In this document: positions 1 through 44,056 of the stretch, in pieces
Layout: each line of letters opens with the position of its first letter
Position numbering within the stretch: the first letter of the stretch is position 1
Assembly: GCA_018660685.1 (NCBI GenBank)
Contig: JABJJW010000005.1
Location: 1 to 44,056 of the forward strand
Direction: 5' to 3'
Length of the DNA: 44,056 nucleotides
Source of the DNA: Flavobacteriales bacterium
GTDB lineage: Bacteria > Bacteroidota > Bacteroidia > Flavobacteriales_G > Salibacteraceae
The notes under the pieces: generated by a model
Told to the model about the DNA's origin: nothing
What the model saw: the letters and a program-made list of their open reading frames with translations, nothing else
Database searches by the model: none
Position numbers and translations under genes: made by a program

Positions 1-675
1 ATCGCAAAGGGAATCTTAAAAGACCCGCTTCCACACTGTCACATTGTAACGACAACGACGCACAAAACATTAAGAGGCCCAAGAGGCGGAGTAATCATGA
101 TGGGCAAGGACTTCGAAAACCCCTGGGGACTTACAACACCGAAAGGAACCGTAAGAAAAATGAGTGCAATTTTGGACAGTGGTGTTTTCCCGGGAACTCA
201 AGGTGGACCATTGGAACACGTGATCGCAGCTAAAGCCGTGGCTTTTCAAGAAGCGCTCTCTGACGAGTATATGACTTACTGCCTCCAAGTGCTTAAAAAT
301 GCGCAGGTAATGGGCGAAGAATTGGTAAAACGAGATTATAAAGTGATCTCTGGAGGAACTGATAACCACCTCATGCTCATTGACCTCAGAAACAAAGACA
401 TTACCGGAAAGGAAGCAGAAAAAGCCCTTGTTGCTGCGGACATCACCGTAAATAAAAACATGGTTCCATTCGATGATAAATCACCGTTTGTTACTTCAGG
501 AATCCGCGTAGGAACCGCTGCAATTACGACTCGAGGAGTCAAAGAAGATCGCATTCCTTGGATCGTTGACCTCATCGATCAAGTCATTTCCAGCAAGGGA
601 GATGAAGCCGTTATCGAAAAAGTGAGGGCCGAGGTGAATGAACAAATGACACAACTACCCTTATTTGCATCATAA
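1..675 (+). CDS. glyA: Serine hydroxymethyltransferase (3' part; gene starts before the window)
   Basis: This is the C-terminal half of the PLP enzyme that interconverts serine and glycine while loading one-carbon units on tetrahydrofolate in the cytoplasm. The reading frame is open from base 1. Within the first 30 codons it contains the family signature [14 protein letters not shown], whose lysine forms the internal aldimine with PLP. Further on, the blocks FPGTQGGP and [14 protein letters not shown] are typical of the C-terminal domain. About 224 residues are present, so roughly 200 residues, including the substrate-binding N-terminal lobe, lie outside the window. The stop codon (673-675) is one base before the ATG of the next gene, which suggests co-transcription with fahA. 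An ATG at 97 is internal and is not the real start. Confidence 0.96.
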
Positions 676-676
676 T

Positions 677-1945
677 ATGCTAGCATCAAATAATCCAAGA
701 AGAAAATCATGGCTGGATATTCCGGAAGGAAGTGATTTTCCAATTCAGAATCTGCCATTCGGAATTTTATCTCGCGATGGTGGTCCGAAAAAAGTTGGAG
801 TTGCCATTGGAGAATATGCCCTTGATGTTTCGGCCCTCTATGACTTTGGTTACCTCGATTTAAATCTCTACTCACACGAAACATTCGAGAATGACTGCCT
901 GAATGATCTGATCAATCTGGGCAAAGAGGCAAATCGAGCCTTACGAGAGCGCATCTCCTATTTGCTGAGTGATGAAACATTTGAGCTAAAGAATGACACG
1001 AAGCGAGATCTATTTCTAATCAAGCAATCAGCACTGGACATGCATATGCCGATCAAGGTTGGGGATTACACCGATTTCTATTCGAGCATAGAACACGCGA
1101 CCAATGTAGGAACCATGTTCCGAGATCCAGACAATGCACTCTTGCCGAATTGGAAGCACATACCTGTAGGATATCACGGTCGTTCATCCTCCATCATCCT
1201 CAGCGGTGAGAGTATTCACCGTCCGAAGGGTCAAACGAAACCCGATGACTCGGACAGACCAGTTTTTGGTCCTTGCAGGCTTTTAGATTTCGAGTTAGAA
1301 ATGGCCTTCATCACTCATCCAGGTAAAGCACTAGGCGGTAGCATCTCTACCTCAGAAGCTGAAGATTACATTTTCGGAATGTGCGTATTCAATGACTGGA
1401 GCGCTCGAGACATTCAGAAATGGGAATACGTTCCTCTAGGACCATTCCTCGCAAAGAATTTTGCCTCTTCAATTTCGCCTTGGATCGTAACAATGGATGC
1501 GTTAGAACCATTCAAAGTTCAAGGCCCTTCACAAGAACCAGCAGTTCTTCCATATCTCGAGTATGAAGGCGAGAAAAATTATGACATTGACCTGAGAGTA
1601 TATATCGAGCCTGAGGGTGAAAAGGAAAGTCTCGTCAGTCATTCCAACTACAAATACATGTATTGGAATATGGCTCAGCAACTGGCACACCATACAGTCA
1701 ACGGGTGCAATGTTCGTGGAGGCGACATGATGGGTTCTGGTACGATCAGTGGCCCAGATAGAAGTAGTTATGGCTCAATGCTCGAATTGAGTTGGAAAGG
1801 AACGCAACCCGTTCAACTCGAAAATGGTGGTGAACGCAAATTCATCCAAGACAATGACACGGTCACGATGAGAGCGGCTTGCGAAAAGGAAGGAGTCAGA
1901 ATCGGATTCGGTGAAGTGACCACGAAAGTTCTCCCTGCTATTTAA
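677..1945 (+). CDS. fahA: Fumarylacetoacetase
   Basis: Last enzyme of tyrosine and phenylalanine degradation; it hydrolyses 4-fumarylacetoacetate to fumarate and acetoacetate. The protein is 422 residues, the usual length. Residues match the mammalian enzyme with a constant offset of +7: D133 (metal), catalytic H140 (SSIEHATN), metal ligands E206 and E208 (DFELEMAF), D240 (FNDWSARD), lysine near 260 (FLAKNF) and the late GTISGP block. I chose the ATG at 677 because the N-terminal SDFPIQNLPFG then starts near where family members begin. The TTG at 665 would overlap glyA and adds only four residues. No other tyrosine-degradation genes are present here. Confidence 0.95.
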   Translation: MLASNNPRRKSWLDIPEGSDFPIQNLPFGILSRDGGPKKVGVAIGEYALDVSALYDFGYLDLNLYSHETFENDCLNDLINLGKEANRALRERISYLLSDETFELKNDTKRDLFLIKQSALDMHMPIKVGDYTDFYSSIEHATNVGTMFRDPDNALLPNWKHIPVGYHGRSSSIILSGESIHRPKGQTKPDDSDRPVFGPCRLLDFELEMAFITHPGKALGGSISTSEAEDYIFGMCVFNDWSARDIQKWEYVPLGPFLAKNFASSISPWIVTMDALEPFKVQGPSQEPAVLPYLEYEGEKNYDIDLRVYIEPEGEKESLVSHSNYKYMYWNMAQQLAHHTVNGCNVRGGDMMGSGTISGPDRSSYGSMLELSWKGTQPVQLENGGERKFIQDNDTVTMRAACEKEGVRIGFGEVTTKVLPAI

Positions 1946-1977
1946 CCTTCTGAGACCCACATTCCGTCAGAGCTTCC

Positions 1978-1985
1978 TAACTTAG
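1978..1985 (+). promoter_or_regulatory. Weak -7 element for spoT (TAACTTAG)
   Basis: TAACTTAG differs by one base from the Bacteroidota -7 consensus TAnnTTTG. It ends 7 bases before the spoT ATG, the same spacing as the perfect elements before fur and hisS. No -33 TTG is visible at the expected distance. It would give an almost leaderless transcript. Confidence 0.35.
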
Positions 1986-1992
1986 TAGTAGA

Positions 1993-4221
1993 ATGACCGA
2001 GACGGAAATAGCTAACGAGCGCAGAGCGATTGCGAGAGAATACCGCGCTTTGCTCAAGAATTCCATTCGCGTCACTAATGAGGCTGATAAACTTTTGATC
2101 AGAAAGGCTTTTGATCTGGCGGTCGAAGCTCATTCCGAAACACGTCGAAAGTCAGGCGAAGCCTACATCTTTCACCCTATTGCGGTGGCCAGAATCGTTT
2201 CAGAAGAAATAGGACTCGGAACAACTTCCATTGTATGTGCCTTGCTTCATGACGTTGTTGAAGACACCGAGATTACCCTTGAAGACATTGAAGGACTTTT
2301 TGGAGATCGAGTGGCACTGATTATTGACGGCTTAACCAAAATCACCGGAGCAACGTTTACAGAAGATGTCTCGATGCAGGCGGAGAATTTTCGGAAAATG
2401 CTTTTGACTCTTTCGGAAGATGTCAGGGTCATCTTGATAAAGCTCGCAGATAGATTGCACAATATGCGGACGCTGGATTCAATGAGTCGTAACAAACAGC
2501 AAAAAATAGCTTCCGAAACGCTCTTTTTATATGCTCCTCTTTCGCATAGATTAGGATTGTACAACATCAAATCGGAATTAGAGGACTTGTGCTTGAAATA
2601 CAAGGAAGTAGAGTTGTACCAAAAGATAGAGCAATCTTTAAAGAAGAGTCAAGCGGTCAGAACAAGATTCATCAATCGATTTGTTGTGCCGATCAAACGG
2701 ACCTTGGAAGAAGCTGGGCTTGGCTTCGAAATCAAATCAAGGACGAAGTCGATCTATTCGATTTACAACAAGATGCTCAAGAAGGATATTCCTTTTGAAG
2801 AGGTCTATGATCTATTTGCGGTGAGAATTATTCTCAACTCTAGAGAAGATGAGGAAAAATCAGAATGCTGGAAAGCATATAGTGTTGTAACTGACCACTA
2901 CAAGCCAAATCCAGACCGCCTGCGAGATTGGATTTCCACACCAAAATCAAATGGCTACGAATCGCTCCACACGACCGTCATGAGCCCAACTGGCAAATGG
3001 GTTGAAGTTCAGATTCGCACGAACCGCATGGATGAAATAGCGGAAATGGGTTATGCAGCTCATTGGAAATACAAAGAATCTGCTAGTGAAAATGCATTGG
3101 ACGAATGGATCAAGAAAATTAGGGATACACTTCAAAACCCTGATCCGAGTGCCTTTGATTTCATCGACGACTTTAAACTGAATCTCTTTTCTGACGAGAT
3201 TTTTCTTTTCACGCCGACGGGTGACCTGAAGACATTGCCTAATACAGCCACTGCCCTTGACTTTGCCTTTGAAATTCACACGCAGGTCGGTGCGAAGTGC
3301 ATGGGAGTAAAAGTGAATCACAAACTCGTCCCACTTAGCTATCGACTGAGAAGCGGAGATCAAGTTGAAATTCTCACCTCTCCTAAACAGAAGCCGAAAG
3401 AAGATTGGCTTCGTTTTGTAGTTACTGCTAAGGCTAAATCGAATATTAAAAGTCTTTTAAAAGAAGAAAAGAAGAAGATCGCAGAAGACGGGAAAGAAAT
3501 TTTCACACGAAAGTTACGCTCGCTTAAAATTGATGGAAATGAGGCTAATATTCGAAAAATTCAACAATTTTTCAAATTCCCATCATCTCTCGAAATGTAC
3601 TACCAGCTCGGGCTAGGCAAACTCGACTTGAATAAACTCAAGGACCTAAAGAAAGAAAAAGGTCAACTTAAATACCGCGGAGTTCGACGAAAGAAAAGCG
3701 CCAAAGTGGGCGAGATAGTCACCAAAGTGAACAGTGGAGCGGATCTTCTAATAGGTGATAGCATGGAGAACCTTGAGTATAAGCTCTCACAATGCTGTAA
3801 TCCAATTCCCGGTGACAATGTGTTTGGATTCATTACCGTGAGTGACGGCATTAAAATTCATCGTGAAAACTGTCCGAACGCTATTCAATTGATGAGCAAC
3901 TACGCATATCGAATTGTAAAAGCCAAATGGACCAATGCTGATTCGATTGCCTTTTTAGCTGGAATTAAGATTAACGGAATTGACCAAATGGGATTGGTGA
4001 GTGACGTCACACGCGTGATATCCAGCGAGTACAACGTGAATATGCGCAGTATTAATTTTGATACGGATGATGGCATATTCAAGGGAGAAATCAAAGTTTA
4101 CGTTAATGACACCACCCATTTAACAGAATTAATGAGGAAGCTCCGAAATATTAATGGAGTGACTACCGTTAGCCGGATCAAAGGAGACCAGTTAGAACCT
4201 TCTCTAACAGACTCGAATTGA
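1993..4221 (+). CDS. spoT: Bifunctional (p)ppGpp synthetase/hydrolase, RelA/SpoT family
   Basis: Makes and degrades the stringent-response alarmone (p)ppGpp. The 742-residue protein has the full long-RSH layout. The N-terminal HD hydrolase has H61 (IFHPIAVA), H86-D87 (ALLHDVVED) and LADRLHNMRT near 150. The synthetase domain follows (about 230-400), with RTKSIYSIYNKM, TPKSNGYESLHT and VEVQIRT..AEMGYAAHWKYK. Then come a TGS domain (about 405-465, VFTPxG-type start at FLFTPTGD), a cysteine-containing conserved region (LSQCCNPIPGD) and a C-terminal ACT domain (about 660-735). The intact HD residues favour a bifunctional or hydrolase-active enzyme rather than a RelA-type synthetase. It precedes fur and purA, a gene order I recall as recurrent in Bacteroidota. 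Rel would be an equally fair symbol. Confidence 0.95.
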   Translation: MTETEIANERRAIAREYRALLKNSIRVTNEADKLLIRKAFDLAVEAHSETRRKSGEAYIFHPIAVARIVSEEIGLGTTSIVCALLHDVVEDTEITLEDIEGLFGDRVALIIDGLTKITGATFTEDVSMQAENFRKMLLTLSEDVRVILIKLADRLHNMRTLDSMSRNKQQKIASETLFLYAPLSHRLGLYNIKSELEDLCLKYKEVELYQKIEQSLKKSQAVRTRFINRFVVPIKRTLEEAGLGFEIKSRTKSIYSIYNKMLKKDIPFEEVYDLFAVRIILNSREDEEKSECWKAYSVVTDHYKPNPDRLRDWISTPKSNGYESLHTTVMSPTGKWVEVQIRTNRMDEIAEMGYAAHWKYKESASENALDEWIKKIRDTLQNPDPSAFDFIDDFKLNLFSDEIFLFTPTGDLKTLPNTATALDFAFEIHTQVGAKCMGVKVNHKLVPLSYRLRSGDQVEILTSPKQKPKEDWLRFVVTAKAKSNIKSLLKEEKKKIAEDGKEIFTRKLRSLKIDGNEANIRKIQQFFKFPSSLEMYYQLGLGKLDLNKLKDLKKEKGQLKYRGVRRKKSAKVGEIVTKVNSGADLLIGDSMENLEYKLSQCCNPIPGDNVFGFITVSDGIKIHRENCPNAIQLMSNYAYRIVKAKWTNADSIAFLAGIKINGIDQMGLVSDVTRVISSEYNVNMRSINFDTDDGIFKGEIKVYVNDTTHLTELMRKLRNINGVTTVSRIKGDQLEPSLTDSN

Positions 4222-4229
4222 TACTTTTG
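4222..4229 (+). promoter_or_regulatory. Promoter -7 element TACTTTTG for fur
   Basis: Perfect match to the Bacteroidota -7 consensus TAnnTTTG, followed by CACC. It ends 7 bases before the ATG at 4237, so transcription should start within a few bases of the start codon. It begins directly after the spoT stop codon, so fur-purA can be transcribed independently of spoT. No -33 TTG was found 17-23 bases upstream. Confidence 0.6.
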
Positions 4230-4236
4230 CACCTTC

Positions 4237-4686
4237 ATGAAATCAAGTGATTTAAAACAGGACGTGCGTGCCATTTTTAAGAGATATCTCGAAGAAAATG
4301 GACATCGGAAAACTCCGGAACGATTTGCTATCCTAGACGAGATCTACTCCGCCACGGAGCATTTCGACGTTGAGTCACTTTACGTTCAAATGAAAAACAA
4401 GAAATATCGTGTTAGCCGAGCGACATTGTACAATACAATTGACCTCCTTTTGGCTTGTAACCTGATTAGAAAACATCAGTTTGGCAAGGCCATGGCACAG
4501 TTTGAACCGAGTTATTCAAACAGCCAACACGATCACATCATATTCACTGATGATGGTGAAGTGTTAGAGTTCTGTGATCCAAGGTTACAGCTCATCAAAA
4601 AATCCCTCGAGGACTCTCTTGGGATTAAAATCCTTCATCATTCTCTTAACTTTTACGCGGTAAGAGAAAGCGAAACCGCGGAATAA
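4237..4686 (+). CDS. Fur-family transcriptional regulator without CxxC zinc motifs
   Basis: A 149-residue DNA-binding protein of the Fur/Zur/PerR family. The N-terminal winged helix carries [16 protein letters not shown] and the recognition region [15 protein letters not shown]. The C-terminal dimerisation domain keeps the HDHIIF start of the metal-binding region and [12 protein letters not shown]. The usual structural zinc cysteines are absent: the position of the first CxxC reads TDDG and there is no C-terminal CxxC. From memory this form recurs in Bacteroidota directly upstream of purA. Which metal or redox signal it senses cannot be told from sequence. It has its own promoter after spoT and lies 17 bases before purA, so the two probably form a transcription unit. 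Confidence 0.9.
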
Positions 4687-4697
4687 TTTCAAATTAA

Positions 4698-5978
<1,281 letters not shown>

Positions 5979-5983
5979 AGCCT

Positions 5984-7552
5984 ATGCGCATAGGAGTAAT
6001 CTTCCTAATTCTAGGGATGAGCCTATCAGGCTATTCTCAATCCGATTCGACCAAGAAGACGACGGAGATAGAATTGCTCCATGCTGATAAATTCACGCGC
6101 GATCCGAGCACACCAGAAGGTGCGTCCAAACTCATAGGCGAGGTGCGATTCAAGCATCAAGAGGCCTTGATGTTTTGTGATAGCGCTTATCTGTATGAGA
6201 ACAACAGCTTAGACGCCTATGGAAATGTCCGCATTGTGGAAGGCGACTCGCTGAACATAAAAGGAGATTCTCTCTTCTATGAAGGGAATGAGCGATTAGC
6301 TAAGTTTCGAGGCGATGTCGTGATTGACAATAAATCCTCTGTTCTCAAAACTCCTTTTCTCGACTATTTCAGAGATAGAAATGTAGCACACTACTATGGA
6401 GGAGGCGAGATTCACAGCCGTCAAGAGAATATTCAGTTGTGGAGTAAAATTGGTCACTATTTCAGTGATGCCAAAATCTTCCACTTCAAGGGTGATGTAA
6501 AGATGAAACACCCAGATTACACCATTGATACCGATACAATGCACTATGCTCCTGAAAGGGAAAAGACATGGTTTTTTGGGCCAACAGATATCGTTTTCGA
6601 CAGCAAGGAAATCTATTGTGAATATGGCTGGTTTGATCAGCTGCAGGACCAAGCCGTATTCATCAAAAACGCTCAGATCAATTCTTCAGGACAGATAATG
6701 ATTGGCGATACCATTGAGTATGACGAGAAGAACAAAATAGGAATTGGCCGCTGCAATGTGACCATTGTTGACACGAATGAGAAAGTTGAAATCAGCGGTG
6801 ACTACGCCCACTATTTTGAACAAGACTCCTCGAGTTACATCACTGATCAAGTCATGATGAAGCAGGACATGGATGGAGATACGCTTTTCCTTTCGGCCGA
6901 TACCCTCTACTCTATTCGAGATTCAGCGGGTAAAAGAATGATAAAGGCATTCCATCATACAAAGTTCTTCAAGAGCGACATGCAAGGGAAATGCGATTCG
7001 CTGGTTTACAGGAGCGAGGATAGTGTCATGTATATGTATCGCAACCCCATCCTCTGGTCCGATCAAAATCAGCTGACCGCTGATTCGATTAGGATGACAA
7101 TGAAAGACGGCACCATAGACAAAATGTACATGGATGTAAATGCCTTCATCATATCTCGAGAAGACAGTCAATACTTCAATCAAATCAAGGGGAGAAACAT
7201 GATCGGCTATTTCAAAGAAACCGACTTACACAAGGTTGATGTGTATGGCAATGGAGAGACCATTTATTATCCACGAGAAGAGGACGAAACGCTCATTGGT
7301 GTCAATGAAACGAAATGCGCTCGCATGACAATCAAAATCGACAGCAACGAGATGAATGAAATCACATTCTTCGAGAATCCCGTTGCCAAGTTAACTCCCA
7401 GTGACGACATGAAGGAAGGAGGAATAATACTTGAGGACTTTCTGTGGAGGTATGCCGAACGACCAGAGTCACCAGATCAGGTGTTCTACTCACCGGAGGA
7501 GGTTCAATTGCCCGCGGAGGCAAGTGTAGAAGAGGTTAAGGAAGAAGATTAA
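5984..7552 (+). CDS. LptA/OstA-like periplasmic protein
   Basis: A 522-residue exported protein with a signal peptide (MRIGVIFLILGMSLSGYSQ, cleavage about residue 19). The mature part consists of repeated short beta segments of the OstA/LptA type: phrases such as MFCDSAYLYENNSLDAYGNVRI and GDSLFYEGNERLAKFRGDVVI recur in variant form along the chain. Family knowledge links such jelly-roll repeats to LPS transport between the inner membrane and LptD. It is longer than enterobacterial LptA (about 185 residues), which is usual for the Bacteroidota version. It probably works with the LptD protein at 12764. Its last 17 bases overlap the convergent gene on the minus strand. Being an LptA substitute is an inference. 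Confidence 0.85.
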   Translation: MRIGVIFLILGMSLSGYSQSDSTKKTTEIELLHADKFTRDPSTPEGASKLIGEVRFKHQEALMFCDSAYLYENNSLDAYGNVRIVEGDSLNIKGDSLFYEGNERLAKFRGDVVIDNKSSVLKTPFLDYFRDRNVAHYYGGGEIHSRQENIQLWSKIGHYFSDAKIFHFKGDVKMKHPDYTIDTDTMHYAPEREKTWFFGPTDIVFDSKEIYCEYGWFDQLQDQAVFIKNAQINSSGQIMIGDTIEYDEKNKIGIGRCNVTIVDTNEKVEISGDYAHYFEQDSSSYITDQVMMKQDMDGDTLFLSADTLYSIRDSAGKRMIKAFHHTKFFKSDMQGKCDSLVYRSEDSVMYMYRNPILWSDQNQLTADSIRMTMKDGTIDKMYMDVNAFIISREDSQYFNQIKGRNMIGYFKETDLHKVDVYGNGETIYYPREEDETLIGVNETKCARMTIKIDSNEMNEITFFENPVAKLTPSDDMKEGGIILEDFLWRYAERPESPDQVFYSPEEVQLPAEASVEEVKEED

Positions 7553-8033
7553 CGTGCCAGCTATTCTCAACTTTGGTTTCCCAAGATTTGCTCAATTCAC
7601 CAATTGACTGAACCACATTATTGAAAACTGGAGTTGAACTATTTGCTTCCCCTTGGGCAAGCATTCTTGTAAATTCATTCACGTCACATTCTACGACATC
7701 CTCGCCGCTTCTGTAAGCGACCTTCATTCTATTGAGCAAATCCAAGTTGAATTCAGCATCAATATTTTGAACTGTGCGCATCATACCATCAATACTACAG
7801 CCCGTGGCTTGAGCTACTTCTTCATCTACGGCAATCACCAAGAATCGATCGTAGCGAATTTCATACGCAGTCATCAAACTCAATCCATGAGCTGCCCAAG
7901 AACTTAAGAATTCGGTCAGTTGGGAATCAACTTCAGAGCGCATCACCCCAGTCAAAGGCCTGGACGATTGAAACACCCATACTCTCGCATGCGTGGGTAA
8001 CACGCTTATATCATTGATTGATTCTTGAATCAT
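7536..8033 (-). CDS. Small conserved Bacteroidota protein (often labelled ABC transporter ATPase)
   Basis: A 165-residue soluble protein. I recognise the family from the segments ARVWVFQSSRPLT, WAAHGLSLMTAYEIRYDRFLVIAVDE and ATGCSIDGMMRTVQ. In databases it is commonly named an ABC transporter ATPase, but no Walker A, signature or Walker B motif is present, so that name is not supported. Its start codon overlaps the stop of the Fe-S gene at 8030 by four bases (ATGA), which indicates translational coupling. It is the last gene of the minus-strand run starting at 12556. The 3' end overlaps the convergent OstA-like gene by 17 bases. The function is unknown; the context suggests a role near electron transfer or the envelope. 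Confidence 0.85.
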   Translation of the reverse strand: MIQESINDISVLPTHARVWVFQSSRPLTGVMRSEVDSQLTEFLSSWAAHGLSLMTAYEIRYDRFLVIAVDEEVAQATGCSIDGMMRTVQNIDAEFNLDLLNRMKVAYRSGEDVVECDVNEFTRMLAQGEANSSTPVFNNVVQSIGELSKSWETKVENSWHVNLLP

Positions 8034-8821
8034 AAATCTGCAGCTTCAGCTATTAATTCGGCGATGTCTTTTACTTCTATCTCACTTTCCTTATTGAAAT
8101 GCTTGACTCCATCTGTCATCATGGTGTTGCAAAATGGACAGCCGGCAGCTACAATATCAGGTTTTACCTCTAAAACGTCTTCGGTGCGTTCAACATTCAC
8201 TTCCTTGTCACCTTTCTCGGCCTCCTTAAACATTTGCGCTCCTCCTGCCCCACAGCACAGACCACGATCCTTGCATCTCTTCATCTCTGTAAGTTCAGCA
8301 TCAAGCTTTGCGAGAACCTCTCTCGGAGCTTCGTATTCTCCATTTGCTCTCCCTAGATAACAGGGATCATGAAATGTAATTCTCTTGCCTTTGAAAGACC
8401 CACCCTTAACCTCGAGCCTGCCTTCATTGAGCAATCGTTGGAGAAATTGGGTGTGGTGAATCACTTCGTAGTTTCCTCCTAGTTCGGGGTACTCATTCTT
8501 CAAAATATTGAAACAATGAGGACAGCTAGTCACAATTCGCTTGACTTCATAGCCATTGAGAACTTGGACATTGGCAAAAGCCTGCATCTGGTATAAAAAC
8601 TCATTGCCAGCACGCTTCGCAGGATCACCAGTACAAGATTCTTCAGCCCCTAAGACAGCAAACTTTACATTAGACTTTATGAGCAACTTGGCAAACGCCT
8701 TTGTGATCTTCTTCGCACGGTCGTCAAAGCTCCCCATACAACCCACCCAGAATAGCACCTCAGGTTGTTCGCCTGATGCGGTCATCTCAGCCATCGTCGG
8801 GATTTTCATTGATTCACTCAT
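8030..8821 (-). CDS. CCG-domain (Fe-S)-binding protein, HdrB/LutA-like
   Basis: A 263-residue soluble protein with two cysteine-rich CCG domains of the kind found in HdrB, GlpC, GlcF and LutA. The first domain has VGCMGSF, EESCTGDPAKRAGN and TSCPHCFN. The second has HDPCYLGR, RGLCCGAGGAQMF and AAGCPFCNTM. These domains bind unusual Fe-S clusters and act in electron transfer to thiols or quinones (family knowledge). The neighbouring membrane ferredoxin (8941-10305) is the expected HdrC/HdrE-like partner, so the two probably form a membrane-bound electron-transfer complex. The electron donor or substrate cannot be deduced. The gap upstream (8822-8940) is the only sizeable one in the run, so a secondary promoter is possible. 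Confidence 0.88.
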   Translation of the reverse strand: MSESMKIPTMAEMTASGEQPEVLFWVGCMGSFDDRAKKITKAFAKLLIKSNVKFAVLGAEESCTGDPAKRAGNEFLYQMQAFANVQVLNGYEVKRIVTSCPHCFNILKNEYPELGGNYEVIHHTQFLQRLLNEGRLEVKGGSFKGKRITFHDPCYLGRANGEYEAPREVLAKLDAELTEMKRCKDRGLCCGAGGAQMFKEAEKGDKEVNVERTEDVLEVKPDIVAAGCPFCNTMMTDGVKHFNKESEIEVKDIAELIAEAADL

Positions 8822-8940
8822 TGTTCATTTCACTTTCTGTTTCTATCCAAATCACTACCTAGGTAATCAGTAGTCGGTCCACAGTATTCCGCTGTTACAC
8901 TTAAACCAATACCCTTTCGAGACCGAATACCGACTGCCCA
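8822..8940. other. Intergenic stretch with palindrome inside the Fe-S operon
   Basis: These 119 bases separate the two Fe-S genes, although the other junctions in this run overlap by about four bases. It contains the perfect 8-bp palindrome ACCTAGGT (8857-8864) and imperfect inverted pieces (CAGTAGTCGGTC near 8868 against GACCGAATACCGACTG near 8920). I saw no TAnnTTTG element and no T-run terminator. It may be an mRNA processing or attenuation site, or simply a decayed gap. Confidence 0.3.
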
Positions 8941-10305
8941 TTACCCAGAACCAGTTTTGTCCATTTCCTCTGTCCAGTTTCCTCGATCAGCTTGGGCAAA
9001 TTGCCAAGGAGCTCCGTTGTTCTCGACATTCGTAAACATGGTATTGAGTTCATTCGGTGCGGCAGATTCTTCCATGACCAAGAACCTTCGCAGATCCACG
9101 ATTATCGAAAGTGGGTTGATATTAACTGGACACGCTTGGACGCATGCATTACACGTAGTACATGCCCAAAGCTCCTCCGGGCTGATGTAATCACCCAAAA
9201 GACTTTTGGCGTCCTCGTCACCTGACTTTAGATTTTTCCCGTGTTCTTCTAAACGATCCCTCGTATCCATCATGATTTTACGAGGAGAAAGGAGCTTTCC
9301 TGTTTGGTTCGCTGGACATTCGGACGTGCATCTTCCACATTCTGTGCAACTATATGAATCCATCAACTGCTTCCATGAAAGATCATTTACATCTTTTGCT
9401 CCGAATCGCTGTGGAACAGCATCCGCATCAGGTGCAGAAGCTGCAAAGGGATCTTGGTTCGGATCCATCATCAACTCAACCTCTTTCTTCACAGCCTCCA
9501 GATTACCGACCTCTCCTATTGGCTCCAACCTAGAGTAATACGTATTTGGAAACGCAAGAAATATGTGGAGGTGTTTCGAATATGGAATATAGATCAGAAA
9601 ACCAAAGACGCCGACGATGTGAATCCACCAGCACGCCCTTTCAATCATGTATAACGTCTCTACATTGCTCGGAAGCATATTGGCGATGATTCCACTTATC
9701 CAGAAGAAATCTGTAAACGCAATGTTCGTATATTGGTTATGTCCCGCGGCAATTACCGCCGCATCTTCCAAACTAAAAAGTACGCTATCCGCTGCATTCA
9801 TCGTCAAGAGTACAATCATCAGAATTGACTCTACGATTAGGATGATGTTTGCATCAGACTTAGGCCATGACGTCATTTCCTTTCCGCTGAATCGCTGGAT
9901 TCTACCTATGTTTCTTCTGATGAGAAATGCAACACATGCAAAGAGAACTAGGAATGCGAGAATTTCAAAAAAGCCAATGAGTGTATGATATAGTGAAGAA
10001 CCCAATAGAGGGTAAAAGACTCGATGAGTTCCAAAGGCTCCATCAATGAAAATCTCGAGCATTTCAAGATTGATCAGGACAAAACCGGCATAAATGAAGA
10101 TGTGCATGATCCCAGCAAATGGCCTGACGGTCATCTTGCTCTGGCCGAGGGCCACACGAGCCATCGTTTTCCATCTCCGAGATTTGTTGTCGCTGAGGTC
10201 TAAGTCTCGACCAAGATTGATGTTGGATCTAATTTCTCGAATCCGCCTGATGAAAAGGAATGAAGTTATCCCAAGCAGAATGATAAATACGATGTTGGAT
10301 ATCAT
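8941..10305 (-). CDS. Membrane-bound (Fe-S)-binding protein, HdrE/HdrC-like fusion
   Basis: A 454-residue integral membrane protein. The N-terminal half has about five hydrophobic helices (near residues 3-20, 65-85, 105-130, 150-170 and 225-245), several with histidines that could hold haem b (HIFIYAG, YHTLIGFF, WWIHIVGVFGF). The C-terminal half is a ferredoxin-type domain with two [4Fe-4S] motifs, CTECGRCTSECPAN and CTTCNACVQACPVNINP. This is the HdrE-HdrC arrangement, and the CCG protein downstream would be the HdrB-like subunit. The likely role is electron transfer between a soluble donor (for example ETF) and the quinone pool; this is inference from family. The start overlaps the MCE gene by four bases (ATGA). 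Confidence 0.88.
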   Translation of the reverse strand: MISNIVFIILLGITSFLFIRRIREIRSNINLGRDLDLSDNKSRRWKTMARVALGQSKMTVRPFAGIMHIFIYAGFVLINLEMLEIFIDGAFGTHRVFYPLLGSSLYHTLIGFFEILAFLVLFACVAFLIRRNIGRIQRFSGKEMTSWPKSDANIILIVESILMIVLLTMNAADSVLFSLEDAAVIAAGHNQYTNIAFTDFFWISGIIANMLPSNVETLYMIERACWWIHIVGVFGFLIYIPYSKHLHIFLAFPNTYYSRLEPIGEVGNLEAVKKEVELMMDPNQDPFAASAPDADAVPQRFGAKDVNDLSWKQLMDSYSCTECGRCTSECPANQTGKLLSPRKIMMDTRDRLEEHGKNLKSGDEDAKSLLGDYISPEELWACTTCNACVQACPVNINPLSIIVDLRRFLVMEESAAPNELNTMFTNVENNGAPWQFAQADRGNWTEEMDKTGSG

Positions 10306-11303
10306 TGATCTGAATTATCGTCATCCCGCGCCTTTTTCTTAAGTTTTTCTTCCGATTTCTCCTTCTTTCCAAAAACAGAGAAATGGACGTAGCGGCTTGG
10401 GTTTACCCGAAGGTCTTCAGCAAGTTTATCAATTTCAAGCGAAGCCTGTTCTAAATTGTTGTAGAGTTTGTCGTCGTTGATGAGTAGACCTAACGAACCT
10501 TCGCCATCATTGATCTTTGTAATGAGCAGGTCGAGCTGATTCAGTGCACTACTCGCATTTTCTATTGCTGACGCATAATTTGCCCTCGTCAGTGAATCAC
10601 TGATTGTCGCAACGTTGTCTATGATCGTATTGATTTGCTTACTCTTCGAACGGATATTAGAAGCGATGGCATCGATGTCGGTTAAAACCTTGGTGAGGTT
10701 CTCATTCTGCTCCTGAACCATGATGTCAACATCTTTGGTTGTCTTGTTGATCACCTCCATGCTGGTCTGAGCCTTCTTGACCGACTCGTTAGTCGTCTCA
10801 ATCATAATCTGGGTCTTCGCGATCAGATCTCGTGCCTCGATGATGACCAGTTCAATTTCTCTTTGAATAGGCGCCAGTTTTTCCTCAACCACACCTACAA
10901 CATCTTTTTTGAGTTCTGGAATCAACGTGTCGCCTGACACGTGAAAGGAACCCAATTCAGAGAGTTCCAATTCAATTCCCTTTGTTCCTAGCAAGTCAAG
11001 ACTGGCAATAATTGCTTTTGAACTGTCCGGAATTTTCAGATCATTTTGAATGATCTCCATCTTCACAAGAATCTTGTTCCCGTCATCAGGAAGAAGTTTG
11101 ATGTTGGCAACCCTTCCTACCTTTACTCCATTCAAAACAACCTCATTGTCATTTTGAAGTTGAGCGACGTTCTTGTAAACAGCATAGAAATATCTAGATT
11201 CCGAAAAGACATTTGACCCTTTCAGATAGCTCATCCCAAAGTAGAGTAACCCAATGGCAATAAGGGCGACAAGGCCAACCTTTATTTCGTTTCTAACTTT
11301 CAA
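10302..11303 (-). CDS. MCE/MlaD-domain protein
   Basis: A 333-residue envelope protein anchored by one N-terminal helix (VGLVALIAIGLLYFGMSYL). An MCE domain follows (about residues 35-115, VYKNVAQLQNDNEVVLNGVKVGRVANI), then a long helical tail with coiled-coil character (about 130-300). MCE proteins form hexameric tunnels that carry phospholipids between the inner and outer membranes (MlaD and relatives). The start is the TTG at 11303: it overlaps the amidase stop codon (TTGA) and puts the usual short basic start, KVRNEIKVG, at the N-terminus. No MlaE/MlaF partner genes are in the window. Overlap with genes on both sides implies one transcript with the amidase and Fe-S genes. Confidence 0.9.
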   Translation of the reverse strand: MKVRNEIKVGLVALIAIGLLYFGMSYLKGSNVFSESRYFYAVYKNVAQLQNDNEVVLNGVKVGRVANIKLLPDDGNKILVKMEIIQNDLKIPDSSKAIIASLDLLGTKGIELELSELGSFHVSGDTLIPELKKDVVGVVEEKLAPIQREIELVIIEARDLIAKTQIMIETTNESVKKAQTSMEVINKTTKDVDIMVQEQNENLTKVLTDIDAIASNIRSKSKQINTIIDNVATISDSLTRANYASAIENASSALNQLDLLITKINDGEGSLGLLINDDKLYNNLEQASLEIDKLAEDLRVNPSRYVHFSVFGKKEKSEEKLKKKARDDDNSDQ

Positions 11304-12556
11304 TTGATCTTTTCACTGTTTAGGGCTCTCGACATTTCAAGTGCTTTTGCAATTGAGATACGCTCCCCTCTATAAAATGCCGTAATAAAGGCTTTTGGAA
11401 AGGCCTTTTCCCGCACGGTTCTTTGCAAAGAAACGGCTTTTTTGTAATCGGTTACTTCCCCAACAGTGTACTTCTTGAGGCCATCAACATCGTATCTTTT
11501 CACCCCTTCGAGCCCATTAAAATTGCCGGGTGTCAACTCAATTTCATTTCCGGATGCCATCAATTGAATTCGATACGTCACAGGATCGCTTTTTGCGACA
11601 GCTGCGGCGGCCTTTTCTTCCCCTTTTTGAGGCTTCTCTTGTTCATTGTGGATAATCGCAGTCGGTACAGGTTCATCAGACACGTCCGGAATCTCCGACT
11701 CAAAGTCCGGAGTACTAATTTCAACTCCTTCTACTCCTGCCTTGTATTGCTTGAAGGCCCGATAAATCGCCGACGCCATGTAGATCTTACCGTTGTCGCT
11801 GTTCAGGAAATCTTCTTCGCCCTTATTGGTCAAAAATCCTAGCTCGGTCAAAACACTTGGCATCGTTGTAAAACTGATTACCCAATAAGGTGCTTGTTTG
11901 ACTCCCCTGTCTCTTCGACTTACGCGCTCACGATACTGATCCTGCATATGTGCACTCAAGACAAGACTTTGATCTAAGTACACAGATTGAGCGATCGATC
12001 GTGCTATAAGGCTCTCCGGCTCCTTTGGATCAAAGCCTTCATAAGTCTGCTCATAATTATCCTCTAATAAGATTACCGAATTTTCTCGCTTTGCCAATTC
12101 TAAGTTAGCCGAGATTTTCGTCATGCTCATGACAAAAGTCTCCGTTCCGAAGGCTTCTTTATTTGCGGCGGAATTGCAATGGATAGAAACGAACAAATCT
12201 GCCTGTGCTTTATTTGCGATGGTCGTTCTGTCCTTGAGTTTCACAAACTTATCTTCCTTTCTTGTGTAGATGACATCGACGTTTTCAAAAGCTCGGCCAA
12301 TGTAATCTCCAACTTGAAGCGCAACTTCCAGAGAGATGTCCTTTTCGGTTGATTTGTACCTACCTGTTCCTAAGTTTCCAGGATCGTGGCCTCCATGCCC
12401 TGCATCCAACACGACTTTCAGCACTCCCAGCTCAGCGAGTTTCGGACCCCGATGATTCGGCACGAACGATGTAAATCCATACATAAACGCAATCCCCAAC
12501 AGAGTTGCGATGAGTCTGGACTTTGATATTCTATTGATAAAATTGATCAATATCAT
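11300..12556 (-). CDS. N-acetylmuramoyl-L-alanine amidase (Amidase_3)
   Basis: Zinc enzyme that removes stem peptides from peptidoglycan, needed for cell separation. The 418-residue protein has an N-terminal signal or anchor helix (about 14-30). In the Amidase_3 domain the zinc ligands are H54 (DAGHGGHDPG), E71 (TEKDISLE) and H126 (VSIHCNSA), and the catalytic glutamate is E237 (LTELGFLTN). A low-complexity linker (about 270-330) leads to a C-terminal SPOR-like domain (about 333-412, YRIQLMASG). SPOR domains bind denuded septal glycan, so a division role is likely. It is the first gene of the minus-strand run; its promoter element lies at 12586-12593. It is an AmiA/AmiB/AmiC-type protein without an enterobacterial-style AMIN domain. 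Confidence 0.93.
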   Translation of the reverse strand: MILINFINRISKSRLIATLLGIAFMYGFTSFVPNHRGPKLAELGVLKVVLDAGHGGHDPGNLGTGRYKSTEKDISLEVALQVGDYIGRAFENVDVIYTRKEDKFVKLKDRTTIANKAQADLFVSIHCNSAANKEAFGTETFVMSMTKISANLELAKRENSVILLEDNYEQTYEGFDPKEPESLIARSIAQSVYLDQSLVLSAHMQDQYRERVSRRDRGVKQAPYWVISFTTMPSVLTELGFLTNKGEEDFLNSDNGKIYMASAIYRAFKQYKAGVEGVEISTPDFESEIPDVSDEPVPTAIIHNEQEKPQKGEEKAAAAVAKSDPVTYRIQLMASGNEIELTPGNFNGLEGVKRYDVDGLKKYTVGEVTDYKKAVSLQRTVREKAFPKAFITAFYRGERISIAKALEMSRALNSEKIN

Positions 12557-12585
12557 AGTAGTGTGATTTGTTTAACCACTTCTAA

Positions 12586-12593
12586 CAAATGTA
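12586..12593 (-). promoter_or_regulatory. Promoter -7 element TACATTTG for the amidase operon
   Basis: On the minus strand TACATTTG is a perfect TAnnTTTG match that ends 29 bases before the amidase ATG. It fits a promoter for the amidase-MCE-Fe-S run. No -33 TTG at 17-23 bases was found. Confidence 0.55.
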
Positions 12594-12638
12594 GACGCGG
12601 GAATGCTGATCCTTCTTGAACTTGTGGCTATTAGTTCA

Positions 12639-12687
12639 CCTCCATTTGTTGATAGGTTAATCAACAATTCGGGCACATAAATGGAGG
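12639..12687. repeat. Nested inverted repeats between divergent amidase and lptD
   Basis: Arms CCTCCATTT (12639-12647) and AAATGGAGG (12679-12687) are perfect 9-bp complements. Inside them lies a second perfect hairpin, TTGTTGAT (12646-12653) with ATCAACAA (12660-12667) and a 6-base loop. The structure lies between the two divergent promoters and has no T-run. It could be an operator pair or a structured site controlling both envelope genes. Confidence 0.5.
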
Positions 12688-12738
12688 ATTAACAACTTTT
12701 GATACTAACGTGGAATGATTCAACGCATTGTAAGCGTT

Positions 12739-12746
12739 TAGATTTG
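12739..12746 (+). promoter_or_regulatory. Promoter -7 element TAGATTTG for lptD
   Basis: Perfect TAnnTTTG match followed by CACC, ending 17 bases before the TTG start of lptD. The position supports the TTG start choice. There is no -33 TTG at standard spacing. Confidence 0.6.
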
Positions 12747-12763
12747 CACCAGCATCCTACATC

Positions 12764-15361
12764 TTGAATTTAAATCGGGTTTACAACAGCGCCTTTAAGG
12801 TATTAATTCTCCTTTTCTGTTTTCAGATGCTGGGACAGTTGGCTTCAGCCCAAGAAAGCGACTCTGCACAACTATCTCAGAACGACACGCTCACCCTTGA
12901 TTCGGCTGCTATTGCTGCCCTGAAGGACAGTGTATCAAATGGTGATTCCATCGCAGCAAAGACTAGACAATCCACCCTCGATCATGAGGTAGACTATCAG
13001 AGTGTTGATTCGATGCGTGTGGACCTACGAACGCAAATGGTCTATCTCTATGGCGATGCCGTGGCCACATATGGTGACATTAATCTGAATGCCGATTTCA
13101 TTGAAATTTCACTGAAATCGAATGAGCTGATGGCCACAGGACTTCCTGATAGCACGGGCGAAATCGTTGGTAAGCCAGTTTTTAACCAAGGTGATCAGAA
13201 CTTCCGCTCAGAAGAAATGCGGTATAACTTCAAAACCCAAAAGGGTCTTAGTAAGAGCGTGATTACGCAAGAAGGCGAAGGATTTCTACACGGAGAACGC
13301 GTGAAGAAAGATACCAGCGACGTCATTTACATCAAGAATGGAAAATATACGACGTGTGAATATGACGATCCGCACTTTCACATCCACGCAAATAAGCTTA
13401 AAGTAATTACTGGAGACAAGATTGTCACTGGGCCAGCCTACTTGAGCATTGCGGGCATTCCAACACCACTGGCAGTTCCGTTTGGCTTCTTTCCAAACAA
13501 CGAGGAACAAGCGAACGGGCTGTTGATTCCTTCTTGGGGAGAATCCCAAGGCCAAGGATTCTATTTGAGCAGAGGCGGTTATTACTTTGGGCTGAATGAT
13601 GTCATGGACTTTTCACTCACAGGAGATATTTACTCTCGTGGTAGCTGGGCGGTATATTTAGAGAGCCGATACAAGAGGAGATACAAGTTTAATGGTGGAT
13701 ACACCCTACAGTTTGTTCAAAGCAGATTTAGCGAAAAAGAATATCCAGACTTCTACACCAACAGCACGTTCAACGTTCGATGGAGGCATTCACAAGATGC
13801 GAAAGCTAGACCTGGCAGCAGCTTCAGTGCTGATGTAAATGCTGGTTCGTCCAAAAACTACCGAAATAATATTCAAGCTACGAGTGCCAATTACTTGAAA
13901 AGTCAGCTCAATTCAAGCATTCGTTATTCTAAATCATTCGCCAACACTCCATTTTCTCTTTCAATGGCAGCGTCCGGAAATCAAAACACCCAAACCGAAA
14001 TTGTCTCCATTAGAGCGCCTGAGGCAAGTTTGAACATGTCTAGAATATTTCCATTTAAAGGCAATGTTCCAGCAAAAGGAATAAAGAAAGCATTTGGGCT
14101 AGACAAGGTCGGTGTAAACGCTTCAGCCGATCTGAGCAACAAGCTAACAGGTCGAGAAGACACGCTTTTCAAAGAAAACTCGTTCCGAAACATACAGAAT
14201 GGACTCAAAATAAATAGCACGGCGAGTACCAATATGAAACTCTTTAAGTACTTGACGATCACTCCTTCGACGACACATCGCTTGGTAGGGTATCGTTCCA
14301 CGATTCGAAAACGCTGGAACATGGACAGCGCGAGAATTGATGAAGTGAGAAATGATGGAATAGATGGATTCTATGAAGGGTCGGCAAGCCTTACGGCTAG
14401 CACTGTTATCTATGGAACATTTCAATTCAAAAACCAAATATTCAGGGCGCTGAGGCATCAGATCACCCCTTCCGCTTCGTTGAGTTATAAGCCTGATTTT
14501 AGCGACCCTATCTGGGGATACTACAGTACCGTAAAAAGCGATTCGCTTGGCAACGAACAAGACTACTCATATTTCGAAAATGGAATCTATGGACGACCTC
14601 AAGCCCAAGAAAATGGAGTAGTTAATTTCTCGCTCAACAACATGTTTGAGGCTAAAGTCAAAGCCTTCAAGGACTCTACAAAGGAGGAAACCAAACTCAG
14701 ACTTTTGGATGCCTTTAACTTCAACACGAGCTACAACTTAGCAAAGGACTCGATTAACTGGAATCCGGTTCGAATTACCGTGAGGACTCAAATAATTCCG
14801 GGTTTGGTCTTGAATGGAGGGGCCACATTGGATCCTTATGCAACCAACGCTGAAGGATTCACTATTAATGAATATCAATTCTCTCAAGATCAGCGGCTGG
14901 GTAGATGGACCTCAGCGAACGCTGCACTTTCATACAGGATTCAGCCCAAGAAGAAAAAGAAGGATGCGGACAAGAAAAAGGATCAGCTCCAGAACAACAA
15001 TATGTACTACGACGATTTCGTTGATTTTGACATTCCATGGCGGATCGCTCTGACCTACAATCTTAACTATCGGTTAAACGGAAACAAGGATGTCATCACC
15101 CAAGTGATTGATATGAATGGCGAAGTTAATGTGACGAAGAATTGGCGCGTTGGATTTAAAACTGGCTATGATTTCAAACTCGAAAAATTGAGCTACACCA
15201 GTTTTGATATTTACCGAAATCTGCACTGTTGGGAATTCAGCCTCGGAGTCGTGCCCTTTGGCTCACGTCAGAGCTACAACTTTCAAATCAATGTGAAGAG
15301 CAGCATATTACAAGACCTAAAGCTCAATCGAAGAAGGACGTTTGCCGTGCCTGAGCGGTAG
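12764..15361 (+). CDS. LPS-assembly outer-membrane protein, LptD-like
   Basis: An 865-residue protein expected to form the outer-membrane barrel that inserts LPS. It has a signal peptide (hydrophobic FKVLILLFCFQML, cleavage after ASAQ, about residue 30). The N-terminal OstA-type domain runs from about 65 to 210 (MRVDLRTQMVYLYGDAVATYGDINLNADFIEI). The long C-terminal part is rich in alternating aromatic and polar beta strands, as in LptD barrels. A block at about 200-250 (YTTCEYDDPHFHIHANKLKVITGDKIV) with conserved GP and PFGFFPN turns is typical of the family. The start is a TTG at 12764, because no ATG or GTG lies before the signal peptide and a promoter element sits 17 bases upstream. It ends two bases from the convergent saccharopine dehydrogenase stop. 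Confidence 0.87.
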   Translation: MNLNRVYNSAFKVLILLFCFQMLGQLASAQESDSAQLSQNDTLTLDSAAIAALKDSVSNGDSIAAKTRQSTLDHEVDYQSVDSMRVDLRTQMVYLYGDAVATYGDINLNADFIEISLKSNELMATGLPDSTGEIVGKPVFNQGDQNFRSEEMRYNFKTQKGLSKSVITQEGEGFLHGERVKKDTSDVIYIKNGKYTTCEYDDPHFHIHANKLKVITGDKIVTGPAYLSIAGIPTPLAVPFGFFPNNEEQANGLLIPSWGESQGQGFYLSRGGYYFGLNDVMDFSLTGDIYSRGSWAVYLESRYKRRYKFNGGYTLQFVQSRFSEKEYPDFYTNSTFNVRWRHSQDAKARPGSSFSADVNAGSSKNYRNNIQATSANYLKSQLNSSIRYSKSFANTPFSLSMAASGNQNTQTEIVSIRAPEASLNMSRIFPFKGNVPAKGIKKAFGLDKVGVNASADLSNKLTGREDTLFKENSFRNIQNGLKINSTASTNMKLFKYLTITPSTTHRLVGYRSTIRKRWNMDSARIDEVRNDGIDGFYEGSASLTASTVIYGTFQFKNQIFRALRHQITPSASLSYKPDFSDPIWGYYSTVKSDSLGNEQDYSYFENGIYGRPQAQENGVVNFSLNNMFEAKVKAFKDSTKEETKLRLLDAFNFNTSYNLAKDSINWNPVRITVRTQIIPGLVLNGGATLDPYATNAEGFTINEYQFSQDQRLGRWTSANAALSYRIQPKKKKKDADKKKDQLQNNNMYYDDFVDFDIPWRIALTYNLNYRLNGNKDVITQVIDMNGEVNVTKNWRVGFKTGYDFKLEKLSYTSFDIYRNLHCWEFSLGVVPFGSRQSYNFQINVKSSILQDLKLNRRRTFAVPER

Positions 15362-15363
15362 TG

Positions 15364-16710
15364 CTAATAGCCTTGGTACTCTCCGTTTCGCTCTTCAAAT
15401 ACAATTCCTTGTTGTTGCAATTCTTCCAATATTGGAGTGTAGATTTCTTTGCTAATTGGAATGTGAACTCCTGGCGTTGTGATTCGCCCGTTTAAAATCA
15501 TTCTAGCAGCTATTGCTACTGGGAGTCCGACCGTTTTGGCCATGGCTGTTCGAACACGATCTTCTCCTTTAATGACCATGTGCGACTCGATCTTCTTCTT
15601 CTCACCATTTAGCTCATATCCGAATAGGTGGTACATGACAATCATGTCAATATCATTCTCTGCCATTTTCCATTTCCGTTCTAGAATATGCTGGAGGATC
15701 TGGGCCGGTGTTGCTTTCGGTAAACCAATCTTAATCTCCTCAAAAAGATCGAGCCATTTCAACTTGTCCATGATGGAATTATCAGGATCAATTTTCAGAT
15801 AGTGCATCAGCTTTAGCTCAACAGAATCATTCGGATTGTATGCCAAAAATGAATTAAGAAATTGGCGGAAAGTCATGTTTTCAGAATCCTCAATAACATA
15901 AGAATCATCGGTTATTCCAAGACGAATAAATACATCCCAAGCCCGACAGAAACCGGGTCGCCTAAATGTGCCTCGATAGATCGTTGGGATATCTACCATT
16001 CCGTATGCTTCACGATACTTTAGAGAATCGCGGTTTGCATAGCCTTCAAACTTTCCATATTCTGGAATTTCAACGATTTCCGTTCTTCTAAATACTTGGT
16101 GGTAGGGAATGTACTTGTAGCGTCCTTCTTGCTTGAATTTTACTGCACCGGCAGCACCGGCTAACACAACATTCCTCGGGTTCCACGCGAATTTGTAATT
16201 CCATGGGTTGTCGTCGCTTTCAGGAGCGGGCAGTCCTCCAGTGAAGCTTTCGAATTGGAGCAATTTACCGCCCTTATCACGAATTTCATTGATAACCTTC
16301 ATGGCGCTCATATGATCGATTCCAGGATCAACTCCTAATTCATTCATAAGAATTACCCCAGCTTGAACCGCATCTTCGTTCAAGTCTTGCATCTCCTTGG
16401 ACACGTAGGACGCAGTGACCATGTGCTTCTTCAGACCTATGCACTCTCGAGCCACCTCAACATGCAAATTCGCAGGCAGCATCGAAATAACTAAGTCTGC
16501 CTTACTAATCTCCTCCAAGCGTTGAAACTCGTTACTAACATCAAATTCAAACGCCTCACCTCTACTATGGCCTTTAATTTTGGCCATCGCCGATTCTAAA
16601 TCTCTATCGCCCACTCGAATCTTCCAATCCTGGGATTCTGCTTGCCCAAGCAGATAATCAATGAGTACGGATGTACTGAGTCCAGCTCCAAAAACAGTCA
16701 AATTTTGCAT
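15364..16710 (-). CDS. Saccharopine dehydrogenase family protein
   Basis: A 448-residue NAD(P)-binding oxidoreductase. The N-terminal Rossmann fold begins at FGAGLSTS; ISMLPANLHVEVARECIGLKKHMVTASYVS and MNELGVDPGIDHMSA match the glutamate-forming saccharopine dehydrogenase half of LYS9 and AASS proteins. This is followed by the C-terminal domain with FTGGLPAPESDDNPWNYKFAWNPRNV. The likely reaction is saccharopine to glutamate plus aminoadipate semialdehyde in lysine degradation. No lysine-ketoglutarate reductase gene is in the window. The weak element TACATTCG lies at 16727-16734, 16 bases upstream of the ATG. A related dehydrogenase with another substrate cannot be excluded, but the PAPESDDNPWNYK block favours saccharopine. 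Confidence 0.85.
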   Translation of the reverse strand: MQNLTVFGAGLSTSVLIDYLLGQAESQDWKIRVGDRDLESAMAKIKGHSRGEAFEFDVSNEFQRLEEISKADLVISMLPANLHVEVARECIGLKKHMVTASYVSKEMQDLNEDAVQAGVILMNELGVDPGIDHMSAMKVINEIRDKGGKLLQFESFTGGLPAPESDDNPWNYKFAWNPRNVVLAGAAGAVKFKQEGRYKYIPYHQVFRRTEIVEIPEYGKFEGYANRDSLKYREAYGMVDIPTIYRGTFRRPGFCRAWDVFIRLGITDDSYVIEDSENMTFRQFLNSFLAYNPNDSVELKLMHYLKIDPDNSIMDKLKWLDLFEEIKIGLPKATPAQILQHILERKWKMAENDIDMIVMYHLFGYELNGEKKKIESHMVIKGEDRVRTAMAKTVGLPVAIAARMILNGRITTPGVHIPISKEIYTPILEELQQQGIVFEERNGEYQGY

Positions 16711-16823
16711 TCTAGCAACTTTGCAGCGAATGTATTGAAGTGATCAAACGATCCATTAATTTGGATCAAGATTGTATAGGTTTTCTTTAGAAAAAATCCA
16801 CCTTCGCAATCTACAAGAAGCGT

Positions 16824-18494
16824 ATGAATACAATTACCAGACTGGGATTACTACTGTTCATCAGTTTCACTGCAACATCTTGCGCTACGCTCATCAGTGG
16901 CACCAAACAAAGTGTATTAATATCATCCAACATTCCTGATGCACGCATCAGCGTTGATGACGAACAAGCATTGGTAGGAAGTGGAACTATGAAACTCAAA
17001 AGGAAAGATGAACATAGAATATTAGTTGAACAAGAAGGAATCGAACTGGAGGAATTCGTCGTTAAGAAGAAGAGCAACCCTGTTTTGTGGTTGAATTCAA
17101 TTTTAGCCGTGCCCGCTTTGGTTGGTGGTATATACTTGGCCTCACAGAAGGAAACAGTGACCTATGGCTCAGGATCATGGGCCTACACCGCGGAAGAGCC
17201 AAAGGAGCCTGAATTCGTAATCGGTCTTGTCTTGGCAAGTACATGCTACCTAGCTCCTCTAATCCCCATGGGAATTGATGCCGCATTTGGAGCTGGATCC
17301 CGTTTTGACAAAGAAGTGAAACTGAATTTGACCGCACTTCCGAAGAAAGTGACTCCGGACGAATCATTAAACCTCTCCGTCAGCGATGTCAATGTCAAAC
17401 TTCAATCTGGAACCAAACTCGGTTCAATTCACAGCCTAAATGGGACGGAGCTATCAGATCTTCTTTGGGAGAGCACGGTCAATGTCTCATTTGAAGACTT
17501 AATCATCAATACGAACAATGATTTGAACTCTTTTGGTTTCAATGTTTCGGGATTAAGGAACGTTGAAGAACGCATGGTCCCAGGTGGTAAGGAGTCCTAT
17601 TTGATTGAAGCTGAAATCAAAGAAATTAAGTACGACATCCATGTTGTGGGTCGCGCGGCATACGAATCAAAAACAGCATTGAGTATTACTTGGAGAGTGG
17701 TAAATCCAAAAAACAAGGATGTAGCTTTCTTTCTAAACGTAGAAAGCACCGGTTTTTCGCAAACGAATGGTGGTGCGCTTCCTGTGTACGAAGCGCTCAG
17801 ACATTCGCTTTATAAATTGATTGAGAATGAAGAGTTCAGGGACTTGGTTACGAATAGTAAACCTATCAAGACTGAACCTGCAGTTGCCGGTGAAGCTATC
17901 TCCATTACCAATAACACCTCACGCGGTGACGCCTACGCTGATGTAAGTGAATTGGCCAAGGCATGCAAATCATCCGTCGTCACAATCACGAACCCATCAG
18001 GTCACGGAAGTGGATTCTTCATTAGTTCTGATGGCCTCCTTTTGACCAATGCACACGTAGTGGAAGGATACGATAGACTGCTTGTGAGACTTGGAAACGG
18101 AATTGACTTTGAACCAGAAGTTATTTCAATCGATTCCGACAACGATCTAGCCCTTTTAAAAGTTCCAGGCAGCGGATACAGTCCTCTTTCCTTTGCTAAG
18201 GAATCAGTACTACTAGGAGAAAAAATCGTCGTTATTGGCACTCCTGCAGAAGAAAGCCTCTCTCAATCGGTCACTGCAGGCATTGTATCCGGAGAACGAT
18301 TGATTGAAGGCAAAAAGATGATTCAGAGCGACGCCGGAATCAGCCCAGGAAACAGCGGCGGTCCGATGCTCAACATGAAGGGAGAAATTATTGGCGTCGT
18401 CACGTCCAAAATTGTTGCTTCCGGAGTAGAAGGAGTCGGGTTCGCCATTCCAAGCGCGGTCGTGATAGATAAACTAGACATCGTACTAGATTAA
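16824..18494 (+). CDS. Lipoprotein-anchored trypsin-like serine protease (HtrA-type, no PDZ)
   Basis: A 556-residue fusion. Residues 1-20 are a lipoprotein signal (ATSC lipobox, Cys20), followed by ATLISGTKQS and a PEGA-like surface segment, with two hydrophobic stretches at about 89-105 and 135-150. A middle domain of unknown family spans about 185-340. The C-terminal third (about 375-556) is a trypsin-like protease of the HtrA/DegP type with a complete triad: H411 (TNAHVVEG), D441 (SDNDLALLKV) and S511 (SPGNSGGPM). It ends right after the protease fold, so the PDZ domains of DegP are missing. The predicted location is the periplasmic face of a membrane. It is followed by DUF423 after 17 bases. 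The substrate and the role of the N-terminal half are unknown. Confidence 0.85.
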   Translation: MNTITRLGLLLFISFTATSCATLISGTKQSVLISSNIPDARISVDDEQALVGSGTMKLKRKDEHRILVEQEGIELEEFVVKKKSNPVLWLNSILAVPALVGGIYLASQKETVTYGSGSWAYTAEEPKEPEFVIGLVLASTCYLAPLIPMGIDAAFGAGSRFDKEVKLNLTALPKKVTPDESLNLSVSDVNVKLQSGTKLGSIHSLNGTELSDLLWESTVNVSFEDLIINTNNDLNSFGFNVSGLRNVEERMVPGGKESYLIEAEIKEIKYDIHVVGRAAYESKTALSITWRVVNPKNKDVAFFLNVESTGFSQTNGGALPVYEALRHSLYKLIENEEFRDLVTNSKPIKTEPAVAGEAISITNNTSRGDAYADVSELAKACKSSVVTITNPSGHGSGFFISSDGLLLTNAHVVEGYDRLLVRLGNGIDFEPEVISIDSDNDLALLKVPGSGYSPLSFAKESVLLGEKIVVIGTPAEESLSQSVTAGIVSGERLIEGKKMIQSDAGISPGNSGGPMLNMKGEIIGVVTSKIVASGVEGVGFAIPSAVVIDKLDIVLD

Positions 18495-18511
18495 GTTATA
18501 ATTCCTGAGGT

Positions 18512-18919
18512 ATGAAAGCTAAACCCTACCACCTACTCTTCGGATCATTCTTTGCCTTGACGGCAATCCTCCTTGGAGCTTTTGGTGCGCACGGTCTTAA
18601 GGAGTTCTTAAGTCCTGAGCAACTTGATTCTTTTGAAACAGGAGTGCGCTATCAGATGTACCACGCCCTGGTCTTAGTAATGATCTCACTTAAAGGGCAT
18701 TCTTTCCATTTGAGGTATGAGAAAATGATCACTTCCATGTTCGGTGCAGGCGTAATTCTTTTCTCCTTTAGCATATACCTACTCAGCCTCCAGGACCTTT
18801 GGGGAATTAATCTAAAGTGGCTTGGACCGGCCACGCCCTTGGGAGGAAGTCTACTTATAATAGGATGGGCGCTAATTTTTGTGGATGCCGTCCAACTTAT
18901 CACCACTAAAAAACGTTGA
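18512..18919 (+). CDS. DUF423 family membrane protein
   Basis: A 135-residue inner-membrane protein with about four helices. The family signature is clear: FGSFFALTAILLGAFGAHGLKEFLSPEQLDSFETGVRYQMYHALVLV at residues 10-56, as in E. coli YgdD and many small DUF423 proteins, plus GPATPLGGSLLIIGWALIF near the end. The biochemical function is unknown. It starts 17 bases after the protease gene and is followed by 110 bases before pckA. It may share a transcript with the protease; nothing suggests that the two functions are linked. Confidence 0.9.
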   Translation: MKAKPYHLLFGSFFALTAILLGAFGAHGLKEFLSPEQLDSFETGVRYQMYHALVLVMISLKGHSFHLRYEKMITSMFGAGVILFSFSIYLLSLQDLWGINLKWLGPATPLGGSLLIIGWALIFVDAVQLITTKKR

Positions 18920-18969
18920 CTGTGTATAAAATTTAGCGCTTCAAACTGGGTGTTCGATAAATCTATTGC

Positions 18970-18977
18970 AACCTTTG
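18970..18977 (+). promoter_or_regulatory. Weak -7 element AACCTTTG before pckA
   Basis: AACCTTTG matches TAnnTTTG in five of six defined positions and is followed by CAC, like other promoters here. It lies 52 bases before the preferred ATG of pckA and 13 before the alternative TTG. The evidence is limited to position and similarity. Confidence 0.3.
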
Positions 18978-19029
18978 CACTTCGAATTTCTTGAACGTTA
19001 AACTAAAGTCAAGAATAAACGCAACTCGT

Positions 19030-20646
19030 ATGAATGAATTTGGCAGAAAACCAGGAAATGCTTCAGTATCCGATTTTGGACTAAGTGGAGTTAGGAATGC
19101 CTATTGGAATTTAGAACCAGGCGAACTTGTTGAAGACACCATCCTTAATAACCAAGGAGCAATTGCTAGTTCTGGCGCCCTCGCTATAGACACCGGTGAG
19201 TTCACCGGCCGCTCTCCGAAAGACAAGTTGATTGTAAGAGATGCTCAAACAGAAGATACCGTCTGGTGGGACGGTGGGTTTAACATCCCTTTTTCACCCG
19301 ATAAAGTTGAGCCTTTGCTCAACCGTATGACGGCGTATCTCCAGAACAAAGATGTTTACGTACGAGACTGTGTAGCTTGTTCTGATCCGGAATACAAGCT
19401 TAACATTCGGGTGATTACCGAATATCCGTGGAGCAATCTATTTGCGTACAACATGTTCATCCGTCCCAATACAGAGGAGCAAGAGAGCTTTGACAACGAC
19501 TGGACCATCCTTTGTGTTCCCGGCTTTATGGCTGATCCTGAAATTGATGGAACACGCCAACACAACTTTTCAATCCTTGATTTCACCAGAAAAATCGCCC
19601 TGATCGGTGGTTCTGGATACACCGGAGAAATCAAAAAAGGAATTTTTACCGTCCTGAATTACGTCCTTCCTCAAGATAGAGGAGTGCTGAGCATGCACTG
19701 TTCAGCCAACATTGGTAAAAATGATGATACAGCAGTCTTCTTTGGCTTGTCAGGAACAGGAAAGACAACATTATCCGCTGATCCAAATCGTCAACTTATC
19801 GGAGACGATGAGCACGGTTGGACAGAGACTGGAGTTTTCAACTTCGAAGGTGGATGTTATGCAAAGTGCATCGACCTTACTCAGGAAAAGGAGCCGCAAA
19901 TCTGGGATGCAATCAAATTTGGAGCTCTTCTCGAAAACATTGACTTCAAACCTGATTCCACGGAAGTAGATTTTGAAGGATGTACGAAAACCGAAAATAC
20001 TCGGGTTAGCTATCCACTGCATCACATCGACAATGCAATGGATCCATCAATTGGCGGAATTCCTAAAAATATTTTCTTCTTGACCGCAGATGCTTTTGGA
20101 GTTCTTCCTCCATTATCTAAATTGACTCCCGGTCAGGCCATGTACCACTTCATCTCAGGTTATACAGCTAAAGTTGCTGGAACCGAAGCGGGCGTTACTG
20201 AGCCGCAAACCACATTCTCAGCTTGCTTTGGCGCACCGTTCTTGCCTCTTCATCCTACCAAGTATGCTGAAATGCTTGGAGAGAAAATGAAGCAACACAA
20301 CGTCAACATCTGGTTAGTGAATACCGGATGGAGCGGAGGAGAATATGGAGTAGGTGAAAGAATCAAGCTTAAGTATACTCGAGCAATGATCACAGCTGCT
20401 CTGGAAGGAAAACTCGACAACGTGGATTACAAGACTCATGAAGTCTTTGGATTGGAAATGCCAACAGAATGTCCTGACGTTCCGACAGACATTCTTGATC
20501 CAAAAAATACATGGGAAAACAAGGATGGCTACGATAAGAAAGCCAGTCATCTCGCCGAGGAATTCGTGAAAAACTTCACTGAGTTTTCAGATTTCGCTAA
20601 CGAAGAAATCATGGCTGCAGCGCCAAGAGTTTCAGTTGGAGTATAA
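19030..20646 (+). CDS. pckA: Phosphoenolpyruvate carboxykinase (ATP)
   Basis: Converts oxaloacetate and ATP to phosphoenolpyruvate, the entry to gluconeogenesis. With the ATG at 19030 the protein has 538 residues, the normal length for the ATP-dependent class. Signatures: TGEFTGRSPKDK (substrate), MHCSANIGKNDDTAVFFGLSGTGKTTLS with the P-loop lysine near 245, LIGDDEHGW (metal) and TGWSGGEYGVGERIKLKYTRAMI. A TTG at 18991 would add 13 residues (MNVKLKSRINATR) not expected for this family, so the ATG is preferred. A strong hairpin terminator follows at 20666. Together with amino-acid degradation genes nearby it fits growth on peptides or organic acids. Confidence 0.96.
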   Translation: MNEFGRKPGNASVSDFGLSGVRNAYWNLEPGELVEDTILNNQGAIASSGALAIDTGEFTGRSPKDKLIVRDAQTEDTVWWDGGFNIPFSPDKVEPLLNRMTAYLQNKDVYVRDCVACSDPEYKLNIRVITEYPWSNLFAYNMFIRPNTEEQESFDNDWTILCVPGFMADPEIDGTRQHNFSILDFTRKIALIGGSGYTGEIKKGIFTVLNYVLPQDRGVLSMHCSANIGKNDDTAVFFGLSGTGKTTLSADPNRQLIGDDEHGWTETGVFNFEGGCYAKCIDLTQEKEPQIWDAIKFGALLENIDFKPDSTEVDFEGCTKTENTRVSYPLHHIDNAMDPSIGGIPKNIFFLTADAFGVLPPLSKLTPGQAMYHFISGYTAKVAGTEAGVTEPQTTFSACFGAPFLPLHPTKYAEMLGEKMKQHNVNIWLVNTGWSGGEYGVGERIKLKYTRAMITAALEGKLDNVDYKTHEVFGLEMPTECPDVPTDILDPKNTWENKDGYDKKASHLAEEFVKNFTEFSDFANEEIMAAAPRVSVGV

Positions 20647-20665
20647 CGAAACACAATCAAAACTT

Positions 20666-20692
20666 AAAGGCTTCCTAATGGGAGCCTTTTTT
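20666..20692 (+). terminator. Intrinsic terminator after pckA
   Basis: The 10-bp stem AAAGGCTTCC (20666-20675) pairs with GGGAGCCTTT (20680-20689) with one G-U pair. The loop is TAAT and a T-run follows. It lies 20 bases after the pckA stop. Confidence 0.9.
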
Positions 20693-20716
20693 GTTTAATA
20701 TGGTTTCTTTGATGTA

Positions 20717-21421
20717 ATGAAAGACGCCTTGCGACTGTATGTGCCTCAATCCAATTTGGGAGAGAGCTTTGATCTAAATCAAGGACAGCAAAAGCATTTG
20801 CGCGTTCTTAGGCTTTCATCCGGAGATCGTTGCGAAGTGTTTGATGGACGCGGAAGACTGTGCGAGGGGATATTGAAAATTGAAAAAAGAACCGCAACCA
20901 TTCTGATTGATAAGCTTATCCGAGAAGAAGAGCAAGAGAACCAACTCACGATCGCAGTTGCTCCGACTAAAAATGTTGCCCGTTTCGAATGGCTTATCGA
21001 AAAAACAACTGAATTAGGCGTGTGTAAAATAATCCCTTTTGTGTCTGCTCACTCTGAAAGAACCAATCTAAATAGTGAACGACTCGAACGAGTTGTGGAA
21101 AGTGCTGCGGGACAATCAAAGGAACTTTGGCTTCCCGAAATTTCTGCATTGTCCTCCTTTGAGCAAATTCTGACGGAGGATTATTCTGAACGATGGATAG
21201 CACATTGCCAGGAAGATATTGAACGAATCTCGCTAGAGACGGCCTTTTCAGTCAAAGGCGATCATATCATACTCATCGGGCCTGAAGGAGATTTTTCAAA
21301 AGAAGAAATACTCGAAGCTCAAAAAATTGGCTTCCAATCAATATCTCTTGGGAAGAAGAGATTAAGAACTGAAACCGCTGCAATGGCCGTAGCTCTAGCT
21401 TACTCGATTTTCAATTCCTAA
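20717..21421 (+). CDS. rsmE: 16S rRNA m3U1498 methyltransferase
   Basis: A SPOUT-family methyltransferase that methylates U1498 of 16S rRNA. It has 234 residues, slightly shorter than E. coli RsmE (243). The N-terminal PUA-like domain contains HLRVLRLSSGDRCEVFDGRGR. The C-terminal knot has the SAM-binding blocks TELGVCKIIPFVSAHSER, IGPEGDFSKEEI and SLGKKRLRTETAAMAVALAY, all diagnostic. It starts 24 bases after the pckA terminator, so it should have its own promoter, although none is obvious. DUF4159 follows after 18 bases. Confidence 0.95.
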   Translation: MKDALRLYVPQSNLGESFDLNQGQQKHLRVLRLSSGDRCEVFDGRGRLCEGILKIEKRTATILIDKLIREEEQENQLTIAVAPTKNVARFEWLIEKTTELGVCKIIPFVSAHSERTNLNSERLERVVESAAGQSKELWLPEISALSSFEQILTEDYSERWIAHCQEDIERISLETAFSVKGDHIILIGPEGDFSKEEILEAQKIGFQSISLGKKRLRTETAAMAVALAYSIFNS

Positions 21422-21427
21422 TTCAGG

Positions 21428-21435
21428 TAACTTAG
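21428..21435 (+). promoter_or_regulatory. Weak -7 element TAACTTAG before the DUF4159 gene
   Basis: Identical to the element before spoT (TAACTTAG, one mismatch to TAnnTTTG) and followed by CACC like the fur and lptD promoters. It ends four bases before the GTG start, so the transcript would be leaderless. Confidence 0.35.
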
Positions 21436-21439
21436 CACC

Positions 21440-22108
21440 GTGAAGCCCTTCTTACTCCTGCTCATCTTATCCATCACCAGCCCTTCATTCGGGCAAGGTT
21501 CATTCAAGCTCGCTCTATTAAAATACAACGGTGGTGGCGATTGGTACGCAAACTTGGAAACATCGCTTCCCAACCTCATCGAGTTTACAAATAGCAATTT
21601 ACAAACCTCCATACATCGCGAACAGGCAATAATTGACCTGGGCGACAAAGCATTATTCAACTATCCATTTGCGCATCTCACAGGACACGGAAATATCATC
21701 ATAAGTCCATCAGAAGCCGAAAATCTGAGAAACTACATGATAGCAGGTGGGTTTCTACACATCGACGACAATTATGGTATGGATCCATTCATTCGTCCTG
21801 AACTCGAGAAAATCTTCCCTGAGTTGGAATTAATTGAGTTACCACCATCTCACCCCATATTTCATCAGGCGTTTGAATTCTCAGACGGATTACCAAAGAT
21901 TCACGAACACGATGAAAAGCGGCCTCAGGCTTTGGCATTGTACTATGAAGGAAGGATGGTTTGCCTCTACACCTTCGAGAGTGACTTGGGAGATGGCTGG
22001 GAAGATCCTCGAATTCACAATGACACTGAAGAAAATCATTTGAACGCTCTTAAAATGGGAGCGAATATTCTCCAATTTGTATTCTTGAATAATGAGCCAA
22101 CCGGATAA
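21440..22108 (+). CDS. DUF4159 secreted protein
   Basis: A 222-residue exported protein with a short signal peptide (KPFLLLLILSITSPSFGQ). The mature part matches DUF4159: FKLALLKYNGGGDWYANLETSLPNLIEF, FPFAHLTGHGN-type block (YPFAHLTGHGNIIIS), GGFLHIDDNYGMDPFIRPELEKIFP, LPPSHPIFH and a C-terminal DPRIHNDTEENHLNALKMGANI. The fold resembles class I glutamine amidotransferase-like domains, but I see no catalytic cysteine. Its function is unknown. The start is the GTG at 21440; no ATG precedes the signal sequence. Its last 17 bases overlap the K+ channel start. In other Bacteroidota DUF4159 proteins often sit near MoxR/VWA gene sets, which are absent here. Confidence 0.88.
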   Translation: MKPFLLLLILSITSPSFGQGSFKLALLKYNGGGDWYANLETSLPNLIEFTNSNLQTSIHREQAIIDLGDKALFNYPFAHLTGHGNIIISPSEAENLRNYMIAGGFLHIDDNYGMDPFIRPELEKIFPELELIELPPSHPIFHQAFEFSDGLPKIHEHDEKRPQALALYYEGRMVCLYTFESDLGDGWEDPRIHNDTEENHLNALKMGANILQFVFLNNEPTG

Positions 22109-22928
22109 GCCAGTTCTTCGAGAACAGATATATCGGATCATCTTCGAGACTGACACTCCGAATGGAAGAAGGTTCGATATTGTGTTGCTGTGGGCAATCC
22201 TATTGAGCACTGGTGTGGTCATGCTTGAAAGCGTCTCCTACTTACGAGAATCATTTCCTTTTCTCTTCACAAATATTGAATATGTCTTCACCATTGTTTT
22301 TACATTAGAATACACACTACGTATTTGGACGGCACGGAAGAGGTTGGGCTACGCCTTGAGTTTTTTCGGAATTATTGACCTTCTTTCAATTCTCCCAACC
22401 TATATCGCCTTCTTCGTGACATCGTCACAATATTTATTGGTCATAAGGGTGTTTCGATTGTTTCGAGTGTTCAGAGTCCTCAAACTTGCTCGCTATCTGA
22501 GTGAGGCCAACACGCTTGTAAAATCTCTGAGGGACAGTCGAGCAAAAATCATGGTCTTTCTATTTGCCGTCTTTAATGTGGCAATTATCATGGGAACAAT
22601 CATGTACCTGGTAGAAGGTGGAGAGCATGGCTTTACGAGCATTCCAACAAGCATCTACTGGGCGATTGTCACAATGACCACGGTGGGATTCGGTGATATT
22701 CACCCTACCACGGCACTCGGGCAATTTCTTTCGATGATACTCATGGTTATGGGATATGGCATCATCGCGGTGCCAACAGGCATTATCGGGGTTGACATGA
22801 TAAAAGAAGAAGCTCGATCTACTGGAAAGAATGGCCCACAATTAACTGATGCTAATTGCAGCAACTGTGGACATATTGGACATCTTGAAGGTGCTCACTA
22901 CTGTTCGCACTGCGGTGCAAAACTTTAG
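22092..22928 (+). CDS. Voltage-gated-type K+ channel with C-terminal zinc ribbon
   Basis: A 278-residue six-helix channel. Transmembrane S1-S3 lie at about 28-50, 60-80 and 90-110. S4 carries regularly spaced charges R119, R122, R125, R128, K131 and R134. S5 is at about 151-173, and the pore has the filter TTVGFGD (196-202), which is K+ selective, followed by S6 at about 210-235. After S6 a short linker ends in a zinc ribbon with C256-xx-C259 and C271-xx-C274 (CSNCGHIGHLEGAHYCSHCG). The ribbon is not part of a standard KvAP-like channel and may sense or bind something in the cytoplasm, or assist tetramer assembly. The start overlaps the DUF4159 gene by 17 bases. Confidence 0.92.
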   Translation: MSQPDKPVLREQIYRIIFETDTPNGRRFDIVLLWAILLSTGVVMLESVSYLRESFPFLFTNIEYVFTIVFTLEYTLRIWTARKRLGYALSFFGIIDLLSILPTYIAFFVTSSQYLLVIRVFRLFRVFRVLKLARYLSEANTLVKSLRDSRAKIMVFLFAVFNVAIIMGTIMYLVEGGEHGFTSIPTSIYWAIVTMTTVGFGDIHPTTALGQFLSMILMVMGYGIIAVPTGIIGVDMIKEEARSTGKNGPQLTDANCSNCGHIGHLEGAHYCSHCGAKL

Positions 22929-22975
22929 TTTGCTCATCACCGTTGATCACATACCAATTCTTGCCAGCAAACTTT

Positions 22976-22983
22976 TAGATTTG
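22976..22983 (+). promoter_or_regulatory. Promoter -7 element TAGATTTG for the first T9SS-protein gene
   Basis: Perfect TAnnTTTG match, the same octamer as before lptD. It ends 43 bases before the ATG at 23027, leaving a leader of about 37-40 bases. Confidence 0.55.
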
Positions 22984-23026
22984 CATTCCGTCTGATATAA
23001 GTAACTCAGTCACTAACAATTTTAAT

Positions 23027-24103
23027 ATGAAAAACTTTACTCGATTTATTCTTGCCTTGTCGATGATTTCAACATTTGGTGTTGCCAATGCGCAGTACGA
23101 CCTGACGGCAAATTCTATCACTGCTACAGCGACTAGCAGCAATGAGGTTCCTCCTGGAACGCCAATCGTTCTGACTCTGGAATTTGAAAACACAGGACCA
23201 CAACTTATTCCTGACCAAAGCACAGCTTTGTTGGTTTTCCTGAATGGTACTGACACTATTCAAACAATTGAAGGTGTTTTCAACGGAGATATGGCAGTTG
23301 GAGCCATTTACACCTTCAATTCAGATCCATTTACGCTTCCTGCGACTCCACCCAATGTTAATCTGTGTGGATTCATTCTATTGACATCCTCTCCTGAACT
23401 GGATTCAACAGACAATCTAGTTTGTGATGCTTATACAGTTTCAACTACGGCAAATCTTGATATTAAGACAAAAGGACTAGTTATGGTTAGTCCAACGGCC
23501 CAAGATCTTGACAGCTTTGACATCTTCGATGGTGACAATACCCCTCCGAACATCACTGGTGTCTATGCTGAATTCAAAAACAATGGAAACATCACTTTCC
23601 CTGCTGGATTTGGAATTCCTTACGCATATGAATTCGAAGGAAATGTGGTTGTTTATTTAGGAACACTGACTGCTGCAATGGCACCTGGAGATTCTACAAC
23701 TCGCCCAACGGTTGATCCAAGCTTTATGATTCCAACTGAGGTTGGTGACTATGAAATTTGTCTTTTCAACTACTACGGGGATGACGAACTAGGTAATGAT
23801 ACTCTATGTCATCAATGGACAATGATCGATACGTACACGCCTCCACCGCCTGTTGGTGTTGAAGAGAACAGTTTTGTCTCTAATCAGACCATGTTCTATT
23901 ACAATCGAGCATTATACGTTAAGAACGTCCGCAACGCCGTGAATATCACGGTTGTGGATGCAAGCGGAAAAATCTTTACGCAGTCAACGATGATTGAAGA
24001 TGGATCAATCAGCTTCGAGGACGCTGTCCCTGGAGTGTACGTTGTTCAATCAACAAATTCTGCTAATGGCAACACTAGCATGCAAAAAATCGTAGTCCAG
24101 TAA
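23027..24103 (+). CDS. Secreted protein with T9SS type A sorting domain (paralogue 1)
   Basis: A 358-residue secreted protein. It has a signal peptide (MKNFTRFILALSMISTFGVANAQ) followed by two Ig-like beta modules, about 24-145 and 150-265. The first begins YDLTANSIT with FENTGPQLIP and resembles CARDB-type adhesion modules. The second contains LDSFDIFDGDNTPPNITGVYAEFKNNGNITFPAG. The C-terminal tail (about 285-358) ends with an Ile/Val-rich sorting domain (GVYVVQSTN...QKIVVQ), typical of cargo of the type IX secretion system. It should be displayed on or released from the cell surface. It has a close relative directly downstream and its own terminator at 24125. The ligand or function is unknown. 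Confidence 0.85.
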   Translation: MKNFTRFILALSMISTFGVANAQYDLTANSITATATSSNEVPPGTPIVLTLEFENTGPQLIPDQSTALLVFLNGTDTIQTIEGVFNGDMAVGAIYTFNSDPFTLPATPPNVNLCGFILLTSSPELDSTDNLVCDAYTVSTTANLDIKTKGLVMVSPTAQDLDSFDIFDGDNTPPNITGVYAEFKNNGNITFPAGFGIPYAYEFEGNVVVYLGTLTAAMAPGDSTTRPTVDPSFMIPTEVGDYEICLFNYYGDDELGNDTLCHQWTMIDTYTPPPPVGVEENSFVSNQTMFYYNRALYVKNVRNAVNITVVDASGKIFTQSTMIEDGSISFEDAVPGVYVVQSTNSANGNTSMQKIVVQ

Positions 24104-24124
24104 AAAAGACTTGATCGAAGAACG

Positions 24125-24160
24125 AAGCCCCAATTCGGTTTATCCGTTTTGGGGTTTTTT
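24125..24160 (+). terminator. Intrinsic terminator between the T9SS-protein paralogues
   Basis: GCCCCAA (24127-24133) pairs with TTGGGG (24149-24154), an inner CGG/CCG stem (24036-type turn at 24136-24138 with 24144-24146) closes a short loop, and six Ts follow (24155-24160). It lies 22 bases after the first paralogue's stop. Confidence 0.88.
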
Positions 24161-24224
24161 CATGGTTTTCAGCCAACAGAATTTTCTTGAATATGTACTA
24201 CCTTCATATCTCAGAATCGTCGTC

Positions 24225-28047
<3,823 letters not shown>

Positions 28048-28107
28048 GATGCAAAGGTCAACCCCGAATCGCTCAGGATGTTGCCTTCTTTAAGAAGATT
28101 TTAAATG

Positions 28108-28530
28108 TCAATTGTTGTAAGCGGGAAACAGTCGTGTGGCAATGTCTTCAGGGGGTGCCATTGGTCTTTGCGATTCTGCACTAACGAACACAAGCGTCGT
28201 CGAAGCCTTATTGATCTGCTCCCCTTGTTCATTGAACGTTTTGTAAGTGAAGTGGATTCTGGCACCACTCAGACTGTCAATGACAGTCTCAATGCGCAAT
28301 TTTTCATCGTAGTAAGCGGGCTTGAAATATTTAATCTCATAATCAAGAACTGGAAGAATGACACCGTCATCTTCAAGATCCTTGTAGCTAACACCGAGGC
28401 TTCTGAGGGCTTCAACCCGTGCCACTTCAAAATAAGCAGCGAAATTTCCATAGTAGCAGTAACCCATCCGGTCGGTCTCAGCATATCGTACTCTTAGTTC
28501 CGTAGTAAATGTTGGATGTGATTCTGACAT
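28108..28530 (-). CDS. Acyl-CoA thioesterase, hot-dog fold (YbgC/FadM-like)
   Basis: A 140-residue 4-hydroxybenzoyl-CoA-type thioesterase. The active-site block VRYAETDRMGYCYYGNFAAYFEVARVEALRSLG (residues 13-45) fits the YbgC/FadM group, in which the aspartate (D20) in ETDxMG is catalytic. KPAYYDEKLRIET and IHFTYKTFNEQGE complete the hot-dog core. It probably hydrolyses short- or medium-chain acyl-CoAs in the cytoplasm; the chain length cannot be inferred. It stands alone, with 60 bases to the downstream outer-membrane protein gene and 39 bases to the regulator upstream. Confidence 0.9.
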   Translation of the reverse strand: MSESHPTFTTELRVRYAETDRMGYCYYGNFAAYFEVARVEALRSLGVSYKDLEDDGVILPVLDYEIKYFKPAYYDEKLRIETVIDSLSGARIHFTYKTFNEQGEQINKASTTLVFVSAESQRPMAPPEDIATRLFPAYNN

Positions 28531-28569
28531 GGATCAAATGTGCGATCAGAAAGTCACTATCGCAAGCCT

Positions 28570-28857
28570 TTATTCTGGGTTGATGTACGTGTTCAATGAT
28601 TTCACATAATCGTTGAACGCTTTGCGCCCAACTTTGGTGATTTGCACCAAAGTCTGAGGCCTTTTTCCTTTGTAGCCCTTTGTGACTTCGATGTACTTGG
28701 CTGCCTCAAGTTTGGTAATCTGCACGCTCAGGTTTCCAGCAGTGGAATTAGTCTGTTCCTTGATGAACGTGAACTCTGCTTCTTTCTTTGCGACTAAGAG
28801 AGACATTACAGCTAGACGAAGTGGAGAATGCAATATGGGGTCGAGTGACTTAAACAT
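28570..28857 (-). CDS. Winged-helix transcriptional regulator (HTH_34, MarR/ArsR-like)
   Basis: A 95-residue single-domain DNA-binding protein. The sequence PLRLAVMSLLVAKKEAEFTFIKEQTNSTAGNLSVQITKLEAAKYIEVTKGYKGKRPQTLVQITKVGRKAFNDYV is the compact winged helix of the HTH_34 family: the recognition helix is about 40-55 and the wing is about 60-72. No sensor domain or metal cysteines are seen. It is one base downstream of a five-helix membrane protein, and the palindrome over their shared promoter (29454-29468) is a good candidate operator. Regulators of this kind in Bacteroidota are commonly paired with a membrane protein gene whose function is unknown. Confidence 0.88.
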   Translation of the reverse strand: MFKSLDPILHSPLRLAVMSLLVAKKEAEFTFIKEQTNSTAGNLSVQITKLEAAKYIEVTKGYKGKRPQTLVQITKVGRKAFNDYVKSLNTYINPE

Positions 28858-28858
28858 C

Positions 28859-29422
28859 TTACTTCATTCCTTTCATAATGAATCCAGGGATCAGGTAACC
28901 CTGCAACATACTGACGGCATAGATCATCGAACTCCACTCTTCCAGAAAATAAATGCTGATAATTCCTAAAATCCAGAATCCCACACCACCGTATTGCAGA
29001 GGTTTGAATTTCAATACCAGCCCAGTCAACAACGTAGGAAGTCCTGCGATAATCATGATGTAGCCGTTTGGATTGATTCCTTTTCCGACGAATCCGACAA
29101 TTAAGAAGATAATCGTGATGAAGAATACTACCCAAATCGCAGTATACATTTTATCCAAATGCATCATTCTTCTAGAATTGTCTGATCGGGCTCCGTATAA
29201 GCCAGACCCAATCCCGCCTATTATTCCAGCAATTGGCCATCCGATCCAACTCATGTCGCCAGGATAAAACTGCTGCCAAAGAGCTGCGCCTATTAATAGC
29301 AGTCCCCAAAAGATAAAATAAAAGCTTCCTTGACTAAAATTAAACCGAGCCCTTTGGATCATCTCTTCAATGATTTGAAGGCTTTCTTGTGTTTCTAATG
29401 TTTGTTCTTGTTCCATTTTCAT
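28859..29422 (-). CDS. Five-helix membrane protein paired with the winged-helix regulator
   Basis: A 187-residue inner-membrane protein without a family I can name with confidence. A polar N-terminus of about 30 residues (EQTLETQESLQIIEEMIQRAR) resembles an amphipathic helix. Hydrophobic helices follow at about 34-50, 60-76, 93-113, 120-137 and 148-172. Charged loops such as YGARSDNSRRMMHLDKMY separate helices 2 and 3. It starts downstream of a perfect TATATTTG promoter and ends one base before the regulator gene, so the two form an operon. It could modulate the regulator's activity at the membrane or be its target gene; the sequence does not decide. Confidence 0.8.
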   Translation of the reverse strand: MKMEQEQTLETQESLQIIEEMIQRARFNFSQGSFYFIFWGLLLIGAALWQQFYPGDMSWIGWPIAGIIGGIGSGLYGARSDNSRRMMHLDKMYTAIWVVFFITIIFLIVGFVGKGINPNGYIMIIAGLPTLLTGLVLKFKPLQYGGVGFWILGIISIYFLEEWSSMIYAVSMLQGYLIPGFIMKGMK

Positions 29423-29435
29423 ATTGATTTGATAA

Positions 29436-29443
29436 CAAATATA
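29436..29443 (-). promoter_or_regulatory. Promoter -7 element TATATTTG for the regulator operon
   Basis: On the minus strand TATATTTG is a perfect TAnnTTTG element ending 13 bases before the ATG of the membrane protein. The -33 region is occupied by the palindrome at 29454-29468. Confidence 0.65.
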
Positions 29444-29453
29444 TAAATTAGTT

Positions 29454-29468
29454 TATGTTATAAACATA
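29454..29468. promoter_or_regulatory. Palindrome TATGTT-ATA-AACATA, candidate operator
   Basis: Six-base perfect inverted arms (29454-29459 and 29463-29468) separated by ATA. It lies 10 bases upstream of the -7 element and covers the expected -33 region of the operon that encodes the winged-helix regulator, so binding there would block transcription. A dimeric winged-helix protein fits a 15-bp site. The surrounding DNA is very AT-rich. Confidence 0.5.
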
Positions 29469-29481
29469 TTTATGAAAAAAA

Positions 29482-30948
29482 TTATTGTACGAACCTCAGC
29501 GCAACATGCATGTGCTTACTCATGACATCATCGTCTTTAATGAACGGAACTTCCTTTCGGAACGCCGTGCGAAGCTCCTCCAAAACACTCGAGCTCTTCC
29601 CCTCTCTAAAGTCCGCCGCTTGCGCTGCTGTCATTAGCTCAATGCCAATCAATTTCTCCAGATTCTCAAACACCCTCATTGCTTTGGTCGCCGCATTTGC
29701 TCCCATACTCACGTGATCCTCTTGCCCATTGGAAGAATCGATTGTGTCTACCGAAGCCGGTGTGCACAGCTGCTTATTCTGACTAACGATTGATGCGGCG
29801 GTATATTGAACAATCATGAACCCACTATTCAATCCAGGATTCGCAACCAAGTAAGCAGGAAGTCCTCTATTTCCAGAAACCAATTTGTATGTCCGCCGTT
29901 CAGAGATGCTCCCCAATTCCGCCATCGCGATGCTCAAAAAGTCTAAAGTAAGTGCCAAAGGTTGACCATGGAAATTTCCCGCTGAGATTATCCTATTGTC
30001 TTCCGGAATAAGTGTTGGGTTATCGGTGACTGAATTGATCTCAATTTCAACAACGCGTCTTGCATAGTCAATTGCATCCTTGCTCGCTCCATGCACTTGA
30101 GGGATGCATCTGAAGGAATACGGATCTTGAACATGTTCCTTTCGGCGTGTGATCCATTCACTTCCCTCCAAGTTTGCCTGAATTGCCGCAGCGCTGCTAA
30201 CTTGTCCCGGATGAGGACGTAAGGCATGAACTGCTTCGTAGAATGGTTCAATGCGTCCATCATAAGCATCCAGGCTCAACGCCGCAACCTTCTCCAGTGA
30301 ATCAACTCGATTTTCGAGATTCGCAAGGATGGTCAGTGCATAAGAAGACATGAATTGAGTGCCATTCAGCAAGGCTAAACCCTCTTTCGATTGAAGGTTG
30401 ATTGGGTTCAATCCAACCTCTTGAAGAACGTCACTTGCATTTCTCTTCACACCATTAAAACTCACTTCCCCATGGCCAATTAGAGCCAGACTCAAATGAG
30501 CCAATGGAGCCAGATCACCTGAGGCACCCAGCGACCCTTGAGTGTATATCACTGGTAATACGTTTTGGTTATAGAACTCGATGAGCATGGAAATCGTTTC
30601 CAAGGTGATTCCAGAGTTTCCTTTCGACAGACCGAGGACCTTCAAAAGAATCATGGTCTTCACAATGTGTGTTGGGACTTCCTCCCCCATTCCAGCTGCA
30701 TGAGACTTTACCAAATTTTCTTGAAGCTGGCCGAGTTCATCATCGTCGATCACTTGATCATAGAGACTTCCAAATCCTGTGTTGATTCCATAGACAGGAT
30801 CCTTCGACTCCGCCATGAACTTTTCGAGAAATGACCGACCCTTCTGAATTCGTTCAACAAGCTCATCAGACAGAGCAATTGAATCTCCTGATTGGAGCAA
30901 GGAAGAAATTTCCCGAATCGTATAGTCTTTGTTCTCTAGTGTCGTCAT
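29482..30948 (-). CDS. hutH: Histidine ammonia-lyase
   Basis: First step of histidine degradation: histidine to urocanate and ammonia. With the ATG at 30948 the protein is 488 residues. The self-forming MIO cofactor residues fall at A142-S143-G144 (GSLGASGDLAPLAHL), exactly the canonical numbering, which supports this start over a longer in-frame version beginning at 31068. Other family blocks are YGINTGFGSL, NGTQFMSSY, QDPYSFRCIPQVHGA, SAGNFHGQPLA and DHVSMGANAA. The start codon overlaps the hisS stop by four bases (ATGA), so the two genes, both acting on histidine, are translationally coupled. No other hut genes are in the window. Confidence 0.95.
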   Translation of the reverse strand: MTTLENKDYTIREISSLLQSGDSIALSDELVERIQKGRSFLEKFMAESKDPVYGINTGFGSLYDQVIDDDELGQLQENLVKSHAAGMGEEVPTHIVKTMILLKVLGLSKGNSGITLETISMLIEFYNQNVLPVIYTQGSLGASGDLAPLAHLSLALIGHGEVSFNGVKRNASDVLQEVGLNPINLQSKEGLALLNGTQFMSSYALTILANLENRVDSLEKVAALSLDAYDGRIEPFYEAVHALRPHPGQVSSAAAIQANLEGSEWITRRKEHVQDPYSFRCIPQVHGASKDAIDYARRVVEIEINSVTDNPTLIPEDNRIISAGNFHGQPLALTLDFLSIAMAELGSISERRTYKLVSGNRGLPAYLVANPGLNSGFMIVQYTAASIVSQNKQLCTPASVDTIDSSNGQEDHVSMGANAATKAMRVFENLEKLIGIELMTAAQAADFREGKSSSVLEELRTAFRKEVPFIKDDDVMSKHMHVALRFVQ

Positions 30949-32315
30949 TTCAACTTTTCTTTCAAGAAGTTGCTCAGTGCATCCATGGAAATATTCTCTT
31001 GTTCGCCAGTACCCATGCTTTTCACTGCGACAGTACCGCTGGCCAATTCTTCCGCACCAATCATACAAACGAAGGAAATTCCTTTGTCATTGGCATATTT
31101 CATTTGCTTCTTCATCTTGGCACTATCTGGATATACCTCGGCTGACATTGTGCTTGCCCGTACTTCAGAAGCGAGTTCGAAAGACTTAAGTGCTTCTGCT
31201 TGACCAAAATTTACAAACATGACCTGCGTTCCTGCATCTAGATTGGATGGAAAGAGATTTTTAGCTTCCATGAGGTCATAAATTCGATCTGCACCGAGGC
31301 TGATTCCTATACCACTCATATCCGAAAGCCCGAACATACCGGTCAAATCATCGTAGCGACCACCTCCGCATATGCTGGATGGAAATTCTGAATGTCCAAC
31401 TTCGATGATGGCTCCTGTGTAATAATTCAATCCTCTAGCAAGTGTCAGGTCAATCTTAACTTTTTCACGTGTGGATTCTGGCAACGATTTCAAAACAGTC
31501 CTCACTTCGTCTATGCCTCTGAATGCCTCTTCTACTCCAGTCATGGCACCAGCGAGCATGTTAAGCACACCCTCTGCATCACCGGTTAGATTGATTAGGT
31601 TCAAGGCTTTCTTCACTCCCGCTTCAGGAAGTCCATTCCGAATCATTTCTTCCTTAACGCCATCAACACCAATCTTATCCAGCTTGTCAATTGCGACAGT
31701 CATTTGCTGGAAGTATGCTGACAATCCAGAAGCTTCAGCTATTCCACTTAAAATTTTCCTGTTGTTAATTCGAATTGAAATATCGTCCAAGCCTAACTTC
31801 GAAAAGACTTGATCAATAATGCAGAGCAATTCTGTCTCATTGAGCAGAGAATCGCTGCCAATAACGTCTACATCACACTGATAAAATTCTCTGTAACGTC
31901 CTTTCTGTGGCCTGTCTGCTCGCCAGACCGGTTGGATCTGATACCGCTTGAACGGGAAACTGAGTTCGTTCTGATTTTGAACCACAAAGCGGGCAAATGG
32001 AACGGTGAGGTCATAACGAAGCGCACGATCGCTCAACTCCTTGACCAAGGCATTCGAATCTTTTTGTCTTAGCTTTTCATCATCAACTTTACTCAAGTAG
32101 TCTCCGTTGTTGAGAATCTTGAAAATCAATCGATCTCCCTCATCGCCATACTTTCCAAGGAGCGTTTCGAGATTTTCCATGGCCGGCGTTTCGATTGGCT
32201 GATAGCCGAAAGACTGAAACACACTTCGCGCGGTGTCGAATATAAATTGCCGCTTTGAGCTTTGTTCAGGAACGAAGTCACGAGTACCTTTTGGTATGGA
32301 AGGCTTATTGGCCAT
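30945..32315 (-). CDS. hisS: Histidyl-tRNA synthetase
   Basis: Charges tRNA-His in the cytoplasm. The 456-residue class II synthetase begins with PKGTRDFVPEQS. It contains motif 2 (FKRYQIQPVWRADRPQKGRYREFYQCDVDVIG), the histidine-binding block LARGLNYYTGAIIEV and motif 3 with GGRYDDLTGMF and GISLGADRI. The anticodon-binding domain covers about 365-456 (VMFVNFG...AEVYPDSAKMKKQMKYAN). A perfect promoter element TACTTTTG ends seven bases before the ATG, so the message is nearly leaderless. hutH follows with a four-base overlap, an arrangement that couples use of histidine for translation with its degradation. Confidence 0.96.
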   Translation of the reverse strand: MANKPSIPKGTRDFVPEQSSKRQFIFDTARSVFQSFGYQPIETPAMENLETLLGKYGDEGDRLIFKILNNGDYLSKVDDEKLRQKDSNALVKELSDRALRYDLTVPFARFVVQNQNELSFPFKRYQIQPVWRADRPQKGRYREFYQCDVDVIGSDSLLNETELLCIIDQVFSKLGLDDISIRINNRKILSGIAEASGLSAYFQQMTVAIDKLDKIGVDGVKEEMIRNGLPEAGVKKALNLINLTGDAEGVLNMLAGAMTGVEEAFRGIDEVRTVLKSLPESTREKVKIDLTLARGLNYYTGAIIEVGHSEFPSSICGGGRYDDLTGMFGLSDMSGIGISLGADRIYDLMEAKNLFPSNLDAGTQVMFVNFGQAEALKSFELASEVRASTMSAEVYPDSAKMKKQMKYANDKGISFVCMIGAEELASGTVAVKSMGTGEQENISMDALSNFLKEKLK

Positions 32316-32322
32316 AAGGCCG

Positions 32323-32330
32323 CAAAAGTA
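32323..32330 (-). promoter_or_regulatory. Promoter -7 element TACTTTTG for hisS-hutH
   Basis: On the minus strand this is a perfect TAnnTTTG element, identical to the fur and ettA elements, ending seven bases before the hisS ATG. A TTG lies 24 bases upstream (32357-32355), one base beyond the usual 17-23 spacing. Confidence 0.6.
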
Positions 32331-32386
32331 GGTTCAATTGAGAGATCTCTTCGTCAAGCTCTGAGAAGATTAGGTCAAACTTGCTA

Positions 32387-34069
32387 CTAGGCTAGTTTCT
32401 TGTACCGAATTCGTTTTGGAGCATCATCACCCAATCGTTTCTTTCGATTCTCTTCGTAGTCGCTATAACCACCTTCGAAGTAGTAGACCTCACTATTGCC
32501 TTCAAATGCCAAAATGTGAGTGCAAACCCGGTCTAGGAACCATCGGTCGTGACTAATGATTACGGCACATCCAGCGAAGCTGTCCAGCGCTTCTTCCAGA
32601 GCGCGAAGTGTATTAATGTCCAAATCATTCGTCGGCTCATCGAGTAGCAATACGTTTGCTCCCTCCTTCAACGTCATGGCTAGGTGGAGGCGGTTACGCT
32701 CACCACCAGAAAGCACGTTCACTTTCTTGCCTTGATCGTTCCCACTAAAGTTGAATTTGGAAACATAGGCCCGCGAATTGATCTCTCGACCACCCATTTC
32801 AAGATTGTCGTTTCCGCCGCTGATGACTTCGTAAACAGTTTTGTTCGTGTCAATGTCTTCATGAGCTTGATCAACGTAGGCAACTTTGACCGTTTCACCA
32901 ACTTTAAACTCACCAGAGTTCGGTTGCTGCTGCTCCATGATCATTCTGAATAGCGTGGTTTTACCGGCCCCGTTGGGTCCAATAATGCCAACAATTCCCG
33001 CCGGTGGTAATTTGAAGTTTAGGTTTTCATACAGGAGTCGATCATCAAATCCTTTTGAAACATCAATTGCTTCAATGACATTATTACCTAGTCGTGGTCC
33101 GGGTGGAATATAAATTTCTAAGTTCTCCTCTTTAGACTTCTGCTCTTCATTGAGCATCTGATCATAGTTGTTTAGACGCGCTCGGCTTTTGGTCTGCCTT
33201 CCTTTCGGATTCATCCGCACCCACTCCAACTCTCGCTCGAGTGTTTTGCGACGTTTACTGGCGGTCTTTTCTTCTTGAGCCAATCGTTTCGATTTTTGAT
33301 CGAGCCATGAGCTGTAATTTCCCTTCCACGGAATGCCTTCTCCCCTGTCTAATTCGAGAATCCAGCCCGCAACCTTGTCTAAGAAATACCTATCGTGCGT
33401 GATCGCAATGACTGTGCCCTCATATTCTTGAAGATGATGCTCCAGCCAATCCACAGATTCGGCATCAAGATGGTTCGTGGGCTCATCGAGAAGTAATATG
33501 TCAGGTCGTTGAATCAGCAGTCTACATAGGGCAACGCGGCGTCGTTCTCCACCCGATAAATTCTTGATTGGAGTATCTCCTTCGGGCGTTCTCAATGCAT
33601 CCATCGATCTTTCCAATTGGCTCTCCAATTCCCAAGCGTCCACCGCGTCAATTTTATCTTGGAGTTCTCCCTGTCGAGCCATAAGCTTCTCCATCTTGTC
33701 TGCGTCCTCATAAACCTCAGGCAAGCCAAAATCATTGTTGATCTTCTCGTACTCTTCGAGCAACGCCGTTATTTCAGTAGCGCCTTCCTTGACAATTTCC
33801 ATCACCGTTTTGGACTCATCGAGTTGAGGTTCTTGCTCTAGATAACCAACTGAATATCCTTGACTGAAACTCAAGTCACCTTGAAATTCCTTTTCGACTC
33901 CGGCAATGATCTTCAGAAGAGAGGATTTTCCAGAACCGTTGAGTCCGATGATGCCAATCTTGGCACCGTAGAAAAAACTCAAGTAAATATTCTTGAGAAC
34001 CTGCTTTTGAGGTGGGTAGGTTTTACTCACTCCTTGAAGCGAGAAGATGATTTTTTTATCGTCGGACAT
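32387..34069 (-). CDS. ettA: ABC-F translation factor (energy-dependent translational throttle)
   Basis: A soluble ABC-F ATPase that binds the ribosomal E site and gates the first elongation steps according to ATP level. The 560-residue length fits EttA (555 in E. coli). Two ABC cassettes are complete: Walker A GLNGSGKS and GPNGAGKTT, signature LSGGERRRVALCRLL and LSGGERNRLHLA, Walker B LLLDEPTNHLD and LLLDEPTNDLD, each with the ABC-F catalytic glutamate. The linker between them (about 240-310) has the P-site-interacting helices (WVRMNPKGRQTKSRARLNNYD). No transmembrane part is present, so it is not a transporter. A perfect promoter element lies 19 bases upstream. Confidence 0.95.
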   Translation of the reverse strand: MSDDKKIIFSLQGVSKTYPPQKQVLKNIYLSFFYGAKIGIIGLNGSGKSSLLKIIAGVEKEFQGDLSFSQGYSVGYLEQEPQLDESKTVMEIVKEGATEITALLEEYEKINNDFGLPEVYEDADKMEKLMARQGELQDKIDAVDAWELESQLERSMDALRTPEGDTPIKNLSGGERRRVALCRLLIQRPDILLLDEPTNHLDAESVDWLEHHLQEYEGTVIAITHDRYFLDKVAGWILELDRGEGIPWKGNYSSWLDQKSKRLAQEEKTASKRRKTLERELEWVRMNPKGRQTKSRARLNNYDQMLNEEQKSKEENLEIYIPPGPRLGNNVIEAIDVSKGFDDRLLYENLNFKLPPAGIVGIIGPNGAGKTTLFRMIMEQQQPNSGEFKVGETVKVAYVDQAHEDIDTNKTVYEVISGGNDNLEMGGREINSRAYVSKFNFSGNDQGKKVNVLSGGERNRLHLAMTLKEGANVLLLDEPTNDLDINTLRALEEALDSFAGCAVIISHDRWFLDRVCTHILAFEGNSEVYYFEGGYSDYEENRKKRLGDDAPKRIRYKKLA

Positions 34070-34088
34070 ATGCTAATATAAAGGCTGC

Positions 34089-34096
34089 CAAAAGTA
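34089..34096 (-). promoter_or_regulatory. Promoter -7 element TACTTTTG for ettA
   Basis: On the minus strand this is a perfect TAnnTTTG element, identical to those before fur and hisS, 19 bases upstream of the ettA ATG. It lies directly after the MBOAT gene's stop. Confidence 0.6.
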
Positions 34097-34105
34097 GGCT
34101 AATGA

Positions 34106-35491
34106 CTAAAATCTGAAGTAAATAAACGGCTGTGAATCGGCAAGGGCGATTTGACCAAGACAAAGGACAAGAAGCATTAGTGCGCCAATTGACTTCACGA
34201 TAACCAATGACTTTCTATCGCTTCTCATGAAACGTTCGAGGTAGTCGTGCATTGGACGCGGCACGAATGAAAATGAAACAGCGATGATGAGCATCCACCA
34301 CTTTCGATCCTTTGGAAAGAAGTCCAGATGTGCATCCCATCGAAATAAGTGTTCAAAATAGTCGAGCGCATGTGTAAGATCATCGGCTCTGAACCACACC
34401 CATCCAAGCATGACGAGGATGAATGTCAATCCAGTGGATGGTCCACCAGGAAGCTTCTCAAAGATTTTCGTGTGGCGACCTATGGTAAGAAGTAAGCCAT
34501 GCCAAGCACCCCATATCACAAAGTTCCAACTCGCGCCATGCCACAGCCCTGAAAGAAGAAAGACGATCCACAAATTTCTCATCGTCAGAGCTGCTGAAAA
34601 TTTATTTCCCCCAAGTGGGACATAGAGATAGTCTCTCATCCATGTGCTCAGTGTGATATGCCATCGAGACCAAAATTCCTTGAATCCCTTTGCAACGTAT
34701 GGCCATCGAAAGTTTTCAGGGAATTCAAAGCCCATCATGCGTCCTAGACCAATGGCCATATCACTATAGCCAGCAAAGTCAAAATAAATCTGGAAGGTGT
34801 AGGCGATGAGGCCAATCAGTGCTGTCATCGAGCCAATATCACCTCCGGCGAATGCCTTGTCAGCAATTGTAGCAAGCTGATCGGCGACCAGAATCTTTTT
34901 CGCTAAACCCAGACAAAACAATTGCAACCCTGTTAATCTTCGGTTCCAATTGTCTGTATCAAATCGATTCGATAATTGATGGTCAATGTCCTTAAATCGG
35001 ATGATCGGACCCGCAATGAGCTGTGGAAAGAGAAAAACAAAAAGTAAGTATTGGGAGAGTGATTGAGCAGGCTCAGCATCCTTCCGATAAACATCGACCA
35101 AATAGCTAATCTTCTGAAAAGTGAAGAATGATATTCCCAATGGAAGTGCAATGTCTGCGTAGTGCGGATAGTTGAACCCAACTCCTTCAACGATGGCGCG
35201 GGCGTTGTCCGTGAAGAAGTTGAAGTACTTAAATATGAACAGAGTCAGAACGTTCAGAGCAAGCCCAAGTATCAAAGCCCGTCTGTCGTGCAAAGCAATT
35301 TGACGACTCAAATAGAAATCGATGGATCCACTTGCGACCAGAACCAAAGCAAATACTGGAGCACCCCAAGTATAAAACACCAAGCTACCAGCCAGCGCGA
35401 CGTAGTTCTTAAATCGGATAGGAACCGCATAGTATGCTACCAGAAATAACGGGAGGAAATAAGTCAGAAAAAGGGCGCTACTGAATAACAC
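34106..35491 (-). CDS. MBOAT family O-acyltransferase (AlgI-like)
   Basis: A 461-residue polytopic inner-membrane acyltransferase with about ten hydrophobic helices. The family core is clear: PLGISFFTFQKISYLVD (118-134), QLIAGPIIRFKDI, FDFAGYSDMAIGLGRMMGFEFPENFRWPY, and the catalytic region with H278 (SRWHITLSTWMRDYLYVPLGG) and H318 (LSGLWHGASWNFVIWG). In AlgI and PatA/DltB relatives these transfer acetyl or D-alanyl groups to exported glycans. No AlgJ/AlgX-type SGNH partner is next to it, so the substrate is unknown. The start is GTG at 35491, with the weak element TACATTCG at 35496-35503 just upstream, the same octamer as before the saccharopine dehydrogenase. Confidence 0.9.
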   Translation of the reverse strand: MLFSSALFLTYFLPLFLVAYYAVPIRFKNYVALAGSLVFYTWGAPVFALVLVASGSIDFYLSRQIALHDRRALILGLALNVLTLFIFKYFNFFTDNARAIVEGVGFNYPHYADIALPLGISFFTFQKISYLVDVYRKDAEPAQSLSQYLLFVFLFPQLIAGPIIRFKDIDHQLSNRFDTDNWNRRLTGLQLFCLGLAKKILVADQLATIADKAFAGGDIGSMTALIGLIAYTFQIYFDFAGYSDMAIGLGRMMGFEFPENFRWPYVAKGFKEFWSRWHITLSTWMRDYLYVPLGGNKFSAALTMRNLWIVFLLSGLWHGASWNFVIWGAWHGLLLTIGRHTKIFEKLPGGPSTGLTFILVMLGWVWFRADDLTHALDYFEHLFRWDAHLDFFPKDRKWWMLIIAVSFSFVPRPMHDYLERFMRSDRKSLVIVKSIGALMLLVLCLGQIALADSQPFIYFRF

Positions 35492-35515
35492 TGTTCGAAT
35501 GTAGGATAAGTGGCC

Positions 35516-36163
35516 TTAGTCAAGCCCATTGTTGACTGCCCATCTCACCAAGCCGGCAACATTCGTGACACCAACCTTTTTAAAAATATTGGATCGGTGA
35601 CTCTCGATTGTATGGGCGCTGAGGTGGACTGCCTCTGCGATTTGCTTCGTGTTGTATTCATGGCACAAAAGCTTGATGATTTCCTTTTCTCGATCACTTA
35701 AGTGAGGGAAAAGATGATCCGGCTCCTCAGCAGTTCTCAATCCTTCTGCCTTGGCCTCTGCTTCTTGAGTAAGACAGACATGACCATTCTTTACGGAAGA
35801 GATGGCCTTGAGAATTTCGTGTTTGCCCGCTGACTTTAGGATGTAGCCATCCGCGCCGTACTTGAGCATCTGCTTTACAAATCGTTGTTCATCATACTGC
35901 GTGAGGGCAAGCACTTTGATATCGGGGTGCTTATCTTTCAGTACCTAGAGGCATTCAATGCCATCCATGACCGGCATATTGATGTCCAGAAATATGACGT
36001 CGACCTCGTTGTTGGCAACGAAGTCGAGGCATTCCGCTCCATTTGCCGCCTCTCCACATACTTCGAGACTCTCGATGCTCTTTAAGGCATTGCTCAATCC
36101 CTCTCGAAAAATCTCATGATCATCACAGAGTAGCGTTCTTAATCTATGTGACTCTTGCTTCAT
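35516..36163 (-). pseudogene. LuxR-type response regulator interrupted by an in-frame amber codon
   Basis: The two halves lie in one frame and form a normal 215-codon NarL/FixJ-type regulator. The receiver domain has the acidic pair D14-D15 and phospho-acceptor D60 (VIFLDINMPVMDG). A single TAG at codon 73 (35945-35947) follows GIECL and is followed at once by VLKDKHPDIKVLALTQYDEQ, so the fold simply continues. The C-terminal part keeps the receiver lysine (ILKSAGKHE) and a full LuxR helix-turn-helix (LSDREKEIIKLLCHEYNTKQIAEAVHLSAHTIESHRSNIFKK). TAG differs from the lysine codon AAG or glutamine CAG by one base. Its ATG overlaps the upstream kinase stop by four bases. It may be a recent nonsense mutation or a sequence error; a truncated, HTH-only product restarting at a downstream codon is conceivable. 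Confidence 0.85.
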
Positions 36164-38007
36164 ACAGCCTCAGTTTGATTAAGAGGAACAGAAATTATGA
36201 AATGGACTCCTTGTCCTTGGACTGAAGACACGGTCATGGCTCCTTCTAGAAAGTTAACTCGACTTTTGATTCCGCTCAGTCCAAAGTTTTCCGGATCCTC
36301 TACTATGGTTGCATCGAAACCCATTCCATCGTCTTTATAATTCATTTGGAGACCATCTGGAGTTCGCTTTATCATTAATTTTATTTCAGATGCACTGGCA
36401 TGTTTCAAGGTATTGTTGACCAGCTCTTGGACGATTCTATAGATCATCACTTCTGTCTTATTTTCAAATCGGTCTTCGAAATCGTCATATGTGAAGGATA
36501 TCTTAATCTTAGCCGACTCTCGCATACGATCAAAGAAGTCCTCTATTCCTTCGAAAAGACCAAGTTTCACAAGAACCCCTGGCATCATATTATGGGCGAC
36601 TCTCCGCACTTCAGAATTGGCTCGATCTATCACCTCTTCGGTAGATTTCAAGATGTCCAATTCTGTCAATTTTTTGATCTCAGATTCAATGTTGTTGATG
36701 TGCAATTTGACTGCACTAAGCAAGGCACCGATGCCATCATGCAAATCTCGAGCGATTCTTCGCCTTTCTTCTTCCTGAGCGTATAACATGCTTTGAAGAT
36801 TCATAACCTCACGCTCTTGTTCCAGTTTGGCGATTCGTTCCTCACTGAGCATTTTGTTATGCCGTAGGCGATTCGAGTAAATGATTATCACGGCGGTTGA
36901 AATTGCCAAGAATAGAAAAGTCAATACGATAAAGAAGTTGCGTTGCAAGTCAGATATGTGGTTGGCTTGTTCAAGCCTTACGATGGATGCCTCCTTCTTC
37001 TCAGTTTCGTAGAGGGTTTGGAAATTATTGATTGCCGTAACCTTCGCTTCATCAATAAGAACTGAGTGGATTGAATCATGTTTACTGATATAGTTGAGTG
37101 CTAATTCAGTATTCCCGGTTGCCAAGGCAACGGAATAGGTTCTATAGTAGATTGTTTCCAGTGCCGACGGGGAATCAAAACAATTCTGATGAGATTCAGC
37201 TTCTTCCAATGCAATGAGCGCCTCACCATAATGCTCATTCATTTCAAGTATCTCACCCTTTAAACTTAAAAATGTCGCACTTTCAAAACATCCTGATCCA
37301 ATGTACATTTCAGCACTATCAAGAAACAAAAGAGAAGACGCTCTTTTCTCAGGTAAAAAGCAAGAGTACAACGCTACTTTTCGAAACAATAGACCCAGTT
37401 GGCCACTATCAGCATTTTGATTTCTACTCATCCTGAGCGCTTCGTAAGCGGTTTGCAAAGCAACTTTAACACTATCCAACTTCCAATAAACTTGGGCGAG
37501 GGCGTCCAAAGTCATAATTAGGTTTGGCACATCATCGAAGTCTCTTGTTGTCGAAACCAGATTCTTTCCGATTCTGAGTGCCTCCGTCGGATCGTCGAGT
37601 TGAGTTGCATACAAATTCATGAGATTGTACTCCGCTGAATTAAACCGATTCAGACCGTGTTCTGAATACCCTGCAGAAGCTTTCAAGAAGTATAAAGCGG
37701 ATGAGTCAGCAATTCCAATATTTCGATAAAGCAAACCAAGCAAATTGTGCAGCTTAGCCTTCAACAGCAACTGATCATTTGTACTTGGTAGATTTACACG
37801 AGAGCGAGCGGGCAAAATATACTTCGCAGGTGAATCATATCGACCCTTAAAACCCAGATTTATCAGCTCTTCAGTGGCCTCCTGTGTTTGGTCAAGTCTG
37901 AGTCTGATCAAGGTTGAGTCAGCTTCGGTTCCGGCGAAAACAGTCAATCCGATCCAAAACTGTAAGAGCACATGAAAACCTCGTTTGGAAAATCTACTTT
38001 TCAGCAT
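36160..38007 (-). CDS. Sensor histidine kinase with TPR-like sensor (NarX/LytS-type HisKA_3)
   Basis: A 615-residue kinase. It has a signal peptide or N-terminal helix (FHVLLQFWIGLTVFAGT). A periplasmic region of TPR-like helical repeats (about 35-330) includes LLKAKLHNLLGLLYRNIGIADSSALYFLKAS and LNYISKHDSIHSV. One transmembrane helix lies at about 355-375 (FFIVLTFLFLAISTAVIIIYS), then a coiled coil, and a HisKA_3 phospho-acceptor H423 in RRRIARDLHDGIGALLSAVK. The ATPase domain contains VQELVNNTLKHASAS (N box), DDGMGFD and NFGLSGIKSRVNFLEGAM. All motifs are intact. It overlaps the response regulator gene by four bases, so they are a cognate pair. The sensed signal is unknown; such TPR-sensor kinases are common in Bacteroidota. 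Confidence 0.92.
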   Translation of the reverse strand: MLKSRFSKRGFHVLLQFWIGLTVFAGTEADSTLIRLRLDQTQEATEELINLGFKGRYDSPAKYILPARSRVNLPSTNDQLLLKAKLHNLLGLLYRNIGIADSSALYFLKASAGYSEHGLNRFNSAEYNLMNLYATQLDDPTEALRIGKNLVSTTRDFDDVPNLIMTLDALAQVYWKLDSVKVALQTAYEALRMSRNQNADSGQLGLLFRKVALYSCFLPEKRASSLLFLDSAEMYIGSGCFESATFLSLKGEILEMNEHYGEALIALEEAESHQNCFDSPSALETIYYRTYSVALATGNTELALNYISKHDSIHSVLIDEAKVTAINNFQTLYETEKKEASIVRLEQANHISDLQRNFFIVLTFLFLAISTAVIIIYSNRLRHNKMLSEERIAKLEQEREVMNLQSMLYAQEEERRRIARDLHDGIGALLSAVKLHINNIESEIKKLTELDILKSTEEVIDRANSEVRRVAHNMMPGVLVKLGLFEGIEDFFDRMRESAKIKISFTYDDFEDRFENKTEVMIYRIVQELVNNTLKHASASEIKLMIKRTPDGLQMNYKDDGMGFDATIVEDPENFGLSGIKSRVNFLEGAMTVSSVQGQGVHFIISVPLNQTEAV

Positions 38008-38084
38008 GCATCATCTTGCTTCACATTAATGTACAGCACTATTGCCATGATTTGATCAAGGCATCTGAGTTCAACTTGAGGTAA

Positions 38085-38455
38085 TTAGATCGAATCCTTA
38101 GTTGTCTGTGTCGTTCGCTTCCTTTTCCGAAAGGCGTTTCCATTTTCATCGTAGACCGAAGCCATCAGAATTTTACCTGCGGCATCTTTTTTAAAGTCGG
38201 TCCGAATGGTAATGGATGATATATCTCCGTTGTCGCTGTCAACTACAATGGACTGCAGATATTCATCTGTGACGACATAGTCGGGTGGCCATTGATTAGA
38301 AGGAACATTGTTTCCAAGGCTCCCATTTTTGTTATTTGGATCTGGTGTGCAGGAGAATTTGCCTCCATCTGTTCTCGTGACCACTGCTTCTACCTTGTTT
38401 GTAGCAGCATTGATATTGACGTCCAATTCGGATCGTCATTATTTGGAATACTCAT
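38085..38455 (-). pseudogene. Small hypothetical gene with probable frameshift near its 5' end
   Basis: An open frame from 38426 (TTG) to 38085 encodes 113 residues (VNINAATNKVEAVVTRTDGGKF, then DYVVTDEYLQSIVVDSDNGDISSITIRTDF and a basic tail, KRKRTTQTTKDSI). No family is recognised. The nearest good start, an ATG at 38455, is in another frame and gives MSIPNNDDPNW before ending after 21 codons. One extra G at the GG of the W codon (38423-38424) would join the two into NNDDPNWDVNINAATNKV, which reads smoothly. I infer a one-base deletion (real or a sequence error); otherwise the TTG at 38426 is the start of a shorter intact gene. It is the upstream neighbour of the kinase gene, 77 bases away. 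Confidence 0.5.
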
Positions 38456-38719
38456 TTTGTCGGTTTAATAGGTTAGTAAGTGGTCAGAGGATTACTAAAT
38501 AAGTACTTTATCTCTAAATGCAGCCCATCGTCCTCCAAGTTGATGGAATCAAATTTCAAAACCACTCGCAGGGACGGGTTCATAGGGTAGACTCGATGCG
38601 TCCCTGCGATGATTTTTTGATAGGGTCAGTTCAACTTTGATTGATCTGAACGTTTAACTATCTCAAATATCACACAGGGTCAATGAGATCCTTCTAGCGG
38701 TTTTCCGCTAAACTTCGAA
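38456..38719. other. Intergenic region with strong hairpins, no convincing gene
   Basis: Between the small hypothetical gene and the TPR gene lie about 260 bases. The main object is a perfect 11-bp inverted repeat, TCGCAGGGACG (38566-38576) with CGTCCCTGCGA (38599-38609), and a 22-base loop. On the plus side it is followed by TGATTTTTT. A second hairpin, TAGCGG-TTTT-CCGCTA (38695-38710), lies just after the TPR stop. A 40-codon plus-strand ORF at 38518 spans the repeat but has no support as a gene. Confidence 0.5.
38566..38616. terminator. Long-loop 11-bp hairpin, possible terminator or structured RNA
   Basis: The perfect 11-bp stem (38566-38576 with 38599-38609) is GC-rich. T-richness follows on both sides: TTTTTT at 38613 on the plus strand, and GTGGTTTT on the minus strand. 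It could end transcription of the minus-strand TPR gene, but the better T-run is on the plus strand where no gene precedes it. That leaves a small plus-strand RNA as an alternative. Confidence 0.45.
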
Positions 38720-39424
38720 TTATGCTGCTTGACTTCCGTATAATTCCGAGCCCCCTCCAAGTCCTTCTTTTCGAAGCTCTTCTGCCTTCAGCAAGTCCAT
38801 TTTACCGCCGGCTCGATCGCCGAGAGAAAGTCGAAATTTCCCTCTAATGTCAAAGACATTGGCTGCATTCGGCTTCAAACGAACCGCCATGTTCAAGTCG
38901 TTCATGACCTTGTAATCAATATCCAGGATGCGATATAACTGCGCTCGCTTCAAGTAGAATACATATTCAGTTGGTTTCAACTCGATGGCCTTACTCACAT
39001 CGTCGAGTGCCTTCTTATGGTTCTGCAACTTGATTCTAATGAGCGCTCTCCGATAGTAGTTCATCGCTTTCCCCTCATCAACTTTAATCGCTTTTGTAAA
39101 GTATCGTTCGGCCTTATCGTACTGCTTGTCTCTTATCGCTTTGAATGCAATTTGTTCAAGTCGCTCACGCCAAGAAGAGACGTGCTTGTTTTTGACATAG
39201 TTCAACAAGCTTTCGTTCTGGATAATCAAATTACCACTTGAATCAACCAACATTAGGTATGACTCTTTGCAATTAATATCAATTTGATTATTCCAATTCT
39301 GCCCGTGGAGATGGGCATTCCAAATTGACTTGGCTTGTGTGAGGATTTCACTCCATGCTCCTGAAGTGAAATTAGATGGTCGCTCAAAAGAGCTTAAGAA
39401 GTGATTTAATTCAGTTGTGCTCAT
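38720..39424 (-). CDS. TPR-repeat protein
   Basis: A 234-residue cytoplasmic-looking protein. The N-terminal third has no recognised domain (MSTTELNHFLSSFERPSNF, then SIWNAHLHGQNWNNQIDI). The region from about 85 to 215 has three to four tetratricopeptide repeats: AFKAIRDKQYDKAERYFTKAIKVD, NYYRRALIRIKLQNHKKALDDVSKAIELKPTEYVFYLKRAQLYRILDIDYKVMNDLNMAVRLKP and VFDIRGKFRLSLGDRAGGKMDLLKAEEL. These normally bind partner proteins. There is no signal peptide or membrane helix. The start is ATG at 39424; an in-frame TTG at 39451 would add nine residues. The partner is unknown and the neighbours give no hint. Confidence 0.8.
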   Translation of the reverse strand: MSTTELNHFLSSFERPSNFTSGAWSEILTQAKSIWNAHLHGQNWNNQIDINCKESYLMLVDSSGNLIIQNESLLNYVKNKHVSSWRERLEQIAFKAIRDKQYDKAERYFTKAIKVDEGKAMNYYRRALIRIKLQNHKKALDDVSKAIELKPTEYVFYLKRAQLYRILDIDYKVMNDLNMAVRLKPNAANVFDIRGKFRLSLGDRAGGKMDLLKAEELRKEGLGGGSELYGSQAA

Positions 39425-39507
39425 GACTTCAGATTTTAGTTTATCAATCAATCTGAGATCAAAGCTCTTGTGGGTGATCGTAATCTATTTACGTTCTGAA
39501 ATCATAA

Positions 39508-40215
39508 TCACAATTTACCCCCGTAAACCAGGAATACAGTAGGGTTTTTGCCGAGGTCAGGAATACGTTGTTTCCACTCTCCTACCGTTTTTGTCTGAAT
39601 ATATTGGGTTGGAGACGTAAGATTGGAAGCAATACATAAGTCGGTCCCTCCATCCAAAATCTTGAATAATGCCTTCAGCATTTTTGAATTGCGGTATGGC
39701 GTTTCGATAAACATTTGGGTAACGTCAGCTTCTTTCGATTCTCGCTCTAAACTCTTCAGTTTCTGTGCCAACTCCTTCTCATCTTTTGGCAAATAGCCAT
39801 GGAAGGCGAATTTCTGACCATTCATTCCTGAAGCCATCAAAGCGAGAAGCAAAGATGATGGCCCTACCAACGGTCGCACATCGACTCCTTCAGCATGTGC
39901 CTGACGAACGATCAAGCCTCCGGGGTCTGCGACTCCAGGCACGCCTGCGTCAGAAATCAGCCCTACAGTACCAGCATCAAAAAGTGAAAATATCTCATCG
40001 ATATCGTCTTCTCCGTGCTTGTTTAGTTCTAGCATTCTCACGTCATCAAACGAGTGAGGGAACTCAATGGATTTTAAGAATTGTCTTGCGGTCTTCGCTC
40101 GTTCCACAATGAAGCTCTTACACTCATAAATTTCGCTAATCGTGTCCTTTCCTAGAAACTTAGCGCCATTCGACTCATGTAAAGAAGACGGTATGAGGAT
40201 GAGTTTCTTTTTCAT
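39508..40215 (-). CDS. SAM-dependent methyltransferase, tetrapyrrole-methylase fold (RsmI-like)
   Basis: A 235-residue protein with the RsmI-type fold. The motifs are ISDAGVPGVADPGGLIVRQAHAEGVDVRPLVGPSSLLLALMASGMNGQKFAFHGYLP (about 88-145) and FIETPYRNSKMLKAL. RsmI methylates the 2'-O of C1402 in 16S rRNA. The N-terminus (ILIPSSLHESNGAKFLGKD) departs from the usual TPIGNLGD of RsmI, so this may be the shorter Bacteroidota relative with an untested substrate. It overlaps the phosphatase gene upstream by four bases (ATGA), and both lie downstream of dnaA, beyond its terminator. Confidence 0.85.
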   Translation of the reverse strand: MKKKLILIPSSLHESNGAKFLGKDTISEIYECKSFIVERAKTARQFLKSIEFPHSFDDVRMLELNKHGEDDIDEIFSLFDAGTVGLISDAGVPGVADPGGLIVRQAHAEGVDVRPLVGPSSLLLALMASGMNGQKFAFHGYLPKDEKELAQKLKSLERESKEADVTQMFIETPYRNSKMLKALFKILDGGTDLCIASNLTSPTQYIQTKTVGEWKQRIPDLGKNPTVFLVYGGKL

Positions 40216-40667
40216 TTGGATTGCTCAAAAAACCGATCTGCTGTGTCATTCAACAGTTCGTATACGTGATCAAATCCGCGTTGGCCTCCAAAATAGGGAT
40301 CGGGCACAACCATGTCCTCACCGGGATGAAGCGTGTTCAGCAACAATTCAACTTTCGCTTCATCATCGCTTGATTTGGCTTGGGCGAGTACATTGGATTG
40401 ATTTGATTCATCCATCACAAAAATCTTATCGAATTGATCAAAATCTTCATCGCTGAACTGCCGAGCCCTGAGGTCGCTGATGTCTATGCCGTATTTGAGG
40501 GCGGTCTCTTGCATTCGTTGATCCGGTTCTTCGCCTGCGTGCCAGCCACCTGTACCAGCAGAGTCGAATTCGTACTCCAACCCAATCTCTTCGGCCTTAT
40601 GTCTGAATACACCTTCAGCCAACGGTGATCGACAAATATTTCCGAGACAGACGAACAGAACTTTCAT
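40212..40667 (-). CDS. Low-molecular-weight protein tyrosine phosphatase
   Basis: A 151-residue cytoplasmic phosphatase. The P-loop at the N-terminus is complete: C7, R13 and S14 in VCLGNICRSPLAEGVF. The general acid is D123 in the VPDPYFGG loop, the family's DPY motif. The length (about 150) is normal. Such enzymes act on tyrosine-phosphorylated or arginine-phosphorylated proteins, or in exopolysaccharide control; no cognate kinase gene is nearby. It starts 72 bases downstream of the dnaA stop, past the dnaA terminator, and is coupled to the RsmI-like gene by a four-base overlap. Confidence 0.93.
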   Translation of the reverse strand: MKVLFVCLGNICRSPLAEGVFRHKAEEIGLEYEFDSAGTGGWHAGEEPDQRMQETALKYGIDISDLRARQFSDEDFDQFDKIFVMDESNQSNVLAQAKSSDDEAKVELLLNTLHPGEDMVVPDPYFGGQRGFDHVYELLNDTADRFFEQSK

Positions 40668-40683
40668 AATTCAAAATTTGGTA

Positions 40684-40717
40684 CAAAAAAAACCCACTCG
40701 CCAAAGACGAATGGGTT
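40684..40717 (-). terminator. Intrinsic terminator after dnaA
   Basis: On the minus strand AACCCATTCG pairs with CGAGTGGGTT (10 bp with one G-U pair; plus-strand 40708-40717 with 40691-40700). The loop is 7 bases and eight Ts follow. It lies 23 bases after the dnaA stop. Confidence 0.9.
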
Positions 40718-40739
40718 ATTCAATCATCAAACACAATAA

Positions 40740-42170
40740 CTATTGTATTGCCATTTTCTTCTCAAGATCACTGATATAGCCTCGGAACCGCTTGTCGGTT
40801 TCCATTAGATTATTTACGGTCTTACAAGCGTGTAATACCGTTGCGTGATCCTTGCCTCCACAGTGAGCTCCAATACTTGCCAGAGAAGCTTTTGTAAGCT
40901 GCTTAGCGAAGTACATTGCTATTTGCCGAGCCTGTACAACTTCTCGCTTACGAGTCTTAGACTTCATAAGCTCGATTGGAAGGTCAAAATAATCACAAAC
41001 GACTTTCTGAATGTAGTCGATGGAAACTTCTCTTGCCGTATTGCGGACGAACTTGTCGATCATCTGCTTTGCGAGATCCAGCGTGATATTCTTCTTGTTC
41101 AATGAAGCTTGAGCGATCAAAGAAATTAAAGCTCCTTCCAGCTCGCGAATATTCGTCGTGATGCTATATGCGAGGTATTCAATTACTTCTTTTGGAAGCT
41201 CAATTCCTTCGATGTACATCTTCTTTTCGAGAATAGCGATCCGTGCTTCTAGACCTGGCACTTGAAGATCTGCACTCAACCCCCACTTAAAGCGACTAAG
41301 TAAACGCTGCTCCATTCCTTGCATTTCAACTGGTGACTTATCGCTCGTTAGAACAATTTGTTTTCCAGTTTGATGAAGGTGGTTAAACACTCCAAAGAAA
41401 ACCTCTTGAGTTTTTTCCTTTCCAGCCATAAACTGAACATCATCGATGATCAGCACGTCGATCATTTGATAGAAATGAACGAAATCATTGGTCGTGTTGT
41501 TTCTAACCGCATCAATAAACTGATGAGTGAATTTCTCGGATGAAACATAAAGTACCGTTTTGTTAGGATGGTTCTTTTTGATCTCGATACCAATGGCATG
41601 GGCAAGGTGTGTTTTACCTAAGCCTACATTTCCATAAATCAGAAGTGGGTTGAATGATGTACCACCCGGTTTCTGAGCAACTGCAAATCCAGCTGATCGA
41701 GCAAGTCTGTTGCAATCCCCTTCAACAAAGTTTTCGAAGCTATAATTTGGATTAAGCTGTGAGTCGACAACTACTTTTTTCAGGCCAGGAATGATAAACG
41801 GATTTTTAATCGTTTTACTTCCGATGTCAATCGGCATACTTACCGATGGATTCTTAACAGCGCTAATATTTGAAGTTGGAATACGAACAGTATAAGGCTT
41901 GGATGTAGTATAGTTATTCTCCATAACAATACTATACTCAAGGCGGCCTTCTGGGCCCATTTCCTTTTTTATGGTCTTCTTTAAGAGACCAATATAATGC
42001 TCCTCCAACCACTCATAAAAGAACTGACTTGGCACCTGGATCGTCATAGTGTTATCCTTGAGCTTGATTGGTTTGATCGGCTCAAACCAAGTTTTATAGC
42101 TCTGAAGGCTAACGTTATCACGTATCACTTCGAGACAACGGTCCCAAGCTTCTTCATGTGGTTTACTCAT
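40740..42170 (-). CDS. dnaA: Chromosomal replication initiator DnaA
   Basis: Binds DnaA boxes and opens oriC. With the ATG at 42170 the protein is 476 residues. Domain I (about 1-80) is MSKPHEEAWDRCLEVIRDNVSLQSYKTWFEPI. The AAA+ core has Walker A GNVGLGKTH (K186), Walker B VLIIDDVQF and the sensor ILTSDKSP. Domain IV has the DNA-binding signature CGGKDHATVLHACKTV. An in-frame TTG at 42176 is a poorer start. It is followed by a strong terminator. The 317 bases upstream contain no clear cluster of DnaA boxes, so I cannot claim oriC here. Confidence 0.97.
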   Translation of the reverse strand: MSKPHEEAWDRCLEVIRDNVSLQSYKTWFEPIKPIKLKDNTMTIQVPSQFFYEWLEEHYIGLLKKTIKKEMGPEGRLEYSIVMENNYTTSKPYTVRIPTSNISAVKNPSVSMPIDIGSKTIKNPFIIPGLKKVVVDSQLNPNYSFENFVEGDCNRLARSAGFAVAQKPGGTSFNPLLIYGNVGLGKTHLAHAIGIEIKKNHPNKTVLYVSSEKFTHQFIDAVRNNTTNDFVHFYQMIDVLIIDDVQFMAGKEKTQEVFFGVFNHLHQTGKQIVLTSDKSPVEMQGMEQRLLSRFKWGLSADLQVPGLEARIAILEKKMYIEGIELPKEVIEYLAYSITTNIRELEGALISLIAQASLNKKNITLDLAKQMIDKFVRNTAREVSIDYIQKVVCDYFDLPIELMKSKTRKREVVQARQIAMYFAKQLTKASLASIGAHCGGKDHATVLHACKTVNNLMETDKRFRGYISDLEKKMAIQ

Positions 42171-42248
42171 TGACAAAAAAGTCTTTATGGTCGCGTATCG
42201 CTGTCGATGCGCAACTGATATTAATTGAATGTTAGATACCGGATGTTC

Positions 42249-42264
42249 AGAGGTGATAACCTCT
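42249..42264. promoter_or_regulatory. Small perfect hairpin upstream of dnaA
   Basis: Arms AGAGGT (42249-42254) and ACCTCT (42259-42264) with a GATA loop, about 80 bases upstream of the dnaA ATG. There is no T-run on either side, so it may be an operator rather than a terminator. Confidence 0.3.
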
Positions 42265-42294
42265 CATTGACTGAGCAAATATTCACTAAATAAA

Positions 42295-42390
42295 ATGAAA
42301 AAAAAAACCGACTTGCTATTGATTTTGTCAATTGTTTTACAGTGCGATTCTAAGCCGAAAATGATCAATTCTGAAAAAGTAGATAAGTAA
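42295..42390 (+). CDS. Possible 31-residue lipoprotein-like peptide
   Basis: The peptide reads MKKKTDLLLILSIVLQCDSK, then PKMINSEKVDK. It has a basic start, a hydrophobic core and a cysteine at residue 17, like a lipoprotein signal, although glutamine at -1 is not a standard lipobox residue. It lies alone in the dnaA upstream region, with no promoter element seen. It could be a tiny lipoprotein, the leftover 5' end of a lost lipoprotein gene, or chance. Confidence 0.25.
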   Translation: MKKKTDLLLILSIVLQCDSKPKMINSEKVDK

Positions 42391-42487
42391 CTGAAGTCGA
42401 GCTCCCTGAAGCGGTTTGATTGAAGTGAAAAAAAAATTCAGCCGAATAAAATATTGTTGGAAACCTTGTTGATATCAAAATCAATTT

Positions 42488-43507
42488 TCAATCCTCGTAT
42501 TTTTCTACACAACTTATTAACGCGGCTTTCACGCTCGTTCTAAGATCTATTGGTTCTAGCACTTCGACTTGGTCACCAAATCCCAATATCTGAGTGATCA
42601 ATTCGATCGTATTCAGCACGTTAAGTTGAACAACCAACCCATCACTTTCCTTCCTTAAAATGACCTGCGATTCATGTAGAGGTTGGGTCCGTATATAAGG
42701 GGTGAGTCTAGAAGAAAATTTCAAGACCACTTCCACTGGTTCATTGTCGGTCACCGTAATCCCAATTGCGTGCTTGAAAAACTTCATCCGATCGAATTCC
42801 GGTTTTGACTTGAATGGCATTTCCGTTGTCTTTGCAGAAACAAACCGATCGAGGCTGTATGTTCGAATTGATCCTTTGTCCACGTCATAGCCTATCACAT
42901 ACCACCTACCTCTATACTCTTTGATCAAGTACGGCTCCAACACCAATGATTGGGTCTCTTCGCTTTCAAACTTTTGATATTCAAACTCCAATTGGGTTTG
43001 GGCGCGAGCAGCGGCATACACCGCTTCAAGAAACTCAGCGCCTTGATAGGCCCCGGTTCTCTCAAATTGAATGACTTCCTGCTCGCTGTGATCGTCCGTA
43101 GTTGAAACTTTCATCCGATCCAGTATCTTTTCGATTGCTGTATCAAATTGTCGAAAAAGTGGAATGTCCCGAAATTGGAACAGCGTGTTTGCAGCATCTT
43201 GAATGGCTTCCAAATCGATGTCATTCAGTGGGAGTTCGCTGATGGTATACTCAGGATCCTCATAGTGATAACCTCCCTCGAATTTGTTGAAGGCGATCGG
43301 TGCATAATAACCTAGCTCGCCCTCATTCCTCATAGCCCAAATATCCTTGTCGATGGTGGACATCGAAATATGCTCGCCATCACTCCCATACAATGCCTCC
43401 TCACAGCTGTATCTTAAGTCTTCTTTAGAGGGAAACGGGTTTCTCGGATTGCGAATACATCGGTCAATTATTCGATATCGAAGAAGTGCATATTTATTGG
43501 CTGGCAT
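42488..43507 (-). CDS. WYL-domain transcriptional regulator
   Basis: A 339-residue regulator. The N-terminal winged helix (about 1-85) is of the HTH_11/DeoR-like type (RYRIIDRCIRNPRNPFPSKEDLRYSCEEAL, with STIDKDIWAMR as recognition helix). The WYL domain (about 165-240) contains ARAQTQLEFEYQKF, LEPYLIKEYRGRWYVIGYD and IRTYSLDRFVSA, the ligand-binding arginines and tyrosine typical of the family. A C-terminal WCX-like extension covers about 255-335. WYL regulators often respond to nucleotides or nucleic acid and control stress or defence genes, but no such genes lie beside it in this window. It is divergent from the tRNA-Arg gene. Confidence 0.9.
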   Translation of the reverse strand: MPANKYALLRYRIIDRCIRNPRNPFPSKEDLRYSCEEALYGSDGEHISMSTIDKDIWAMRNEGELGYYAPIAFNKFEGGYHYEDPEYTISELPLNDIDLEAIQDAANTLFQFRDIPLFRQFDTAIEKILDRMKVSTTDDHSEQEVIQFERTGAYQGAEFLEAVYAAARAQTQLEFEYQKFESEETQSLVLEPYLIKEYRGRWYVIGYDVDKGSIRTYSLDRFVSAKTTEMPFKSKPEFDRMKFFKHAIGITVTDNEPVEVVLKFSSRLTPYIRTQPLHESQVILRKESDGLVVQLNVLNTIELITQILGFGDQVEVLEPIDLRTSVKAALISCVEKYED

Positions 43508-43542
43508 AAAGTGCTAATCTAATCACTGGATTCATGGCAAAC

Positions 43543-43577
43543 TTTGGTTTTCTAAATGAGATTATCAACTATCTTTG
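43543..43577 (+). promoter_or_regulatory. Complete promoter for tRNA-Arg(ACG): TTTG - N23 - TATCTTTG
   Basis: A -33 TTTG at 43543-43546 and a perfect -7 element TATCTTTG at 43570-43577 are separated by 23 bases, within the Bacteroidota range. The -7 element ends 11 bases before the mature tRNA start. Confidence 0.75.
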
Positions 43578-43588
43578 CCGCCCATTTT

Positions 43589-43662
43589 GGACCCGTAGCT
43601 TAACTGGATAGAGTCCTTGACTACGAATCAAGAGGTTGCAAGTTCGAATCTTGCCGGGTTCA
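43589..43662 (+). tRNA. tRNA-Arg (anticodon ACG)
   Basis: A 74-base cloverleaf. Acceptor stem GGACCCG (43589-43595) pairs with CGGGTTC (43655-43661) with one G-U pair; the discriminator is A at 43662. Anticodon stem CTTGA/TCAAG closes the loop CTACGAA with anticodon ACG at 43623-43625 (A34 is expected to be deaminated to inosine to read CGU/CGC/CGA). T stem GCAAG/CTTGC closes the TTCGAAT loop. CCA is not encoded; CTA follows. Confidence 0.95.
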
Positions 43663-43671
43663 CTAAAATGG

Positions 43672-43699
43672 AAAGCCTTGACGCATGTCGAGGCTTTTA
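43672..43699 (+). terminator. Intrinsic terminator after tRNA-Arg(ACG)
   Basis: An 11-bp stem, AAAGCCTTGAC (43672-43682) with GTCGAGGCTTT (43687-43697), one G-U pair and a GCAT loop, continues into a T-run. It overlaps the next tRNA's promoter. Confidence 0.88.
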
Positions 43700-43705
43700 C
43701 ATTTG
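43678..43705 (+). promoter_or_regulatory. Promoter for tRNA-Arg(TCG) embedded in the terminator: TTG - N17 - TACATTTG
   Basis: The -33 TTG (43678-43680) lies in the 5' arm of the preceding terminator. The perfect -7 element TACATTTG (43698-43705) starts at the end of its T-run. The spacing of 17 bases is within the known range, and the tRNA begins eight bases after the element. Confidence 0.75.
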
Positions 43706-43713
43706 TTTAGAGA

Positions 43714-43787
43714 GGCCCCGTAGTTCAACTGAATAGAATATCAGATTTCGGCTCTGAGGGTTACAGGTTTGAATCCTGTCGGGGTCA
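43714..43787 (+). tRNA. tRNA-Arg (anticodon TCG)
   Basis: A 74-base cloverleaf. Acceptor GGCCCCG (43714-43720) pairs with CGGGGTC (43780-43786) with one G-U pair; the discriminator is A at 43787. Anticodon stem TCAGA/TCTGA closes the loop TTTCGGC with TCG at 43748-43750, which reads CGA. T stem ACAGG/CCTGT closes the TTTGAAT loop. CCA is not encoded. Both tRNAs here decode the CGN box. Confidence 0.94.
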
Positions 43788-43796
43788 CTAAATGAC

Positions 43797-43827
43797 AAAG
43801 CCCACTGCGAAAGCAGCTGGGCTTTTT
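43797..43827 (+). terminator. Intrinsic terminator after tRNA-Arg(TCG)
   Basis: AAAGCCCA (43797-43804) pairs with TGGGCTTT (43818-43825). An inner CTGC/GCAG stem with a GAAA tetraloop follows, with one bulged C, and a T-run ends the structure. Confidence 0.92.
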
Positions 43828-43867
43828 CGTTTTCATGAGCCAAACTTGTTTGAGCGAGTGAAATAAG

Positions 43868-43946
43868 AAAAAGCTCAGGGCAAGCAACGCTTGCTTGGGC
43901 TTGGTCCATATCTCGGACAAAGCAGGATCACGAAGTAATCCTGCTC
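43868..43946. repeat. Hairpin-rich repeat, copy 1
   Basis: About 79 bases with three consecutive hairpins. GCTCA.GGGCAAGC pairs with GCTTGC.TGGGC (43873-43900). GTCC pairs with GGAC (43904-43918). The perfect 8-bp AGCAGGAT pairs with ATCCTGCT (43921-43928 and 43938-43945). A second, diverged copy starts at 43961. Confidence 0.65.
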
Positions 43947-43960
43947 CTAAACTGATGATA

Positions 43961-44056
43961 AAAAGCCCAGAGCAAGTATGGCTTGCATGGGCGAAGTCCA
44001 ATGCTCGGTCTAGACAGGATCACGAACAGAGCGAGTAATCCGAGAGTGATCAGGAA
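43961..44056. repeat. Hairpin-rich repeat, copy 2 (reaches the window edge)
   Basis: It starts AAAAGCCCAGAGCAAGTATG, parallel to copy 1 (AAAAAGCTCAGGGCAAGC). The GCCCA/TGGGC and GCAAG/CTTGC pairing is kept although the bases differ, and GAAGTCC...GACAGGATCACGAA follows in the same order as in copy 1. An insertion (CAGAGCGAGTAATCCGAGAG) replaces the third hairpin's 3' arm. The element may continue beyond the window. Confidence 0.6.

Follow-up and report, generated by a model that had tools for sequence, protein, structure and literature searches.

Is a response regulator gene that carries a single in-frame stop codon beside an intact sensor kinase dead, wrongly sequenced, or still used in some way? 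The question is raised by a gene on the minus strand of the window (the whole stretch of 44,056 nucleotides that was analysed), for which the original prediction had reported a TAG at codon 73 of an otherwise continuous NarL-type regulator. The coordinates, the strand and the frame proved to be as claimed. Translation gave 216 steps; two of them are stops, an internal one at residue 73 and the one that ends the gene, so that the regulator, with position 73 counted, has 215 residues. When the internal stop was read as X, Pfam matched Response_reg (1.4e-27) and GerE (5.7e-15) in one protein, which bears out the claim that both flanks of the TAG belong in a single frame to a regulator with D60 and a LuxR helix-turn-helix. 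The receiver with Asp60 and the C-terminal GerE helix-turn-helix of this class of regulator are therefore present, and the uninterrupted frame is lacking. D14, D15, D60, T88 and K110, which we take to be the conserved receiver residues, are all present, and the regulator showed no further lesion. The open reading frame downstream of the TAG still matches GerE when searched alone (2.2e-15). Just 4 of 20,000 base shuffles left the 142 codons past the TAG open, thus the length of this open stretch is unlikely to be due to chance.

The adjoining gene had been described as an intact TPR-sensor kinase. Its frame is open throughout and its HisKA_3 and HATPase_c domains exceed the Pfam cut-offs, so the description as an intact kinase stands; the TPR match, with 24.7 bits, stays under the cut-off of 30.1. 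This kinase is the sole HisKA_3 match found in the genome. The overlap of its stop codon with the start codon of the regulator may couple the translation of the two genes. Other full-length NarL-like matches were found in the genome at C10:24096 and C20:7468, despite the lone HisKA_3 kinase. The features of the locus and the other broken genes of the genome are given in Table 1.

Table 1. Features of the interrupted regulator locus and of other broken genes in the same genome (positions in the window unless a contig or locus is named)
Feature	Position	Strand	Basis
NarL/FixJ-type response regulator gene with one in-frame stop	35516..36163	-	single frame; Response_reg and GerE, stop read as X
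In-frame TAG, codon 73	35945..35947	-	sense codon in the copies of the five closest genomes (G002, G029, G019, G023, G015)
Receiver domain, residues 11-121, with the TAG inside	35801..36133	-	Pfam; receiver scan of the genome (same place, 1 TAG)
Asp60, presumed phosphoacceptor	35984..35986	-	translation and alignment
LuxR/GerE-type helix-turn-helix, residues 155-209	35537..35701	-	Pfam
132-aa open reading frame past the TAG; first start-like codon GTG (codon 84), first ATG codon 99	35516..35914	-	ORF list; use of either start putative
Intact sensor kinase, 615 aa, HisKA_3 and HATPase_c, weak TPR match	36160..38007	-	ORF list, Pfam
ATGA shared by the kinase stop and the regulator start	36160..36163	-	sequence
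MBOAT-type membrane acyltransferase adjoining the pair	34106..35491	-	named by eye; NCBIfam DltB match under cut-off; same neighbour in G002
LytTR response regulator; TAA directly behind the phosphoacceptor motif, frameshift upstream of the LytTR domain (1.3e-23)	C22:379176; L065 (C22:377500-380500) about 1265-2042	-	Pfam, translation
Single-receiver protein, frameshift near the middle, both halves matching Response_reg	C20:225543; L066 (C20:224500-227000) 996-1387	+	domain search
Histidine kinase with one TAA that separates HisKA from HATPase_c	C4:95321; L171 (C4:93500-97500) 1819-3066	-	domain search
Secreted-looking protein, two open stretches parted by one TAG, second half with a below-cut-off T9SS sorting-tail match	L182 (C17:90001-110000) 9091-11499	+	
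Acidic Asp-rich repeat protein, one in-frame TAA, strong coding signal on both sides	L191 (C28:60001-80000) 17917-19998	+	

Relatives of the regulator were sought in a family set of 35 genomes (this one and 34 others) and in a genus set of 13 genomes. Close relatives occur in four other genomes of the family, with 51-63% identity; none of the four has an internal stop, and the premature stop thus stands, as in a pseudogene, where the four closest orthologues are open. A more distant copy is found in G015. The residue aligned to codon 73 is Lys in G002 and G029 (codon AAG) and in G019 and G015 (AAA), and Gln in G023 (CAA), which makes the proposed AAG or CAG precursor plausible. The original prediction had held that such a codon in relatives would reduce the case to a sequencing or assembly error. 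A sense codon is indeed there in the other species; it indicates which state is ancestral, without showing that an error was made. In all five genomes a kinase match adjoins the regulator, that of G029 ending at a contig edge. A scan of the contigs of the named genomes gave distant homologues only, with at most 42% identity among the best 80, and near records may be absent from that collection. Together with the gene content, these homologues point to Bacteroidota as the lineage.

The closest regulator is that of the sister species G002, where the gene order is conserved. The common order (names assigned by eye) is YafY-like, dnaA, phosphatase, rsmI-like, TPR protein, kinase, regulator, MBOAT, ABC-F and hisS. 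Identity to G002 is 90-94% for ABC-F and DnaA, 59-65% for the TPR protein, MBOAT, rsmI-like, phosphatase, YafY-like and HisS (93 residues in reach), and 53% for the C-terminal part of the kinase. Since the regulator itself falls in the 59-65% group, it is conserved about like its ordinary neighbours. Within the genus set, a clear kinase orthologue is present only in G002 (8.6e-101; next best 1.3e-44).

We compared the changes specific to this lineage with those specific to the lineage of G002. For the regulator the counts were 16:10, 21:8, 17:11 and 16:10 with four outgroups, which are not independent of each other; the excess gave p 0.024 with one outgroup and 0.33-0.35 with the other three. 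Past the stop, the counts were 16:6, 13:6, 9:7 and 10:8, no fewer than those of G002. For the kinase they were 33:36, 22:19 and 21:19 with three outgroups, a balanced result that gives no sign of acceleration. These counts are consistent with a young lesion after which constraint has relaxed slightly at most; they do not prove it.

We consider it probable that the regulator was once functional and was killed by a recent nonsense mutation. The very recent loss that the original prediction had listed among its options is the best supported of them, because the lesion is single, the key residues are kept, a sister species has an intact orthologue, the kinase is not accelerated, and other two-component genes of the genome are broken. 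The species would have inherited a functional kinase-regulator pair, and a single base substitution would recently have converted codon 73 of the regulator to TAG. Translation would then stop after 72 residues, within the receiver and before the helix-turn-helix; no complete regulator would be made, and the pathway would be left open-circuited with its kinase still intact. This account builds on our inference that the base is right, the mutation recent and the truncated product inactive. This genome of 2.6 Mb may perhaps be losing two-component genes more widely, with the regulator as one case among them. The kept key residues and the lone lesion are also what is expected of an isolated base error or of a partly read gene.

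The main rival to recent loss, which we regard as unlikely, is that the gene is truly intact and that the TAG is a wrong base in the draft assembly or a base of a minority strain in the consensus. A lone lesion with everything else preserved would agree with this, and the genome is a draft of 28 contigs. Against it, internal stops were found in none of the 30 ABC_tran rows and none of the 11 GTP_EFTU rows of the same genome, and 36 of the 37 genes of the window are free of them; the best 11 of 17 Glycos_transf_2 rows also have none. The lesions that were found hit regulators, a kinase and two proteins that do not look like housekeeping ones, and the LytTR regulator carries two of them, as real decay predicts. 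One further receiver among the 22 receiver rows, at C20:23619, is short at its N-terminus. A stop flagged in an own kinase at C27:79955 (TGA) appears to be the natural gene end.

The rate of such interruptions was also estimated in a 400-kb sample with a home-made coding-potential heuristic applied to 20 stretches and the window. This flagged 31 of 115 adjacent pairs; 26 were judged by eye, and the other five lie inside the window and include the present regulator. Two clear single-stop interruptions were recognised by eye (TAG in L182, TAA in L191), both in long, non-signalling genes, together with two remnants (L174). Decay is therefore not confined to signalling. Such interruptions by single stops occur at a low rate, and infrequent base errors would give a similar picture. 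Broken rows numbered 4 among 43 for signalling genes (the codon-73 regulator, the LytTR regulator, the kinase with a TAA and the receiver with a frameshift) and 0 among 52 for the controls, which gives a one-sided Fisher p of 0.039, or of 0.089 if three are taken as broken. Those 43 are domain matches, namely 21 receiver genes (merged from the 22 receiver rows) and 22 HATPase_c rows; judged by open-frame length they appear to include non-signalling ATPases, and at least one of them, a hybrid protein, enters the count twice. The contrast is modest, and suggestive rather than strong.

Similar interruptions were seen in sister species. Among the matches listed, those inspected affect a kinase in each of G004 (TAA and TAG), G007 (TAG) and G003 (TAG) and a regulator in G012 (TAG and TAA) (L165-L168); further stops appear in the rows of G001 C268, G010 C2 and G011 C18. 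The regulator next to the TAG kinase of G003 reads as frameshifted in its helix-turn-helix. Two flagged stops were set aside: a TAA in the G003 kinase row appears to be the end of the gene, the TAG being a separate one upstream of the matched stretch, and a TAG at G010 C7:85497 also appears to be a natural gene end. Translational GTPase domains are split or carry stops in G010 (C18 and C26), G011 (C16 and C34) and G003 (C5), which suggests base-level assembly errors there. Some of the interruptions in sister species may therefore be assembly noise. That assemblies within the genus can hold such errors also lends something to the wrong-base explanation.

According to another explanation, translation begins anew at an internal start past the TAG and yields a separate DNA-binding protein that works independently of phosphorylation. 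Isolated LuxR-type helix-turn-helix domains of the NarL family are able to bind DNA, and here this domain is intact and preceded by start-like codons at 84 and 99. Inspection by eye showed no evident ribosome-binding sequence at either of them, a sequence that is often absent in Bacteroidota. Met99 is no adaptation, because the intact orthologues also have it as part of the protein, and the lineage counts past the stop do not suggest that this part has been held more strictly here than in G002. Almost nothing is in favour of the fragment that had been proposed, and we regard its existence as very improbable.

Equally little credence, in our view, is due to the explanation that readthrough of the TAG is frequent enough for some full-length regulator to be made, at a low level. 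In its favour, both flanks are conserved. In PMC7918605, in-frame stops in bacterial genes are described as widespread, as tending to be short-lived and as lying in genes with dN/dS below 1, and many are argued to be tolerated through frequent readthrough. Nothing in the codon-73 case marks it out for readthrough of this kind. The present genome has an intact RF1 (360 aa, above the NCBIfam prfA cut-off) and also RF2. TAG terminates 7 of the 37 genes of the window, dnaA and ligA among them, and it does the same for 25 of the 113 high-scoring coding segments whose stop could be read in the 400-kb sample and the window. Neither loss of RF1 nor avoidance of TAG as a terminator was thus observed. 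The search for a suppressor tRNA that had been recommended found no CTA or TTA anticodon among 34 tRNA matches, in a genome tRNA scan and an ARAGORN reading of 33 loci (29 of L031-L060, with L054 left out as covered by L048, and L061-L064) that contain all 34 matches. The scan scored 150 of 190 first-look candidates, so that a weak tRNA could have slipped by; tRNA-Ile(GAT) and tRNA-Ala(TGC) were likewise not found by it, and the set may be incomplete (genome completeness 96%). A suppressor tRNA or a recoding of TAG, sought within these limits, is thus unsupported. Indirectly, these observations indicate that the codon is recognised as a stop, as it should be in a pseudogene, and TAG looks like an ordinary stop in this organism. 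In addition, two-component genes here and in the sister species are interrupted in some cases by TAA and in others by TAG, and not by one codon only.

That the genus keeps several two-component genes (this regulator, an own kinase, sister kinases) with a single TAG or TAA as low-output or split genes, and lets occasional readthrough or free DNA-binding fragments tune its signalling, seems very improbable.

If the recent nonsense mutation is real, the locus gives a snapshot of a signalling pathway that has just been broken, with the kinase still whole and several two-component genes of the genome broken. It would help to order the steps by which regulatory genes are lost in small genomes, and would involve no new mechanism.

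With the NarL/FixJ regulators that are cognate to HisKA_3 kinases, the gene shares a receiver and a GerE helix-turn-helix in one frame, the key residues and a kinase directly upstream; it differs from them in the TAG that interrupts the frame within the receiver. Like bacterial nonsense pseudogenes, it has one stop in frame, relatives with intact copies and, in its genome, further broken genes of its class; it departs from them in having a single lesion only, and constraint has not clearly been lost so far. As in the proposed readthrough cases of PMC7918605, whose example is also a TAG, the stop lies inside conserved coding sequence; unlike those cases, the stop at codon 73 is known from one genome only. 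Taken together, the case gives the impression of a function lost recently in an ordinary way, or possibly of one wrong base, rather than of a new reading of the genetic code.
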